The position numbers were made by a program, and so were the translations under genes. A stretch of DNA of 46,874 nucleotides, from the IMG/VR virus record IMGVR_UViG_3300005825_000081, positions 1 to 46,874 of that record; one strand, given 5' to 3'. Below are positions 1 through 46,874 of the stretch, piece by piece. The notes under the pieces are model-generated. The model was not told the origin of the DNA, did not search any database, and saw nothing but the letters and a program-made list of their open reading frames with translations. Positions within the stretch are counted from its first letter, which is position 1, and each line of letters starts with the position of its first letter. This stretch comes from a virus.

Positions 1-1209
1 GGGTTTGGGTCGGGTAAAACGTTCTCCCTGTTCTGCCGGATGCTGACAGATAAGTTTGCGTATCCGGATATAGACCTGATTTATTGTGCACCCACCTACA
101 CACTGATACGGGATATTGCGTATGCAGAATTACCTTCTCTTCTGGCGGAGACCCCATGCGAGTGGGTGCTTAATAAAGCGGACAACACGATTAAAATTGA
201 AGGTTATGGTAAGATTCTGTTTAGGACAATGGACCGACCCGACAAGATTGTCGGCTTTAATATTGGTAAAGCCTACCTAGACGAAATAGACACACTACCA
301 GAGCACCACGCCCGGCAGTTCTGGATAAAGATAATCGCGCGCATGCGTCAGAAGAGTCGGGTGCCAGGGTTTACCAACCAGATATTTGTAGCGACCACGC
401 CGGAAGGCTACCGCTTCTGTTACAAAACTTGGGGGTCAGAACCGCAGAAGCCGGGGTATCGGCTGGTCAAGGCGGCCACCCGGTCTAACCCGCACCTGCC
501 AGAAGGATACATACAGTCGTTGGAAGCGGCGTACCCTGCGAACCTGGTACAAGCGTATTTGGAGGGGGAGTTTGTCAACTTGACCTCGGGTACGGTGTAT
601 TACGCATACGACCGCAACGACCCGCATTTCCATCACACGCTCTACCCTTCCCGCGCACCCATGGAAGGGTCGATACTCGTGGGTGTCGACTTCAACGTGT
701 ATAATATGCACGCGGTATGCGGGATGCTCCGAGAGGGTAAACTGTATATCTTTAAAGAGTACACGAAAGTACGAGACACGCCTACATTACTAAAAATGAT
801 AGATGACGACCTGGTAGGGGTATATACTAACAGCATAGTTATGTATCCCGACGCCTCCGGCAAAAACGTAAGCACCCGGAATGCCTCTCAGTCGGATTTG
901 AAACTAATTTATGAACAGCCTAATTTTAGAGTAGACGCCCCAAACAAAAACCCGCGAGTTGAAGACAGAGTGGCCTCTGTTAATGCTGGCTTCATGAACG
1001 CGGCGGGAGAAACTAAGATTTTTATACACGAGCAGTTCTGCCCCGTACTACGAGAAGCGCTAGAGCAGCAAGTGTACGACAAAAACGGAGTTCCAGACAA
1101 ATCTACCGGGCACGACCACATACTAGACGCTTTGGGGTATTTGGTTCACCGCCTATTCCCCGTAGGTGGGCCGCCCGTTATCAACCGCATTCAAGTGGTA
1201 GGGTATTAA
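1..1209 (+). CDS. terL: Terminase large subunit (5' end outside window)
   Basis: ATP-driven DNA packaging motor and headful or site-specific nuclease. The reading frame is open from base 1, and its first residues are the Walker A loop GFGSGKT, so only a short N-terminus is missing. A Walker B-like LDEID lies about 95 residues later. The C-terminal RNase H-like nuclease is indicated by VGVDFNV (first metal aspartate) and by DHILDALGYL close to the end, as in other large terminases. It stops one base before the portal start, so the two are co-transcribed. The small subunit should lie just left of the window. Confidence 0.93.
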   Translation, partial: GFGSGKTFSLFCRMLTDKFAYPDIDLIYCAPTYTLIRDIAYAELPSLLAETPCEWVLNKADNTIKIEGYGKILFRTMDRPDKIVGFNIGKAYLDEIDTLPEHHARQFWIKIIARMRQKSRVPGFTNQIFVATTPEGYRFCYKTWGSEPQKPGYRLVKAATRSNPHLPEGYIQSLEAAYPANLVQAYLEGEFVNLTSGTVYYAYDRNDPHFHHTLYPSRAPMEGSILVGVDFNVYNMHAVCGMLREGKLYIFKEYTKVRDTPTLLKMIDDDLVGVYTNSIVMYPDASGKNVSTRNASQSDLKLIYEQPNFRVDAPNKNPRVEDRVASVNAGFMNAAGETKIFIHEQFCPVLREALEQQVYDKNGVPDKSTGHDHILDALGYLVHRLFPVGGPPVINRIQVVGY

Positions 1210-1210
1210 G

Positions 1211-2665
1211 ATGACTGATATAAAACACCACAAGAACTACCACGCGCTGAACAAAATGTGGACAAAGTGCCGGGACGTGCTGGAAGGCGAGGACAAGATA
1301 AAAGAAAAGTCCACCGCATATCTTCCTATGCTTAAGGGACAGGACGCGCAAGAGTACGACGCCTACTTGCAGCGCGGGGCTTTCTACGGAGCCACCTTTA
1401 AGACCAGTAGCGCGTTGTCAGGCATGGCGACCCGTAAAACGCCGCGCATGATAAACTCTAATCCTGAGTTAAATGCTTGGGTCGTGTCTGACTTTGACGA
1501 GCAGCATAACGATATTTGGCGCTTTAGTACGCGAGCAGTGGAAGAAAAGATAAATACTGGCCGCGTCGGTATCCTCGTCGAGATGCCTGAGCTCCCTGCC
1601 AACGGGACTCTTGCCGACCAGAAGAAGAAAACGCCCTACATGTCAATGTTTTTGGCGGAGCAAATCATAAACTGGCATTTTAACGACAAAAATCTGCCAG
1701 ACTACATCGTTTTGGAGACAAAAGAAGACGAATTGAAACTGCTTGCTTCTGGCGTTTACGACACAGAAGAGGTTACAAAGACGGTTGTATTGGTTTTAGA
1801 TGAGAACGGCGACTATTTACAGATACATTATGTGGACGAGATTGAAGTTAAACGGGTTTACCCTGTTAAAAATGGGAAAAGGATCAAAGAAATCCCGTTT
1901 TTCTTCATGGATATGGACGATACCGCTGACAAGCCGCCACTTTATGACATCGTAAACCTCAATATTCGGCATTACCGGCTGTATGCGGACTTTTCGCACC
2001 TTTTGCACTTCACGAGTATACCGACTTTGTGCATTTACGGCGCTCAGTTAGAACAGGGAGCCTCGTTAGCCATTGGCAGCGAAAAAGCGATGGTGTTTCC
2101 TAACCCAGAAGCCAAGGCTGAATGGATAAAAGCGGGCTCAGATGGTGCAGAACCTATAAAAAATGAGCTTATAGAGCTGGAAAACCGTATGGCGGCTATA
2201 GGAGCTCAAATTTTACAGGACAGGGTAGATCGGGAAACCGCGCAAGCGGCGCAACTGCGTAATTCGTACAACACCAGCTTTCTCAGCTTGCTAGTGTCAG
2301 AGATTTCTACTGTCATAACCAAAGCGATTAAGTTTGGAGCGTGGTGGGCGGGTATAAACGTCAGTCCGGATTTCCGATACGAGCTTGATACGGATTTCAA
2401 CTCCAAGATGCTGCCCGCCGCAGAGCTTCAAGTGCTCGTACAGGCTTACCAAGCGGGTTCGCTTTCTCTGGAGTCGTTTGTATACAACTTGGAACGTGGC
2501 GAGTACCTGGCACCAGGTACTTCAGTCGAAGAAGAAATGGGTAGGATAGAAGACGCAGAACCTCAGCCTACACAGGTTAAGGTGGAAATGACCGGGGCGG
2601 TTCCGGGTACGCCAAAAGCACCCAAATCGCCTAAAGAATCTACCGGGGGACAAGAACCTGGGTAG
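1211..2665 (+). CDS. Portal protein, DUF4055 family
   Basis: 484 aa, immediately after terL. The N-terminal third (the region with YLPMLKGQD, then RGAFYGAT and TSSALSGMATRKTP) is the pattern I associate with DUF4055 phage portal-like proteins. Position between terminase and a scaffold-like gene fits the dodecameric portal vertex through which DNA enters and to which the tail attaches. The C-terminus is a proline, lysine and glycine-rich tail (PGTPKAPKSPKESTGG), probably disordered. The family name is from memory of sequence patterns; position makes the portal role likely. Confidence 0.85.
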   Translation: MTDIKHHKNYHALNKMWTKCRDVLEGEDKIKEKSTAYLPMLKGQDAQEYDAYLQRGAFYGATFKTSSALSGMATRKTPRMINSNPELNAWVVSDFDEQHNDIWRFSTRAVEEKINTGRVGILVEMPELPANGTLADQKKKTPYMSMFLAEQIINWHFNDKNLPDYIVLETKEDELKLLASGVYDTEEVTKTVVLVLDENGDYLQIHYVDEIEVKRVYPVKNGKRIKEIPFFFMDMDDTADKPPLYDIVNLNIRHYRLYADFSHLLHFTSIPTLCIYGAQLEQGASLAIGSEKAMVFPNPEAKAEWIKAGSDGAEPIKNELIELENRMAAIGAQILQDRVDRETAQAAQLRNSYNTSFLSLLVSEISTVITKAIKFGAWWAGINVSPDFRYELDTDFNSKMLPAAELQVLVQAYQAGSLSLESFVYNLERGEYLAPGTSVEEEMGRIEDAEPQPTQVKVEMTGAVPGTPKAPKSPKESTGGQEPG

Positions 2666-2672
2666 TAAATGA

Positions 2673-2687
2673 CCCCGCTACGCGGGG
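2673..2687 (+). other. Short GC hairpin between portal and scaffold genes
   Basis: Perfect 6-bp stem CCCCGC / GCGGGG with a TAC loop, starting a few bases after the portal stop codon. No T-run follows, so it is unlikely to be an intrinsic terminator; it could be an mRNA processing or stability element. Confidence 0.4.
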
Positions 2688-2718
2688 GAGCAGTGCTTTA
2701 ACCACAAGGAGAGCAGAA

Positions 2719-3525
<807 letters not shown>

Positions 3526-3560
3526 TCTACCCCTAGCCTACCGTCTTTGCGTCGCTGCTA

Positions 3561-3587
3561 GCCCCCTTACCATTCGTGTAAGGGGGC
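3561..3587 (+). terminator. Hairpin after scaffold gene, possible terminator
   Basis: Perfect 10-bp stem (GCCCCCTTAC / GTAAGGGGGC) with a 7-base loop, 35 bases after the scaffold stop. The downstream tract (AACACTTTAC) is poor in T, so termination is probably partial or the hairpin marks an RNA processing site ahead of the coat promoter. The 228-base gap 3526-3753 also contains a smaller GGGTG / CACCC hairpin near 3650-3664. Confidence 0.5.
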
Positions 3588-3692
3588 AACACTTTACTTC
3601 TTCTAGAACCTAGCGTATAACTCTTTCCTAACACGAGTGACTTCGTGGTGGGTGTTACGCACCCCACCCAACGGGAGTATTCCACAAGTCAT

Positions 3693-3721
3693 CCTTCGGT
3701 TACGCCGATGTAGTGTATAAT
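3693..3721 (+). promoter_or_regulatory. Probable sigma70-type promoter for the coat gene
   Basis: A perfect -10 hexamer TATAAT at 3716-3721 preceded by GTAGTG lies 33 bases before the coat ATG. The -35 is poor (around CCTTCG/TTCGGT, 3693-3700), so it may need an activator. A dedicated promoter between two hairpins would allow high expression of the most abundant virion protein. Confidence 0.5.
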
Positions 3722-3753
3722 TGAAACCTTATACTATCTTGGAGTAAACTGAC

Positions 3754-4914
3754 ATGGCTAATGCTTGGGAAAACCCCACCATGATCGCTGCCGAAGCGCT
3801 CATGCACTTGGAAGACTCGCTGGTTATCACTAACCTGGCGGCTACCGACAAAACTGCTGATTTCCTGGTACGCCCGAATGGCTACGCTATCGGTGAAACA
3901 GTGAAGATCAAAACCCGTCCGGAATACGCTGTAAACGAATTCTCCGGGTCTATTGTGAAACAACCCGTTCGTGAATCAACCCGCTCGATGACTATCGAAA
4001 AGCACCTGGACGTTTCTGTGGGCGTTACTTCCCGCGAGAAGGCCATGAGCATGGACGATTTCTCCTCGCAGGTCATTCAACCGGCAATCTACTCCCTGGC
4101 CGAGAAGTGCGACGAATACGTGGGTACCAAACTGCTTCTGGCCGCAGGCCTTTATGCTTCTGACGCGGTATTCGCAACTCAAGCGGATATGGCTCAGGCT
4201 CGCAAAGCGGCTACTCTTCAGCAGCTTGACGCTGATCGTATTTGCCTCGTAGACCTGGATCTGGAAGCAACCCTGCTGTCGGCTACCTACTTCTCCACCT
4301 ATGCGCAACGCGGCGAGTCCGGTGCTGCGGTTCTCAACCAAGGCGCAATGGGTCGGGCGATGGGGATGAACTTCTTTAGTTCTCTCAACTTCCCGGAAGA
4401 TACCGTATCCACTGTCGGTACGATGGTATGTTTGACCGATAACGGCGCTGGCGGCAACACCAACAACCAGATCGGTTCGACCACGTTGACTGTCGATACG
4501 CAAACGGCTTCCCGCACCGTGGTCGCTGGCGACCGTATTGCGATCGCAGGTGTTCGTCGTCCGTTGATCGCTGCCGCGGCAATCGCAGATACCTCAGCGA
4601 CCACTACGGTTACTCTGGTTGATCCGATTACCGAGGTCATCCCGGACAACGCGGCAGTGACTATCGTTGCCACTACCCGCACCAACCTGGCGGCACGCGG
4701 CGTTATCATGGATAAATCCTGTATCGGGTTTGCAATGCCGATGCTGGACGCTCCTTCTGACAAGCCTTCAAGTGTATTGTCTAGCAACGGCTACTCTATC
4801 CGAGTGGTACAGGGTTACGACATGACCACCAAGTCGGAAACGCTGTCTCTGGACCTGTTGATCGGTGCTCAGGCATACGACCCGCGTCGTATGACCCTGC
4901 TCCGCGAGTATTGA
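3754..4914 (+). CDS. Major capsid protein, P22 gp5-like coat family
   Basis: 386 aa. The N-terminus (ANAWENPTMIAAEALMHLEDSL) and the segment with KIKTRPEYAVNEFSGSIV followed by EKHLDVSVGVTSREKAM match the P22 coat protein family pattern, an HK97-fold shell protein. About residues 225-315 form a threonine/alanine/valine-rich beta-type segment, possibly an insertion domain. The gene is flanked by a promoter and a strong terminator, and its codons look more G/C-biased and uniform than later genes, in keeping with high expression. SD GGAG sits eight to nine bases before ATG. Confidence 0.92.
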   Translation: MANAWENPTMIAAEALMHLEDSLVITNLAATDKTADFLVRPNGYAIGETVKIKTRPEYAVNEFSGSIVKQPVRESTRSMTIEKHLDVSVGVTSREKAMSMDDFSSQVIQPAIYSLAEKCDEYVGTKLLLAAGLYASDAVFATQADMAQARKAATLQQLDADRICLVDLDLEATLLSATYFSTYAQRGESGAAVLNQGAMGRAMGMNFFSSLNFPEDTVSTVGTMVCLTDNGAGGNTNNQIGSTTLTVDTQTASRTVVAGDRIAIAGVRRPLIAAAAIADTSATTTVTLVDPITEVIPDNAAVTIVATTRTNLAARGVIMDKSCIGFAMPMLDAPSDKPSSVLSSNGYSIRVVQGYDMTTKSETLSLDLLIGAQAYDPRRMTLLREY

Positions 4915-4942
4915 TCTCTCCTCTAGCGCGGGGAGATTGATA

Positions 4943-4981
4943 GGCAGCGGCGGTACCTAATGCCGCCGCTGCCGCCTTTTT
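4943..4981 (+). terminator. Rho-independent terminator after the coat gene
   Basis: Perfect 11-bp GC-rich stem (GGCAGCGGCGG, 4943-4953, with its complement at 4963-4973), nine-base loop, then GCC and five T. The best terminator on the + strand in the window. Confidence 0.9.
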
Positions 4982-5003
4982 AACACAGAGAAGGAACGTT
5001 AAC

Positions 5004-5210
5004 ATGATTACTATGTACAAAGACGGAGAAGCCTGCTCTTGCAGCCCTGTTCAAGTTGAAACTTTGACTGCTGCAGGTTGGAGTCTGGTAAAGGAAAAGC
5101 AGGAACCGCAGGAACCGCAGGAACCGCAGGAACCACCGAAAGCGGTAGTTGAAGACACTACTTTTAAAAAGACGTCAGTGAAAACCCAAGGGCCTGGGAA
5201 AAACGCTTGA
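5004..5210 (+). CDS. Small protein with QEP repeats, unknown
   Basis: 68 aa, with a clear SD (AAGGA) before ATG and its start just beyond the coat terminator. The N-terminal half (about residues 1-32, with VETLTAAGWSLV) looks like a small folded module of the kind often found in head-neck accessory proteins. It is followed by four tandem Gln-Glu-Pro triplets (residues 33-44) and a lysine/threonine-rich tail. I do not recognise the family. Expression must depend on read-through or an unseen promoter. Confidence 0.7.
   Translation: MITMYKDGEACSCSPVQVETLTAAGWSLVKEKQEPQEPQEPQEPPKAVVEDTTFKKTSVKTQGPGKNA
5100..5135 (+). repeat. Four tandem 9-bp repeats (CAGGAACCG)
   Basis: Three exact copies of CAGGAACCG and a fourth ending in A encode QEPQEPQEPQEP. 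This is a length-variable linker and a likely slippage site. Confidence 0.9.
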
Positions 5211-5238
5211 TCAAAATTTAATAAGGGCAAGCGTATTT

Positions 5239-5451
5239 ATGAGCGACAATGACTACCATAGTAGTAACGAGAGGCATCACGACTATGAAATGGGCCTCAG
5301 AGACGGAAAAATAAACTCTTTAGAGCGTTCTGTTAATCAGATAGCGGCAGATTTGGCAAAATTTAAAGTGGCCCTATACATGCTATACGGAGCTATTGCG
5401 CTTGTTCAGTTTTTACCCGACCTGCAAGGGTTGTTTCGTGTCTCCCCGTGA
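5239..5451 (+). CDS. Small one-span membrane protein of the lysis region
   Basis: 70 aa. The N-terminal half is hydrophilic and histidine/aspartate-rich, followed by an amphipathic helix (LERSVNQIAADLAKF) and one transmembrane segment (about residues 46-63, ALYMLYGAIALVQFL). It is directly upstream of another one-span protein and an endolysin, so a holin, antiholin or spanin-like role is plausible, but no family is recognisable. SD AAGGGCAAG before ATG. Confidence 0.7.
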   Translation: MSDNDYHSSNERHHDYEMGLRDGKINSLERSVNQIAADLAKFKVALYMLYGAIALVQFLPDLQGLFRVSP

Positions 5452-5656
5452 CCGTAAATCGTTTGACCAGCGTTTAAAAACGCAACATGTTTTTATTATG
5501 CTGTTTTTGTTTTGGACGATGTGGATGTACGTGGAGATAACCGGGTATTCGAAAAGAGTTGCTTTCATAAACGATGTAAAACAGTTTATGAAAGACGGGG
5601 ATGAAATACGAAAAGATATTGAAGAGATACGAAAAGAAGTGGAGAAAGATAACTAA
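5438..5656 (+). CDS. Small one-span membrane protein, lysis-associated (GTG start)
   Basis: 72 aa from the GTG start; it overlaps the preceding gene by 14 bases. I chose GTG at 5438 because CAAGGG lies just upstream; the frame stays open to a TTG at 5396 that lacks a ribosome site. A basic N-terminus is followed by a transmembrane helix (HVFIMLFLFWTMWMYVEI) and then a highly charged helix ending in EIRKDIEEIRKEVEKD, likely a coiled coil. The topology resembles a spanin or antiholin partner. Its stop codon shares a base with the endolysin ATG. Confidence 0.65.
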   Translation: MSPRDRKSFDQRLKTQHVFIMLFLFWTMWMYVEITGYSKRVAFINDVKQFMKDGDEIRKDIEEIRKEVEKDN

Positions 5657-6075
5657 TGTATTCTTTTGGCGGGTCTAGCAAAGAACGAAGGGACACTTGC
5701 CATCCTGATTTAATCGCCATACTAGACGAGGCTATCAAAGGTCCATACGATTTCGCAATAACTTGCGGACATCGTAATCAAGCTGCACAAATGGTTGCTT
5801 ACGAGTCGGGCTTGTCGCAAGTAAATTGGCCTGACAGTCGACATAATACCTACCCTAGCAGGGCAGTTGACCTTGCCCCCTACCCTATTAACTGGTCCGA
5901 CCATCCCTCTTTCGCGCTGCTCGCAGGGTATGTTATGGCCACGGCAGAAAGACTACTAATCGAAGGTAAAATATCTCACCGGCTGCGCTGGGGAGGTGAT
6001 TGGAACACAAACGGTAAAACGAAAGACCATAAATTTTCAGATTTTCCTCACTTCGAACTGGTGGACACAATATGA
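5656..6075 (+). CDS. Endolysin, M15 family peptidoglycan endopeptidase
   Basis: 139 aa zinc peptidase of the M15 (VanY/L-alanyl-D-glutamate endopeptidase) type that cleaves peptide stems of the cell wall at the end of infection. Visible family marks: GHRNQAAQ near residue 38, SRHNTYPSRAVDLAP with zinc ligands His63 and Asp72, a WGGDW segment at 112-116, and DFPHFEL with the general base Asp129 and ligand His132. No signal peptide, so it needs a holin. Length fits the single-domain T5-type enzymes. It lies between small membrane proteins in an overlapping cassette. Confidence 0.88.
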   Translation: MYSFGGSSKERRDTCHPDLIAILDEAIKGPYDFAITCGHRNQAAQMVAYESGLSQVNWPDSRHNTYPSRAVDLAPYPINWSDHPSFALLAGYVMATAERLLIEGKISHRLRWGGDWNTNGKTKDHKFSDFPHFELVDTI

Positions 6076-6263
6076 AAAAGTTTTGGAAGAGTAAGACTTT
6101 GTGGGGCATAGCTATTGCTGTAATGCCCGTAATTTTGCCTATTTTGGGGGTCGCGCTTCCTCCAGAGGCAATGGAGCTTTTGAACGCAATCTTAGTAGGG
6201 TCAGGCGGTAGTCTGGCGGTATACGGAAGGGTGAAAGCCGACCAAAAGATTACGTTCAAATAA
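6072..6263 (+). CDS. Holin-like small membrane protein
   Basis: 63 aa, ATGA overlap with the endolysin. A short lysine/tryptophan-rich N-terminus precedes a hydrophobic stretch of about 20 residues (LWGIAIAVMPVILPILGVAL), then a second weaker hydrophobic segment (LLNAILVGSGGSLAVYG) and a basic tail KADQKITFK. Size, topology and coupling to the endolysin suggest the holin that forms inner-membrane lesions. Which of the three membrane proteins here is the holin cannot be settled by sequence alone. Confidence 0.7.
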   Translation: MKKFWKSKTLWGIAIAVMPVILPILGVALPPEAMELLNAILVGSGGSLAVYGRVKADQKITFK

Positions 6264-6267
6264 GAAT

Positions 6268-6333
6268 TGTGGCGGCAGGCTATGAGGAATTGTGGTTGCC
6301 TGCTCTCCACATGAACCGTGGCTTGTCGCCACA
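6268..6333 (+). other. Structured intergenic RNA element
   Basis: Nested inverted repeats between the lysis cassette and the next gene. An outer stem TGTGGCG (6268-6274) / CGCCACA (6327-6333) encloses GCAGGC (6275-6280) / GCCTGC (6298-6303), and GTGGC-TTGTC-GCCAC (6319-6333) is an alternative 3' hairpin. Only a short CTTTAA follows, so it would be a weak terminator at best; mutually exclusive pairing is possible. Confidence 0.45.
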
Positions 6334-6364
6334 TCTTTAACGTAGAAAAGCAGGAGTTACAAAT

Positions 6365-6928
6365 ATGGCTATTAATGACCTTCATAAAGTGTACCCAAAC
6401 AGGAACCTCGGGTTGCGGGCAGCTGCCAAGCAATGCTTCGAGTTCGGTTTGACTATCGCACGCGAACCGTCGGCGGCGCTGAGCAACGGTCTCGATGAGC
6501 ACGCCATCCGGCGTCAGCTCATGTATATCGACAAAGCGCGGGACATCGTCGAGCGGTTGAACGCACGACCTATTCCCGACCGTCCGGCCACTCACCCAAC
6601 GGACATGCCGATTGATTTCAGCGTGCCTTACGTCTATTTCACCGAGGACTTGAACGGCAACCAAGTCCCGCTGAACGAGGCTACACAGGAACTGGCGGAG
6701 AGCTGGCTGGTACTCGCGGTTGAGCTGGCCAAGAGTCAGTCAGCTGCAATTGCCGGGTCGTTGGTGGAATACGACTACCAGCGGGCGATTAACAACATCG
6801 ATGTGCTGGCTCAACTCGTAGCTGAGATATCCAGTCGCCCTATCATCGACCTGCCGGAAACCGGCGCACCGGGGTCCAACTACGGCAATCGCAGCGGTGG
6901 CGGATCAATCAAAACCGTAGGCCGGTAA
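6365..6928 (+). CDS. Unknown, helical protein in capsid region
   Basis: 187 aa, SD CAGGAG eight bases before ATG. Predicted mainly helical, with QCFEFGLTIAREPSAALSNGLDEHAIRRQLMYIDKARDIVERL pattern segments in the first 70 residues and a second helical half (about 110-160). A glycine/serine-rich tail closes the protein. G/C-rich codon use resembles the coat gene and differs from the A/T-leaning genes around it. Position after coat and lysis genes suggests a virion or head accessory protein. I do not recognise a family. Confidence 0.75.
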   Translation: MAINDLHKVYPNRNLGLRAAAKQCFEFGLTIAREPSAALSNGLDEHAIRRQLMYIDKARDIVERLNARPIPDRPATHPTDMPIDFSVPYVYFTEDLNGNQVPLNEATQELAESWLVLAVELAKSQSAAIAGSLVEYDYQRAINNIDVLAQLVAEISSRPIIDLPETGAPGSNYGNRSGGGSIKTVGR

Positions 6929-6940
6929 ACATACCACCAC

Positions 6941-6970
6941 AACTCCGGAGGTCGCAAGGTTTCCGGGGTT
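6941..6970 (+). other. Imperfect hairpin before the 6994 gene
   Basis: AACTCCGGA (6941-6949) can pair with TCCGGGGTT (6962-6970), with one G-U, around a 12-base loop. There is no T-run after it. Possible RNA processing or weak pause site. Confidence 0.3.
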
Positions 6971-6993
6971 TCACCAGATACAGGAGAAGGTAG

Positions 6994-7335
6994 ATGCCAC
7001 AGCAAATCGAAGTCACAGGGGGCCAGAACGTGCTAGGCCAACTGTTGTCGAGTTTAAAGGAAAAGCCGCACTCAGTAATTGTTGCAGTCGTATCAGTTAC
7101 GGAGGGGGTTATTAACAACACCACTGTAACTGTGGAAGGCGCAAAGGATGAAGCGGAGTTGGTCCGGAAGTCTTTCGGGCATTACGCAGGTATCGCAGAA
7201 AGCGCGAAGAAGATGGCTCAGACAGATGGGTACTTGTCGGATTCCGCAGCGCCTGAGCCGGAAACAGGTAGTGCTGCAGCCCCGGCAAGGCTGGATGTGC
7301 CTGAGACCAATGGCCTGCCCAATTTCGTGCGGTGA
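6994..7335 (+). CDS. Unknown small protein
   Basis: 113 aa, SD AGGAGAAGG before ATG. The first 75 residues look like a compact alpha/beta domain (a beta-rich VIVAVVSVTEGVINNTTVTVEGA followed by a helix with LVRKSFGHYAGIAESAKKM). The rest is a low-complexity proline/alanine/glutamate tail. It shares the high-G/C codon style of the 6365 gene, with which it probably forms a unit. No family recognised. Confidence 0.7.
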   Translation: MPQQIEVTGGQNVLGQLLSSLKEKPHSVIVAVVSVTEGVINNTTVTVEGAKDEAELVRKSFGHYAGIAESAKKMAQTDGYLSDSAAPEPETGSAAAPARLDVPETNGLPNFVR

Positions 7336-7352
7336 TCAACCACTTCAAGGAT

Positions 7353-7375
7353 GCAGCGGCGTCAATTGTCGCTGT
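7353..7375 (+). other. Hairpin, possible weak terminator
   Basis: GCAGCGGC pairs with GTCGCTGT (two G-U pairs) around GTCAATT. ATTCCTTTACT follows, a poor T-tract. It sits in a 111-base gap in which no convincing promoter is visible. Confidence 0.35.
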
Positions 7376-7446
7376 ATTCCTTTACTAGCAACGTCGCATA
7401 GAGTAGAGTTTTCCATAACAGATAACGCCTTTTTAGGAGTAGCAAA

Positions 7447-7818
7447 ATGTCTTATATTAACCCCACCGTTTTCGATACGGGCCTGGCGCTTATTGATACA
7501 AACGGGACTCGTCTGGATATTACTTCTGCAGAGGCGACTACCTATGCGGAAGCAACCGCAACTTACACTTTGGGCAACGACACCGTTAACACCGGCGCTC
7601 CTGAAGCTGGAGCTGTAGATGGGCGTCGAGTTATCGTACCTGCTATTTCTGCAGGCTCTGTTACCGGGACTGGAACAGCTACGCATTGGGCGCTTACCGA
7701 CGGAGCTTCCGTGCTGTACGCTACCGGACCTCTTACAGCGTCTCAGGCGGTCACGTCTGGTAATACGTTTACTCTGGATGCTATCAGCATAACTATCCGC
7801 GCTGCTACTGCGGTATAA
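7447..7818 (+). CDS. Probable virion surface/decoration protein, unknown family
   Basis: 123 aa, SD TAGGAG before ATG. Almost entirely short beta-prone segments rich in Thr, Ala, Gly and Val with no long helices (TYTLGNDTVNTG, ISAGSVTGTGTATHW, TLDAISITIRA). Such composition is common in capsid decoration and fibre modules. It is the first gene of a tightly packed series reaching to 14145, all with the same composition bias, so a structural role is the best guess. Confidence 0.7.
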   Translation: MSYINPTVFDTGLALIDTNGTRLDITSAEATTYAEATATYTLGNDTVNTGAPEAGAVDGRRVIVPAISAGSVTGTGTATHWALTDGASVLYATGPLTASQAVTSGNTFTLDAISITIRAATAV

Positions 7819-7842
7819 TCCTTAATTCATTAAGAGGGCTTT

Positions 7843-8247
7843 ATGGATTACGCACTGCTCAGCGCGTTAATTGCGACGCACCCAAATCCTAGCGTTACTA
7901 GTGACGCAGACATGCTAGCGTGGGTGCTAGAAGAAGTGGTAGTGGTGGATTCCGATTTTCTGCCTTCTTCCGCTATTTTCGCTACCATTCTTAACCACAA
8001 AGCTGAGTGGGACGCCCTATCCGCAAATAACCGCGATTTGGTGCGGGATATTTTAGTCATATATGCTAACGAAGGAGTGCCCACTGCTCCTGGCACTCCC
8101 GCACGGACTCAGCTTATTGCGATTCTTGGCAATGCAACAAAAACAGAGCTGGCTGGACTGATACCGAAAAACATTTCCCGCGCAGTAAATGCAGGAATAC
8201 CGGAGCCAATAAAACTCGGTGACATTGAATTTGCGAGGACATTCTAA
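7843..8247 (+). CDS. Unknown protein of the virion accessory block
   Basis: 134 aa, SD GAGGG before ATG. Helical, with a well-defined pattern (ADMLAWVLEEVVVVD, then FATILNHKAEWDALSANNRDLVRDILVIYANEGVP and TRTQLIAILG-like segment). The stop overlaps the next ATG (TAATG), giving translational coupling. Similar helical proteins accompany surface-exposed phage proteins, but I cannot name the family. Confidence 0.7.
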   Translation: MDYALLSALIATHPNPSVTSDADMLAWVLEEVVVVDSDFLPSSAIFATILNHKAEWDALSANNRDLVRDILVIYANEGVPTAPGTPARTQLIAILGNATKTELAGLIPKNISRAVNAGIPEPIKLGDIEFARTF

Positions 8248-8714
8248 TGGCGGCAGGTGAAGGTGGATTAATTGTCTCAGCGCCAGTTGAGATTGTAGCT
8301 AGTGGAAGTGCGCCGGGAAATGCTGCTGTAGCGACTGGTGCCATGACAACCACAGCATCTTCTACACTGGCAATAGGCACATACTCTAATCGCACGTTTA
8401 GGACATTCGTTTTTGACGGGTCAATGTCCGCAACTCCGACTGCAGGTGACAAAATAGACATCTATGAGAGGGCACTGAATATTTCAGACACTACAGACGA
8501 TGCAAACATACCTGACGCAGCATTTAAAAATCGGTACGTTGGCTCATTTATTCTGGACGCTGGCGCGACAGCTCAGGTGATTGAATCAAACCCAGTACCA
8601 GTTAAGCCCTATGATGTTGAGTATTACTTCTGGGCGAATACTATTAGTGTCGGGATTGCGGCTACTTGGACAGTTGATGTTATTCACTGGTCATATAACA
8701 CGAGCCAATCGTAA
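8247..8714 (+). CDS. Beta-rich virion-associated protein, unknown
   Basis: 155 aa, coupled by one-base overlaps on both sides. Predicted beta-sandwich-like, with alternating hydrophobic strands (TLAIGTYSNRTFRTFVFDGSM, KIDIYERALNIS, YDVEYYFWANTISVGIAATWTVDVIHW). The compact single domain and packed neighbourhood suggest a head or tail decoration subunit. Nothing catalytic is visible. Confidence 0.7.
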   Translation: MAAGEGGLIVSAPVEIVASGSAPGNAAVATGAMTTTASSTLAIGTYSNRTFRTFVFDGSMSATPTAGDKIDIYERALNISDTTDDANIPDAAFKNRYVGSFILDAGATAQVIESNPVPVKPYDVEYYFWANTISVGIAATWTVDVIHWSYNTSQS

Positions 8715-9553
8715 TGCAAGATGCTTTTCGACCTCTTTCTCAAATGGAATACCCCAGCTTTTATCCGCCGGGGGTCCATCCTATTGGAAGAATGCAGGTC
8801 AACTGGGATCATCCTTTATCAAAAGGTTTAGCCAGTGCCTACCTTGGCGGCGACGACTTCGATATGGTGAGCAATAGTGCGCTAGTGCTCAAAGGCGGGG
8901 CGCACTATTACGCGCCGGACCATCTTGGCTCCACAGGGGGAACAGGGTGCTATGCTATTACCACCACGATAATTCCTCCACACACAATAGGGCTTTCTTC
9001 TTTCAGTATCTATCAGCCCGGCACTACGCTTACCGTTCGTGATACGGTCTGGTCTATTGTTAAAGGCGCAACCCCAGAACATATTCGTGGAGTTTTGCAT
9101 GGTTACACTAACTCAGACAGAGTTTTTTCCTACATATCTTCAGCTGACGCATGGTACACGCTGGAGCAAAGTGCGGGGTTTTTTGTAGCTGGAGAAAAGA
9201 TGAGTGTGGGTATATCCCACAACAAAGCAGCTAATACAGTTGTGTACTATAAAAATGGAGCATTTGTTGTAGGGGCTGGAGGTGCATCGACAAACGCAGA
9301 TTCTCTTGGCTATGTAATGCTCCTTGGAACTCTGTACGCAGTCCGAGGAAGATCAGGGATAAACTCAAGGCTTTACCTGAATTACATATGGTATGACAGA
9401 ATACTCACTGCATCAGAGCACAAATCACTTCAAAATGATCCATATCAGTTGCTTATGCCAGCAATAAACGTGGTTAAACCAAGATATGTCAGCACTTTTA
9501 AAGTAGCTTATGCGCAGGGGTCAAACAGCATAGTTGGTGGAAACGTACTATGA
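8714..9553 (+). CDS. LamG/concanavalin-like surface protein
   Basis: 279 aa. The C-terminal half carries the signature often seen at the end of phage LamG-type (concanavalin A-like lectin) domains: LYLNYIWYDRILTASEHKSLQNDPYQLL. Strands before it (VVYYKNGAFVVG, YVMLLGTLYAV) fit a beta-sandwich, and the N-terminus has HPLSKGLASAYLGG, also typical. Such domains bind carbohydrates on the cell surface or decorate the virion. The C-terminal 40 residues look like a separate tail. It overlaps the next gene by four bases (ATGA). Confidence 0.75.
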   Translation: MQDAFRPLSQMEYPSFYPPGVHPIGRMQVNWDHPLSKGLASAYLGGDDFDMVSNSALVLKGGAHYYAPDHLGSTGGTGCYAITTTIIPPHTIGLSSFSIYQPGTTLTVRDTVWSIVKGATPEHIRGVLHGYTNSDRVFSYISSADAWYTLEQSAGFFVAGEKMSVGISHNKAANTVVYYKNGAFVVGAGGASTNADSLGYVMLLGTLYAVRGRSGINSRLYLNYIWYDRILTASEHKSLQNDPYQLLMPAINVVKPRYVSTFKVAYAQGSNSIVGGNVL

Positions 9554-10464
9554 AAAAGAACACTGCGGGGCAGGTCATTGGTATACAGGGAGTCACAGCT
9601 GCCAGTGGAGCTGCCTTCACTGGATCAGTCACAGTGTATGTGACAGGTGATGGTGGGACTCAGGCACTCGGCTCTGTTGCTTCTGGCGTATGCACCCATG
9701 AAGGAAACGGGTTTCATACCTACGCCCCTGCGCAAGCCGAAACAAACTATGATCACGTGGCGTTTACTTTTATAGGTACTGGCATGGTTCCTGCCACGGT
9801 TCAAGTTTACACAGACTTCCCGCAAACGGGCGATAGCTTCGCCAGACTGGGGGCCCCAGCAGGCGCGAGCGTATCCGCAGATATAGCAGTCATAGACACC
9901 ACTGCTGATGCGATATTGGTGGATACCGCTGAGATAGGTGCGGCTGGTGCGGGACTTACTGCACTGGCATCTGCTGCAGACCTTGCAGTAGTCGATGGTG
10001 TAGTCGATGCCATACTTGTCGATACCGCAGAAATAGGTGTGGCCGGTGCGGGCTTAACTACTCTCGCAACGGCTGCGAGCATTGCGGCACTGAATGATGT
10101 CGCCGCAACGGACATTGTATCTGCAGGTCCGATCACTACACTGGCAGGCGCAGTGGTCAACGTCGATCTGGTAGATGTTTGCACTACTAATACCGACATG
10201 CGCGGAACAGACGGAGCTAACACAACGGTGCCGCCGACCGCTACTCAAATAGCGGATGAAACGCTTAAGCGTGATTGGACCGCCATTACGGGGGAGGCTT
10301 CCCGCTCTCTTTTGAATGCTGCAAGATTTATCAGAAACGGATTTAGTACTTCTGGCGGTTTGCTTTATATCAAAAAAGAAGACGACGCCACTACAGCATA
10401 TACGAAACCCGTAACCACCGACGCTGCTGCGGAGCCAATCACAGGCATAGGCGCTGACGTCTAA
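9550..10464 (+). CDS. Repetitive fibre-like virion protein
   Basis: 304 aa. The N-terminal 95 residues are a beta domain (AAFTGSVTVYVTGDGGTQALGSV, then VAFTFIGTGMVPATVQVYTD). Residues 108-180 hold two copies of a 36-residue repeat sharing DAILVDTAEIG-(A/V)-AGAGLT, likely a trimeric coiled-coil or helical shaft. The C-terminal part (DWTAITGEASRSLLNAARFIRNG) is a conserved-looking module I have seen in phage structural proteins but cannot name. Overall a small fibre or spike. Confidence 0.7.
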   Translation: MKKNTAGQVIGIQGVTAASGAAFTGSVTVYVTGDGGTQALGSVASGVCTHEGNGFHTYAPAQAETNYDHVAFTFIGTGMVPATVQVYTDFPQTGDSFARLGAPAGASVSADIAVIDTTADAILVDTAEIGAAGAGLTALASAADLAVVDGVVDAILVDTAEIGVAGAGLTTLATAASIAALNDVAATDIVSAGPITTLAGAVVNVDLVDVCTTNTDMRGTDGANTTVPPTATQIADETLKRDWTAITGEASRSLLNAARFIRNGFSTSGGLLYIKKEDDATTAYTKPVTTDAAAEPITGIGADV

Positions 10465-10479
10465 TCAGGGGAATTTGAA

Positions 10480-10785
10480 ATGGCAACCTATACCGATCTT
10501 TTTACCGCAGCGTCAGATTCTGTTCTTCAACAGAGGGTGTCTGTAGCTCTTACTGTGTCCGCATCTGCGATTTTAGAAGACCCGCTGTCCACGTTGGAGG
10601 GACGAAACTGGTCTCAAGGGGTTTTGTATGAACCTGCTCGTGAAGCCAAAAAAGCTCTGCGGTATATCCTCGCTAAAAACCAAGGAGCTACGGTAGCCCA
10701 AATACAGAACTCAACGGACGTCCAAATTCAGACACAAGTTGACGCCATTGTTGACGCCCTCGTAGCTGCTCTGAATAATTTGTAA
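10480..10785 (+). CDS. Small helical virion-associated protein
   Basis: 101 aa, SD AGGGG before ATG. Predicted all helical; includes LEGRNWSQGVLYEPAREAKKALRYILAKN and a C-terminal amphipathic helix with IQTQVDAIVDALVAAL. The stop overlaps the next start (TAATG). Part of the packed accessory block; no known fold recognised. Confidence 0.7.
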   Translation: MATYTDLFTAASDSVLQQRVSVALTVSASAILEDPLSTLEGRNWSQGVLYEPAREAKKALRYILAKNQGATVAQIQNSTDVQIQTQVDAIVDALVAALNNL

Positions 10786-11234
10786 TGTTTACGCTGGATT
10801 CTAAATCCGCTGACTTAATAAATTGGTTTGTTGAGAGGGCGAGTAGGACCACAGGAGAGGCGCATCCAAACTGCCCTAATAGGACAGTCATTTTTGAAAA
10901 AGACTTAGCGTTCGCACAAGGAAAAAATACTTCCATAGCTAAGTGGATAGAAACTGCGATTTTTTACGCCGATAGTGACGCGATTTATTTCATGGCATAC
11001 TCGCTTATGATCCCCTGGCTAGAAGCTGAAATGGATCGTCCGTTACGTTATCGGCTCGCAGAAACCGCTGCTAGACTAGAAAAACCGGCGCTACTTCTAC
11101 TGTGCGTTTTCCCTGATAGCTTACCTGCCGAAATAGATGATGAAGCTAGGTTATCTGCTAGCCCCAGTATTCCAAACCCTTTTGATTCTTTTTTCGATTT
11201 AATGGAGCCTTACAGGCGGCAGTGGCGTGGCTAA
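10785..11234 (+). CDS. Unknown protein of the accessory block
   Basis: 149 aa, translationally coupled to its neighbours (one-base overlap upstream, eight-base overlap downstream). Contains a mixed helical domain with YFMAYSLMIPWLEAEMDRP and a run with RLEKPALLLLCVFPD. No catalytic motif, signal peptide or clear membrane span is visible. Its place directly before the long repetitive protein suggests a joint assembly role, but this is only positional. Confidence 0.7.
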   Translation: MFTLDSKSADLINWFVERASRTTGEAHPNCPNRTVIFEKDLAFAQGKNTSIAKWIETAIFYADSDAIYFMAYSLMIPWLEAEMDRPLRYRLAETAARLEKPALLLLCVFPDSLPAEIDDEARLSASPSIPNPFDSFFDLMEPYRRQWRG

Positions 11235-13317
11235 CTGGAAAAGCCCTAGCGCTTATTCAATAGTAGATATACGGCAAATAGCGTGGTCTGGGTTAACAGA
11301 CGCCTATACAAATAATACCGTATACGCTACAGCTGTTGATCTCGATAAAGATAATAATCCTGACAGAGTCCATTTTACAGGATTCGGATTAGCCGCAGGA
11401 CAGCCTACGGATGTAGTAGTAACCGCTATTGACGTGAGGGTTAAAACCTACGCCAGTGCTGGCGGGACAGATATAACGCACACTGTCAATTTAAGAAAAG
11501 GGGCTACTCCTTACGGCATTTCTGCATCTAACACCCCGCCTGCTTCTGATACAGGGTACGCCACGTTCTCAAGACCAATAGATAATATCTGGGGGTTATC
11601 GTCAGCTAACGCTAACGCAGGGTTTTTTCAATCTTCTGATTTTGGGGTAGTGTTTCAAGCAGCAAATGCAGCAGCAACGCTAAGTACTCAATACCTAGAC
11701 CATATACAAATTGACTTGACGTTTAAAAACCGAGGATTTTCTTCTCCGGCATTTTGGCTGGGTATTAAAGCAAAAGTACCTAGAGCAGACGATCTAGAGT
11801 CTGCTTCAGAAGTTACTTCTGCAACTGTCGGTCAGAAACATAATTTATTGTCAGACGGTCTTGACTCGGCTTCAGAAGTAACTACCGCCACATCAAGCCA
11901 AGCTCACGCCCTGTTATCAGACAATCTTGAATCGGCTTCAGAAGTTACTTCGGCAAATGTCGGTCAGATACACTACATATTGTCGGACGGTCTTGACTCG
12001 GCTTCAGAAGTTACTTCGGCAAATGTCGGTCAGATACACTACATATTGTCGGACGGTCTTGAGTCGGCTTCAGAAGTAACTACCGCGACTGTCGCGCAGG
12101 TTCACGCGATACTGTCAGATAGTCTAGACTCCGCATCGGAAGTCACTACGCCTGCCGCATTAGAAGGTAATAACCAGCTATTTGCCGATGACCTGCAATC
12201 GCTGTCTCAGGTCGCCACCGCCACCGTCGGTCAAGCTCATGTAATACTGTCGGACGGTATAGACTCCGCTTCGCAAGTCACTACGGTTACTGTAGGGCAA
12301 GTTCATGTAATACTGTCGGACGGTCTAGACTCGGCTTCGCAAGTCACAACGCCTACAGTAGCAGAAGGCACTAATACCCTTCTTGCTGACGATCTGCAAT
12401 CGCTGTCTCATGTCACCACCGCGACCGTCGGTCAAGTCCACGCTATACTGTCGGATGGTTTAGACTCCGCTTCGCAAGTTACTACAGCGACCGTCGGACA
12501 AGTTCATGTAATACTGTCAGACGGTCTAGACTCGGCTTCGCAAGTCACTACGGCGACCGTTACGCAAGTTCACACAATACTGTCGGACGGTCTAGACTCG
12601 GCTTCGCAAGTCACTACGGCGACTGTCGGGCAAATTCACGCGATATTGTCAGACGGTCTAGACTCTGCGTCAGAAGTTACGACTCCAACGGTTTTAGAAG
12701 GCAATAACCAACTATTTGCTGACGATCTAGAGTCCGCAAGTAGCACAGGGTTTGGCGCGCTATCTCAGGTTCACTCTATACTGTCGGATGGTCTGGATAG
12801 CGCTTCGCAGGTTTCTACTCCGTCAGTTTCCCTGAATATTAATGACCTTTTAGCAGAGGATTTACAGGCTAGCAGTGAAGTAGATACCGCGCTATTAAGT
12901 CAGGTGTGCGTACTTTCTGCTTCGAGTTTAGAGTCTGCTTCTGAGATTCTCATAGTACCGATAGCGCAATTTCACGCGGTATTTGCGGACGACCTCGCTG
13001 CTAATAGCGAAGTGCACACTGCTACGATTTCTCAAAAACATACTTTATATGTAGTGGGCGCAGAATCTGCTTCGTTGGTAAGCACTCCACAGTTTACTGA
13101 AACGATACCAGGCAGCGTTACCAGCTCTACCACAATTCTTTGGGATATAGGGTATAATGTAGATTACGTGTGCGGCAGGGTTATAAGAGTGCCTGCCGAA
13201 AATCGCTTAATGTTGGTGCCAGCAGAGATAAGGGCTGGCACGGTATTGCCAGAAAACCGCGTCTCAAGAGTCCCATCAGAAGACCGTTCCATGTTCGTTA
13301 CTTGTAATGTAGCATAA
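11227..13317 (+). CDS. Large repetitive fibre/adhesin-like virion protein
   Basis: 696 aa from a GTG start that overlaps the previous gene by eight bases. Domain order: a beta-rich N-terminal domain (about 1-180) ending in FWLGIKAKVP, a block of twenty tandem repeats of about 22 residues (about 188-620), and a C-terminal part. The repeat pattern is (D)-x-L-x-S-x-S-x-V-T-T-x-x-x-x-Q-x-H-x-(I/L)-L. The last 45 residues hold a second, shorter repeat of the VPAENR / VPAEIR / VLPENR / VPSEDR type. Regular short beta repeats suggest a long shaft or stalk. The same 22-residue motif recurs at the end of the tip protein (24081), tying this gene to host-contact structures. Confidence 0.8.
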   Translation: MANWKSPSAYSIVDIRQIAWSGLTDAYTNNTVYATAVDLDKDNNPDRVHFTGFGLAAGQPTDVVVTAIDVRVKTYASAGGTDITHTVNLRKGATPYGISASNTPPASDTGYATFSRPIDNIWGLSSANANAGFFQSSDFGVVFQAANAAATLSTQYLDHIQIDLTFKNRGFSSPAFWLGIKAKVPRADDLESASEVTSATVGQKHNLLSDGLDSASEVTTATSSQAHALLSDNLESASEVTSANVGQIHYILSDGLDSASEVTSANVGQIHYILSDGLESASEVTTATVAQVHAILSDSLDSASEVTTPAALEGNNQLFADDLQSLSQVATATVGQAHVILSDGIDSASQVTTVTVGQVHVILSDGLDSASQVTTPTVAEGTNTLLADDLQSLSHVTTATVGQVHAILSDGLDSASQVTTATVGQVHVILSDGLDSASQVTTATVTQVHTILSDGLDSASQVTTATVGQIHAILSDGLDSASEVTTPTVLEGNNQLFADDLESASSTGFGALSQVHSILSDGLDSASQVSTPSVSLNINDLLAEDLQASSEVDTALLSQVCVLSASSLESASEILIVPIAQFHAVFADDLAANSEVHTATISQKHTLYVVGAESASLVSTPQFTETIPGSVTSSTTILWDIGYNVDYVCGRVIRVPAENRLMLVPAEIRAGTVLPENRVSRVPSEDRSMFVTCNVA
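11788..13095 (+). repeat. Twenty tandem 66-bp coding repeats
   Basis: Each unit encodes about 22 residues with core DGLDSAS(E/Q)VTTATVGQVHAIL. Some adjacent units are almost identical at DNA level: the unit beginning 11941 recurs exactly 66 bases later at 12007. Others are diverged (LEGNNQLFADDLQSLSQV type), showing both recent and old duplications. Confidence 0.9.
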
Positions 13318-13326
13318 AGGATTATT

Positions 13327-13812
13327 ATGGCGGTCATACCTTCTGACATAAAATACTACAAAAGTCTCATCTCTACTTCGTTGGGAGGAGGTATTTCGGC
13401 TACAGAACTCTCAGGTACGGTAAATGACCTATTTGACGCTGTTACAGGAAATGAAGCTGAAACAGGAGATACAGAGTATAGGTGTGTATACATAAAAAAT
13501 ACCAACGGAGTGTCGTCGCTGCTAAACCCAAAAGTGTTTATATCTTCTAACACTCCTAGCACTTTTACCTTAGTAAAAATAGGTTTGGGGCTTTCTGGCG
13601 TAGACGGTGAAGAACTTTCTATCAGCGACGAAAATATTGCTCCGGTGGGGGTCGTTTTTAGTGCTGCTAGCGGGTATCCTAACGGCTTGGCGTTCCCAAC
13701 TTTACTTCCTGGGCAACACATAGGGCTTTGGATTGAGAGAATAGTCGATTTAAATGCCAGAGCGTACAATAGTGATAGTGTAGTTATATCCACGCTCGGG
13801 TTTACAAGTTGA
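13327..13812 (+). CDS. Beta-rich virion protein, unknown
   Basis: 161 aa, SD AAAGGA before ATG. Strand-rich throughout (YRCVYIKNTNG, LNPKVFISSNTPSTFTLVKIGLGLSG, PGQHIGLWIERIVD). The combination of a tetrahedral 'IKNTNG...L.NPKVFI' strand pair and 'PGQHIGLWIERIVD' looks like a known uncharacterised phage structural family with an immunoglobulin-like fold. I can assign only 'structural, beta-sandwich'. It follows the repetitive protein by ten bases and precedes another small beta protein. Confidence 0.7.
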   Translation: MAVIPSDIKYYKSLISTSLGGGISATELSGTVNDLFDAVTGNEAETGDTEYRCVYIKNTNGVSSLLNPKVFISSNTPSTFTLVKIGLGLSGVDGEELSISDENIAPVGVVFSAASGYPNGLAFPTLLPGQHIGLWIERIVDLNARAYNSDSVVISTLGFTS

Positions 13813-13830
13813 TAGCCAAGAGGTGCTATA

Positions 13831-14145
13831 GTGACAATAAAGCGTTTTGAAAAAACCCCAGAAGGCGCTCTAGACTACACTATAGAGTGGGGAGATTGGC
13901 TTACTGGGGTAGAGGTAGTAAGCAGCAGCGTTTGGAGCATCTCTCCTGATGATGCCATACTTGTAAACGACTCTGGCGATATATCAGGAACGGGTCTGGA
14001 CACTATAGGATGGTTTAGCGGCGGTTCTGAAGGCGTTACCTACCTTTTGACTAACACTATAACTACCGATGCGTCCCCTGCCAGAACCACTAGTCGCAGT
14101 TTCCTTCTCAGTATTCTAGAAACCCGCTATTTGGAGCAAGCGTAA
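13831..14145 (+). CDS. Fibre-tail adaptor-like small protein (GTG start)
   Basis: 104 aa from GTG (SD AGAGGTG upstream). The pattern GALDYTIEWGDWLTG, a central strand pair and RSFLLSILE at the end fits the small Ig-like phage proteins sometimes called fibre-tail adaptors. It is one-base coupled to the following neck gene. It sits exactly at the border between the surface-protein block and the connector genes, which suits an adaptor. The family name is a weak recollection. Confidence 0.65.
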   Translation: MTIKRFEKTPEGALDYTIEWGDWLTGVEVVSSSVWSISPDDAILVNDSGDISGTGLDTIGWFSGGSEGVTYLLTNTITTDASPARTTSRSFLLSILETRYLEQA

Positions 14146-14609
14146 TGTCCGTCTCTGGTCTCGCGCTACCTTATTGTACTGTAGATTACGCTAACGCTAT
14201 TTTAGGAACCAGTAACGGAGATTGGCTTGGGTTAAACGCTTCTCAAAAAGAAGAATCGCTTCAGTGGGGCCGTATTTATTTGGATACCACTTATTCTTGC
14301 CTGCCTTGGCCGGTAGACGAAGATGGCGCATATATCGAAGTAGTCCCTGACGCAGTTCAAACGGCAAACGCTTACGCCGCAGGAGCTTACTTGGAAGGCC
14401 TGTACTTCCTTGTAGAAGACGGGAGCCTCAGAGGTAGGACAAGAGTCGAAGTCAGAGCAGGGTCGGTTATGTCGCGAGTAGACTACGATGCCTATTTGGC
14501 CAGTTTTGGATGGGACGACCCCACCCCTTTGATTACCGCGATATTGGGGGCTATAGGATGCGGCCCTAACAAGGGTTTTATACAGAATATTAAGTTGCTA
14601 AGAACCTGA
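14145..14609 (+). CDS. Head-tail connector, DnaT-like neck protein
   Basis: 154 aa. The pattern TVDYANAILGTSNGDWLGLNASQKEESLQWGRIYLDTTY followed by PDAVQTANAYAAGAYLEG is that of the neck-protein family annotated DnaT-like. These plug or extend the portal. It begins a run of small coupled genes (connector, stopper, gp10-like, terminator) in the canonical siphovirus order, supporting the call even though this family is often misnamed as ssDNA-binding. Confidence 0.78.
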   Translation: MSVSGLALPYCTVDYANAILGTSNGDWLGLNASQKEESLQWGRIYLDTTYSCLPWPVDEDGAYIEVVPDAVQTANAYAAGAYLEGLYFLVEDGSLRGRTRVEVRAGSVMSRVDYDAYLASFGWDDPTPLITAILGAIGCGPNKGFIQNIKLLRT

Positions 14610-14983
14610 TGGGGCTACAAAACGACATACAAACCCAGCTTGCCGCAGCGTTCGATACTACTTTGTCGGACGCGGTAGCCTCGGTCGTATTCGTGGATAC
14701 CTCTACAAGCTCCTACAACCCTGTTACGGGCGATGTTACGCTAGTAGAGCTACGCTACCCTACCCGCGCCGTGATATCGCCTTACAGCGAGAAGGATATT
14801 GGTAATAGCGGTGGAAAGATTACTAATCGGGATTTAAAGGTTATACTCTTGAGCAACGAGATTGATGCCCCTCCCGTCACAGGCATGAAAATGGAAATCG
14901 TAGGACAGACCGAGATTTACAGTGTAGAAGAATCAGAGTCTGACCCTGCTGGCGCTTCTTATGAAGTACAGGTAAGATCGTAA
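14609..14983 (+). CDS. Head-closure (stopper)-like protein
   Basis: 124 aa, one-base overlap on both sides. Beta-rich with SYNPVTGDVTLVELRYPTRAVISPY early and NRDLKVILLSNEIDAPPVTGMKMEIVGQTEIYSVEE later, a shape typical of phage stopper or SPP1 gp16-like beta-barrel proteins that seal the portal after packaging. Assignment rests on order and strand pattern, not on a specific motif. Confidence 0.7.
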   Translation: MGLQNDIQTQLAAAFDTTLSDAVASVVFVDTSTSSYNPVTGDVTLVELRYPTRAVISPYSEKDIGNSGGKITNRDLKVILLSNEIDAPPVTGMKMEIVGQTEIYSVEESESDPAGASYEVQVRS

Positions 14984-15390
14984 TGGCTGTCCGGGGCGTT
15001 CGATTTGCTAGACGGTTGCCCGGTTCAGGCGGTGGTGTGGGCGCGGAGTTCTCCGGGGCTCACCTTTTTGCTGAAGAAGTAAAAAACGAAATACGTCAAA
15101 GACTTCAAAAAGCAGGCAGGGCCGCATTTGAAACCGCGAAAGATTTAACTCCTATTGACCGAGGGTATTTGTATAATTCTTGGGCGCTGGGAATTGACGC
15201 CCCTATTCACCGGGATATGGAAGAAGCTGGTGAAGGGTATATAGAAAATTTGTCCAGAGTTCGGGCTGACTCAACTTTGTACTTAACAAACGAAAAACCG
15301 TACGCAAGCTACATCAACGACGGTACATCTAAGATAGCGGCGCATCAGATGCTAGAAAATGCTCTGAACGCGGCTTGGGACGAGCTTTAA
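14983..15390 (+). CDS. HK97 gp10-like neck/tail completion protein
   Basis: 135 aa. Features of the gp10-like family: amphipathic helix FAEEVKNEIRQRLQKAGRAAF-like region, then DLTPIDRGYLYNSWAL and an ending with YASYINDGTSKIAAHQMLENALN. The family sits between stopper and tail terminator in many siphophages and helps join tail to head. It is coupled to the next gene by TAATG. Confidence 0.8.
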   Translation: MAVRGVRFARRLPGSGGGVGAEFSGAHLFAEEVKNEIRQRLQKAGRAAFETAKDLTPIDRGYLYNSWALGIDAPIHRDMEEAGEGYIENLSRVRADSTLYLTNEKPYASYINDGTSKIAAHQMLENALNAAWDEL

Positions 15391-15794
15391 TGAGCTATGC
15401 GGCCGTACAGCGCGAACTGGAAACCTACTTTACCGATAATTGGCCAGACACTCCTGTCGTTTTCGATAACGTGCCTAAGCCTGATATTAATGATAACAAT
15501 ACTTGGGTTAGGCTTACTATTACTTACAGTTCAGCTCGTCAAGTATCTATGGGGGCCGGAAGTAGCAACTTCCATAGGTTTCAGGGAGTCGCCAACGTGC
15601 AAATTTTCGCGCCTCTAGACGTTGGGTCCAAACCAGCGTTAGAATTAGCTGACAAAGTAGTCGGGCTATTCACCGGAAATAGAATTGGGCAAAGCCAAAT
15701 GTTCACAGCAGAAACCCAAATTCTTGGAGATGATGGTTTTAATCGCTACCAAGTAAACGTCGTTTGCCCGTTTTATTTTGATAATAGGATTTAG
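15390..15794 (+). CDS. Tail terminator protein
   Basis: 134 aa. ATG at 15390 is preferred over an in-frame TTG at 15375 because it forms a TAATG coupling with the upstream stop. The pattern (AVQRELETYFTDNWPDTPVVFDNV, then VRLTITYSSARQVSMG, VANVQIFAPLDVGSKPALELADKVVGLF) fits the DUF4128-like / lambda gpU-type tail terminators that cap the tube. Followed ten bases later by the tail tube gene, as expected. Confidence 0.82.
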   Translation: MSYAAVQRELETYFTDNWPDTPVVFDNVPKPDINDNNTWVRLTITYSSARQVSMGAGSSNFHRFQGVANVQIFAPLDVGSKPALELADKVVGLFTGNRIGQSQMFTAETQILGDDGFNRYQVNVVCPFYFDNRI

Positions 15795-15804
15795 GAGATA
15801 GGTC

Positions 15805-16968
15805 ATGGGATTTGCAACATCAAACCAAACCGCTATTCGGTATGTTGAAGAAGTCACTTTTGGGGTAACTCCTGCGACTCCTGAGTTTCAGGAACTCCGC
15901 TACACTGGGGAGTCTATCAATCATAATATCGAAAACATTACCAGCGAAGAAATCAGAGCAGACCGTATGACGTCTGACTTGATCCAAGTCGGAGCGATGA
16001 ACGAAGGCAGTCTTGAGCTGGAAATGTCGTACAGCTCTTACGACGATCTTCTTGAAGGCGCTATGGCTGCTCGATGGACATCTGATATCGGAATCGTCGG
16101 CGCTACGGACATAACGGTCACCGACACGAATACGTTCACCGCCGTAGGTGCGATTTTTGGCGCGATACCCGTAGGTGCGTGGATTAAAGTATCCGGGTTT
16201 ACCGACCCTGCGAACAACGGGTACTTCAAAACCGTTTCTGTAACTCCTACGGTTATCGACATCGCGCAGAACACGCTAGTTGCTGAGGCTTCTGGAGACG
16301 CGATCACTATTTCTGGCTCCACGATACGAAACGGTGTTACCCCTATATCGTACACTCTCCAAAAGTACATCTCCGACTCCACCACGCCTACCTGGATTCA
16401 ATACCTCGGTTGCCGCGTGGGTAGCTTGGACCTGTCTTTCGATACCGCTGCGATTCTCACAGGCTCGTTTTCTGTTATGGGTACGACTTCTACCGCCAGC
16501 AACTCAGCTATAGCGGGCCAGACGGTTTTGCCGCAAACTAGCACCGACGTGCTGAACTCGGTAAACAACGTATCTGATATTCTGATTGACGGAGTGGCTA
16601 GCACTTACTACTTCAGCTCTCTTAGCCTGAGCGTCAATAACAACCTTCGCGCTCAAAGCGCTATCGGTAGTCTGCCCGCTATTAACATAGCGCTGAGCCG
16701 ACTGTCGGTAACAGGCTCTGTTACTTTCTACTTCGAAGACAAAACTCAGTATGACAAGTACATAAACGGCACTCGGTTTTCTCTGTCCTTCCGAGTAGAG
16801 GACAGCGCCGGCAATTCTTACATGATTACGGTCCCGGCAGTAGAGTTTTCCAGCGGCGCTATAACCGCAGGAAGCTTGGATTCTGACGTATTCATGGAAG
16901 CAGAGTTTGAGGCCGTTTTGGACCCGACGACTTCTTGCATGATCCAAATAGACCGCTTCGCAGCGTAA
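15805..16968 (+). CDS. Major tail (tube) protein
   Basis: 387 aa, SD AGGAGA before ATG. Typical opening of phage tail tube proteins: SNQTAIRYVEEVTFGVTPATP, then ITSEEIRADRM and GSLELEMSYSSYDDLLEGAM. The length exceeds a simple tube subunit; about residues 95-165 (TVTDTNTFTAVGAIFGAIPVG onward) look like an inserted beta domain that would be displayed on the tail surface. C-terminal segment SDVFMEAEFEAVLD is also a family feature. Codons are more optimal than those of neighbours. Confidence 0.88.
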   Translation: MGFATSNQTAIRYVEEVTFGVTPATPEFQELRYTGESINHNIENITSEEIRADRMTSDLIQVGAMNEGSLELEMSYSSYDDLLEGAMAARWTSDIGIVGATDITVTDTNTFTAVGAIFGAIPVGAWIKVSGFTDPANNGYFKTVSVTPTVIDIAQNTLVAEASGDAITISGSTIRNGVTPISYTLQKYISDSTTPTWIQYLGCRVGSLDLSFDTAAILTGSFSVMGTTSTASNSAIAGQTVLPQTSTDVLNSVNNVSDILIDGVASTYYFSSLSLSVNNNLRAQSAIGSLPAINIALSRLSVTGSVTFYFEDKTQYDKYINGTRFSLSFRVEDSAGNSYMITVPAVEFSSGAITAGSLDSDVFMEAEFEAVLDPTTSCMIQIDRFAA

Positions 16969-17007
16969 TCTATACCATTGACCTTTTAACCTTTATGGAG
17001 TAACACT

Positions 17008-17397
17008 ATGTTCGTAATTGACGCAATTGATCCTAAATCAGAATCGGAAGGGGTATGGTTTGAGTTCTACGGCAGCCAGTTAAAAATTGCCAGTACTTCG
17101 ACTGCTGCTTATCAAAAGAGGCTCTCAAAACTCTACTCGCCCCATCGTAGAAAAGTCGAGCAAGGAAAGCTGGACCCGGAAGTAGGTCGTGAGTTAATAG
17201 CTTCCGCACTCGCCGGGAATATCCTGACCGACTGGAAAGACGTTCAAAACGCGAGTGGGGCAGAAGTCCCTTTTTCGATAGAGACAGCGAAAACAGCGCT
17301 GTACGACAACGAAGATTTGCGGGATTTCGTTCTTGAATGCGCCAACGATATCTCAAACTTCCGCTCTGAGTTTAAAGAAGACGTTGTAAAGTTGTAG
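17008..17397 (+). CDS. Tail assembly chaperone, short form
   Basis: 129 aa, SD TATGGAG before ATG. Lies between tail tube and tape measure, where siphophages encode G/GT-type chaperones that coat the tape measure during assembly. Contains WFEFYGSQLKIASTSTAAYQKRLSKLY, VGRELIASALAGNILTDWKDV and a C-terminal acidic stretch, a pattern common to phage tail chaperones. The frame ends at TAG 17395-17397, inside an open -1 frame, so a fusion product is expected. Confidence 0.8.
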   Translation: MFVIDAIDPKSESEGVWFEFYGSQLKIASTSTAAYQKRLSKLYSPHRRKVEQGKLDPEVGRELIASALAGNILTDWKDVQNASGAEVPFSIETAKTALYDNEDLRDFVLECANDISNFRSEFKEDVVKL

Positions 17398-17435
17398 CCG
17401 CGTTTCTTGAGTGGAACCTACAGTACGCGGAGCAG

Positions 17436-17780
17436 ATGGAATTTCTAGAGCGGATGGCGGATGCAGGTAACTACCCCGCTGCTCTAGAAAACCGCCCCCC
17501 GGTTCCCGATTGGGCTCAGCTCTATTTCACGACGTATCTAAATCTCCATAGCCAGAGAACTACGGGTATGGACGGTCCTGACCCTATTCTATTCAGCGAA
17601 ATAGAGGTATATTTAAGGCTGTTCGACCTCCAAGACCTTCCATTGGTAGTTGACATAATCGTCAGTATTGACCGGCGTTATTTAAAAGCACTAGGAGAAA
17701 AGTCTAATGGTCGATCGCACGTCAAGGTTAAAACTGGTAGTGGACGCGGTATCGGCAGTCGCGTCGGTAGAAAGACTTAA
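17436..17780 (+). CDS. Tail assembly chaperone extension (probable -1 frameshift product)
   Basis: 114 aa from ATG 17436, but the same frame is open back to 17376, upstream of the 17397 stop, and lies in -1 relative to the preceding chaperone. The upstream codons continue a conserved-looking segment (AAFLEWNLQYAEQMEFLERM), so the product is probably a -1 frameshift fusion, as with lambda G/GT. The GGAG before ATG 17436 is only three bases away, a poor start. It ends in a basic tail that overlaps the tape-measure start by 74 bases. The slip site is uncertain; TGTAAAG (17385-17391) is the best candidate. Confidence 0.65.
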   Translation: MEFLERMADAGNYPAALENRPPVPDWAQLYFTTYLNLHSQRTTGMDGPDPILFSEIEVYLRLFDLQDLPLVVDIIVSIDRRYLKALGEKSNGRSHVKVKTGSGRGIGSRVGRKT

Positions 17781-20415
17781 CTCAGCATTAAACTCTCTTG
17801 GCGCTACCGCTAGCAGGACAAAAAGTCAGCTCGGCTCTCTCCTATCCCCTCTGAAGTCTGTTTCAAGTGCTGTAGGCATGCTCAGCAGCGTATTAAAATC
17901 CGCTGGAGGCGCTGCGCTCGGTCTTGCAGGATTTTTAGGTGGTGGATTTTTAAGCGCCTTAAAATCCGTCGGTAACTTCATAAAAAATACTCTTGTAGAA
18001 GGGCTCAGAACATTCATACGTTGGAGCGTTCGGGCGCTTGCGGTATTCGCTACCGAGCTTGTTCATGTACAGGTACAGATGGATAAGTTTAAAAGCATCA
18101 TGACCCTGTCTACAAAAAGCTCAAAAGAGGTGGTCGGGGTTTTTAATGAGCTAGCTGGCGCAGCTAACGTTTTTGGTCTAGCTCTTGGAGACCAACTCTT
18201 TAAAGAATTCGGAAAGTTCAGAACCGTAATGGTTCAAGCAGGAGTAGATGGAAGAAAGTTTCAAGAAATGTTCGCCAATTTTGCGCAAACCTCTAACGTG
18301 TTTCACCTTGATACGCAGGATGCTCAATTTGCAATCCTAGCCCTAACCCAGATGGTGTCGAAAGGTAAGGTGTCTATGGAAGAACTCCGTAGGCAGTTAG
18401 CAGAACGGATTCCTGGCGCGATGCAAGTAGCTGCTAGAGCATTTCAAACTACAACTTCTGCTCTGGAACAAGCTATCACTAAAGGGTGGGTAAACCCTGT
18501 TATGATGGTCGAAGGCATCCTACACCAGCTTGCTTTTGAAACTCAAGGCGCATCTAAGGTCGCCATAAACTCCATGGAAGCTCGTCTTAACCGACTGAAT
18601 AACTCGTGGTTTGCTATGAAACGGACTATTTTGGAGTCTGGTGTCGGTAAGGCGTTGGAAAACTTTTTTGACACACTAAACGTTTTTATAAACCGTGCGA
18701 TAGACTCAGGACTTGTTGATAAAGTCGGCGGTATGTTCGCTAACATGGCACAAAGCCTTATTGGGTTTTTTCAAGACACAGAAAACCTAAACGCTTGGTG
18801 GACGCATTTCTCTAAAAACTGGGGAGATATTTTGCTAGGTGCATTAATGGATGCTTTTAATACCCTTGCAGATTATATTTCCAAAATCGAAATCGTGCCA
18901 AAAATAACTCTTATCCCTGATCAAAAAGCGGAACTCAGTTTTCTAGACACGATAGCTGCACAAAGTAAAGGAGCGATAGACCCGCTGACGGGGCAACCTG
19001 CACGGTACGGGTCAAAAAATAGAGCTGTATACGGTTTTGGAATAACGCCTCCACAAGACACCTCTGCGCAACGGGAATATGAAAAATCGAAAGCGTTATT
19101 TGGGAACATAAATAGTATGGGGTTTGGAGACCTCGGTATAACTGCCGAAAACGTTCTAAAAGTCTCAAAAGCAATAGATACAAAAGAAGTAGCCAAACAA
19201 GTTGTTAATATGCAGATTGAGCAGATGCAACAAACGAAAATGGCTCTTATTAAAAATCTCGCTAAAGCTAAAGCCCAAATGCGCGCCTCTCCTACTGGGT
19301 CGCCTGAAAACCAACCTATGATTGATAAAGGGCTTGGGTTAATTGCCGATCTAGAAAACCAGATATCCCGACTACAGCCTTTTGGAGGTGAATTAAAAAC
19401 CTATGGGGGAACCCTAGAAGCTCTTGGGGTAGGTGGACCCCCCGATAAAGGCGCATCTGATGAACTGCAAAAACAGACGGATAAGGTAAAAGCCGCAGCG
19501 GAGGCATACCGTCTTGCACTAGACCCGATGTACGCCTATCAGCAAGAATTGAAAAATATTTGGGAAGCTAAAGATACTGGCGGATTGGAGCCTCAGTACG
19601 CTACTATGGCCGTAAATGAGGCTTACGAAAAAATGACGGAGGCTACCAGAAAAGCTGACGAAGCTCTTCAGGCGCAAGCCGAGGCATACACGATGCTATA
19701 CGACCCCATGGCTGCGTATACGGCAGAGTTGGAAAACATCGCTGCTGTACAAGAAAGGCTGACTCCGGAAGTTACTGCAAAAGCGGTAGAAGACGCATAC
19801 AATAAGTTCAAAACTGCGACCGAAGGTTACAGCGCTGCTAACGACATCTTAAAAACTTTTGACCAGTCATTTAATACTATGCTGAACGGAGTTCTGCAAG
19901 GTACGCAAACCATCTCTCAAGGCTTTGAGGATATGGCGAAGGTTATAATAGCCCAAATTCTGAAGATTATGGCTTACCAAGCAGTTATCAATGCGTTTGG
20001 AGGCTCGGGCGGCGGCACTTTTGGGCAGTTTTTTGCCGAAGGCGTCGGTATGGCGGGCAGCGCCAAAGGAACGGCTTTTGAAGGTGGAAATGTAATTCCT
20101 TTTGCAAAAGGAGGTGTTGTTAATCGACCTACCACGTTCCCTATGGGTCTCATGGGCGAAGCAGGACCGGAAGCTATAATGCCGTTGACTCGGGGCAAAG
20201 GAGGAAAGCTAGGAGTGTCCGCAGCTCCTGTTAACCTCACCGTAAATAATATGGCGAGCGGGGTTCGTGTTAATACCTCTCAGTCAGAAGATGGCGGGAT
20301 AACTCTCGACATCGTTATGGAGCAAGTGTCCGCAGCTATCCGCAAAGGAGGTAACTCCATTTCTAACGCTATGGAAGATAGCTACTCTCTGGGACGTGGG
20401 AGGGCTGTATACTAA
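17707..20415 (+). CDS. Tape measure protein
   Basis: 902 aa, sets tail length (at the usual 0.15 nm per residue, roughly 135 nm) and is ejected with DNA. It opens with a helical N-terminus, then a glycine/alanine-rich hydrophobic region (about residues 60-115), a conserved tape-measure domain (about 115-300, including FGKFRTVMVQAGVD and MSKGKVSMEELRRQLAERIPGAM-like segment), a long helical middle with related ~70-residue units (AEAYRLALDPMYAYQQELKN and AEAYTMLYDPMAAYTAELEN), and the C-terminal GEAGPEAIMPLTR hallmark. SD GGAG nine bases before ATG. Confidence 0.93.
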   Translation: MVDRTSRLKLVVDAVSAVASVERLNSALNSLGATASRTKSQLGSLLSPLKSVSSAVGMLSSVLKSAGGAALGLAGFLGGGFLSALKSVGNFIKNTLVEGLRTFIRWSVRALAVFATELVHVQVQMDKFKSIMTLSTKSSKEVVGVFNELAGAANVFGLALGDQLFKEFGKFRTVMVQAGVDGRKFQEMFANFAQTSNVFHLDTQDAQFAILALTQMVSKGKVSMEELRRQLAERIPGAMQVAARAFQTTTSALEQAITKGWVNPVMMVEGILHQLAFETQGASKVAINSMEARLNRLNNSWFAMKRTILESGVGKALENFFDTLNVFINRAIDSGLVDKVGGMFANMAQSLIGFFQDTENLNAWWTHFSKNWGDILLGALMDAFNTLADYISKIEIVPKITLIPDQKAELSFLDTIAAQSKGAIDPLTGQPARYGSKNRAVYGFGITPPQDTSAQREYEKSKALFGNINSMGFGDLGITAENVLKVSKAIDTKEVAKQVVNMQIEQMQQTKMALIKNLAKAKAQMRASPTGSPENQPMIDKGLGLIADLENQISRLQPFGGELKTYGGTLEALGVGGPPDKGASDELQKQTDKVKAAAEAYRLALDPMYAYQQELKNIWEAKDTGGLEPQYATMAVNEAYEKMTEATRKADEALQAQAEAYTMLYDPMAAYTAELENIAAVQERLTPEVTAKAVEDAYNKFKTATEGYSAANDILKTFDQSFNTMLNGVLQGTQTISQGFEDMAKVIIAQILKIMAYQAVINAFGGSGGGTFGQFFAEGVGMAGSAKGTAFEGGNVIPFAKGGVVNRPTTFPMGLMGEAGPEAIMPLTRGKGGKLGVSAAPVNLTVNNMASGVRVNTSQSEDGGITLDIVMEQVSAAIRKGGNSISNAMEDSYSLGRGRAVY

Positions 20416-20924
20416 TGCCTATATCTGAAGAACTGAAAAAAGTATACGCAAGCGCCCCTGTAAACAATTTTTATGTAGAAGCCTTATCTCTGGAGCACCC
20501 TTCTTTTGATAACGGAGTAGCCCATATTACAAACCAAAACGGAGGATGGGTTGGCGCTTTAGGTGACGGGCTTGTAGGATTGGCCGCTTTTAATTACATG
20601 CCGTTTACAATAATCCCTCCTTCTTCAGGTGATGAAGGAATTATCACTTTAAAAGTTGTGCTAGATAACTCAAGTCGTACTTTAATGGATTCCCTAGAGT
20701 TAATGGCTAAAACTCCTAGCCAATCTATTAAAGTGCTGTACAGAGTGTACCTAAATAGCGACCCGTATGTTCTTCAAAACGACCCGCCATTAAAACTATA
20801 CGTGTCGTCGGTTCTTGCTACTCAAGACTCTTTATCTTTCGCGGCCACTACTACAAACTTACGAGATTTGCCTTTTCCTCGTATGCTGTACACTACTGAT
20901 CTTTATCCAGGTCTTGAGCGGTGA
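20415..20924 (+). CDS. Tail protein, DUF1833 family
   Basis: 169 aa, one-base coupled to the tape measure. NFYVEALSLEHPSF at the start and VKVVLDNSSRTLMD-like strands followed by YVSSVLATQDSLSFAATTTNLRDLPFPRMLYT match DUF1833, which occupies the position of lambda gpL/gpM in tail tips. Probably a baseplate hub component adjoining the distal end of the tube. Confidence 0.78.
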   Translation: MPISEELKKVYASAPVNNFYVEALSLEHPSFDNGVAHITNQNGGWVGALGDGLVGLAAFNYMPFTIIPPSSGDEGIITLKVVLDNSSRTLMDSLELMAKTPSQSIKVLYRVYLNSDPYVLQNDPPLKLYVSSVLATQDSLSFAATTTNLRDLPFPRMLYTTDLYPGLER

Positions 20925-21328
20925 AAATGAACCCTTTAGAGTATATAAACGGGCTCATAGGGATTCCATACATACATGGCGGTCGTGACCCAAAAACCGG
21001 GCTAGATTGCTATGGGTTGTGTATGGTCGTGTACAGAGACCTCTACGGGATAGAACTACCAGACTGGCAAACTCCTGACGTAGCGGATGTTAAAGCGACT
21101 AGGAACATAATAAAAGAGTTTACAGAACGGGGAGAGTATACATCGCTAACCGTTCCTGAAAACGGTTGCTTTATATTCTGCTACAGAACTCGGGCGGCTC
21201 ATCATGTAGGACTATACTATAACGGCGGTGTCGTACACTGCAGAAGCGGGTCTGGGGTTGTGTATGAGCCGATAGAGAGGTTTAAACAAAGTTACACAAA
21301 AAACACGTTTGGTAGGTGGACCCCTTGA
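20921..21328 (+). CDS. NlpC/P60-type tail tip peptidase (gpK-like)
   Basis: 135 aa from GTG 20921 (GTGA overlap); ATG at 20927 is an alternative. Cysteine peptidase of the NlpC/P60 family: GRDPKTGLDCYGLCMVVY carries the catalytic Cys30, and AAHHVGLYY the catalytic His, with a second polar residue in VVHCRSG. In lambda-like tails the homologue (gpK) processes or locally opens peptidoglycan at DNA entry. It lies between the DUF1833 and tip-protein genes, the expected place. Confidence 0.88.
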   Translation: MKMNPLEYINGLIGIPYIHGGRDPKTGLDCYGLCMVVYRDLYGIELPDWQTPDVADVKATRNIIKEFTERGEYTSLTVPENGCFIFCYRTRAAHHVGLYYNGGVVHCRSGSGVVYEPIERFKQSYTKNTFGRWTP

Positions 21329-24081
21329 CTACTGTTAATGTATTTTATAACCCGCTTGATGCTAATTCGAAAGAGTCATTTCCTATCGAATGTGGCACTC
21401 AGATCATTGATTTTTTACGAAAAGAGTTTCCTCTGGGGTTTGAAGGGTGCCTGAGGGTATTTGTAGGCAACGAAGAAATATCGCTTGACGATCTTGACTA
21501 CGAGGTAGGAGAAGACGAACAGATAACTATGCTTGTAATGCCCTCAGCAGAAGGAGTCGGGTATTACATAGGGCAGGCGATTGTAACAGCTCTTATCGCT
21601 ACCGCTATTGGGTTTGTAATAAACCTGATTTTTCCTCCAAAAGTTCCAGGCTCAGCTAAAAATGAATCCGAATCCCCTGTATATTCTCTAAATGCTAATA
21701 CAAACGCCTCTCGACTAGGTGATCCCATACCAACGCATTACGGCACAGTGTCTTTTCCTCCCGACCTGGCCTCAGCTCCGTACTTTTTCTTCAACGGAGA
21801 TACGAATGACCAATATGTAGATACGTTGCTTGTAGTAGGTCACGGGTTCTATAACATAAACGAAATCTATGTAGGGGATACCCCCCTTACCAGTTTGGAG
21901 AGAGGGACTGCGGAGTACTGGGTGTTTAACCCGCTAGAACATACTCAAAGAATGGGGATTGTAACAAACCTAATAGCGGGTCGTCTGGCTGGCACAGATA
22001 ACCCTATACCTTTTCGTGAAAACGTGTTCACTTCTCCAGAAGTAGAAAATATAGAGCAGCCATATAACCAGGAAGACAGAGACGAATCTTCCAGCGGAGC
22101 GATTGCGGGTATCGCGTATGCCGCAGGATACGACTCTGTAGCAAAAAAGGATTTGCCCGGTCGCATAGCTAAACTCGATAACACATTAGATATTCGTACA
22201 GGAGATTGGATAACCATTTCTGGTACTGCTAGTAATAACGGGCTGTTTCACATAGGCAGTATATCTCCAGACCCGTTTAACGCTTCTTTAATGACAATTT
22301 TTGAAGCTACGGACAGTACTGCTAAATTCGCAAACGAAAACCCTGTAAACGGCACATTTACGCTAACTAAAAACACTAACATTTTAAGTGCCGGGCCTTT
22401 CCGAGCTCAAAAACCGGGGCAGCAATGTACTCAGATAGAAGTGGATATCGTTTTTTACCAAGGGCTGTACAGAATAGACGGTAACACCGGAAAGGTAAAA
22501 ACTGGCGGACCTGTCGCCATGAGAGTATCTTGTCAAAAGATAGATGATGACGGGAATTTTATAGGTGCGCCTGTAGAAGTAACGAGGACATACGAAGCTA
22601 AAACACGCGTAGCCTATCGCGACACTATACGCATTCCCGTTCCGCAAGGGCCGTATGAAGTAACAGTTACTCGTGTTACGCCAATAAACGACGACACCAG
22701 AAGGCACGAAATAGTTAGCTGGGCTCAGTTAAGAGGCGTTTTGGCTATGAACGGGCAGGTTCCTGCTTATGGTCCTGTTACTCTTATGGCGGTTCGGTTA
22801 AAAGCCAGCCGAGGTCTTGGCTCTTCTGCCAGATCCAGGATAAGGATAAGCGCTACACGAGTTTTATGGGGAGAGAGTGTATTTGACCCCCGTAATTCTT
22901 GGAATCCTATGACGGTTATAAAAGATATTTGGACAAACCCAGACTACGGTATGAACCGCCCTTTAAATGAGCTAGATACCGACGTAATAAACGCAACTGA
23001 AGAATACTGGGATACGCTGAAAGGAGGTCCGACTTTTAACGGCAGTTTTGATAGCCGGTCTACTGGATTTGATGCTATGCAGTCGGTAGCTTCCAGTACC
23101 GGGTGTAAAATTATACAGGTTGGCGGATTAACTAGTATAGCGCAGGAAAGAAAGCAGCTCCTTCGCACTGCTATGTTTACTTCCGCTAATATCGTAAAAG
23201 ACAGCTTGCAGATACAATACGCATTCGATACCGATGGAGACTACGACGGTATACAGATAGAGTATAGAGACCCAGAGTCTTTTCAACCTGCTTATGTACT
23301 ATCTCCAGACGACTCCGCTTTTCCTGATACTTATACGCTGTTTGGTTGCACAGATAGGACTTACGCGAAACGGTATGCGAACTACCTTAACAACATGAAA
23401 CTTCTTCGCAGAAAAAGCGTTACGTTCCAAACTGAACTGGACGGGCTTATACCTAGAATTGGAGACAGGTTTGCAATAAGCTCTCCTATGCCTAATTGGG
23501 GGGTTTCTGGAGCGGTAACTGACATTCTTTCTGCTACGTCGGTCAGAGTTGATAGAATGCTGCCGTGGTCCAAGACTGAAGAAAATTATATGCTGCTAAG
23601 AAGTGAGACAGGAGAGCCTTGGGGAAACTATTTGGTAACAAAAGGAGCTTCAGATAATATCGTCATATTTGACGTTACTCCAGATATAACGCTTTACGAT
23701 TCCCAGGGCAGGGAGCCTACTTTCTACGCTTTCGGCACTCAGGATAAAATCGTGTCGGATTTTGTACTGTCTAAAGTATCTCCTAAATCTGAAACGACCA
23801 TCGAAATAGAAGGGCAAACCTATTCTACAGACATTTATGTGGGCGGCCCCCCGCACATGCTGCCTCCTAACGAAATAATCCTTGATACTACAGTTCGTAG
23901 CTTGTCTTCAGTATCTTCTGTTAGCACCCCTTCTCTCGACCCTGATAAACACTTGCTAGCTAAAGACTTGCAATCTGTTTCGTTGGTAACTACGGCAGAC
24001 CTATCGGGAGAACATATATTGCTAGCAGATAACTTACAAGCTACTTCCCAAGTAACGCGACCTTCTGTGATCGAACAATGA
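21325..24081 (+). CDS. Tail tip attachment protein (lambda J-like central fibre), with N-terminal gpI-like part
   Basis: About 918 aa. TTG at 21325 follows AGGTGG and overlaps the preceding stop, so it is preferred to the in-frame GTG at 21316. Residues 1-75 form a small beta-grasp-like domain, then a hydrophobic glycine-rich segment (YYIGQAIVTALIATAIGFVINLIF), typical of gpI. The J-like core follows (ASRLGDPIPTHYGTV, IWTNPDYGMNR, the DGIQIEYRDPESF region). The last 60 residues are three copies of the 22-residue repeat found in the 696-aa protein. Determines receptor contact at the tail tip. Confidence 0.85.
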   Translation: MTTVNVFYNPLDANSKESFPIECGTQIIDFLRKEFPLGFEGCLRVFVGNEEISLDDLDYEVGEDEQITMLVMPSAEGVGYYIGQAIVTALIATAIGFVINLIFPPKVPGSAKNESESPVYSLNANTNASRLGDPIPTHYGTVSFPPDLASAPYFFFNGDTNDQYVDTLLVVGHGFYNINEIYVGDTPLTSLERGTAEYWVFNPLEHTQRMGIVTNLIAGRLAGTDNPIPFRENVFTSPEVENIEQPYNQEDRDESSSGAIAGIAYAAGYDSVAKKDLPGRIAKLDNTLDIRTGDWITISGTASNNGLFHIGSISPDPFNASLMTIFEATDSTAKFANENPVNGTFTLTKNTNILSAGPFRAQKPGQQCTQIEVDIVFYQGLYRIDGNTGKVKTGGPVAMRVSCQKIDDDGNFIGAPVEVTRTYEAKTRVAYRDTIRIPVPQGPYEVTVTRVTPINDDTRRHEIVSWAQLRGVLAMNGQVPAYGPVTLMAVRLKASRGLGSSARSRIRISATRVLWGESVFDPRNSWNPMTVIKDIWTNPDYGMNRPLNELDTDVINATEEYWDTLKGGPTFNGSFDSRSTGFDAMQSVASSTGCKIIQVGGLTSIAQERKQLLRTAMFTSANIVKDSLQIQYAFDTDGDYDGIQIEYRDPESFQPAYVLSPDDSAFPDTYTLFGCTDRTYAKRYANYLNNMKLLRRKSVTFQTELDGLIPRIGDRFAISSPMPNWGVSGAVTDILSATSVRVDRMLPWSKTEENYMLLRSETGEPWGNYLVTKGASDNIVIFDVTPDITLYDSQGREPTFYAFGTQDKIVSDFVLSKVSPKSETTIEIEGQTYSTDIYVGGPPHMLPPNEIILDTTVRSLSSVSSVSTPSLDPDKHLLAKDLQSVSLVTTADLSGEHILLADNLQATSQVTRPSVIEQ

Positions 24082-25550
24082 GATACCCCGCAATTTTTCC
24101 AAGACCTACAGCTCAATTCGGAGAAAAGAATACCGCGTTCGCATTGCGAACCCCTATGGAGTCTGGGCGGTCCAGAGAAAGAAAACGATGGTCGCAACCT
24201 TACACAACTTACGAATTAAATTTTGAGCTGAGTACTTCCATGTTTTATCAATGGAGTTCTTGGGTTCAAGCAAATGCCTACTCGTCAAATTTCGAGATGG
24301 AGCTTGATATAGTGTCGGGTGCTAGGATGAAACGGTTTATACGGTTTATCACTCCTTATCGGTTTAAGTACACTAACTGGGATACTGTAGTAATAGACGT
24401 TGTAGCTGAAGAATTAAATATACTGGCAAACCCTGAGGCGATTCCTCCGTTACCGCAGGGGGTGTCGTACCCAGAGTGTCAACCTTACGATTGCGCGGCT
24501 TATGAAAACTGGCTTTCTACTCTCAGCGCTGAGGTTTTTACCAGCTTTAGTAAAACCGCAGCTAAAGCCTACAGAGAAGCTGGTTCGGGCCTGACTGCCC
24601 CTCCTTGGCCTTTTAGCACTAACACCGGGGTAGACGGGTCTCATATAATGTATACAAACTATGTGGCATCCCCTAACGCTCAAACAACTTGGGGAGGTTC
24701 TTCTCCTAATACTAACCAAGTTTCTCTGGACTACTTTAATGCGGATAGCCTAGACATAACTGACGCAACTTTGTGCACAGGTAGAATAAACTGTATGGGT
24801 GCTCTAAACCCTAATACGCAGTCTTTAGGGTCTACATGTATAGTTCCTTCAGGCGCGGCTAATTTCTCTCAAGCTCAAACGGGAGAAGCGTGGGGAGACC
24901 ACTACATAGAAGCTCTTATTTGTGGGCACGATATAGAAAGAGCAGGAGATGTGATATCAGGAACTATGATTAGGGGTAGCGGTTCGTTATGGAAGTGGAC
25001 AAGAAACGGAGTTCAAGTATTCGAAGATGACCCCGCTACTTGTGGCGTATCCGCTTCTACTGCAAATGGTTCTGACGTAACTATGACCTTGTATATAAAT
25101 CAACCAAGCGCTAATCCAGGGCCTAACTTATCCACTTCTTTTACTGTTCCTAATGCTTCATTAAAGCTTCAACTATTTGGTGCAGGAGTATCAAGCGGCA
25201 CCCCTTTTGAAACACAAGGGGCTGACGGTAAATGGTATATGGCTAGGCAAGTTACCGTATCGTGCGCGTATGCGGGAGGGTCTAAAACTCTTTCTGGTTT
25301 GCAGTTTTACTCTACTTCTTTTGCTACGCAAAAACCGCCTACAAACGTATTGCCGTGGTACCAAACTACATGGCCAGCTAGACTATATGCTTACGCTCAG
25401 TATTTTTACGGGGTACAGTTAAACTTTGCAACGTTTGCTGGCGGAAAAACCAGCGCAGAAGGTATAGTACGTGCGTTAGATGTAAGTAAAATATACTGGG
25501 ATAGAAATGCTAGCAACTATCAAGTCCCCGGATGGTGCGGTCCTCAGTAA
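24078..25550 (+). CDS. Distal tail protein, unknown; N-terminus paralogous to the next gene
   Basis: 490 aa, ATGA overlap with the tip protein. The first ~115 residues (YPAIFPRPTAQF, ALRTPMESGR, MFYQWSSWVQANAYSSNFEMEL, FKYTNWDTVVIDVVAEEL) align by eye with the whole of the 171-aa protein encoded next. The remaining ~375 residues are a serine/threonine/glycine-rich beta region, with features such as TLCTGRINCMG and SWGGSSPNTNQ-like strands, likely a receptor-binding or decoration domain. I do not recognise the family. Confidence 0.75.
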   Translation: MRYPAIFPRPTAQFGEKNTAFALRTPMESGRSRERKRWSQPYTTYELNFELSTSMFYQWSSWVQANAYSSNFEMELDIVSGARMKRFIRFITPYRFKYTNWDTVVIDVVAEELNILANPEAIPPLPQGVSYPECQPYDCAAYENWLSTLSAEVFTSFSKTAAKAYREAGSGLTAPPWPFSTNTGVDGSHIMYTNYVASPNAQTTWGGSSPNTNQVSLDYFNADSLDITDATLCTGRINCMGALNPNTQSLGSTCIVPSGAANFSQAQTGEAWGDHYIEALICGHDIERAGDVISGTMIRGSGSLWKWTRNGVQVFEDDPATCGVSASTANGSDVTMTLYINQPSANPGPNLSTSFTVPNASLKLQLFGAGVSSGTPFETQGADGKWYMARQVTVSCAYAGGSKTLSGLQFYSTSFATQKPPTNVLPWYQTTWPARLYAYAQYFYGVQLNFATFAGGKTSAEGIVRALDVSKIYWDRNASNYQVPGWCGPQ

Positions 25551-25562
25551 AAGGCTTTTTAT

Positions 25563-26078
25563 ATGGATTACCCTAATACATTTCCGCTTCCTAACGACAC
25601 GACATACGCAGGAGTTGTAGACCCTGGCCTTGTGCGGTCGCCTATGGACTCTCCTGCTCCGTTCCAAACTACTTTATTTGGGTCTCCGACCATAGAATTT
25701 ACGTGGTCGTTTAATATGGATAGAGACCTTTACTGGAACGAGTGGTTGCCCTGGGTTACGGCAAACGGGTACGACTGGTTTAATATGCAAATAATGTCTC
25801 CGCATAACCCTGTGGTCATACTTTCCGAGCATAGGTGTAGATTCACTAGTGACACGAGTATGACAAAACTCGGTTACGACTGGGTATCGGTTACAATATC
25901 CGCAGAAGTTTTACAGTCAGATACTGAAGATGCTTTATCACCTTCGGCTCGCACTTACGACACTATACAAGGCGGCACCCCCTCTAGTCCTTCTGCTGAC
26001 CATATTATAGCAGGCGACCCGGTAACTCCGTCAACAGATACTGTTCAAGCAAACTTATACATATATACGGTGGGATAA
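25563..26078 (+). CDS. Distal tail protein, paralogue of the N-domain of the 24078 gene
   Basis: 171 aa. NTFPLPN, VRSPMDSPAPFQ, WNEWLPWVTANGYDWFNMQIMSPHN and KLGYDWVSVTISAEVL reproduce the spacing of conserved residues in the 490-aa neighbour. The pair probably arose by duplication and both likely assemble at the tail tip. The C-terminus is a proline/serine/threonine-rich tail. No SD stronger than AAAGG is seen 7 bases upstream of ATG. Confidence 0.75.
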   Translation: MDYPNTFPLPNDTTYAGVVDPGLVRSPMDSPAPFQTTLFGSPTIEFTWSFNMDRDLYWNEWLPWVTANGYDWFNMQIMSPHNPVVILSEHRCRFTSDTSMTKLGYDWVSVTISAEVLQSDTEDALSPSARTYDTIQGGTPSSPSADHIIAGDPVTPSTDTVQANLYIYTVG

Positions 26079-26081
26079 AAA

Positions 26082-26906
26082 ATGGATACTTACGCACGAG
26101 TTATGAACATCCTCGGTTCTGAAGCCGATTGGGCTAGTAATGACATCGTAATTCTTGAAGGAGAGATTGCGTTTGCAGTCGTTCCTGGAAGCGGCATACT
26201 TGGGAAAGTAGGAGATGGCGTTAGTCTATGGTCAGAGCTGTCTTACACGGTAGGTATGGCGGCTATACCACTGTCCGGAACAGTTGACCCAGTTACGGGA
26301 ATTGTGCAATTTTCCAGCACCGCGCTTGGGAAAACTGTCAACGTAGGCATAGTGGAAGGGGGTGGGGTAGACGATTTTGAGATAAAGACTGGCGGGGTTA
26401 ACATAGCGACTAGCAATGTCGCTATAACCGTCAACGGTATATCCTGGACTTTTACCAACGCCGGTTTCGTAGAAGGTCCAGACTCTACATATGTATCCCC
26501 TGCGAACGACCTAGCGTTTGCTAACATGAAGTATGTTGACGCAGCAGTAGCTGGCGCAGTTGGTAGTAGCTATCTACCTTTGACCGGAAACGCAGGAGGG
26601 ACGCAATTCACAGGCTTAATCGAATTTTATAGCGCAGTCCCTGATAAACAGTTTAGTATGGGCATTATCGACGGATTGGGAATTGACAACTTTGCTCTGG
26701 GGGGAATCGGGACCAACGCCGTTAACTGTAGTTTTGCCGTAATTATGAACGGGTATGAGTACTGGTTTATGAATACGGGTAGGCTCGTTATGCCCGATAT
26801 AACGTACACCGGTGCGGACGATCTAGCGGCTGCGAATAAAAAGTTTGTAGACGCTCTTAGGCAGGATTGTATAAATGCGGGTCTCGCTATCCCCGCCGTT
26901 GTCTAG
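26082..26906 (+). CDS. Tail fibre protein with Mtd-like N-terminal domain
   Basis: 274 aa, last late gene. Residues 20-60 (ASNDIVILEGEIAFAV, then LGKVGDGVSLWSELSYTV) are the widespread N-terminal fibre motif also found in Bordetella phage Mtd and hyaluronidase fibres. Two ~90-residue repeats follow, each with the pattern VNVGIVEGGGVDDF / FSMGIIDGLGIDNF, an NG-x-x-(W/Y)-x-F strand and a final A-x-MKYVDAA / A-x-KKFVDAL. Probably trimeric, attached at the tip. No C-type lectin variable repeat is present. Confidence 0.75.
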   Translation: MDTYARVMNILGSEADWASNDIVILEGEIAFAVVPGSGILGKVGDGVSLWSELSYTVGMAAIPLSGTVDPVTGIVQFSSTALGKTVNVGIVEGGGVDDFEIKTGGVNIATSNVAITVNGISWTFTNAGFVEGPDSTYVSPANDLAFANMKYVDAAVAGAVGSSYLPLTGNAGGTQFTGLIEFYSAVPDKQFSMGIIDGLGIDNFALGGIGTNAVNCSFAVIMNGYEYWFMNTGRLVMPDITYTGADDLAAANKKFVDALRQDCINAGLAIPAVV

Positions 26907-26992
26907 GTTTCCGTATTTTCTACCTAGCGAAAGCGGTTTCAGTACTATTCTCACGAATGAGAAGGGGCCTAGCATCGACGTAAAAGAAAAAA

Positions 26993-27018
26993 GGCGGCTA
27001 CCCTACGGGGTAGCCGCC
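26993..27018 (-). terminator. Rho-independent terminator of the leftward transcription
   Basis: Perfect 11-bp stem GGCGGCTACCC / GGGTAGCCGCC with loop TACG. On the - strand it is followed by TTTTTTCTTTTAC, a strong U-tract; on the + strand TCTCACG follows, so it mainly stops leftward transcripts before they enter the late genes. In the same 144-base gap, TTCTCA-CGAA-TGAGAA (26948-26963) may help stop rightward transcripts. Confidence 0.88.
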
Positions 27019-27050
27019 TCTCACGTCCCTACGGCGATGAGAAACCGGCT

Positions 27051-27464
27051 TTAAATAGCGTTGGTCGTAACTTTTTCGCACCCGGAACGCCATACCATAT
27101 GACGTTTCCCCGTATCGTTTACTTCTACCACAAACCCCGTCGCCATAAATTCGACCAGCGTTGCCGGTTCGTTTCTGTGTAGCAGAGGTAAGTTTAAATA
27201 CGTGGGCCCCAACCGCATAGCTATCATCAGCTCGACCAGCGTTTCACAATCTCTTACTCCGGCACCATCGAGTTGACGAATCATACTTGTCCCATCAGGG
27301 AAGATCGTAACGGAGCAGTTATGGAGTTTTGCTTTCTGGACTAAGGTTTGCGCCGTCATTTGAGGCTGCGTACCTTGAGATATGTCGATAGCATTCGCGT
27401 ATCGGTGAAGTTCGGCAGGACTGTATTTAGTAATCTCTTTCGGTATTGATTTAACTTCTCTCAT
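27051..27464 (-). CDS. Unknown protein, last gene of the leftward region
   Basis: 137 aa, SD GAGG before ATG. Residues 10-60 look helical with a charged KYSPAELHRYANAIDIS start, followed by a beta hairpin VTIFPDGTSMIRQLDGAG and a C-terminal strand region (VEFMATGFVVEVNDTGKRHMVW). No known domain. It has its own copy of the promoter cassette just upstream (27519-27536) and ends before the terminator, so it is a monocistronic unit; that suggests separate timing, perhaps a regulator, but nothing proves it. Confidence 0.7.
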   Translation of the reverse strand: MREVKSIPKEITKYSPAELHRYANAIDISQGTQPQMTAQTLVQKAKLHNCSVTIFPDGTSMIRQLDGAGVRDCETLVELMIAMRLGPTYLNLPLLHRNEPATLVEFMATGFVVEVNDTGKRHMVWRSGCEKVTTNAI

Positions 27465-27489
27465 GTTAGTGCCTCATATTCGTTATCCA

Positions 27490-27547
27490 TGGGGAGCGGA
27501 GCGCCCCCCTAAGACTATATTATATCCTCACAGTATTATCAAAGCGA
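27490..27547 (-). promoter_or_regulatory. Promoter-operator cassette 6 (diverged) with leader hairpin
   Basis: On the - strand: ATACTG, six bases, TATAAT (27519-27536), the same spacing as in the other five cassettes. The -35 (TCGCTT at spacer 17) is poor and the upstream half is shorter. A G/C-rich hairpin (GGGG at 27491-27494 pairing around 27504-27510) lies in the leader. Confidence 0.6.
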
Positions 27548-27554
27548 GAAGCCA

Positions 27555-27905
27555 TTAATAAGAATTTCTGGCGCTGTCTGCTCCGCCAACGTTTTTAGCT
27601 TCCTGCGCTCCGCAGTCTGGGTTCGCGTATTCTCGCGGGATTTCTACATCGTCTTCTGACGACATATCGTTCGTAGAAACGACGTTCCAATTAAGACTGG
27701 CATCGTACCGAGTTTCCAGAATTTTCTGTATAAAATGTAGCGCTTTTTCCAAATCCTGAATTCCGTTTTTATCCCAGTGCCTATCTATGTATGCGATACA
27801 TCGCGCCTCCAAATACGGCATATCCGCACAATAGTCCCAGTGTTGTATTTCCTTCTTCTTCTTGTAATGCGTACCGCCTATTTGGGTGTCGTTTGCTCTC
27901 GCCAC
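27555..27905 (-). CDS. DUF3310 protein, nucleotide-metabolism neighbour (GTG start)
   Basis: 116 aa from GTG with AAGGAG eight bases upstream; overlaps the HD gene by 28 bases. Family pattern IGGTHYK, IQHWDYCADM, CIAYIDRHWDKNGIQDLEKALHFIQKIL is that of DUF3310, a short phage protein family repeatedly found with nucleotide kinases and pool enzymes. Residues 75-116 are a divergent acidic tail. Its exact role is unknown; the operon (TS homologue, nucleotidase) supports a deoxynucleotide-pool function. Confidence 0.82.
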   Translation of the reverse strand: MARANDTQIGGTHYKKKKEIQHWDYCADMPYLEARCIAYIDRHWDKNGIQDLEKALHFIQKILETRYDASLNWNVVSTNDMSSEDDVEIPREYANPDCGAQEAKNVGGADSARNSY

Positions 27906-28417
27906 GAGATTAGCTCCTTGGTAAAGAAATTTAAGATGTCCGCCATTCCGGCAGTAGTTCCTTGGTCGTTACATATTCTGTCTAGATCACCTATTATGTT
28001 CTCCATTACAGGGTCCATAAACCCGTTCCCCATAGTGTGTTCGCGTATAGCGTAAAACCCCATTTCTGTTAAATCTGCGAATTTAAGCCACCCCATTTCC
28101 TCCTTTATCAAATTATAAGTTGCGTTCAGCCTTTCGTGTATATCAATCTCAGCTTCCGAAATGGCTTTTTGTAAATCCGGGTACATCCGTTTAGCTGTAT
28201 AGGGTATATCTCCGGTCCAATACTCCGCAACATCATGGTCTAAAGCCGCCAGCATGAGATTTTTGGATAGCGCGACTTCTGGAACGACGCATCTTAACCA
28301 CTGCATAACGCCGTAGGTGTGGTCGGCTACCGTTTGCGGGTGCAAGGTAGGATGTGCGTGCCACCTGTCTATGCGACCTGCGTTCCATTTTATTTCTGTT
28401 ACCGAGAATTTATCCAT
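27878..28417 (-). CDS. YfbR-like HD-domain 5'-deoxyribonucleotidase
   Basis: 179 aa. HD hydrolase family: RIDRWH at residues 15-20, VADHT with metal-ligand His33, LDHDVAEYWTGDIP with His61-Asp62, Glu65 and Asp70, and a Lys in the following YTAKR. This is the YfbR arrangement, which removes phosphate from deoxynucleoside 5'-monophosphates. Overlaps the TS-homologue stop by eight bases. In a phage that replaces thymidine, such an enzyme could deplete competing dTMP or dCMP; this is inference. Confidence 0.82.
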   Translation of the reverse strand: MDKFSVTEIKWNAGRIDRWHAHPTLHPQTVADHTYGVMQWLRCVVPEVALSKNLMLAALDHDVAEYWTGDIPYTAKRMYPDLQKAISEAEIDIHERLNATYNLIKEEMGWLKFADLTEMGFYAIREHTMGNGFMDPVMENIIGDLDRICNDQGTTAGMADILNFFTKELISWREQTTPK

Positions 28418-29399
28418 TATTAGGCTCCTCGCTAACCCACTGAGCCGCTAAATGTCTCACGGCTTGGTCTTCAATACTGGCGATATACCTCTGGTAGTTT
28501 TCAGGCGTAGCCTTGAGGTATTTTCTAGATATCCAGTAGTTGAACAGAGGCTTTGCTACGGTCTCCAAAAAAGGCTCCTTGAAATTGAAAGTCAGTATTC
28601 GATTCCTTTCGGTAGCTGCCATAAACACGCCTAGTTCTTTATCAAACGTACTTATGTCCAACACTAGAGGTACTAACTTAGCATTTCTACCGTCGTACCA
28701 ACCTGAACTAACCGGGATTTTTCTCAACTCGTCAAGCCGAGGGGTATTTGTATACATATGCAAATTATTGGAAAACTGCACATACCTTCCTACCAAATAC
28801 CCCGCTTTTGCAGCGACATATTCTTGTATCATAGAAAAGTGGGCTGCGTTAGCCCCGCACATCCCCCAAATTAAATCGTTGCTTCGGTTACACACGGTCA
28901 TATCTAAATAGCTATCCCACACTACACGAAACATTATAAGGTCGTTACAAGGTATGTCTTTACTGCTAGAGCATAAATCCCGCTCCCAATTCCATATTTG
29001 CGCTACAGCGCGGCGGCTGGTTGGGTCTTTTTTCAGTATAGCGGCGCACTCGGTCAACTGATCTATTCGACCAGAACGGAGTCGGTGCCCGTAGGCACCG
29101 TGAAAAGAGTATCCGTTATCGCTATACGCTCGCATCTGCTCGTTAAATCGGGCCAGCCAATTTACGTCTTCCCGACCTGATAGCATCCACAAACCCTCCA
29201 TAACCAGAAACGCTACATTGTTTCTTCGTATAGGGTGCATAACAAAACGCTGTCTAGGCAAGCAGTAGGTCACGCATACCGGGTAATGGGCGGCGATAAC
29301 CGGCCCATTTCGGCTATTTTCTACCTTACCCTCAGTATCAAGATAGTCTATGAGAATTGGCAGAGCTTCGTCAACATTTTGCGCGGTAACGGTTTTCAT
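28410..29399 (-). CDS. Thymidylate synthase homologue, possible dUMP hydroxymethylase
   Basis: 329 aa. TS-fold landmarks: EGLWMLSG (Glu68, Trp71), FHGAYGHRLR at 99-108 (canonical YGxxxR), the catalytic cysteine in DIPCND (Cys151), the phosphate/base segment NRSNDLIWGMCGANAAHFS (Arg172, Asp175, Asn184) and LHMYTN (His214, Tyr216). All catalytic residues are kept; Asn184 favours dUMP over dCMP. The usual PPCH becomes PCND and LGxPFN becomes WGMCGAN, a divergence typical of phage hydroxymethylases and relatives. The neighbours (GT, deacetylase, aGPT-like enzyme) favour 5-hydroxymethyl-dUMP synthesis over plain dTMP synthesis. Confidence 0.85.
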   Translation of the reverse strand: MKTVTAQNVDEALPILIDYLDTEGKVENSRNGPVIAAHYPVCVTYCLPRQRFVMHPIRRNNVAFLVMEGLWMLSGREDVNWLARFNEQMRAYSDNGYSFHGAYGHRLRSGRIDQLTECAAILKKDPTSRRAVAQIWNWERDLCSSSKDIPCNDLIMFRVVWDSYLDMTVCNRSNDLIWGMCGANAAHFSMIQEYVAAKAGYLVGRYVQFSNNLHMYTNTPRLDELRKIPVSSGWYDGRNAKLVPLVLDISTFDKELGVFMAATERNRILTFNFKEPFLETVAKPLFNYWISRKYLKATPENYQRYIASIEDQAVRHLAAQWVSEEPNNG

Positions 29400-29875
29400 T
29401 TTTCAGTTTTAACCTCAAGCAGTCCTAATTGATAGGCTTTTGATATGTAAGTAGCAGCGGTTTCATACGGCGCTTTGGACGCAGCTATCATAGGGTACAC
29501 CTCGATCATTTTCTCCGCTATCTCCTTTCGTGTAGCCCCGTGGTCGCCGGTAGACAACACATGGCCTACCACGCACGCTACATATTCTGCCGTTTGATGC
29601 CCCATACCTTTTTTCAGCTGTTGCCAATTTTTATACTGGCTAGATACGATAAAGATACACCCTGGGGGAGCTTTTTGTCGGAGCGATTTAGTCCTTTTGA
29701 AAGACTTTTTATGCGCTCCAGAAATTTCAGATAGCTCGGGCTTGCTAAACGTTACTATCCTGCCGGCAGAGTCTTCTACCGCCTCTACATACATATAGTA
29801 GTGGCATTCTACCTCGACGCCTGCCGCCATTAAAGTTTCTGCCGTGTCTTGGTCGATCTTTACTTTAGTTTTCAT
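29396..29875 (-). CDS. Unknown, winged-helix-like C-terminus, in modification cluster
   Basis: 159 aa from ATG 29875, chosen for AAAGGAAAC upstream; the frame continues open to 29971. Residues 1-90 are a mixed alpha/beta region with a basic centre (SGAHKKSFKRTKSLRQKAPP). The C-terminal 60 residues (HGATRKEIAEKMIEVYPMIAASKAPYETAATYISKAYQLGLLEVK) look like a winged-helix fold. Overlaps the TS homologue by four bases. A DNA-binding adaptor that guides modification, or a regulator, is possible; no family recognised. Confidence 0.7.
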   Translation of the reverse strand: MKTKVKIDQDTAETLMAAGVEVECHYYMYVEAVEDSAGRIVTFSKPELSEISGAHKKSFKRTKSLRQKAPPGCIFIVSSQYKNWQQLKKGMGHQTAEYVACVVGHVLSTGDHGATRKEIAEKMIEVYPMIAASKAPYETAATYISKAYQLGLLEVKTEK

Positions 29876-29897
29876 AATTAAAAGTTTCCTTTGTAGA

Positions 29898-30749
29898 TTA
29901 AGTGTTTCCGTTATACCTCTGCTTTGGTTTTCCCGTACCCTGCAACGTGCGCATGTACTTAGAAAATTCACACATTACGTTCGAGCAGTTGTTCGGGTCT
30001 AAAAACACCGGAGGTACTCCAGGGTGCTTTGACAATAGGTCTTGCAACTCCATCAGCTCTCCGTGTGTATCTTTTATGGTCGTTCCTTGCGGGCGACCGT
30101 ATAAATAGTTGAGACCTTTTATTGTGCCAGGGCCTGCTTCGACCCAAGTTGTCCAGTCTTGAAACTCGTGTCCGGGGCGGTGGTAAGGCGAGTAGCGTAT
30201 ATCAGCTACCATCTGGTTTCGCATAAACGGCCCCATGCCGTAAAACTTTCCGATAAATTCAGCCCAAGTTTCTAGCTTCAGAGTAGTTAACGGAGCACTA
30301 CCGAGTTCATCCCACATTGGAGTAAATACATCTCGTATAAGGTAGGTATGCTTTGGGATTCCTTGCGACCGAGCGTGAATCATATACGCGCCGTTGAATA
30401 GCTTCTTTCCTCTGTCTTGTCTTGCGTCGAGCAGTAGGTTGAGATTGTCGGGGCTGAAGTCGTCTATATACCCGATTTCTCCCAGGCACTCCGGGAGATT
30501 GAAAACGCGGGCAACGGCGATGTTAAACCATAACGTTAGCGGGGTTATTTTAGGATGTACAAAGTAGTACCTTTGAATCCATTTCGTAACCGGGTCGTCT
30601 TGCCTATCCACGTTACAAAAGCGGTAATTTTGAATAATGAAATCGTTACACCAGGGTTTTGGTTGACGTCGCTCGTAACCGATTCTGGCCCGTTCGCGTT
30701 GGCTGATATAGTATAAAAGCGTTTGATAAGCGTTTTCGTCGATCACCAT
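29898..30749 (-). CDS. aGPT-pyrophosphorylase / HMUDK-helical-like thymine hypermodification enzyme
   Basis: 283 aa. The N-terminus (SQRERARIGYERR, KPWCNDFIIQNYRFCNVDRQDDPVTKWI, residues 16-58) and later FIGKFYGMGPFMRNQMVADIRYSP plus EAGPGTIKGLNYLYGRP are the hallmarks of alpha-glutamyl/putrescinyl thymine pyrophosphorylases and the related helical domain of 5-hmdU DNA kinases. These act on phosphorylated 5-hydroxymethyluracil in phage DNA, replacing pyrophosphate by a nucleophile. No P-loop is present, so it is the helical enzyme alone. Overlaps the deacetylase stop by seven bases. Confidence 0.82.
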   Translation of the reverse strand: MVIDENAYQTLLYYISQRERARIGYERRQPKPWCNDFIIQNYRFCNVDRQDDPVTKWIQRYYFVHPKITPLTLWFNIAVARVFNLPECLGEIGYIDDFSPDNLNLLLDARQDRGKKLFNGAYMIHARSQGIPKHTYLIRDVFTPMWDELGSAPLTTLKLETWAEFIGKFYGMGPFMRNQMVADIRYSPYHRPGHEFQDWTTWVEAGPGTIKGLNYLYGRPQGTTIKDTHGELMELQDLLSKHPGVPPVFLDPNNCSNVMCEFSKYMRTLQGTGKPKQRYNGNT

Positions 30750-31309
30750 AGTATTATCTCTGTTGTATGTGGAAGAATGTCTTTGTTATAGAAAAAGAAC
30801 AGACTTTGTGTTTTGAAAATATCTACGGTCTTTTTGTCGTATTTTCGACCTCCTGGTTTATACATAGAAATGACTTTTTTCCCAAACGATTTTTCCTGCA
30901 ACTCGTCTTGATTTTTAAGCTGCATCGCATAAGGCTGATCGACGTAGTAAAACAAAGGTGGGTTGTCATAAATCTCGGACTCCCCCCGTAGGTAGTCGCA
31001 GGCCTCTGTAACCGCGTAATGCTCGGCATGGCGCAACCCTAAAGGGCAGATTATAGCCCAATCTTTTTTCGCAGGGATTGAGGCTATTATAGCGGGAGTA
31101 CCGTCCATACTGCCGCATTCTTCGTACCCCATCCAGCTATGAGAAGCTCCTACGCTATGCGCGTATGCTTCAGCTTCGGCAGCACGTTTCGGGGTTCCGT
31201 ATACGGTGACTATTTCAACTTCGTCCCCCCACTTTATCCACCGTTTTATATGCCCTCCTAAAGATAAAAAGGCATCATCGGCGTGAGGTTCTATCACCAT
31301 GTATTTCAT
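30743..31309 (-). CDS. LmbE/PIG-L-type zinc deacetylase
   Basis: 188 aa. Zinc-binding EPHADDAFLSLGG near the N-terminus (His9, Asp11, Asp12) and CPLGLRHAEHYAVTEA (His94, His97) are the two signatures of the GlcNAc-PI / LmbE de-N-acetylase family, which removes acetyl groups from N-acetylated amino sugars. Length is near the family minimum. First gene of a transcription unit with promoter cassette 5 and a TATGGAG ribosome site. Together with the glycosyltransferase it suggests a deacetylated amino sugar on DNA or on a cell-surface glycan; the nearby modification genes favour DNA. Confidence 0.87.
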   Translation of the reverse strand: MKYMVIEPHADDAFLSLGGHIKRWIKWGDEVEIVTVYGTPKRAAEAEAYAHSVGASHSWMGYEECGSMDGTPAIIASIPAKKDWAIICPLGLRHAEHYAVTEACDYLRGESEIYDNPPLFYYVDQPYAMQLKNQDELQEKSFGKKVISMYKPGGRKYDKKTVDIFKTQSLFFFYNKDILPHTTEIILW

Positions 31310-31339
31310 TAATCGGTCTCCATATTTATTAGGCGCAAG

Positions 31340-31396
31340 TCGAGTGCTCCCGATCTACTCCTATTATACTACGGCAGTATAGCCAGGTAAAGCGTT
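31340..31396 (-). promoter_or_regulatory. Promoter-operator cassette 5
   Basis: Minus strand: -35 TTTACC (31386-31391), 17-base spacer containing ATACTGCCGTAG, -10 TATAAT (31363-31368). TATACT and AGTATA form a 17-base dyad overlapping the -10, an operator-like arrangement. It drives the deacetylase-to-DUF3310 unit. A small TCG..CGA hairpin is possible in the leader. Confidence 0.75.
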
Positions 31397-32539
31397 TTAA
31401 AATCCCATTATTTTATCATAAACGGTAGAAGCAAGGAAGTTTTCACTCACATAGGCTTTCGCTAATTTCTGCCTTGCTCCGTCTGTGGCGAAATTCGTCG
31501 TTATCAGGCAGTCGTTTATCTCCTGGGCTATATTCTCTGCGCGCACTTTTAGGCATAACTCTGTCGGGATAATAGAGTTTTCGGCCACTATCGGAAGGCA
31601 TCCGTACCATAATGCCTCTATTCCGGTAGTATTGATTGACCCTTTGTTGTATACTTCGTAACGTGCTCGACCCATTCCCTGAAAGTCTGCCATAGCCCAT
31701 GAGCGACTTAAGATGTCCGGGATATTCTCTAACGCTGTGTACCCGTGAAACGTCGCGTTCCCACGTCCGGAGAACTTGCTGTCGAACATGTCTTTTCCTA
31801 CGACGCTTTGCCATAAAGGAGTGTTCCTCATTTGATAGTATTCTATCCCGTTGGAGTACATATCAACGGTTATCCGGTTATTGATATCCGGGAGGGCTTT
31901 TACAAACTGTTTTATCCCCTTTATGTTTTTCCACTGAGACAGCCACACCAGCAAAGGATGCTCTGTACGAGAAACATGCGAAGGCTCAGGGTAGAACGGG
32001 ATGTGCACCCCTTCTATGCCGTACCGCTCGACAGTTTCTCTATAGGAGTAGGCAATAGTGACGTGGTTTAGCGTAGGCGTCATTTCCAACCCGAGTTCCA
32101 ACCACGCTCGATATGAGTCTGCGTACCCGTCGCATATACGACCTATCATGGGTATCTCTATCATACGCAAAAAGTCGTAAAAGAAAGGTTCCGATCCATA
32201 CGCTTTATTCGGGTGCGGCACCATACCACTAAGGTACAGATAGTCGAAATTAAGGTTTATGTAGTCTGCTACTACTTTTGCATGTCGCGGGTGGTGAGAC
32301 AGTTTTCCGTCAACTGTAAGGTATACGTCGCCCCCTCTAATGAGTTGCCGCTCTCCATAGATTTCGTAGTCTTTTTGGACCCAGGGCCACGTTTCAAAAA
32401 CTTTCCATACGTGCCCTCGATCAGCGCCTTCGTTGTACATTGCGATCAGTTCTGAGTTAAGTCCTGCTACTCCTGTCGTTTTCCATTGTAGTGCGCATAC
32501 CCGTAGTGGGGGGTTTTCTTTTTTATTTAAGAATTTCAT
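31397..32539 (-). CDS. Glycosyltransferase, GT-B type (GT4-like)
   Basis: 380 aa. Two-domain architecture: an N-terminal Rossmann-like half opening VCALQWKTTGVAGLNSELIAMYNEG, and a C-terminal half with LVWLSQWKNIKGIKQFVKALPDI, a phosphate-loop region (FHGYTALENIPDILSRSWAMADFQGMGRARYEVYNKGSINTTGIEALWYGCLPIV) whose E-A-L-x-x-G-x-x-P-I-V ending is the classic nucleotide-sugar E-x7-E site of GT4-like enzymes. Starts inside the helicase gene (17-base overlap), so it is co-expressed with replication. Likely transfers a sugar to modified DNA bases; a surface-glycan role cannot be excluded. Confidence 0.82.
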   Translation of the reverse strand: MKFLNKKENPPLRVCALQWKTTGVAGLNSELIAMYNEGADRGHVWKVFETWPWVQKDYEIYGERQLIRGGDVYLTVDGKLSHHPRHAKVVADYINLNFDYLYLSGMVPHPNKAYGSEPFFYDFLRMIEIPMIGRICDGYADSYRAWLELGLEMTPTLNHVTIAYSYRETVERYGIEGVHIPFYPEPSHVSRTEHPLLVWLSQWKNIKGIKQFVKALPDINNRITVDMYSNGIEYYQMRNTPLWQSVVGKDMFDSKFSGRGNATFHGYTALENIPDILSRSWAMADFQGMGRARYEVYNKGSINTTGIEALWYGCLPIVAENSIIPTELCLKVRAENIAQEINDCLITTNFATDGARQKLAKAYVSENFLASTVYDKIMGF

Positions 32540-33917
32540 TGGCAGTTTTTCCTTCTCTGTAAGCTCTTAATGCGGACAGCAATGCTTCCTGTCCAGTTAG
32601 TTTCCCGTTTACTACAGACATCATAGCTTCGTCAACGGTATCTCTCGCCACTATCTGAACTACTCTAACCAGTTCAGTTTGCCCCTGCCTATCTAATCTT
32701 CCTATAAGCTGTGACCACTGCTCGGAAGACCAGGTAAGTCCTATCCATACAATTAGGTTTCCTCCGGTTTGCATATTTAGACCGTGGGATACCGACTGAG
32801 GATGCACAAATAGTAATTTGATTTCTTTCCTGTTCCACATAGTAACTATTTCGTCGGCATTTTTACAGTCTCCGTTTATAAACTCTGCGTCTGGAAAATG
32901 CTTCATAAAAACCGGGACTTCGCTGCGAAACGAATACGCGCATAAAATAGGGACGCCGCCAGATTCATCTATCACCTCTTTTAAGGCTTTCAGTTTTTCT
33001 TCGTGCACATATACAGGAACTCCGTCTTCGTCGTACACCGCCCCTTGACACATCTGACGACATTTATTACTGAGAGATGCCGCGTTCATGACCTCTATAA
33101 ACGACTCGTCGGCCATTTCCATGAACATATGCTTTTCTAGATGGTCGTATTGATTCCGCGCTTTTTCTGGGAGGTCTACATACATAGGCACTACTATGTG
33201 ACCGGGTAACTGTAGGTAATCTTTGCTGTCTAACCGAAGCGTTATGTCACCTATCCGGTTGTAGATCACTTTTTCTAGTCCAGGCCGTATTTTCCAACTG
33301 TACCCGAAATAATCCGCTTGTTCGAAACAGGTATGCTTATATTTAGCGTAGGCTGGAAACAATCTGGTTCCGCCATCTAGTATAAAATATTGCGACCAAA
33401 GGTCGAGCAGAGAGTTTGGCGCAGGAGTGGCGGACATAACCACTGTATAGTCTCTATTGCGGCTTAAACGCCTTAATTGTTTGAACCGTTCGGTGGTCGG
33501 GTCTTTTATGGCGGAGCCTTCGTCTATGACCAGCATCTCGCCGCGTAGCGCAGGAATGTTTTGCTTTTTCATCCAAAGCAGCCCGTCGTAGTTCATGAGG
33601 TATACGTCTGCTTTTCTATTAAACGCGCCTGCCTTGTCCGGCCCATGAACCGTAGAAAAAGTCAAATGCTGCGTGTGCTCCCATAACGCCGCTTCCTGTT
33701 TCCATACCGACTGTATAACACGTAGCGGTCCAAAAATAAATGCACTTTCTATCAAACCTTCTTCTATCAAATCTACTATGGCCGTAAGCACAGTTATCGT
33801 TTTTCCAAGACCTAGATCGACAGCTAGATAGCATTTTTTCTTTGATAGAATGTATCTAACCCCCCTTTCCTGGTACTCGTGCATATCTTTTCTTGCGTAC
33901 TTAAAGCTCACTATCAT
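32523..33917 (-). CDS. SNF2-family DNA helicase/translocase
   Basis: 464 aa. Helicase motifs in order: HEYQERGVRYI, Walker A VDLGLGKT (34-40), motif II VIDEGSAIKD (132-140; DEGS in place of DEAH), motif III SATPAPN (162-168), a second RecA-like domain (about 280-464) with ILCAYSF and motif VI QLIGRLDRQGQ. SNF2-type proteins of this length are the usual partner of DUF2815, PolA and VRR-NUC in phage replication modules. Overlaps both neighbours by 17 bases. Probably remodels or unwinds DNA at the replication fork. Confidence 0.9.
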   Translation of the reverse strand: MIVSFKYARKDMHEYQERGVRYILSKKKCYLAVDLGLGKTITVLTAIVDLIEEGLIESAFIFGPLRVIQSVWKQEAALWEHTQHLTFSTVHGPDKAGAFNRKADVYLMNYDGLLWMKKQNIPALRGEMLVIDEGSAIKDPTTERFKQLRRLSRNRDYTVVMSATPAPNSLLDLWSQYFILDGGTRLFPAYAKYKHTCFEQADYFGYSWKIRPGLEKVIYNRIGDITLRLDSKDYLQLPGHIVVPMYVDLPEKARNQYDHLEKHMFMEMADESFIEVMNAASLSNKCRQMCQGAVYDEDGVPVYVHEEKLKALKEVIDESGGVPILCAYSFRSEVPVFMKHFPDAEFINGDCKNADEIVTMWNRKEIKLLFVHPQSVSHGLNMQTGGNLIVWIGLTWSSEQWSQLIGRLDRQGQTELVRVVQIVARDTVDEAMMSVVNGKLTGQEALLSALRAYREGKTANEILK

Positions 33918-34191
33918 TCTCCGTCAAAAGTCGGATAAAAAAGTCTACCTTTTCTTTTGAATCTATAACGCACACTCCGACACCGCGTTCTCTCAGTTGA
34001 CTGTGATACCTTAGTTGCTTTTCTGTAGGCTTTCCTCCTAGTGCCTTAACCTCCGCAAAAATGCAGGTTCCTTTATGAATTACAAGCCGGTCAGGTATAC
34101 CCACGTTATACCGAGGCTCCATTTTAATACACATACCTCCAACCTTTTTTACAGATTGAACAAGGTAGTTCTCTATTACGCGCTCTCGCAT
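33901..34191 (-). CDS. VRR-NUC domain nuclease
   Basis: 96 aa. Compact PD-(D/E)xK nuclease of the VRR-NUC family: early basic helix with Glu (VIENYLVQSVKKVGG), NVGIPDRLVIHKG with Asp34, IFAEVKALGG with Glu47 and Lys49, and EKQLRYHSQLRERGVGVCVID. In phages it is a stand-alone junction or flap nuclease beside helicase and polymerase. The 16-17-base overlaps with neighbours show tight translational coupling. Confidence 0.92.
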   Translation of the reverse strand: MRERVIENYLVQSVKKVGGMCIKMEPRYNVGIPDRLVIHKGTCIFAEVKALGGKPTEKQLRYHSQLRERGVGVCVIDSKEKVDFFIRLLTENDSEL

Positions 34192-34520
34192 TTTTGCTTC
34201 CTTTCAAGTACGTCAAGCCACATAATGTCTACTTCTTCAATGTTGCGGTTTCGATTCCGGGTTTCTATCAAAGCCCGGACACGGTTTACCATATCAGGTC
34301 GTCGCCTTCCGCAGATTTCCAAGAAAAGGATTTTCTTCAAAGACGAAGTGCTGAAAGATTCATACGTTTTGAAAAGTTTCATCCAGTTAGAAGAAGCATC
34401 CAGAAGCTGTCTTGCTTCGTCTTCAGAACTCGGCATTTCACAAACTTCTGGTATTAACTCCAAAGGCCCGTAGTAAAGCACTACACCGTCTATAATGATC
34501 GTATCGTTTTTCTCGTTCAT
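34176..34520 (-). CDS. Small unknown protein of replication operon
   Basis: 114 aa from ATG at 34520, which forms TGATG with the polymerase stop (an in-frame GTG one codon upstream is less likely). A short beta start (TIIIDGVVLYYGPLELI) is followed by mainly helical sequence including SSLKKILFLEICGRRRPDMVNRVRALIETRNRN. It sits between polymerase and VRR-NUC in one operon. Short proteins at this place are common, but I do not recognise its family. Confidence 0.75.
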   Translation of the reverse strand: MNEKNDTIIIDGVVLYYGPLELIPEVCEMPSSEDEARQLLDASSNWMKLFKTYESFSTSSLKKILFLEICGRRRPDMVNRVRALIETRNRNRNIEEVDIMWLDVLERKQKCESA

Positions 34521-36472
34521 CACTTTTCTTTCCTGTATCGTTGAGAAATGTACCCTTCCGCTTTAAGGGGGAGTCCTTCTGCCCACAAGGGCTGTCTTGC
34601 TAAAAGACTGTCTAGTTCTTCAGCAGGGTTTTCTTTTACGTCTTCATCTATTTCTGTAATAACCTCGTCATGTACAGTAAAAAGAACGTCAAACCCCGCG
34701 TCTTGTATTTTAGGCAGGTTTCCTACCATAACATCACGAGCTACTGCTTGAGTTATATTTTCGACCAATTTCCCTCCGTAGGTGCTTTCTAGTGAAACTT
34801 CTCCATGAAAGTAAATTTCCCCATCTCTTAAAAAGGCTTTTGGGTAGCAGAGGTGGCGACCACTAGGAAGTCGTATTACAACGTCTTTTTGATTCCGGTA
34901 GATCAGAATCTTTTCTCGCACTTCGGCCTTTCCGCCATTCCGTATAACGTGCTTAAACGCATTTTCTACTGTTTTCCAGTAGGATACGATTGCGGGGTGG
35001 GTATTTCTCCAAGCCGGAACTATCTCACTAGCATTTTCGTAATCCATTTCTGCGCCATATTTCGCGCAGAATCTTATGAATCCATCTATCCATTGCCCAT
35101 AGCCTAGCGCTAAAGTGGCGGTTTTACCTACGAAGCGTTGACTATCATTAACAGCTTCATAAACAATATTGTATATTCTCGCCGCAGCATCTCTATAAAT
35201 GTCCCGACCGCTTCTAAATACGCTCAACGTTTTCTCGTCTTTTGCTAGCCACGGTAAAACCCGTGCCTCGATCTGCGATAAATCGCTTATGACGAACACT
35301 TTCTTTTTCTCAGCAATTAGCGTCGGTCGTATCAGGTTCGACGCAACTTCCATAACGTTTTCGGTCGGTATTTGTAGCCCAGCTAGCACGAAATCTATCC
35401 ACTCTGATATTTCTACCCACTTCATAGTAGGCCGGACTAGATTTTGAAGCTGCACTCCTTGCGAGTTGTACCTTCCAGTTCTCCTTGCTCCGTACAATCT
35501 CATAAACCCTTTTAACCTGCCGTCTGAGGATGTACGATTTAAAAACGCTGCGTATTTCTTTGTAGCGGCTAGACCTGCTTCTTGTCTTAGCTCCAGTATT
35601 TGCCTTTCTAAAAACTCCAAATCTTTTCTAGCCAGCGCTTCCACTACCGTTTCTTTCTGTAAATTCGGTAGCTTTATCCTAGATAGCTCTCTCACGATAC
35701 GAGCGGTCTGATTCACGGTAGTTACTCGTCCCCCCGTTATATAGGATAGGATATTATTAACCTCGCTCCCACGAGCTTCTACGGCGTGTAGCATATACTC
35801 AGCAAGAGTTAGGTCTACGCTTACCCCGCGCCGATTCATCTCTATATCGTGTCTTACCTCGACCCAGAACGCATGTGTCATATTTATAGTTGGCATCTTA
35901 TTAAGACATAAACGAGTGGTCTTAACGTCTTGCTTTCCGTATATTACAAATCTCTCCCAATGCAGCGGATGCGTTTCTTTGGTCGCCCGTACCCCTCTTT
36001 TTTGAGGCCCGCAAAATAGGCGTATAAGCTCCTTGCCTTCTTTCAGTTTTTGCTGCTCTTCTGCCAACCCTAGAAAGGGGCCGAGCAACTCAAGTTTAGC
36101 AGGGTAGGCTAAAGACAGCGCGACGGTCATTGTATCTATTACTTGGTCGGCAGGTATAGGGGGCAGTTTTAAAGTGTGATGCCATACGGCATCTTCGAAC
36201 CCGAAATTATGCGCTACTACGACAGCTCCGTGCTCTATAGCGTTTAATATAATTTCTGGGAAAGGCTCCCCGTTATACCAAGTCAGTACGGGGCCGTCAT
36301 CAAAGGCGTAAGACATAAACAGTACTTCAGTAGAAGGATGCTCTGCGTACGCCCAAGCGCCGTAGTCTTCTATACCCAGTTCTGAGAATGTCTCAAAATC
36401 TATGTATACTTTTTTAGGGGGGAATACCAGGTTTTCGACCTGTTTAGGTTTTGCGTTTTGCACGTATTTCAT
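34520..36472 (-). CDS. Family A DNA polymerase with 3'-5' exonuclease
   Basis: 650 aa from the ATG at 36472, chosen since AGGA lies nine bases upstream and a further-upstream in-frame ATG (36520) precedes a terminator hairpin. Exonuclease motifs: YIDFETFSE (Asp25, Glu27), AHNFGFEDAVW (Asn89, Asp94) and YGKQD (Tyr178, Asp182). Polymerase motif A ISDLSQIEARVLPWL (Asp397, Glu402), motif B RFVGKTATLALGYG (Lys450, Tyr458-Gly459), motif C TVHDEVITE (His601-Asp602-Glu603). All catalytic carboxylates are present. This is the replicative polymerase of the phage, which must accept any hydroxymethyl-dUTP present. Confidence 0.96.
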   Translation of the reverse strand: MKYVQNAKPKQVENLVFPPKKVYIDFETFSELGIEDYGAWAYAEHPSTEVLFMSYAFDDGPVLTWYNGEPFPEIILNAIEHGAVVVAHNFGFEDAVWHHTLKLPPIPADQVIDTMTVALSLAYPAKLELLGPFLGLAEEQQKLKEGKELIRLFCGPQKRGVRATKETHPLHWERFVIYGKQDVKTTRLCLNKMPTINMTHAFWVEVRHDIEMNRRGVSVDLTLAEYMLHAVEARGSEVNNILSYITGGRVTTVNQTARIVRELSRIKLPNLQKETVVEALARKDLEFLERQILELRQEAGLAATKKYAAFLNRTSSDGRLKGFMRLYGARRTGRYNSQGVQLQNLVRPTMKWVEISEWIDFVLAGLQIPTENVMEVASNLIRPTLIAEKKKVFVISDLSQIEARVLPWLAKDEKTLSVFRSGRDIYRDAAARIYNIVYEAVNDSQRFVGKTATLALGYGQWIDGFIRFCAKYGAEMDYENASEIVPAWRNTHPAIVSYWKTVENAFKHVIRNGGKAEVREKILIYRNQKDVVIRLPSGRHLCYPKAFLRDGEIYFHGEVSLESTYGGKLVENITQAVARDVMVGNLPKIQDAGFDVLFTVHDEVITEIDEDVKENPAEELDSLLARQPLWAEGLPLKAEGYISQRYRKEK

Positions 36473-36486
36473 ATTCGTTAGTCCTG

Positions 36487-36547
36487 AAAAAAGAGGGGGC
36501 GTGAGCCCCCTAAAGCGCATTCAGGAAAAGGTTAAAACCTGAATGCG
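36487..36547 (-). terminator. Tandem hairpins with U-tract between SSB and polymerase genes
   Basis: Reading leftward: a 10-bp stem CGCATTCAGG (36516-36525) / CCTGAATGCG (36538-36547), then a 7-bp stem AGGGGGC / GCCCCCT (36494-36511) with a GTGA/TCAC loop, followed by CTTTTTT on the minus strand. The second is a good intrinsic terminator, but the polymerase start lies only 15 bases beyond the U-tract, so it is likely leaky and tunes SSB versus polymerase levels. Confidence 0.82.
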
Positions 36548-36557
36548 ACGGCATTTA

Positions 36558-37058
36558 TTACGCGAAAGCCTTAAAGTCTTCATCGGCTGTCTTGCGACCG
36601 GAGAAGGGCTCATCATCGCGTACTTTCATCACGTTATTCAGCCCGAACGACACTCCTTTTCCTCCAGTAGGGTGGTCCCAGGCGAACGGGTTAATAGATG
36701 CCCGGTACCAGGCGCCAGAGTATAGTTCTTCCGGGTCGATGATAGGCTGAAGATCAGTGTCTACTACTCCGGGGCGGGTAGCAGATTTCACATTGAAAAT
36801 GATAGAGTCTTTGAACTCCTCCTTTTCTTCTTCATCGCCATCGCGGAGCGTGCTTTTCAGCTTCGGCGGGAGTTTCCCAAATTTGGCCTTGGCCGTTTCC
36901 TCTATCGCGTTTTCCAGCTTTTCCAGGAACTCCGTGTTCGACTTCGGAATTACTACTACCATGGAATAGACGGGTTTCTGCCCCTCTGCGGGAGGCCGTG
37001 GCTCCGTTAGAGTTACATAAGAACCGCGAAACTCAGGGGTTATAATTGCATCGGACAT
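36558..37058 (-). CDS. Single-stranded DNA-binding protein, DUF2815 family
   Basis: 166 aa. TPEFRGSYVTLTEPRPPAEGQKPVYSMVVVIPKSN at the start and SGAWYRASINPFAWDHPTGGKGVSFGLNNVMKV in the second half are the DUF2815 pattern, an OB-fold SSB related to T7 gp2.5. An acidic patch DGDEEEKEEFKD and the acidic C-terminal DEDFKAFA are consistent with partner recruitment. SD GAGGA before ATG. Lies immediately before the polymerase in one unit; a terminator between the two would give SSB in excess. Confidence 0.9.
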   Translation of the reverse strand: MSDAIITPEFRGSYVTLTEPRPPAEGQKPVYSMVVVIPKSNTEFLEKLENAIEETAKAKFGKLPPKLKSTLRDGDEEEKEEFKDSIIFNVKSATRPGVVDTDLQPIIDPEELYSGAWYRASINPFAWDHPTGGKGVSFGLNNVMKVRDDEPFSGRKTADEDFKAFA

Positions 37059-37075
37059 ATTTTCCTCACATGTTA

Positions 37076-37110
37076 ACGTATTGACGTATTGACGTATTGA
37101 CGTATTGACG
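37076..37110 (-). repeat. Four tandem 8-bp iterons (CGTCAATA)
   Basis: On the + strand ACGTATTG is repeated four times without interruption and followed by ACG. The array fills the 54-base gap between a small gene and the SSB gene, with only AACATGTGAGGAAAATATG between it and the SSB start. Iterons next to replication genes can be initiator-binding sites or a regulator's operators. Confidence 0.8.
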
Positions 37111-37112
37111 GT

Positions 37113-37319
37113 TTAGTCGGTTTTTTGGCCGAAATTATCAGCCCAGTATGAAAACGCACCAAGCGCCGCGTTGCGCGACAGCCCGAATGAGTCTTGTAGA
37201 TGAGCAGGGGCGCCAAACATATTTATCTTGCCGCTGTCTCGGAGACCGTCCAAAAGCTCGTTTATTGCTTCCTGGTCGGGATGGGGTTTTGACGGGGTTT
37301 TTATAGACGCAAGGGTCAT
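37113..37319 (-). CDS. Small conserved-looking protein of replication operon
   Basis: 68 aa, SD AGAAGGAAAC before ATG. Pattern QEAINELLDGLRDSGKINMFGAPAHLQDSFGLSRNAALGAFSYWADNFG looks like a small helical phage family with the same INxLLDxLRxSGxxNMFGA motif in other replication operons, function unknown. First gene after promoter cassette 4, followed by the iteron array, SSB and polymerase. Could be a regulator or initiator accessory; I cannot tell. Confidence 0.75.
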   Translation of the reverse strand: MTLASIKTPSKPHPDQEAINELLDGLRDSGKINMFGAPAHLQDSFGLSRNAALGAFSYWADNFGQKTD

Positions 37320-37364
37320 TCTAGTTTCCTTCTATTAGGGGGATTTTCAATACTCGTTATGTTC

Positions 37365-37420
37365 GCAGGGGTATTCCCCTACTTAGCTATTATACTACGA
37401 CAGTATAGACAGATAAAGAA
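37365..37420 (-). promoter_or_regulatory. Promoter-operator cassette 4 with leader hairpin
   Basis: Minus strand -35 TTTATC (37412-37417), 17-base spacer with ATACTGTCGTAG, -10 TATAAT (37389-37394); dyad TATACT / AGTATA. Transcript leader begins with the perfect hairpin AGGGG-AATA-CCCCT (37367-37380). Drives the replication unit (37319 gene, SSB, polymerase, nuclease, helicase, glycosyltransferase). Confidence 0.78.
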
Positions 37421-37428
37421 CTATTTCC

Positions 37429-37536
37429 CTATGAAAGAAAAATGAATTTTGACACCTCGGAGTAGGCAAAATAGACTAAACCCAGAGCCATCGTAATACG
37501 AAAAACAAAAAGCAATACTATAGCAAACTCTTTCAT
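37429..37536 (-). CDS. 35-aa membrane microprotein
   Basis: ATGA overlap with the stop of the 85-aa gene and AGGATAAATT just upstream. The product is MKEFAIVLLFVFRITMALG followed by a second hydrophobic stretch LVYFAYSEVSKFIFLS: one long or two short membrane helices. Its TAG stop precedes promoter cassette 4. Unknown function; one of at least six tiny membrane proteins in the leftward region. Confidence 0.65.
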   Translation of the reverse strand: MKEFAIVLLFVFRITMALGLVYFAYSEVSKFIFLS

Positions 37537-37790
37537 AATTTATCCTCGACTAACCGAAAATAGTTGTCTTTTCTTACCAAAATTATCTGCGCCCCTAAAA
37601 TCTCCAAATCTCCAGTAGTCAAATCATTTCTTACTACGGCCATGCTGGAATATTTCTTGAGAGCCATCCACTGCTCTTCTCCGACGTATGCCACGAGTTT
37701 AGGTTCGTAGTGTGTTGTTGCTTCGCAGATCAGTTTCAGTTTCAGTTTGTAGATAGCTTCATGTATGTGTTTGCATAATGCCTCACTCAT
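37533..37790 (-). CDS. Small protein, unknown
   Basis: 85 aa, SD GGAGGGTAAGG directly before ATG (part of a repeated gene-boundary sequence). N-terminal helix CKHIHEAIYKLKLKLICEATTHYEPKL, then a mixed segment with VRNDLTTGDLEILGAQIILVRKDNYFRLVEDKL. It could be a small alpha/beta fold binding nucleic acid, yet nothing diagnostic is present. Coupled by ATGA to the membrane microprotein. Confidence 0.7.
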   Translation of the reverse strand: MSEALCKHIHEAIYKLKLKLICEATTHYEPKLVAYVGEEQWMALKKYSSMAVVRNDLTTGDLEILGAQIILVRKDNYFRLVEDKL

Positions 37791-37828
37791 ACCTTACCCT
37801 CCAGTGCTTTTATGTATATTTCTGCCAC
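37787..37828 (-). pseudogene. Remnant C-terminus at a repeated gene boundary
   Basis: A 13-codon frame (GTG start) ending in KALEGKV and TGA overlapping the next ATG. The same KALEG(K/S) ending with the identical DNA GCACTGGAGGGTAAGGTATGA closes the genes at 38303 and (variant) 39188. It looks like the tail of a lost gene or a leader kept for its ribosome site. Confidence 0.45.
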
Positions 37829-37842
37829 TGTAATGGCTACGA

Positions 37843-38010
37843 CTAATCAAGCTCCGCTATATCCACAATGCCGAGCGTAATGTAAATATCAGCCAGCTTT
37901 TTTATGGCTTCTTCTTCGTCGCCATACTCTAACACGTCCTTAATTGGGTCTCCTTTCTCTGCGAACCTAGCGGCCCGGACCACCCTTTGCTCAAATGTCA
38001 GCTTACTCAT
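37843..38010 (-). CDS. 55-aa helical protein, unknown
   Basis: Starts at ATG overlapping the DUF551 gene stop (ATGA) with GAGGACAGGA upstream. Product MSKLTFEQRVVRAARFAEKG, then DPIKDVLEYGDEEEAIKKLADIYITLGIVDIAELD: acidic and wholly helical. No membrane span or metal site. Small acidic proteins in early regions often inhibit host enzymes or mimic DNA, but that is speculation here. Confidence 0.65.
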   Translation of the reverse strand: MSKLTFEQRVVRAARFAEKGDPIKDVLEYGDEEEAIKKLADIYITLGIVDIAELD

Positions 38011-38306
38011 TTCCTGTCCTCCGGTGGTGTCGGTAGCGGCATCCAGTGCGTTGCTGGCTGACTGCCTCTACCATCATCTTCACTTACATAACCAAAGTGA
38101 TGCGTACCGCCAGAATCTATCCAAAACCAACAGAGGCGACATTCATACACACCGTCATAGCGGCAAAGGACTTTTTGCCCATCTCGCGGCAACCTCTCGC
38201 GCACGGGTATCCACCGATGCGCCGCCTCCAGCTCATCAATGCGGGCTTTCAGCTCTGCCTTCGTCCTTTGGTAATGCTTGCTAATATATAATCCGTTTAT
38301 GCTCAT
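38007..38306 (-). CDS. DUF551 protein
   Basis: 99 aa. A short helical start with a KARIDELEAA motif shared by the next two genes upstream, then the DUF551 pattern WIPVRERLPRDGQKVLCRYDGVYECRLCWF and the ending THWMPLPTPPED. DUF551 is common in phage and prophage accessory regions; its function is unknown. GGAGGGTAAGG precedes the ATG. Shared N-terminal motifs suggest modular shuffling with the neighbouring genes. Confidence 0.82.
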   Translation of the reverse strand: MSINGLYISKHYQRTKAELKARIDELEAAHRWIPVRERLPRDGQKVLCRYDGVYECRLCWFWIDSGGTHHFGYVSEDDGRGSQPATHWMPLPTPPEDRK

Positions 38307-38599
38307 ACCTTACCCTCCAGTGCTTCCTTGCGCGTTTTTGTTGTGTGTAAAATGGTGTGGGCGATACTGCGTAAATTATAAACAAGGCCGCGAAGGTCTT
38401 CGTTCTCGCCATGCAGTCGCTGGTTCTCTGCCTCCAGCTCATCCACGCGGGCTTTAACAGCATCCACATATTCTTTTGGCATTGGCCCGCAGTTGGCGCA
38501 GTTATAGTGGTCATCGCTTTTACACATATAACCGCCCATTTCACTCATCCATGCGGAGTCATGCAGTTCATGGATGTTACACGCTGGGCATTTACTCAC
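38303..38599 (-). CDS. Small zinc-ribbon plus coiled-coil protein (GTG start)
   Basis: 98 aa from GTG with GGAGGTAG upstream; overlaps the upstream gene by eight bases. CPACN near the N-terminus and CANCGPM about 30 residues later form a four-cysteine zinc ribbon. A coiled coil follows (ARVDELEAENQRLHGENEDLRG), ending in KEALEGKV, the repeated C-terminus. Similar proteins are found in enterobacterial and Pseudomonas prophages without known function. Confidence 0.72.
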   Translation of the reverse strand: MSKCPACNIHELHDSAWMSEMGGYMCKSDDHYNCANCGPMPKEYVDAVKARVDELEAENQRLHGENEDLRGLVYNLRSIAHTILHTTKTRKEALEGKV

Positions 38600-38912
38600 T
38601 TACTACCTCCATCACCCACTCGCTTCTGTGGATTGTTACGCGCTCAACTTCTACGGAGTTGCCGCTGACAAACTTGGAATCTACTAGCTCAACTTTATCT
38701 AGCAGTCGCTTGTTCTCTTGCTCAAGGCCCTGTATATCACTGCTAATTTTTATGTTCCACGTTGCCCAAGCAGATTCTTTTTGGGCGTATTTTTCCAGCT
38801 TCTTATCTAGTTCATTGATGCGGGCTTGCAACTTCAGGTACGCAGACCACAATTCCGCGTAATTTACTTCCATCTTGTGAAACTCTGCTGTTCCTTTCGG
38901 TTCTTCACTCAT
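38592..38912 (-). CDS. Small coiled-coil protein, unknown
   Basis: 106 aa. Almost entirely helical and charged, with ARINELDKKLEKYAQKE and QGLEQENKRLLDKVEL, then a short C-terminal strand region (VERVTIHRSEWVMEVV). The ARI(N/D)EL(D/E) motif is shared with the two genes downstream. Probably self-associating; nothing else can be said. Confidence 0.7.
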   Translation of the reverse strand: MSEEPKGTAEFHKMEVNYAELWSAYLKLQARINELDKKLEKYAQKESAWATWNIKISSDIQGLEQENKRLLDKVELVDSKFVSGNSVEVERVTIHRSEWVMEVVSE

Positions 38913-38921
38913 GCTTGCGTC

Positions 38922-39191
38922 TCATGTGTTCTTGCTCACGTGCCGCTCAACGATATCAATAATCAAATCTTCAAGCGTAGGTGGCGAATATTCCGGGGCG
39001 GCTTTGGTTTCTTTGCTAGGAAATATCCCCAAAGACTCAAGGCATTTTCGGCAAACCTCCATAGGCGCTATTACATAATTGCTATATAAGCGGTCCTGGC
39101 ACTTCGCTGTTACTCCTATTGTCCAGAACTGATTTGGATCGTGCGCGATATTGCCACACTTATCACAAACGTAATTCGTTACAATGCTCAT
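38922..39191 (-). CDS. Zinc-binding small protein
   Basis: 89 aa, ATGA overlap with the upstream 58-aa gene. CDKCGN near the N-terminus and VCRKCLES around residue 48 form a zinc-ribbon pair; a conserved-looking helix TLEDLIIDIVERHV ends the protein. Possibly DNA- or RNA-polymerase-binding, as many phage zinc ribbons are. Not recognised. Confidence 0.72.
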   Translation of the reverse strand: MSIVTNYVCDKCGNIAHDPNQFWTIGVTAKCQDRLYSNYVIAPMEVCRKCLESLGIFPSKETKAAPEYSPPTLEDLIIDIVERHVSKNT

Positions 39192-39364
39192 GGCTTGCTA
39201 CCCTCCAGTGCTTTCTGCTTTTTCCTGTGCTGTTCTATAAGGGCCAGGTCGTTAGTCAAGCGTGCGGTGTGGCACTGCTTACAAACTCGCATAATCGGTC
39301 TGCCCATGCGCGACCTGTCCGGGATTGTAGCTCTATTTTCGCCGCACAAAATACACTTACTCAT
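39188..39364 (-). CDS. 58-aa zinc-finger protein
   Basis: ATGA overlaps at both ends with its neighbours, and GAGGGTAAGG lies before the ATG. Sequence starts MSKCILCGENRATIPDRSR and continues with MRVCKQCHTARLTNDLALIEQH, giving two CxxC pairs with DNA-binding-like basic residues. It ends QKALEGSKP, a variant of the repeated C-terminus. A small transcription factor or zinc-ribbon adaptor is plausible. Confidence 0.7.
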   Translation of the reverse strand: MSKCILCGENRATIPDRSRMGRPIMRVCKQCHTARLTNDLALIEQHRKKQKALEGSKP

Positions 39365-39519
39365 ACCTTACCCTCCCGCATGTTAAACACCGCTTGCTCA
39401 TTTTCTGGTTTGGGTTTATTTCTAGCGATTTTATTCGCCATTGTTTGACGCTTTTTTCTCATCGCTTCGTACTGCCGAAAAGAACGCGTGTGAAACTTGG
39501 CTGGAGTTTTAATACTCAT
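39361..39519 (-). CDS. Small basic protein, unknown
   Basis: 52 aa from ATG 39519, which overlaps the upstream stop (TAATG) and follows AAGGAAAATT; the longer in-frame extension lies inside the upstream gene and is discounted. Very basic (KTPAKFHTRSFRQYEAMRKKRQTMANKIARNKPKP), likely nucleic-acid binding, ending MREGKV. Probably early and small enough to be structural for RNA or DNA; no family recognised. Confidence 0.65.
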   Translation of the reverse strand: MSIKTPAKFHTRSFRQYEAMRKKRQTMANKIARNKPKPENEQAVFNMREGKV

Positions 39520-39776
39520 TACCAATTTTCCTTTGTAGCATCTATAAAATCTTCCCACTTTGGATCGAACCATTCTGGGTGGAATAGTAAAGTCTCCTCC
39601 TCGAACAGTTCGCACACGCTTTTTGGGAACCAAGCTTGTTTAACTTTTCTACCAAACGCTCGACGGATTAGCCACGCTTTTTCTGTTTCGTGAACTAATT
39701 TAAAATGCGATATTTCTGTTTCGCATTCTTGTTCGTGGTCAAAACCATCCAAATATACATCGTCTGAATCTATCAT
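39519..39776 (-). CDS. Small acidic protein, unknown
   Basis: 85 aa. Acidic start (IDSDDVYLDGFDHEQECETE) followed by a strand-rich centre with HFKLVHETEKAWLIRRAFGRKVKQAWFPKSVCELF, a pattern that recurs in short phage proteins with a Trp-rich beta-sheet. C-terminal half is Trp/Glu/Asp rich. No catalytic signature. ATGA overlap with the membrane microprotein upstream. Confidence 0.7.
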   Translation of the reverse strand: MIDSDDVYLDGFDHEQECETEISHFKLVHETEKAWLIRRAFGRKVKQAWFPKSVCELFEEETLLFHPEWFDPKWEDFIDATKENW

Positions 39777-39907
39777 AAAAAGGCTCCTCTGAAAGCAAAA
39801 AAGCCGGAATAGTGGAGAGCTATTGCCCCTACACAGATCGCTACCGATGCATAGGAAACCGCAATCAGAATTTTACCCGCCACCTCTAAAGCTAAGTTGA
39901 TCAACAT
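39773..39907 (-). CDS. 44-aa membrane microprotein
   Basis: SD TGAGGAACGG before ATG; stop overlaps the next start (ATGA). One membrane helix (ILIAVSYASVAICVGAIAL) between short polar ends, MLINLALEVAGK and HYSGFFAFRGAFL. No homologue recognised. A member of the set of tiny membrane proteins of the leftward region. Confidence 0.68.
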   Translation of the reverse strand: MLINLALEVAGKILIAVSYASVAICVGAIALHYSGFFAFRGAFL

Positions 39908-39916
39908 ATCCGTTCC

Positions 39917-40228
39917 TCAGCAATCAGGGTCGAAATCGTACCACTCTTGCGCCTCGTCGGGTTCTGGTGGTTCCCACCCCCCGTCGTCGTCTTGCAAACG
40001 GTACATCTCTTCCATTAGGTTTTCCGCTATAACGTCCAATTCTTTCTCAGACGCGGAGTCCGTCAGATCAATACCCCCTTTGCCCAAAATAGTATTAATT
40101 TCGACTCCAGCTTGGATATTGACGTCCGGCTCAGCAGGTTGGTACTCCCAGAAAACTTCTACATCGTCGTAGTCTTCACCGCCTATAACGGCAGAAAGGA
40201 TTGTCTTTTGCTCGCCTTTAATTTTCAT
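39917..40228 (-). CDS. Acidic small protein, possible DNA mimic
   Basis: 103 aa with about 30 Asp/Glu and few basic residues: EDYDDVEVFWEYQPAEPDVNIQ near the N-terminus, ending DDDGGWEPPEPDEAQEWYDFDPDC. A small beta N-terminus (KTILSAVIGG) is followed by a helix (SEKELDVIAENLMEEMYRLQ). Strongly acidic phage proteins of this size often mimic DNA and block host nucleases or RNA polymerase; inference only. Overlaps the upstream gene by 11 bases. Confidence 0.7.
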   Translation of the reverse strand: MKIKGEQKTILSAVIGGEDYDDVEVFWEYQPAEPDVNIQAGVEINTILGKGGIDLTDSASEKELDVIAENLMEEMYRLQDDDGGWEPPEPDEAQEWYDFDPDC

Positions 40229-40544
40229 AAATTTTCATACTCTCCAGCTCGTCGATTATATACTCGCATAACCTTCTTCGTGAATCGCCGTATTCGCTTT
40301 CACCCCATTTTGGTTCTCTCCAAAAAACGCTTGCTGGGTCTCGCCCTTCAAAGGGCACTGGAAACAAATCGCTCCCGCTAAATTCTCCCCAATTTTTAAA
40401 CAGGTCTTTTGGAAAATCAAAGTTGTAACTAAGTAATAGGGAGCATATCCCCTTTTCTTTACGATTTTCACTTGTAAAGTCTTCCAGTTCTCGCAGCGTT
40501 TCAATTACTTCTGCTATAAATTGCTTTTTAGTAAACTTTCTCAT
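40218..40544 (-). CDS. Small protein, unknown
   Basis: 108 aa. N-terminal helix FTKKQFIAEVIETLRELEDFTSENRKEKG, then a loop-rich part with NFDFPKDLFKNWGEFSGSDLFPVPFEGRDPASVFWREP and a C-terminal helix YGDSRRRLCEYIIDELESM. The alternation looks like a folded domain rather than an extended peptide. Similar short proteins occur in enterobacterial phages next to other tiny genes; I cannot name it. Confidence 0.7.
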   Translation of the reverse strand: MRKFTKKQFIAEVIETLRELEDFTSENRKEKGICSLLLSYNFDFPKDLFKNWGEFSGSDLFPVPFEGRDPASVFWREPKWGESEYGDSRRRLCEYIIDELESMKIYEN

Positions 40545-40569
40545 AGTGATCCCTTTTATCGTGTATAAG

Positions 40570-40629
40570 TTACGCCGTCATCAAAAAGCCAAGACGTAGT
40601 GCCCAACTTAAAACAGAATAGTCATTCAT
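40570..40629 (-). CDS. Possible 19-aa micropeptide
   Basis: Begins at ATG inside the last codons of the 67-aa gene with a strong AGGAGAAGAACC just before. MNDYSVLSWALRLGFLMTA would be a short hydrophobic helix. The tiny size makes it doubtful; the strong ribosome site and the lack of another gene in 40545-40621 are the reasons for listing it. Confidence 0.3.
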   Translation of the reverse strand: MNDYSVLSWALRLGFLMTA

Positions 40630-40825
40630 GGTTCTTCTCCTGGGCTCGCAGTTTTTCGCTTGCTTCGAACCCGGCTTGAAAAGCGTATCTTTCTGAGCAG
40701 TAGCATACGTCAAGAGGAATATAATGATGCCCATACCATCGGCAGTCTTTATAATGCCCTTTACTTGACACGTTGTTTTGTTTTTTCCACTTTCGAAAGG
40801 CCCGATCAATACTTTGCTTAGTCAT
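40622..40825 (-). CDS. Small protein, unknown
   Basis: 67 aa. Overlaps the upstream gene by eight bases. SIDRAFRKWKKQ, then DVCYCSERYAFQAGFEASEKL: the ending FQAGFEASEKL is a short motif seen in many small phage and prophage proteins. A longer frame that overlaps it in another register is not supported by composition. Role unknown. Confidence 0.65.
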   Translation of the reverse strand: MTKQSIDRAFRKWKKQNNVSSKGHYKDCRWYGHHYIPLDVCYCSERYAFQAGFEASEKLRAQEKNHE

Positions 40826-41141
40826 ATAAGTGGACCCCTCCTATATCTATCGAACAACCGCAACCGCCACCGGGAACGCATCGGGTCAACGGGCATCCTG
40901 CGTTCTCAATTGCTTCTTCAAGCGTAGACGCAAGAAGCCCGTGACAACCGTCTGAGTTCCATCCTTCAGGAAACCTCGTTTCCCAAACGGGGTCCGGCCT
41001 CGACCAAGACCCCCGCAAATCTTCGATATAGCACGCAAGCTGTCCCCCGTTTACGCCGACAATCGCAAATCCGTGAAGAGGGTACAACCCTTTATAGGCC
41101 GCTTTCTGGTGCGGCCCTGCTTTTATGAATTTCGGTTTCAT
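40818..41141 (-). CDS. Small protein with cysteine-rich C-terminus
   Basis: 107 aa, one-base coupled to the upstream gene. Beta-rich first half (GFAIVGVNGGQLACYIEDLRGSW) and a Cys-rich end (CPLTRCVPGGGCGCSIDIGG), which may bind metal. Trp/Asp/Gly content is high. No homologue recognised. Part of the ArdC transcription unit, whose other members are candidates for anti-defence roles. Confidence 0.7.
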   Translation of the reverse strand: MKPKFIKAGPHQKAAYKGLYPLHGFAIVGVNGGQLACYIEDLRGSWSRPDPVWETRFPEGWNSDGCHGLLASTLEEAIENAGCPLTRCVPGGGCGCSIDIGGVHLYD

Positions 41142-41437
41142 CAGTCAATTTCCACAGCGATTGTTTCATAACTGTAGAGCTTAGACCCTGCTTTGCGATA
41201 CGCCTCTAGAATCCACTTAAAACCCTTGTAGTTCCAAGCTTCTTCAAATTGCGCATCGGTAGCGTTGTCTATTAGCCACTGTAAGTCTCCTTTGTTCCCT
41301 TTGTCGCCGTAGCGACCTCCCAGCAACGACATGAGTTTACAAGTAGCCAGACCTCCAAGATAGACCGTGTTCATAGCACCAGGCCCGCTTCGATAGCGGA
41401 CTGCCCTTTTCATCTCTTTCCGTCTTTGGTCTTTCAT
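41141..41437 (-). CDS. Small protein, unknown, coupled to ardC
   Basis: 98 aa, ATGA overlap with the ArdC stop. Basic N-terminus (KDQRRKEMKRAVRYRSG), a Gly-rich centre with MSLLGGRYGDKGNKGDLQWLIDNATDAQF and a helical end. Could interact with DNA. No recognised domain. Confidence 0.7.
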   Translation of the reverse strand: MKDQRRKEMKRAVRYRSGPGAMNTVYLGGLATCKLMSLLGGRYGDKGNKGDLQWLIDNATDAQFEEAWNYKGFKWILEAYRKAGSKLYSYETIAVEID

Positions 41438-42267
41438 GCAGCCTCCTCAACAGCGTTTTCTTCAGGAAGCAGCAGATTAAGCGCTTTCTGCGCCATTGCT
41501 GCAGCCTTAAAGATGTATTTATGGTCGTTCTCCAACCGGCCTATCCAGTGTGCGATATACTCCGCGTGTTGAAGCCCCTCGTAGGGAAGCCCCAAAGCTG
41601 CTCCGGCCATCGCTGCTCCAAGCTCCGCCACCAATTCCTCTTCTGCGTAGCTGTGATTCTTTATCCGGCCCAGTCGAGCCGCGCCCCCTGTCCAGTGGAT
41701 AAGCTCGTGAAGAAGTGTGGCCTCGTGGTTAGTGAAGTCCTTGAACGCCTCTACCGAGGGCATATGAATCTGATCTACCGAGGGGATATAGCAGGCGCTA
41801 TTGCCGCCGTATTTTACTTCAGCTCCTACGCTTTCTGCTATGCCGATAACGCCGTTTTCAGGAGATACGGGAGGAGTGTAATGTTTCAGCTTTTTTACGT
41901 CCAAATCTTCACACTGGTCGATGTTAAAAACGCAGTAAGTACGCATCAAGGGGATTTTTTCTTTTGCCCCCTGGGCGTTCTCTTTTTCCAGTATTTTGTA
42001 GAAGATAATGTAGGTTCCCTTTTCTCCTTTGGTAACGCTACCGCCAAGCGCTTTCGCTTGATTGTAGGTAACCCAACCGGGAGTAGGGTATTGCCCGCCT
42101 AGCATAGCGAGCAGGAATACGTTGATGCCGGAGTAGGCTCTGCCCGTTACCGCGTTGTGCGGCATATTACCGGCTAGGTCTTTCCAAGGCTTAGACCATT
42201 TGCCCGCGTCTTTGAGACCGTCGATAATAGACAGCGTTATTTGGTCGTAGAGGTCTTCATTTTTCAT
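41434..42267 (-). CDS. ardC: ArdC-type antirestriction protein
   Basis: 277 aa. N-terminal ssDNA-binding region typical of the family (AGKWSKPWKDLAGNMPHNAVTGRAYSGINVFLL, about 22-55, then PTPGWVTYNQAKALGG) and C-terminal metalloprotease-like domain with HELIH at 187-191 and a glutamate-rich AEEELVAELGAAM helix supplying the third ligand. ArdC proteins protect incoming DNA and inhibit restriction. First gene after promoter cassette 3, so expressed early. Complements the predicted base modification. Confidence 0.9.
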   Translation of the reverse strand: MKNEDLYDQITLSIIDGLKDAGKWSKPWKDLAGNMPHNAVTGRAYSGINVFLLAMLGGQYPTPGWVTYNQAKALGGSVTKGEKGTYIIFYKILEKENAQGAKEKIPLMRTYCVFNIDQCEDLDVKKLKHYTPPVSPENGVIGIAESVGAEVKYGGNSACYIPSVDQIHMPSVEAFKDFTNHEATLLHELIHWTGGAARLGRIKNHSYAEEELVAELGAAMAGAALGLPYEGLQHAEYIAHWIGRLENDHKYIFKAAAMAQKALNLLLPEENAVEEAA

Positions 42268-42289
42268 TTTCGTTCTCCATAATCGTTAA

Positions 42290-42351
42290 GGGCAGTCGGT
42301 GTTCTTCCGACTTATACTTATTATACTACGACAGTATAACCAGAGCTAGAA
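42290..42351 (-). promoter_or_regulatory. Promoter-operator cassette 3 with leader hairpin
   Basis: Minus strand -35 TAGCTC (42343-42348), 17-base spacer with ATACTGTCGTAG, -10 TATAAT (42320-42325). The leader contains the perfect hairpin AGTCGG-AAGAACA-CCGACT (42294-42312). Upstream conserved AATAGTTCTAG overlaps the stop of the 47-aa gene. Drives ardC and the small-gene run. Confidence 0.8.
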
Positions 42352-42495
42352 CTATTTTTTGCTCTCTTTTACCATCTCTTTACACATTTGTACGGTAGTA
42401 GGCCTCGGCATACCCATAATAAGGGCGAGAAGTATAGAACAAAAAGCTATGCCACTTAAAAAGCCCATAATTATGTGAGCCCCATCTTTATTCAT
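42352..42495 (-). CDS. 47-aa membrane microprotein
   Basis: ATG overlaps the end of the 77-aa gene, with GGAAGGTAAAG upstream. Product: MNKDGAHIIMGFLSGIAFCS, then ILLALIMGMPRPTTVQMCKEMVKESKK. One membrane helix (about residues 8-28) and a basic cytosolic or periplasmic tail. Its TAG stop is part of the conserved upstream half of promoter cassette 3. Function unknown. Confidence 0.65.
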   Translation of the reverse strand: MNKDGAHIIMGFLSGIAFCSILLALIMGMPRPTTVQMCKEMVKESKK

Positions 42496-42721
42496 AATAC
42501 TTTACCTTCCATTTTTCAGTATAAAACTCGCTTGGATCAAGTGCTTTTTGAGAAGCTATGAACTTCTTAGCATCAAGCATAGTTTCACAGATTGCTAGTA
42601 TCTCCCCACGAAAAGAATATACCAACACAACCTCGCCTTCTGCGGCTTCTTGCACCCCGCAGCGGGAGCAGTAGCGCTCTCCGTCTGAGAGGTCTTTTTG
42701 GTAGTCGTGACAACCGCTCAT
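42488..42721 (-). CDS. Zinc-ribbon small protein
   Basis: 77 aa. CHDYQKDLSDGERYCSRCG gives a Cys/His plus CxxC metal site; the rest has strand LVYSFRGEILAICETML and a helix DAKKFIASQKALD. The ATG immediately follows the preceding stop region. Probably a small nucleic-acid or protein adaptor; no family recognised. Confidence 0.7.
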   Translation of the reverse strand: MSGCHDYQKDLSDGERYCSRCGVQEAAEGEVVLVYSFRGEILAICETMLDAKKFIASQKALDPSEFYTEKWKVKYYE

Positions 42722-42725
42722 TAGG

Positions 42726-42956
42726 TTACGCCTTCCTCTTTCGGAGCATTTCTTCGCGTGCTTCTATGACTATGTCCTCTGCTTCGGCTTTTGACATCGT
42801 TTTTAGCATGGACGCGATTAAAATTGAAGACGCCATTTCGAGGCGTATCTCCAATTTTTGCAAACGTTTTGCGGTTTTTACGTGTACTACAAGGAGAAAA
42901 AACACGCAAAGCAGAAGAGATATTAAACCACAGATAGATATGTAAATTGGCGTCAT
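42726..42956 (-). CDS. Small membrane protein, paralogue of the 42966 gene
   Basis: 76 aa. One strong membrane helix at the N-terminus (IYISICGLISLLLCVFFLLVV), then an amphipathic cytoplasmic helix with AKRLQKLEIRLEMASSILIASML and ending EAEDIVIEAREEMLRKRK. The architecture and several positions match the 80-aa protein encoded just upstream, suggesting tandem duplication. A shadow frame over the same DNA is discounted. Confidence 0.7.
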   Translation of the reverse strand: MTPIYISICGLISLLLCVFFLLVVHVKTAKRLQKLEIRLEMASSILIASMLKTMSKAEAEDIVIEAREEMLRKRKA

Positions 42957-42965
42957 TGTTAAACC

Positions 42966-43208
42966 CTACTCGTCTGCGTTAAATTTGGCTTGTGCTCTTT
43001 CTACAAGTTCTAGTCCTTCCCTGACGGTCATTGTATTATTAATAACTTCAGCCAATACGGCGTTTGTTACTCGAATACCTGCTCTGAGGTACTCTAGATG
43101 CACGTTAATACGATGTATTTTTACGATAAGACTTGAGCTAAGCAAGGCTAACCCTATTGAAAGTATTGCCGAAATTCCATTCATAAATTGTAGTTGGTCT
43201 ATGGTCAT
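42966..43208 (-). CDS. Small membrane protein, unknown
   Basis: 80 aa, coupled to the DUF2800 gene stop (one-base overlap). N-terminal membrane helix (ISAILSIGLALLSSSLIV), then cytoplasmic helix IHRINVHLEYLRAGIRVTNAVLAEVINNTMTVREGLELVERAQ. Likely inner-membrane anchored; no homologue. Location in the early region suggests host-takeover or superinfection control. Confidence 0.7.
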   Translation of the reverse strand: MTIDQLQFMNGISAILSIGLALLSSSLIVKIHRINVHLEYLRAGIRVTNAVLAEVINNTMTVREGLELVERAQAKFNADE

Positions 43209-44335
43209 TAGGGATTATCCTTAAAGATTTTAAATGGGTCAATGGAAGGGCGTTTGTCCGATTCTTTTGCTATCGTTAGCTTTCCCTCAGGTTTAAACAC
43301 GTGCTCTTTTTCTATTTCAAGGTATTGCTCTTTTGACATAACCAACTCGGCTTGAGTAGGCGATGTAAACTTTTCGGTGTAGAGGTTTCCTCTGGGAATG
43401 CCCATCTCTAATAGCAGTTTTGAAACCGCTTCCTCGTCTACCCACTGTCGATTACTTCGGCCACGGACCAACTTATACCCCGGAAGCTCGTGACCATGCT
43501 CCAATAGTTCCTGCGCTTTTGCCTCTACGGCGTTACACCAAAACTTTATAAGATCCACGTGTTGCAGCGAATCTACTAAATCGTCGTGGTCCATTTCGGG
43601 TGCCTTTTTACATTTAAAAGGCGCAAACTCTTCTGCCGCTTTACTTAGTACAAACGCTTTTAAAGCTGGGCATACGGGCGCTGCGGGGCACCACCTACAT
43701 TGTTTTTCGCCCGGAGTCAGTACCCCGCTACTTTGCCGGCTTATTGACTGCTTAACACGTTTCTCAAAGGCTCTTAACTGCCCCCGAGTTACTTCCCAAC
43801 TCCGTACTGCGCCCAATCCGTCAAATACTCTTGGCTGATATATATTCAGCTCTACGGTTTCTACTGGCCAAGCGACATTATAGACAGCCGCTACGCCGTA
43901 CAGCATAAGCTGTGTATTTTCTTCTGCGACTACGGCGACACCTTGCCCGTATTTCAAATCGGTTATTTTAATGTGCCGGTTTACTTCGTCGTATACTACA
44001 TGGTCAGACGTGCCGAATACTCCAGGCACAAGCGCATTCAAATCTAAACGCTCTTCAACTACTACGCGAGTAGCCCCAACGGACAAATCGTTGACAAACT
44101 TAATGTAGTTTGCGATATGCCTCACCATTTCTAAATCGTCGGAATGCTCTGACGGGTGGGTATTCGTTCTAAGGCACTTTTCAGCTAGTTGGTGCGCCCG
44201 CGTACCGACAGCCGAGGGACTGTCTTCAGGTTCCTCGACTTCTATGATATTAAGAGTTTCACAATAGGCTATCGCCCCTTCACAGTTTAGCCAACGGGCG
44301 CTGTCGGAAGGGGAGTATTTGGCATGATCGCTCAT
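43208..44335 (-). CDS. DUF2800 protein, RecB-like PD-(D/E)xK nuclease family
   Basis: 375 aa. Opening SDHAKYSPSDSARWLNCEGA, GTRAHQLAEKCL, then FGTSDHVVYDEVNRHIKITDLKYGQGV (catalytic Asp then D-L-K) and Y-x-x-x-QLMLYG are DUF2800/Cas4-RecB-type marks. CRWCPAAPVCPAL (about 225-238) plus a preceding Cys may bind an Fe-S cluster. This family is a standard partner of DUF2815 and PolA in phage replication modules, probably acting in recombination. GATGAG-type coupling with upstream small gene. Confidence 0.88.
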   Translation of the reverse strand: MSDHAKYSPSDSARWLNCEGAIAYCETLNIIEVEEPEDSPSAVGTRAHQLAEKCLRTNTHPSEHSDDLEMVRHIANYIKFVNDLSVGATRVVVEERLDLNALVPGVFGTSDHVVYDEVNRHIKITDLKYGQGVAVVAEENTQLMLYGVAAVYNVAWPVETVELNIYQPRVFDGLGAVRSWEVTRGQLRAFEKRVKQSISRQSSGVLTPGEKQCRWCPAAPVCPALKAFVLSKAAEEFAPFKCKKAPEMDHDDLVDSLQHVDLIKFWCNAVEAKAQELLEHGHELPGYKLVRGRSNRQWVDEEAVSKLLLEMGIPRGNLYTEKFTSPTQAELVMSKEQYLEIEKEHVFKPEGKLTIAKESDKRPSIDPFKIFKDNP

Positions 44336-44529
44336 TCTGCGTGGTATCCTTTATTGGCCAGAAAATTTAGTAATCGTTTAACATCTCGGGTCTTAATTAC
44401 CACCATATCGGTAGCCCAACACGGGTCGTGATTATTAGCAGTAAACACTAACTCTCCTCGCAGGTTAAAATGGCAATACACTCTGTTACCAATATACAGG
44501 AAATCTTTCAACGTGTTTTCTTTACCCAC
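44332..44529 (-). CDS. Small protein, unknown (GTG start)
   Basis: 65 aa from GTG 44529, preceded by AGAGG at six bases; the longer frame to 44592 overlaps the upstream gene and starts with TTG. Strand-rich (DFLYIGNRVYCHFNLRGELVFTANN), then a helix VIKTRDVKRLLNFLANKGY. It could be a small regulatory or DNA-binding fold. ATGA overlap with DUF2800. Confidence 0.65.
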   Translation of the reverse strand: MGKENTLKDFLYIGNRVYCHFNLRGELVFTANNHDPCWATDMVVIKTRDVKRLLNFLANKGYHAE

Positions 44530-44540
44530 ACTTAGCCTCT

Positions 44541-44717
44541 CTACAGATATTTTCTGCTGCCGTCTTTTATGACGCCGACTCGCGGCTCCCAATCGTCGGG
44601 CAATTTAAGATGGTTTGGGTCTTCTTCTCCCCAGCTTATTGCGCTCCATATGGTAGCGCTTATTGCGTATAGTATAAGCAGAAGTATCGCGGAGAAAAAC
44701 AAAGTTTCCGCGTTCAT
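44541..44717 (-). CDS. 58-aa membrane microprotein
   Basis: ATG overlaps the stop of the 68-aa gene (ATGA) with GGAGAGG upstream. N-terminal membrane helix (LFFSAILLLILYAISATIWSA) and a soluble acidic-basic tail EEDPNHLKLPDDWEPRVGV. Not recognised. Belongs to the series of tiny membrane proteins. Confidence 0.68.
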   Translation of the reverse strand: MNAETLFFSAILLLILYAISATIWSAISWGEEDPNHLKLPDDWEPRVGVIKDGSRKYL

Positions 44718-44920
44718 ACCGACCTCTCCTTGTACCGCGCTCTTGCGTCTTCCGGAGACCAGTTTATGGACTCTTTTATGGAGTCAATAAGTATCGAGGA
44801 AGTTGGTATTTGAGCGGCGTAGCAGTCCAGAACGATCTGAAGAGCGTTTTCAAGCTCTGTAATCTTTCTTTTTTGCTCGTCAATTGTACGTTTTTCAGCA
44901 TTCTTTTTTGCTTTAAGCAT
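44714..44920 (-). CDS. Small coiled-coil protein
   Basis: 68 aa. Lysine/glutamate-rich coiled coil at the N-terminus (KKNAEKRTIDEQKRKITELENALQIVLD) followed by a Trp-containing tail SINWSPEDARARYKERSV. Two bases after the preceding gene stop, SD GAGGAGAAAC before ATG. Role unknown. Confidence 0.7.
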   Translation of the reverse strand: MLKAKKNAEKRTIDEQKRKITELENALQIVLDCYAAQIPTSSILIDSIKESINWSPEDARARYKERSV

Positions 44921-44921
44921 T

Positions 44922-45143
44922 TCAGTTTCTCCTCATCTTAGCGATGTCTTCTGCGCCGCTGCCGCGAGTAACTGGTACCAGGTTAGACTTGTGCATCGTG
45001 CCTATCCCGATAACATAATCGCCGGTGTACTGCGGGGCTTCTTTCTTACCTGTCGAGCTTTTCGTATCTACAGCAGAAGGATAATGCGGGGTTTCACGAT
45101 AAAACCCCGCACTACCTCGACGGTTGTAGAACGTCTTTTTCAA
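44922..45143 (-). CDS. Small basic protein, unknown
   Basis: 73 aa, ATGA overlap with the previous gene. Basic N-terminal half (MKKTFYNRRGSAGFYRETPHY), then DYVIGIGTMHKSNLVPVTRGSGAEDIAKMRRN. The TMHKSN-L-V-P-V pattern is reminiscent of small conserved early phage proteins. No function can be assigned. Confidence 0.7.
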   Translation of the reverse strand: MKKTFYNRRGSAGFYRETPHYPSAVDTKSSTGKKEAPQYTGDYVIGIGTMHKSNLVPVTRGSGAEDIAKMRRN

Positions 45144-45436
45144 GACTCGTCATTCGCGTTCGGGAGAGCTAACAGAGACTGAATCTGATTATCCAGCTCC
45201 ATAATTTGCCTTTTCGCCTCCGCTCTTATCACGTCTTTTCTCCCGACGATCGCTTCAACCACTTTCGGCGCTACTTCGTTGTGCTCAGGGACTTCCAGAG
45301 CAATCTCGACTTCTCGGAGCAGTACTACATCTCCGTCTTTACCAGGGGCGAAAGTCCAGAGAGCGGTCTTTATTCCCCCCTCCGTGTGCTCATTCGCGTA
45401 TGCAACAAGGTAGATTGTAAAAGTTTGCTTAGCCAT
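45140..45436 (-). CDS. Early protein, unknown
   Basis: 98 aa, first gene after promoter cassette 2. A strand-rich half (FTIYLVAYANEHTEGGIKTALWTF, then VLLREVEIALEVPEH) and a helical C-terminus (VIRAEAKRQIMELDNQIQSLLALP). TTATGGAG ribosome site as in the other leader genes. Not recognised. Confidence 0.7.
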   Translation of the reverse strand: MAKQTFTIYLVAYANEHTEGGIKTALWTFAPGKDGDVVLLREVEIALEVPEHNEVAPKVVEAIVGRKDVIRAEAKRQIMELDNQIQSLLALPNANDES

Positions 45437-45469
45437 TTTATATATATCTCCATAATCGTTAGTGAAATG

Positions 45470-45526
45470 GGCCGGGGTTTTTCCGACTTAAGGTATTATA
45501 CCCCGGCAGTATAGCCAGCGCTACCG
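45470..45526 (-). promoter_or_regulatory. Promoter-operator cassette 2
   Basis: Minus strand -35 TAGCGC (45518-45523), 17-base spacer with ATACTGCCGGGG, -10 TATAAT (45495-45500). A weaker leader hairpin is possible (CGG/CCG around 45474-45485). The conserved upstream half abuts the stop codon of the 184-aa gene. Confidence 0.78.
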
Positions 45527-46081
45527 CTATTTCTTGTTTCCGGTTGACATGCTTTCCAGAAGCTTGTCGAGCATTTCTCCCAGGTCTCCTTTGCCTGAAA
45601 GCAGCTTATTAACCGTTTTTTCTGCGGCCCACGAAGCATAAGCCTCGTCGTCTTCGAACATGGTTTCATAGGTGTCTTTACCCATGACCATGACATCTCC
45701 CCGGACCTGTATTTCCAAGATGGCTGGGTCTCCGAGCAAGGCATATTCCTTGAGCATATCGGTGGCCATCTGGTTTACCGGCTTCTTGCTCTCAGAATCG
45801 CCTTCGAATACCGCAACAGCGTTCTCTATCAGGCTAAGAGTTTGGAGCGCTTTCACATCGAGTTTTTTCATGATCTGTTTCTTGGTAGGGTCTACCAGGA
45901 TACCGATTTGAGTTTCCCCGAGGCGGGTTGCGTCCATAGGTATGAGCGATACCGAGCAAGCGGAACGCACGGGGAACCCCGCATCTTCCACTTCCCGCAT
46001 TTTTGCCCGTACTTCTTCACCGATTTCTTTTTGAGCGCTGCTCACGTCGAATTTGCTAGACTGCTTGTTTACTTTTGCCAT
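45527..46081 (-). CDS. Unknown soluble protein, early region
   Basis: 184 aa, SD AAGGAGAAG before ATG. Mixed alpha/beta with ETQIGILVDPTKKQIMKKLDVKALQTLSLIENAVAVF, then DPAILEIQVRGDVMVMGKDTYETMFEDDEAYASWAAEKTVNKLLSG. The conserved-looking QVRGDVMVMG strand suggests a defined fold. No catalytic motif recognised. Co-transcribed with the zinc-finger gene upstream from cassette 1. Confidence 0.75.
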   Translation of the reverse strand: MAKVNKQSSKFDVSSAQKEIGEEVRAKMREVEDAGFPVRSACSVSLIPMDATRLGETQIGILVDPTKKQIMKKLDVKALQTLSLIENAVAVFEGDSESKKPVNQMATDMLKEYALLGDPAILEIQVRGDVMVMGKDTYETMFEDDEAYASWAAEKTVNKLLSGKGDLGEMLDKLLESMSTGNKK

Positions 46082-46157
46082 TATACTTCTCCTTCAGTTA
46101 GGGCGGGATGCCCAACAAGCGCACTTATAGAAATGCACTTATGGAGTTCCCGCTGCT

Positions 46158-46655
46158 TTACCCCCTATTGCTTGACGCGTCACGAATGCCTGTTAAGGTA
46201 AAGTCAGAAAGACGAAGGGTACGGTTGTACCTACTTAATATTGTAGGAACGTCTTTGTTATTTTTCTCAGCCATTTTTTCGGAAACTGCCCTTGCTTCTT
46301 CTTCGGTTTCGCACAGAGTGTTTTCCCTGTATACCCGTCCACTTCCAACACCCGTTTCTCTACACATATAAGTGTATTGGTCTTCTATTTCTTCGTCGCT
46401 GTTATACCTTACACTGCCTATCGTAAGCGGTTGCACGTCAGCTATGTACCAGTCGTAGTTTAAAGACAATTCTCGATCTCCAAAATACGAAGACGAACAC
46501 CGAGGACATGGAAAGGAGTATTCTTCGCCTACAGGAGATACAGCGCGCCACTTTCTTAGCCCCCTGCAATCCGGGCACGGGTGCCGTTTAGTTACTTTTG
46601 AAGGGCTGGCTAGCCATACTTTCTGCCCTACACAAAACCGAGGTTTGATATCCAT
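46158..46655 (-). CDS. DnaJ-type zinc-finger protein, unknown
   Basis: 165 aa. CPDCRGLRKW and CPRCSSSYFG at residues 27-58 form a four-cysteine (two CxxC) zinc site of the DnaJ-cysteine-rich-like kind. The middle includes YDWYIADVQPLTIGSVRYN, resembling a small beta domain, and the C-terminus has CETEEEARAVSEKMAEKN. Starts from promoter cassette 1 with TTATGGAG. Possibly an adaptor for host proteins or mRNA; family unrecognised. Confidence 0.75.
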   Translation of the reverse strand: MDIKPRFCVGQKVWLASPSKVTKRHPCPDCRGLRKWRAVSPVGEEYSFPCPRCSSSYFGDRELSLNYDWYIADVQPLTIGSVRYNSDEEIEDQYTYMCRETGVGSGRVYRENTLCETEEEARAVSEKMAEKNNKDVPTILSRYNRTLRLSDFTLTGIRDASSNRG

Positions 46656-46679
46656 AAACGAGTCTCCATAAGTTAAATG

Positions 46680-46741
46680 CGTCGGTGTTTTTCCGATCTA
46701 TAAGTATTATACCCCGGCAGTATAACCAGCGCTAGAACTAT
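46680..46741 (-). promoter_or_regulatory. Promoter-operator cassette 1 with leader hairpin
   Basis: Minus strand -35 TAGCGC (46729-46734), 17-base spacer with ATACTGCCGGGG, -10 TATAAT (46706-46711). Leader hairpin TCGG-AAAAACA-CCGA (46682-46696). Upstream half AATAGTTCTAGCGCTGG overlaps the stop of the partial gene and is nearly identical to cassette 3. Confidence 0.8.
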
Positions 46742-46874
46742 TTATTGCCGATTGCTCGGGGCTTTGACTCCTCCGTTTCGCCCATAATTTTATACAGTTC
46801 TTCCAAGGACTCAGAAAGTTTTTGCGTCAGGATAGACCGCCGAGCAAACACTTTATCGTAGTACAGATACGGCA
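46738..46874 (-). CDS. C-terminal part of an unknown gene (runs off window)
   Basis: Open from the window edge (first complete codon at 46872) to TAG at 46740-46738. The visible 44 residues start PYLYYDKVFARRSILTQKLS, then SLEELYKIMGETEESKPRAIGNK, a helical charged C-terminus. Too little is visible for a call. Its stop codon lies inside promoter cassette 1. Confidence 0.6.
   Translation of the reverse strand, partial: PYLYYDKVFARRSILTQKLSESLEELYKIMGETEESKPRAIGNK

Follow-up and report, generated by a model that had tools for sequence, protein, structure and literature searches.

Hypermodification of thymidine in phage DNA is known from Pseudomonas phage M6 and other Yuavirus phages (5-NedU). 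In M6 a dUMP hydroxymethylase related to thymidylate synthase (TS), a HMUDK_hel protein, a HD nucleotidase, a DUF3310 protein and a polymerase are accompanied by a P-loop 5-hmdU DNA kinase (gp54), an amino acid:DNA transferase (ADDT, gp51) and Nmad5 (gp56). A sugar is attached to a 5-hydroxymethylpyrimidine in DNA in the T-even phages, where T4 alpha-glucosyltransferase (AGT), an enzyme of the GT-B fold, acts in the glucosylation of 5hmC without a PIG-L step. In addition, there are phages that encode a TAGT glycosyltransferase (PF20691, GT-A) together with HMUDK_hel, TS and a nucleotidase but without the kinase, including pelagiphages in which TS and aG/PT-PPlase1 were noted beside a putative beta-glucosyl-HMC-alpha-glucosyltransferase (PMC9599517), whereas the substrate of solitary TAGTs was left open in a study of T4 (PMC13216743). 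Outside the phages, a GT4-type GlcNAc transferase followed by a PIG-L deacetylase is found in bacillithiol (BshA/BshB) and mycothiol (MshA/MshB) metabolism, the acceptors being small molecules (malate, inositol phosphate) and not DNA.

Here we describe a gene set of an uncultured phage (IMG/VR record IMGVR_UViG_3300005825_000081) that is predicted to make a sugar-modified 5-hydroxymethyluracil in its DNA. The whole stretch of 46,874 nucleotides (46.9 kb) that was analysed, referred to below as the window, is a contig that is cut at one end, inside terL. The relevant features are the following:

26989..27022 (-), a strong intrinsic-terminator-like hairpin
27555..27905 (-), DUF3310 protein, T7 gp1.7-like
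27878..28417 (-), HD/YfbR-like 5'-deoxynucleotidase
28410..29399 (-), TS homologue (329 aa), predicted dUMP 5-hydroxymethylase
29396..29875 (-), 159-aa protein of unknown function (the listed 191-aa ORF from 29971 probably starts too early)
29898..30749 (-), HMUDK_hel (283 aa, former aGPT-Pplase1), predicted DNA-binding or base-exposing partner
30743..31309 (-), predicted PIG-L family de-N-acetylase (188 aa)
31397..32539 (-), predicted GT-B glycosyltransferase (GT, 380 aa), predicted to act on 5hmU in DNA
34520..36520 (-), family A DNA polymerase

The first-pass annotation had recognized the TS homologue, an aGPT-pyrophosphorylase/HMUDK-helical-like enzyme, a PIG-L/LmbE deacetylase and a GT-B glycosyltransferase, with a nucleotidase and DUF3310 next door, and had proposed a new modified base, for example an amino-sugar or sugar-linked 5-hydroxymethyluracil. 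The four genes were confirmed and the proposal is supported by the analyses below, with three corrections, namely, that the label 'aGPT-pyrophosphorylase' is misleading, that the route is probably not of the alpha-putrescinyl or alpha-glutamyl type, and that the presence of a putative glycosyltransferase beside TS and aG/PT-PPlase1 had already been noted in the pelagiphages.

The TS homologue (Thymidylat_synt E 1.4e-21; PHROG 5131 E 3e-86) shows 39% identity over residues 1-314 to the Pseudomonas MP1412/M6-group deoxyuridylate hydroxymethyltransferase, and its best solved relative by sequence is the CMP hydroxymethylase MilA. Alignment with M6, SPO1 gp29, T4 gp42 and E. coli ThyA showed that the catalytic residues (Cys151, the Arg/Ser/Asp set and the dUMP-type Asn184) are intact, although the C-terminal TS cap is not recognisable. 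The 283-aa protein falls inside the aGPT/HMUDK superfamily (PF18723, E 3.3e-35, 122.2 bits versus a cut-off of 25, residues 6-269), with homologues in M6, PhiW-14 and >500 IMG/VR stretches. The Pfam domain is now named HMUDK_hel, i.e. a helical partner of a DNA kinase, and nothing in our analysis shows pyrophosphorylase chemistry. Its structural model (pLDDT 93) resembles DNA glycosylases and PaMx11 PUGT, the best matches being the PaMx11 5-PmdU glycinyltransferase (Z 11.1) and HhH 8-oxoG DNA glycosylases (Z about 10), but a Z of about 11 for a helical protein may reflect a common arrangement.

In the case of the other two proteins the window sequence by itself gave only weak indications. The PIG-L protein scored E 1e-4 (23.3 bits versus a cut-off of 28.2) and the GT matched no Pfam family at E up to 1, and thus also not the T4 AGT family (PF11440). 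Single-sequence scans with either protein found no relatives among the viral contigs searched, neither matched the INPHARED phages, and the GT had no match by sequence among solved structures; only two- and six-sequence profiles reached the relatives. A megablast of the whole region against phages also gave no match. Nevertheless, both assignments appear to hold up. The PIG-L protein carries the metal-binding PHxDD and H-x-x-H motifs (EPHADD and RHAEH in the window; HPDH/HPEH/HHDH in most relatives), a profile of six relatives matches solved PIG-L glycan deacetylases (E 5e-8), and the relatives that we labelled L095 and L109 pass the Pfam cut-off (32.8 and 30.9 bits). The AlphaFold2 model of the GT, which is only moderately confident (pLDDT 73, pTM 0.75), has the two Rossmann-like domains of the GT-B type and aligns with Z 20-25 to 50 glycosyltransferase entries over about 290 or more residues. 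The best VIA-align match is T4 alpha-glucosyltransferase (1y6g, Z 25.2), tied with PimA (24.3) and BshA (24.2), and it should be noted that GT-B folds resemble each other.

The neighbouring genes also have counterparts in M6. The HD/YfbR-like nucleotidase (PF12917, E 2e-8) takes the same place as M6 gp59 and could, by inference, remove competing dTMP or dUMP, and the DUF3310 protein (PHROG 5839 E 4e-16; PHROG 236 'nucleotide kinase' E 1e-14; Pfam DUF3310 below its cut-off) takes the same place as M6 gp61 and could, again by inference, phosphorylate 5hmdUMP. The family A polymerase (PF00476, E 7e-23) would then incorporate 5hmdUTP. The 159-aa protein sits where M6 has Nmad5 but is not alike; no Pfam, PHROG or NCBIfam family, no phage match and no homologue in the related loci were found. 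The M6 gene order kinase-HMUDK_hel-Nmad5-TS-HD-DUF3310 matches the order GT-PIG-L-HMUDK_hel-x-TS-HD-DUF3310 in the window, with GT and PIG-L in the slot of the kinase. The kinase (PF18748) was not found in the contig, where P-loops occur only in the terminase and a SNF2 helicase apart from spurious short matches, and a local profile of the ADDT cluster found no ADDT in the window (PF18724 itself was run only on contig G005, see below).

A comparative analysis indicated that the kinase and the TAGT glycosyltransferase alternate: among 88 HMUDK_hel loci 26 carry the kinase and 25 a TAGT, and none carries both (Fisher p 4e-5), and with curated Pfam models on 50 records the numbers were 11 and 14, with an overlap of 0. 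The GT family of the window occurs in 9 other viral records, every one with a PIG-L, and 6 of those (labelled G005, G048, G050, G051, G055 and G056) also have HMUDK_hel and TS. These six contigs are metagenomic and three of them are short fragments. The module is kept together across very divergent phages (22-47% protein identity), and in the tree the contigs fall on several HMUDK_hel lineages, three of them directly beside kinase-bearing relatives. In L109 the PIG-L follows a non-homologous TAGT, together with HMUDK_hel and TS, and another contig, G049, has GT and PIG-L with a Tet_JBP dioxygenase, while no TS was found. Relatives furthermore add FkbM methyltransferase, APS kinase and sulfotransferase-like genes, which fit sugar tailoring.

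On this basis we propose, with moderate confidence, a thymine-replacement pathway in which 5-hydroxymethyluracil in phage DNA is sugar-modified instead of phosphorylated. No chemistry has been measured, and each reaction, the order of the steps and the identity of the sugar are inferred. In this model the TS homologue turns dUMP into 5hmdUMP; a nucleotide kinase (the DUF3310 protein and/or the host) and the host make 5hmdUTP, while the HD nucleotidase lowers competing dTMP/dUMP and the family A polymerase incorporates 5hmdU; HMUDK_hel, with its predicted DNA-glycosylase-like fold, binds DNA and presents the 5hmU base; the GT-B enzyme transfers a sugar, most likely an N-acetylhexosamine such as GlcNAc from UDP-GlcNAc, to the 5-hydroxymethyl group; and the PIG-L enzyme removes the acetyl group, leaving an amino-sugar on 5hmU. 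That a base-modification pathway built on 5hmdU is present we consider highly likely, that a sugar is added to 5hmU is probable, and that this is a deacetylated amino-sugar remains tentative. The GlcNAc-transferase/PIG-L pairs BshA/BshB and MshA/MshB are in line with this reading.

Alternatively, 5hmU might be phosphorylated as in M6, by a kinase that is unrecognised or lies in the missing part of the contig, with GT and PIG-L decorating a later intermediate or acting elsewhere. HMUDK_hel is after all named for the kinase, and in G005 the kinase is present between PIG-L and HMUDK_hel. However, PF18748 was not found in 7 of the 8 records with PIG-L, HMUDK_hel and TS, including records longer than the window such as G048 (54.5 kb) and G050 (60.5 kb), no ADDT was seen in these loci, and kinase and TAGT never co-occur in the 88 loci, so that we consider this route unlikely. 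It is similarly unlikely that GT and PIG-L modify the host surface glycan or virion proteins (i.e. superinfection exclusion or capsid glycosylation) and only happen to lie beside a 5hmU cassette. GT4-type enzymes and PIG-L deacetylases are common in surface-polysaccharide loci, two T4-like contigs (L102 and L103) carry GT, PIG-L and a second GT4 with neither TS, HMUDK_hel nor Tet_JBP detected, so the pair may act on another substrate there, and a further record, L094, has a weakly matching PIG-L protein in a sugar-nucleotide-like cluster. Against this stand the repeated linkage to HMUDK_hel and TS on several lineages, the association of PIG-L with TAGT in L109 and that with Tet_JBP in G049, and the fact that in the genome contigs searched no chromosomal polysaccharide locus with this GT was found, the only hit being a contig that appears to be the G050 contig itself. 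Plain SPO1-like substitution by 5hmU, in which only the hydroxymethylase matters and the rest is decayed or does something else, is in line with the clear placement of the TS homologue in the hydroxymethylase group, but it is very unlikely given that all four ORFs are intact with conserved active-site motifs and that the module is conserved.

With respect to the TAGT phages the window differs in the predicted fold of its glycosyltransferase and in the presence of PIG-L, which is new to the set except for L109, and we found no report of the GT/PIG-L version in a literature survey that did not extend to several key papers. Two other phages deserve mention. Yersinia phage YerA41 carries about 1 kDa of apparent oligosaccharide on T (PMC9023294), the fragments of which do not match hexosamine. 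Stenotrophomonas phage DLP3 has a BshA-annotated GT and a PIG-L, and its DNA resists 15 restriction enzymes (PMC7326821), but homology of its GT to the GT described here was not supported: the DLP3 GT is not matched by the HMM of this GT family at E 1, its PIG-L is not matched either (that of DLP5 only at E 0.004), and its relative DLP5 annotates ThyX.

If our model is right, it adds an amino-sugar thymine, which could hide the DNA from bacterial defences, to the modified bases of DNA, it points to HMUDK_hel as the common partner of several otherwise unrelated base-modifying enzymes, and it offers GT and PIG-L enzymes that could be used as tools to glycosylate and amine-tag 5hmU in DNA. A more speculative and at present rather doubtful extension is that phages carry an interchangeable cassette system on 5hmU, in which HMUDK_hel serves as a shared base-presenting partner while the transferase is swapped among kinase, TAGT and GT-B + PIG-L. 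The latter form would then reach a positively charged group, like the amines of 5-NedU and putrescinyl-thymine, by sugar chemistry, and in relatives the sugar would be further sulfated (APS kinase and sulfotransferase) or O-methylated (FkbM), i.e. there would be a decorated glycan on phage DNA.

Finally, the hairpin listed above, which has a stem of 15 bp, lies downstream of the minus-strand gene row.

In the window, a whole IMG/VR virus record of 46,874 bases, the structural genes run on the plus strand from a terminase cut at its N-terminus to about 26.9 kb, whereas the replication and modification genes run on the minus strand down to a strong terminator-like hairpin. The terminase is nearest to that of Caulobacter phage DMCA, followed by phages of 41-48 kb such as Jersey (43.4 kb), and the contig is therefore probably nearly complete, although it is cut at one end. 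Two features are located as follows:
27022-26989, minus strand: strong terminator-like hairpin
41434-42267, minus strand: ArdC-type antirestriction protein (ArdcN + MPTase-PolyVal), a second likely counter-defence gene

The four genes that the first-pass annotation had placed within 28410-32539 and had read as a thymine hypermodification pathway were all recovered there, on the minus strand. The TS homologue matches the M6-group deoxyuridylate hydroxymethyltransferase at 39% identity over residues 1-314 and its best solved relative by sequence is the CMP hydroxymethylase MilA. The 283-aa protein is PF18723, 'HMUDK_hel' (E 3.3e-35), and thus does not fall outside the aGPT/HMUDK superfamily, the outcome by which the first-pass annotation would have been contradicted. 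In contrast, the PIG-L call made from the window sequence alone is weak (E 1e-4) and the glycosyltransferase (GT) had no sequence match at all.

To make these weak calls firm we turned to related loci. A search with an HMUDK_hel alignment returned 80 loci, one of which (locus L010) contains clear homologues of both the GT (E 2e-72) and the PIG-L (E 2e-27), and the alignments made from these were used to find more. A six-sequence PIG-L profile hits the solved glycan deacetylases teicoplanin Orf2 and Dbv21 (E 5e-8 and 5e-7), and two relatives pass the Pfam PIG-L cut-off. The predicted structure of the GT, a model of moderate confidence (pLDDT 73, pTM 0.75), has a GT-B fold. The top chains according to VIA-align are those of T4 alpha-glucosyltransferase (AGT; 1y6g, solved with DNA holding an HMU base; Z 25.2, rmsd 3.8 over 323), tied with PimA (24.3) and BshA (24.2), whereas Foldseek ranks BshA first (E 1e-11), followed by AGT.

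In M6 the order is ADDT - PLP enzyme - 'photolyase' - P-loop 5-hmdU kinase (PF18748) - HMUDK_hel - Nmad5 - TS - HD - DUF3310 - polymerase, whereas here it is GT - PIG-L - HMUDK_hel - unknown 159 aa - TS - HD - DUF3310. Within the window, which is cut at one end, there is no PF18748 match and the only real P-loop proteins are the terminase and the SNF2 helicase. As the relative L002 has a TAGT glycosyltransferase in that region (L002:6797-7573), we surveyed the partners of HMUDK_hel more broadly. With the curated Pfam models on 50 records, 11 had the kinase, 14 had TAGT and none had both. With local HMMs on 88 loci the counts were 26, 25 and 0, respectively (Fisher p 4e-5, to be taken as a guide only because the phages are related). 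The presence of TAGTs near HMUDK_hel in loci that lack the kinase (i.e. L002 and 24 other loci) suggests that solitary TAGTs act on 5hmU. In addition, an unknown family of about 310 aa (our cluster C19, without a Pfam match over cut-off) lies near HMUDK_hel in about 8 loci (L049, L074, L008, L016, L021, L014, L031 and L050; e.g. L074:10329-11270), twice with the kinase, and may be another base-modifying enzyme. About 24 of the 88 loci (e.g. L011, L015, L024 and L070) have no recognised kinase, TAGT, C19 or GT/PIG-L partner in the flanks and may hold further partner types. On an HMUDK_hel tree the five partner labels need 28 changes (shuffled mean 49). The GT/PIG-L carriers do not cluster on this quick tree, which was made without bootstrap: 7 changes are needed for 8 rows, of which at least 4 are forced by well-supported branches. 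Three carriers sit close beside kinase carriers, namely L088 with L042, L104 with M6 and Sonora, and L010 with L046.

Ten viral records carry this GT family: the window, G005, G048, G049, G050, G051, L102 (G053), L103 (G054), L104 (G055) and L105 (G056), where the handles denote metagenomic contigs, some of which are short. All ten have the PIG-L, adjacent or within about 2 kb except in G050 (about 10 kb), and seven also have HMUDK_hel and TS. PF18748 is present in only one of these seven, G005. In another locus, L109, the PIG-L lies directly behind a TAGT, together with HMUDK_hel and TS, i.e. the deacetylase pairs with a non-homologous glycosyltransferase. G049 (L089; G049:45888-46328 and 60362-61495), a T4-like contig in which no TS family gene was detected, has GT + PIG-L and a Tet_JBP dioxygenase (PF12851, E 3e-22, no match in 14 control genomes), an alternative source of 5-hydroxymethyl bases. 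The two large T4-like contigs L102 (8929-12023) and L103 (8986-12030) have GT, PIG-L and a second GT4-type gene without a recognised hydroxymethyl source; neither TS, HMUDK_hel nor Tet_JBP was found, and the acceptor is unclear in these cases. Locus L065 holds a distant GT-like match (E 3e-7) without PIG-L and was not counted. In 84,980 bacterial and archaeal genomes the GT profile found one contig only, PAQH01000134.1, of the same length and range as the G050 contig.

Thymidine hypermodification from 5hmdU, with 5hmdU being phosphorylated by a DNA kinase, is known for M6, ViI and PhiW-14 (PMC6449724). The combination of TS + aG/PT-PPlase1 beside a nucleotidase and a putative HMC glucosyltransferase was noted in pelagiphages (PMC9599517), and solitary TAGTs of unknown substrate are noted in PMC13216743. 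Phage YerA41 carries an apparent oligosaccharide on T (PMC9023294). The isolated Stenotrophomonas phage DLP3 (L117; 9671-15096), with PIG-L, WcaG, WecE, a methyltransferase and a BshA-annotated GT, has DNA that is resistant to 15 restriction enzymes and carries an unknown modification (PMC7326821), but its GT is not matched by the HMM of the GT family described here. We found no report of GT + PIG-L together with HMUDK_hel and a hydroxymethylase, albeit in a literature survey that did not cover several key papers, and it is this combination that appears to differ from the known systems.

BshA/BshB and MshA/MshB are established pairs of a GT4-type GlcNAc transferase and a PIG-L deacetylase. By that analogy, and in the absence of biochemical data, we propose that HexNAc is transferred to 5hmU in DNA and then deacetylated to an amino-sugar, where all reactions and the identity of the sugar are inferred. 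HMUDK_hel gives a confident model (pLDDT 93) whose best matches are the 5-PmdU glycinyltransferase PUGT of phage PaMx11 (Z 11.1) and HhH 8-oxoguanine DNA glycosylases (Z about 10). Although for a helical protein such Z values may reflect a common arrangement, and Foldseek alone gives no significant match, we interpret it as a likely DNA-binding, base-presenting partner. The tailoring genes that are found in relatives fit a sugar product. For instance, locus L091 has an APS kinase (E 3e-12) and a sulfotransferase-like gene between HMUDK_hel and TS (L091:2031-3019), which points to a possible sulfation of the DNA-bound sugar, whereas G050 has an FkbM methyltransferase and L010 a methyltransferase.

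Follow-up and report, generated by a model that had tools for sequence, protein, structure and literature searches.

A glycosyltransferase and LmbE/PIG-L gene pair in 5-hydroxymethyluracil cassettes of uncultivated phages: a candidate route to an amino sugar on DNA

The DNA analyzed here, which we refer to as the window, is IMG/VR record IMGVR_UViG_3300005825_000081, positions 1 to 46,874, from an uncultivated phage. On its minus strand, a glycosyltransferase (GT) gene is followed by a gene of the LmbE/PIG-L family, by the gene for HMUDK_hel, which is the core of the thymidine hypermodification cassette, and then by the gene for a dUMP hydroxymethylase-type thymidylate synthase (TS) (Table 1). 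The initial annotation had described the GT and PIG-L genes as lying side by side, and both open reading frames were found, 87 nt apart; the stop of PIG-L and the start of HMUDK_hel overlap by 7 nt. Its division of the pair into two units has as its sole basis a promoter-like TTTACC-17-TATAAT sequence in the 87-nt gap and, because shuffled sequence contains such sites equally often, we do not count this promoter as evidence. The TS-family protein has 38-39% identity to the deoxyuridylate hydroxymethyltransferases of M6, YuA, and MP1412, its catalytic Cys151 and Asn184 are invariant, and it is by homology a predicted TS-family dUMP hydroxymethyltransferase.

Table 1. Features of the modification locus in the window
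Feature	Coordinates	Strand	Basis
GT-B-fold glycosyltransferase, 380 aa, proposed DNA 5-hmU HexNAc transferase	31397..32539	-	7-member IMG/VR family and AF2 fold
Promoter-like TTTACC-17-TATAAT in GT/PIG-L gap, weak	31363..31391	-	Count not above shuffles
LmbE/PIG-L family N-deacetylase (predicted), 188 aa	30743..31309	-	PF02585, motifs, AF2 fold
HMUDK_hel (aGPT-Pplase1-like, M6 gp55-like) helical protein	29898..30749	-	PF18723 E=3.3e-35; 32% identity to M6 gp55
159-aa protein between HMUDK_hel and TS	29396..29875	-	No family match; start read from sequence
TS-family protein, proposed dUMP hydroxymethyltransferase	28410..29399	-	phrog_5131 E=3e-86
HD/YfbR-like 5'-nucleotidase, M6 gp59-like nucleotide-pool enzyme	27878..28417	-	PF12917 E=2e-8; 35% identity to M6 gp59
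DUF3310-like protein, M6 gp61-like	27555..27905	-	PF11753 E=0.006; 33% identity to M6 gp61

The window GT alone gave no sequence match in Pfam, PHROG, or PDB; searching PDB sequences with the GT profile returned chance matches only, the Pfam GT4 and GT1 profiles did not reach the cut-off, and the TAGT domain PF20691 was absent in the Pfam search. Its family comprises seven members in IMG/VR, two of which match PF13439 (best E 1e-4), and a distant profile link connects the family to L005, a GT4 protein recognized by Pfam. The AF2 model (pLDDT 79.9, pTM 0.81) has a GT-B fold of two Rossmann-like domains and aligns with solved GT-B enzymes at Z 20-23 over residues 9-380. The seven-member family, the predicted structure, and the link to L005 together suggest that the protein is a glycosyltransferase; the label "GT4-like" in the initial annotation is appropriate for the fold but not for the CAZy GT4 EX7E motif or Pfam, as E308 is invariant while the first Glu position is Gly300 across the whole family. 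The best PDB folds, tied at Z 22-23, are T4 AGT with HMU-DNA, BshA (UDP/GlcNAc), and PimA; PimA, HepE, and many lipid and small-molecule GTs fall within about 1 Z unit of T4 AGT, and the viral fold matches include SP-15 glycosyltransferases and DNA alpha-GTs. The fold alone cannot reveal donor or acceptor, and it is the genomic context together with the fold that points to a putative DNA glycosyltransferase.

The zinc-site motifs EPHADDA and RHAEH of the window PIG-L are intact, and in an alignment of nine members H9, D11, D12, and H97 are invariant; H94, one of two putative zinc-region histidines, is replaced in L177 and L178. PF02585 matches the window protein below its cut-off of 28.2 bits (E=1e-4, 23.3 bits) and exceeds it in the relatives from L153 (29.4 bits) and L163 (30.9 bits). 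The AF2 model (pLDDT 85.7) has an LmbE fold with Dbv21 (Z 20.6) and Orf2 (Z 20.2) as best structural matches, and the best fold and profile matches alike are deacetylases whose GlcNAc substrate is already attached to a large aglycone; fold and motifs predict an N-deacetylase. GalB, which also appears among the fold matches (rank 17), is a hydratase, and proteins of this fold therefore need not be deacetylases. L176 and L181 gave weak PIG-L matches (21-29 bits) and were excluded as LmbE proteins of the ordinary kind; the L176 record is without HMUDK_hel.

The order GT, PIG-L, HMUDK_hel, TS is shared by the window and four other IMG/VR records (L013, L153, L174, and L175), and relatives of the window pair in this same order have 36-49% identity; because both proteins are conserved to this extent and in the same order, they are far more than chance open reading frames. 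HMUDK_hel and some glycosyltransferase accompany the window-type PIG-L in all nine records that encode it, and a GT-B gene lies directly upstream of PIG-L in seven, mostly abutting or overlapping it. In one of the nine, the GT-B relative sits between HMUDK_hel and TS; in one, L163, the partner is a TAGT, a glycosyltransferase of another fold; and in G008 the PIG-L gene is about 10 kb away from the GT/TS cassette. L177 and L178 contain the pair and HMUDK_hel, but neither a PF00303 nor a ThyX gene turned up in them. As sole queries, the window GT and PIG-L retrieved nothing related from GenBank phages, IMG/VR, or GTDB genomes, and relatives of the pair were reached only via the HMUDK_hel and TS profiles; the L175 GT and PIG-L likewise gave no match in isolate phages, and searches with the window and L175 proteins found no isolate phage with the pair.

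The distance in G008 and the other-fold GT in L163 imply that PIG-L need not recognize one GT product. Along with the fold shared with GalB, they favor an alternative in which the GT glycosylates 5-hmU DNA and the LmbE protein acts earlier, on a nucleotide-sugar or other donor precursor, takes off a different acyl group, or works as a GalB-like hydratase; we regard this as unlikely, given the preference of its closest matches for GlcNAc on an aglycone and its position beside the GT in most records (seven of nine). The presence of BshA and MshA among the best GT folds, and of BshB and MshB among those of PIG-L, raises the further alternative of a small glucosaminide, akin to bacillithiol or mycothiol, that the pair would make for the infected cell rather than modifying DNA. 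Against this, BshC, MshC, and other genes of thiol pathways were not seen among the window genes scanned, HMUDK_hel is linked in nine of nine records, and the L163 partner is a TAGT; we consider such a role most improbable.

Among 136 contigs with HMUDK_hel plus TS, a glycosyltransferase was present in 59, the 5-hmU DNA kinase/amino-acid transferase (ADDT) in 48, and both in none (Fisher p 8.7e-17). The exclusion held after clustering at 60% identity (p 6.8e-9) and lost significance at 45%, and it owes something to shared ancestry. The glycosyltransferase thus seems to stand in for the kinase branch found in thymidine hypermodification of the M6 type. PF18748 (5-hmU DNA kinase) and PF18724 (amino-acid:DNA transferase) had no match in the window or the eight other PIG-L records, in searches that detected all positive controls (M6 and two other records); the M6 kinase route was considered for the window and discarded, as its genes are absent. 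TAGT, to which a T-even DNA glycosyltransferase belongs (PMC13390438), adjoins HMUDK_hel and TS in 45 contigs.

Many of the tied GT-B folds are LPS or lipid enzymes, and in phage DLP3, where a PIG-L gene is likewise present, the GT has been proposed to modify LPS (PMC7326821). In a further alternative, the pair would act, as happens in seroconverting phages, on glycans of the host surface (LPS or teichoic acid) or on proteins of the phage virion. We consider this very unlikely: the pair sits in an operon of early replication genes, with helicase on one side and TS on the other, it belongs to the branch that is mutually exclusive with the 5-hmU kinase, and membrane or capsule genes were not seen nearby in the window. 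The DLP3/DLP5 phages encode PIG-L, WcaG, WecE, and a BshA-like GT (PMC7326821), but DLP3 was not used as support for our interpretation because only Bhz59 and Sonora matched HMUDK_hel among Stenotrophomonas phages.

The probable function of the pair, in our judgment, is the transfer of a HexNAc, from UDP-GlcNAc or another donor, to 5-hmU in DNA, followed by N-deacetylation to an amine. This reading, put forward in the initial annotation as an amino sugar on DNA, has gained from the recurrence of the pair in 5-hmU cassettes, from the exclusion across the 136 contigs, from a GT fold that resembles a GlcNAc transferase about as closely as it does a hydroxymethyl-pyrimidine glucosyltransferase bound to DNA, from the resemblance of PIG-L to aglycone-GlcNAc deacetylases, and from a UDP-HexNAc-type epimerase in a sister cassette. 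Counting against it are the lipid and small-molecule GTs that tie with T4 AGT, the invariant Gly300, the hydratase GalB, the empty searches for the pair in isolate phages, the loss of H94 in L177 and L178 together with their lack of a PF00303 or ThyX match, and the fading of the exclusion at 45% clustering. The TS-family enzyme would generate 5-hydroxymethyl-dUMP, which would replace T in the phage DNA, with HMUDK_hel as a presumed shared helper. The GT-B enzyme, holding the place of the 5-hmU DNA kinase and amino-acid:DNA transferase of M6-type phages, would then put an N-acetylhexosamine onto the 5-hydroxymethyl group, the simplest donor being GlcNAc from the host's universal UDP-GlcNAc. Finally, the LmbE/PIG-L zinc enzyme would N-deacetylate the sugar on the DNA, leaving a primary amine, for example, 5-(glucosaminyloxymethyl)uracil. 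The likely benefit would be shielding from host nucleases, with a cationic amine of the kind present in the known bases of M6, ViI, and phiW-14. Addition of the sugar at the nucleotide level (5-hmdUMP or 5-hmdUTP), with polymerization of the finished nucleotide, has a precedent in the dihydroxypentyluracil of SP-15, which is made before DNA synthesis (PMC5977210), but DNA is the substrate of the T4 GTs and of the 5-hmU kinase branch, the closest GT folds include DNA-bound AGT, and we give this sequence of events almost no weight.

The L163 PIG-L cassette encodes an epimerase that is closest to WbgU and WbpP, which act on UDP-HexNAc; a UDP-sugar dehydrogenase read by eye at L163:5176-6198 was rejected, as Pfam and PDB gave no support. 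In L153, an APS kinase gene and a weak sulfotransferase match follow the GT and PIG-L genes; the sulfotransferase-like protein had no PDB sequence match, and the two genes are compatible with a substrate that exposes an amine or a hydroxyl; in this relative the amine may be sulfated rather than left free and positive. G008 contains FkbM. More speculatively, and with more doubt than confidence, these genes could be accommodated in a modular "aminoglycan" branch, in which HexNAc on 5-hmU DNA is de-N-acetylated and, in some phages, N- or O-sulfated (L153), O-methylated (G008, by FkbM), or derived from epimerized UDP-HexNAc (L163), with heparan-like reactions taking place on DNA.

We found no description of a sugar-then-deacetylate DNA disguise, which is so far inferred from genomes. 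If correct, it would add to phage DNA hypermodification a glycosyl-then-deacetyl route with the same chemical outcome as the kinase/amino-acid route, a cationic amine on T; it would account for the absence of the kinase from many 5-hmU cassettes and provide candidate enzymes for putting a reactive amine sugar on DNA.

Among known systems, T4 AGT shares the GT-B fold with the window GT (Z 22-23 over about 335 residues) at about 10% identity, and the 5-hydroxymethyl-pyrimidine acceptor of AGT and TAGT, which belong to different GT families, is presumed for the window enzyme also; their precursor is cytosine, whereas that of the window would be thymine, with a deacetylase as partner. Phage 5hmC glycosyltransferases described by Pyle et al. 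2024 (Cell Rep 43:114631) reportedly include N-acetylhexosamine among the sugars put on DNA, with a cytosine precursor said to be formed via methyltransferase plus TET, and an LmbE step is not known in those systems. Sugar-bearing thymine analogues are found in the DNA of Bacillus phage SP-15 and Yersinia phage YerA41 (PMC5977210, PMC9023294), and two SP-15 glycosyltransferases are among the top viral fold matches of the window GT; their bases differ from the one proposed here, that of SP-15 being dihydroxypentyl-U with glucose and phosphoglucuronate (PMC5977210) and that of YerA41 carrying an oligosaccharide with hexosamine masses not matched (PMC9023294), and no deacetylase pair has been described for them. 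The BshA/BshB and MshA/MshB pairs follow the same GT-B plus LmbE logic, GlcNAc transfer and then de-N-acetylation, and match both folds, but at 10-22% identity and in thiol biosynthesis rather than a phage DNA-modification operon. The N-acyl-glucosaminyl pseudoaglycone deacetylases Orf2 (teicoplanin) and Dbv21 (A40926) have the PHxDDAxLS motif in common with the window PIG-L, at about 22% identity and with a natural-product substrate. The M6/ViI/phiW-14-type systems share homologous TS (38-39%), HMUDK_hel (32%), HD, and DUF3310 genes with the window, but they employ a 5-hmU DNA kinase followed by an amino-acid:DNA transferase, whereas the window has a GT and a deacetylase and is without PF18748 kinase, PF18724 ADDT, PLP, and radical SAM genes; the window pathway, like theirs, would probably end in a primary amine on a thymine analogue.

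The early genes of the 46,874-base virus record lie on the minus strand, in the order single-stranded DNA-binding protein (SSB), DNA polymerase A, a small gene, VRR-NUC, SNF2 helicase, glycosyltransferase (GT), PIG-L protein, HMUDK_hel (a helical protein resembling gp55 of Pseudomonas phage M6), a 159-aa protein without a match in a family search, a thymidylate synthase (TS)-family protein, HD nucleotidase, and DUF3310. The initial annotation was correct in placing glycosyltransferase and PIG-L/LmbE genes side by side; they are separated by 87 nt. Overlaps of 17 nt and 7 nt occur between the helicase and GT genes and between the stop of PIG-L and the start of HMUDK_hel, respectively. The same phage encodes an ArdC-like antirestriction protein.

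Features of the window cassette and of related loci
Feature	Record or locus	Position	Strand	Remarks
SSB	window	37.1 kb	-	
GT	window	31397-32539	-	
PIG-L protein	window	30743-31309	-	
HMUDK_hel	window	29898-30749	-	
159-aa protein	window	29396-29875	-	between HMUDK_hel and TS
TS-family protein	window	28410-29399	-	
DUF3310	window	27.6 kb	-	
ArdC-like antirestriction protein	window	41434-42267		PF08401; zincin-like metallopeptidase domain, PF18818
Epimerase, WbgU/WbpP-like, UDP-HexNAc-type	L163	4329-5270		between PIG-L and HMUDK_hel, TAGT cassette
APS kinase and weak sulfotransferase match	L153	2031-2414 and 2402-3022		between HMUDK_hel and TS
FkbM methyltransferase	L192 (record G008)	7264-8118		PF05050; between GT and TS

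Sequence homology to M6 indicates that the context is one of thymidine hypermodification: the window TS, HMUDK_hel, HD nucleotidase, and DUF3310 are homologous to gp58 (38.7% identity), gp55 (32%), gp59 (35%), and gp61 (33%), respectively. The TS-family protein has matches to genes with a deoxyuridylate hydroxymethyltransferase annotation and retains the catalytic Cys and one Asn, which we take, from TS biochemistry, to be the dUMP-specifying residue. M6 DNA contains 5-(2-aminoethyl)deoxyuridine (PMC6449724). By tblastn, the window lacks M6 gp54 (the 5-hydroxymethyluracil [5-hmU] DNA kinase, PF18748), gp51 (the amino-acid:DNA transferase [ADDT], PF18724), and the M6 PLP and radical SAM enzymes; PF18748 and PF18724 profile searches of the whole record were negative, and those of the positive controls, M6 and two other records, were all successful. 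Since TS is present and the kinase and ADDT genes are absent, the window appears to hold the first step of the pathway and to lack the known second step.

IMG/VR was scanned with HMUDK_hel and TS profiles, and the best-ranked matches, which formed the sample, included at least about 155 contigs with HMUDK_hel; neighbors were classified with HMMs from M6 proteins, window proteins, and the glycosyltransferases of loci L004, L005, and L008. Among the 136 of these best-ranked contigs in which HMUDK_hel was accompanied by TS, 48 carried the kinase and/or ADDT, 59 a glycosyltransferase (45 of the separate TAGT family, PF20691; 9 L005-type GT4; 5 window-type GT-B), and 29 neither; the two classes never occurred together (0 observed versus approximately 21 expected; Fisher P = 8.7e-17). 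This exclusion persisted after clustering of HMUDK_hel at 60% identity (P = 6.8e-9) and was no longer significant at 45%, because few clusters were left. Both Pfam and PHROG confirmed the L004 and L008 enzymes as TAGT, a family that includes a T-even phage DNA glycosyltransferase (PMC13390438). These data are most simply explained by replacement of the kinase branch with a glycosyltransferase acting on 5-hmU DNA. In some contigs of the "neither" class, additional GT-like or unassigned genes adjoin HMUDK_hel. Unassigned proteins of approximately 310 to 350 aa, with N termini alike by eye, lie beside HMUDK_hel at 11 loci without the kinase or a recognized glycosyltransferase (L018, L055, L059, L061, L071, L073, L098, L110, L132, L138, and L143) and are candidate second-step enzymes. 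In kinase-less HMUDK_hel cassettes at L030 (PF04055 with SPASM), L031, L048, and L160, radical SAM-like genes adjoin divergent GT-like genes.

The pair recurs. At L013, L153, L174, and L175, a window-type GT is followed by PIG-L, HMUDK_hel, and TS, as in the window; in the larger phages of L177 and L178 (records G009 and G010), where no TS or ThyX gene was detectable, GT precedes PIG-L (with an extra GT4 after it in L177) and HMUDK_hel lies elsewhere. The two genes abut or overlap at all six loci, the window being the sole exception. Record G008 has a window-type PIG-L (L170) approximately 10 kb from a region in which a GT of the window family (115 bits) sits between HMUDK_hel and TS, and in G016 (L163) the PIG-L is accompanied by a TAGT enzyme. 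All nine records with a window-type PIG-L contain HMUDK_hel and a glycosyltransferase, and none of the nine contains PF18748 or PF18724; the HMUDK_hel profile matched 0 of 14 control genomes. Between records, pairwise identities within GT and PIG-L are approximately 36 to 61% (excepting L177/L178, which are close to each other), in line with the 29 to 56% seen for HMUDK_hel and TS; the GT and PIG-L pair is therefore constrained like the rest of the cassette. The records with the pair are all metagenomic or fragmentary, the L013 and L153 GTs being truncated at contig ends, and no isolate in the phage collection carried it.

The GT model (pLDDT 79.9) adopts a GT-B fold, with PimA, T4 AGT (including HMU-DNA complexes), and BshA tied as leading matches (Z 22 to 23); two SP-15 glycosyltransferases and DNA alpha-GTs were among the best viral models. 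Of the earlier description as "GT4-like," the GT-B fold is borne out, but only part of the GT4 EX7E motif is present (Gly300, Glu308), and we therefore name the enzyme GT-B. Likeness between predicted folds does not prove donor or acceptor. The PIG-L model (pLDDT 85.7) best matches Dbv21 (Z 20.6) and Orf2 (Z 20.2), deacetylases of GlcNAc-bearing glycopeptide pseudoaglycones, followed by diacetylchitobiose deacetylase, BshB, and MshB; the hydratase GalB scored Z 16.0. The PIG-L profile also recovered Orf2 (E = 3e-7) and Dbv21 (E = 2.5e-6) by sequence, and H9, D11, D12, and H97 are invariant in the nine members aligned.

Three independent hints point to an N-acetyl sugar: the LmbE partner, the L163 epimerase, and the L153 APS kinase/sulfotransferase match. 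The epimerase is nearest to WbgU (1.5e-73) and WbpP (1e-69), whose substrates are UDP-GlcNAc/GalNAc. The APS kinase (PF01583, 2.7e-12) and the weak, below-cutoff Sulfotransfer_3 match (4e-5) recall, by analogy, heparan synthesis, in which N-deacetylation is followed by N-sulfation, and a sulfated DNA sugar is possible in that GT and PIG-L cassette; the FkbM gene suggests an O-methylated sugar in G008. The window yielded no sulfotransferase and, among the families scanned, no sugar-nucleotide gene; host UDP-GlcNAc would suffice.

In the proposed pathway, TS would make 5-hmdUMP, 5-hmU would be carried in DNA, GT would add HexNAc to its hydroxymethyl oxygen, and PIG-L would remove acetate to leave an amino sugar. 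We consider it very likely that the GT is DNA directed, and the complete sequence of steps is probable. Phage enzymes described by Pyle et al. in 2024 reportedly place N-acetylhexosamine on 5hmC; no sugar deacetylase directed at DNA was described in the papers that we searched. SP-15 attaches glucose and phosphoglucuronate to dihydroxypentyluracil (PMC5977210), and YerA41 thymidine bears a sugar-like group of roughly 1 kDa whose fragments match neither hexosamine nor N-acetylhexosamine (PMC9023294). DNA bearing the amino sugar should withstand host nucleases, and its amine would bear a charge at neutral pH, like those of the known M6, ViI, and phiW-14 bases.
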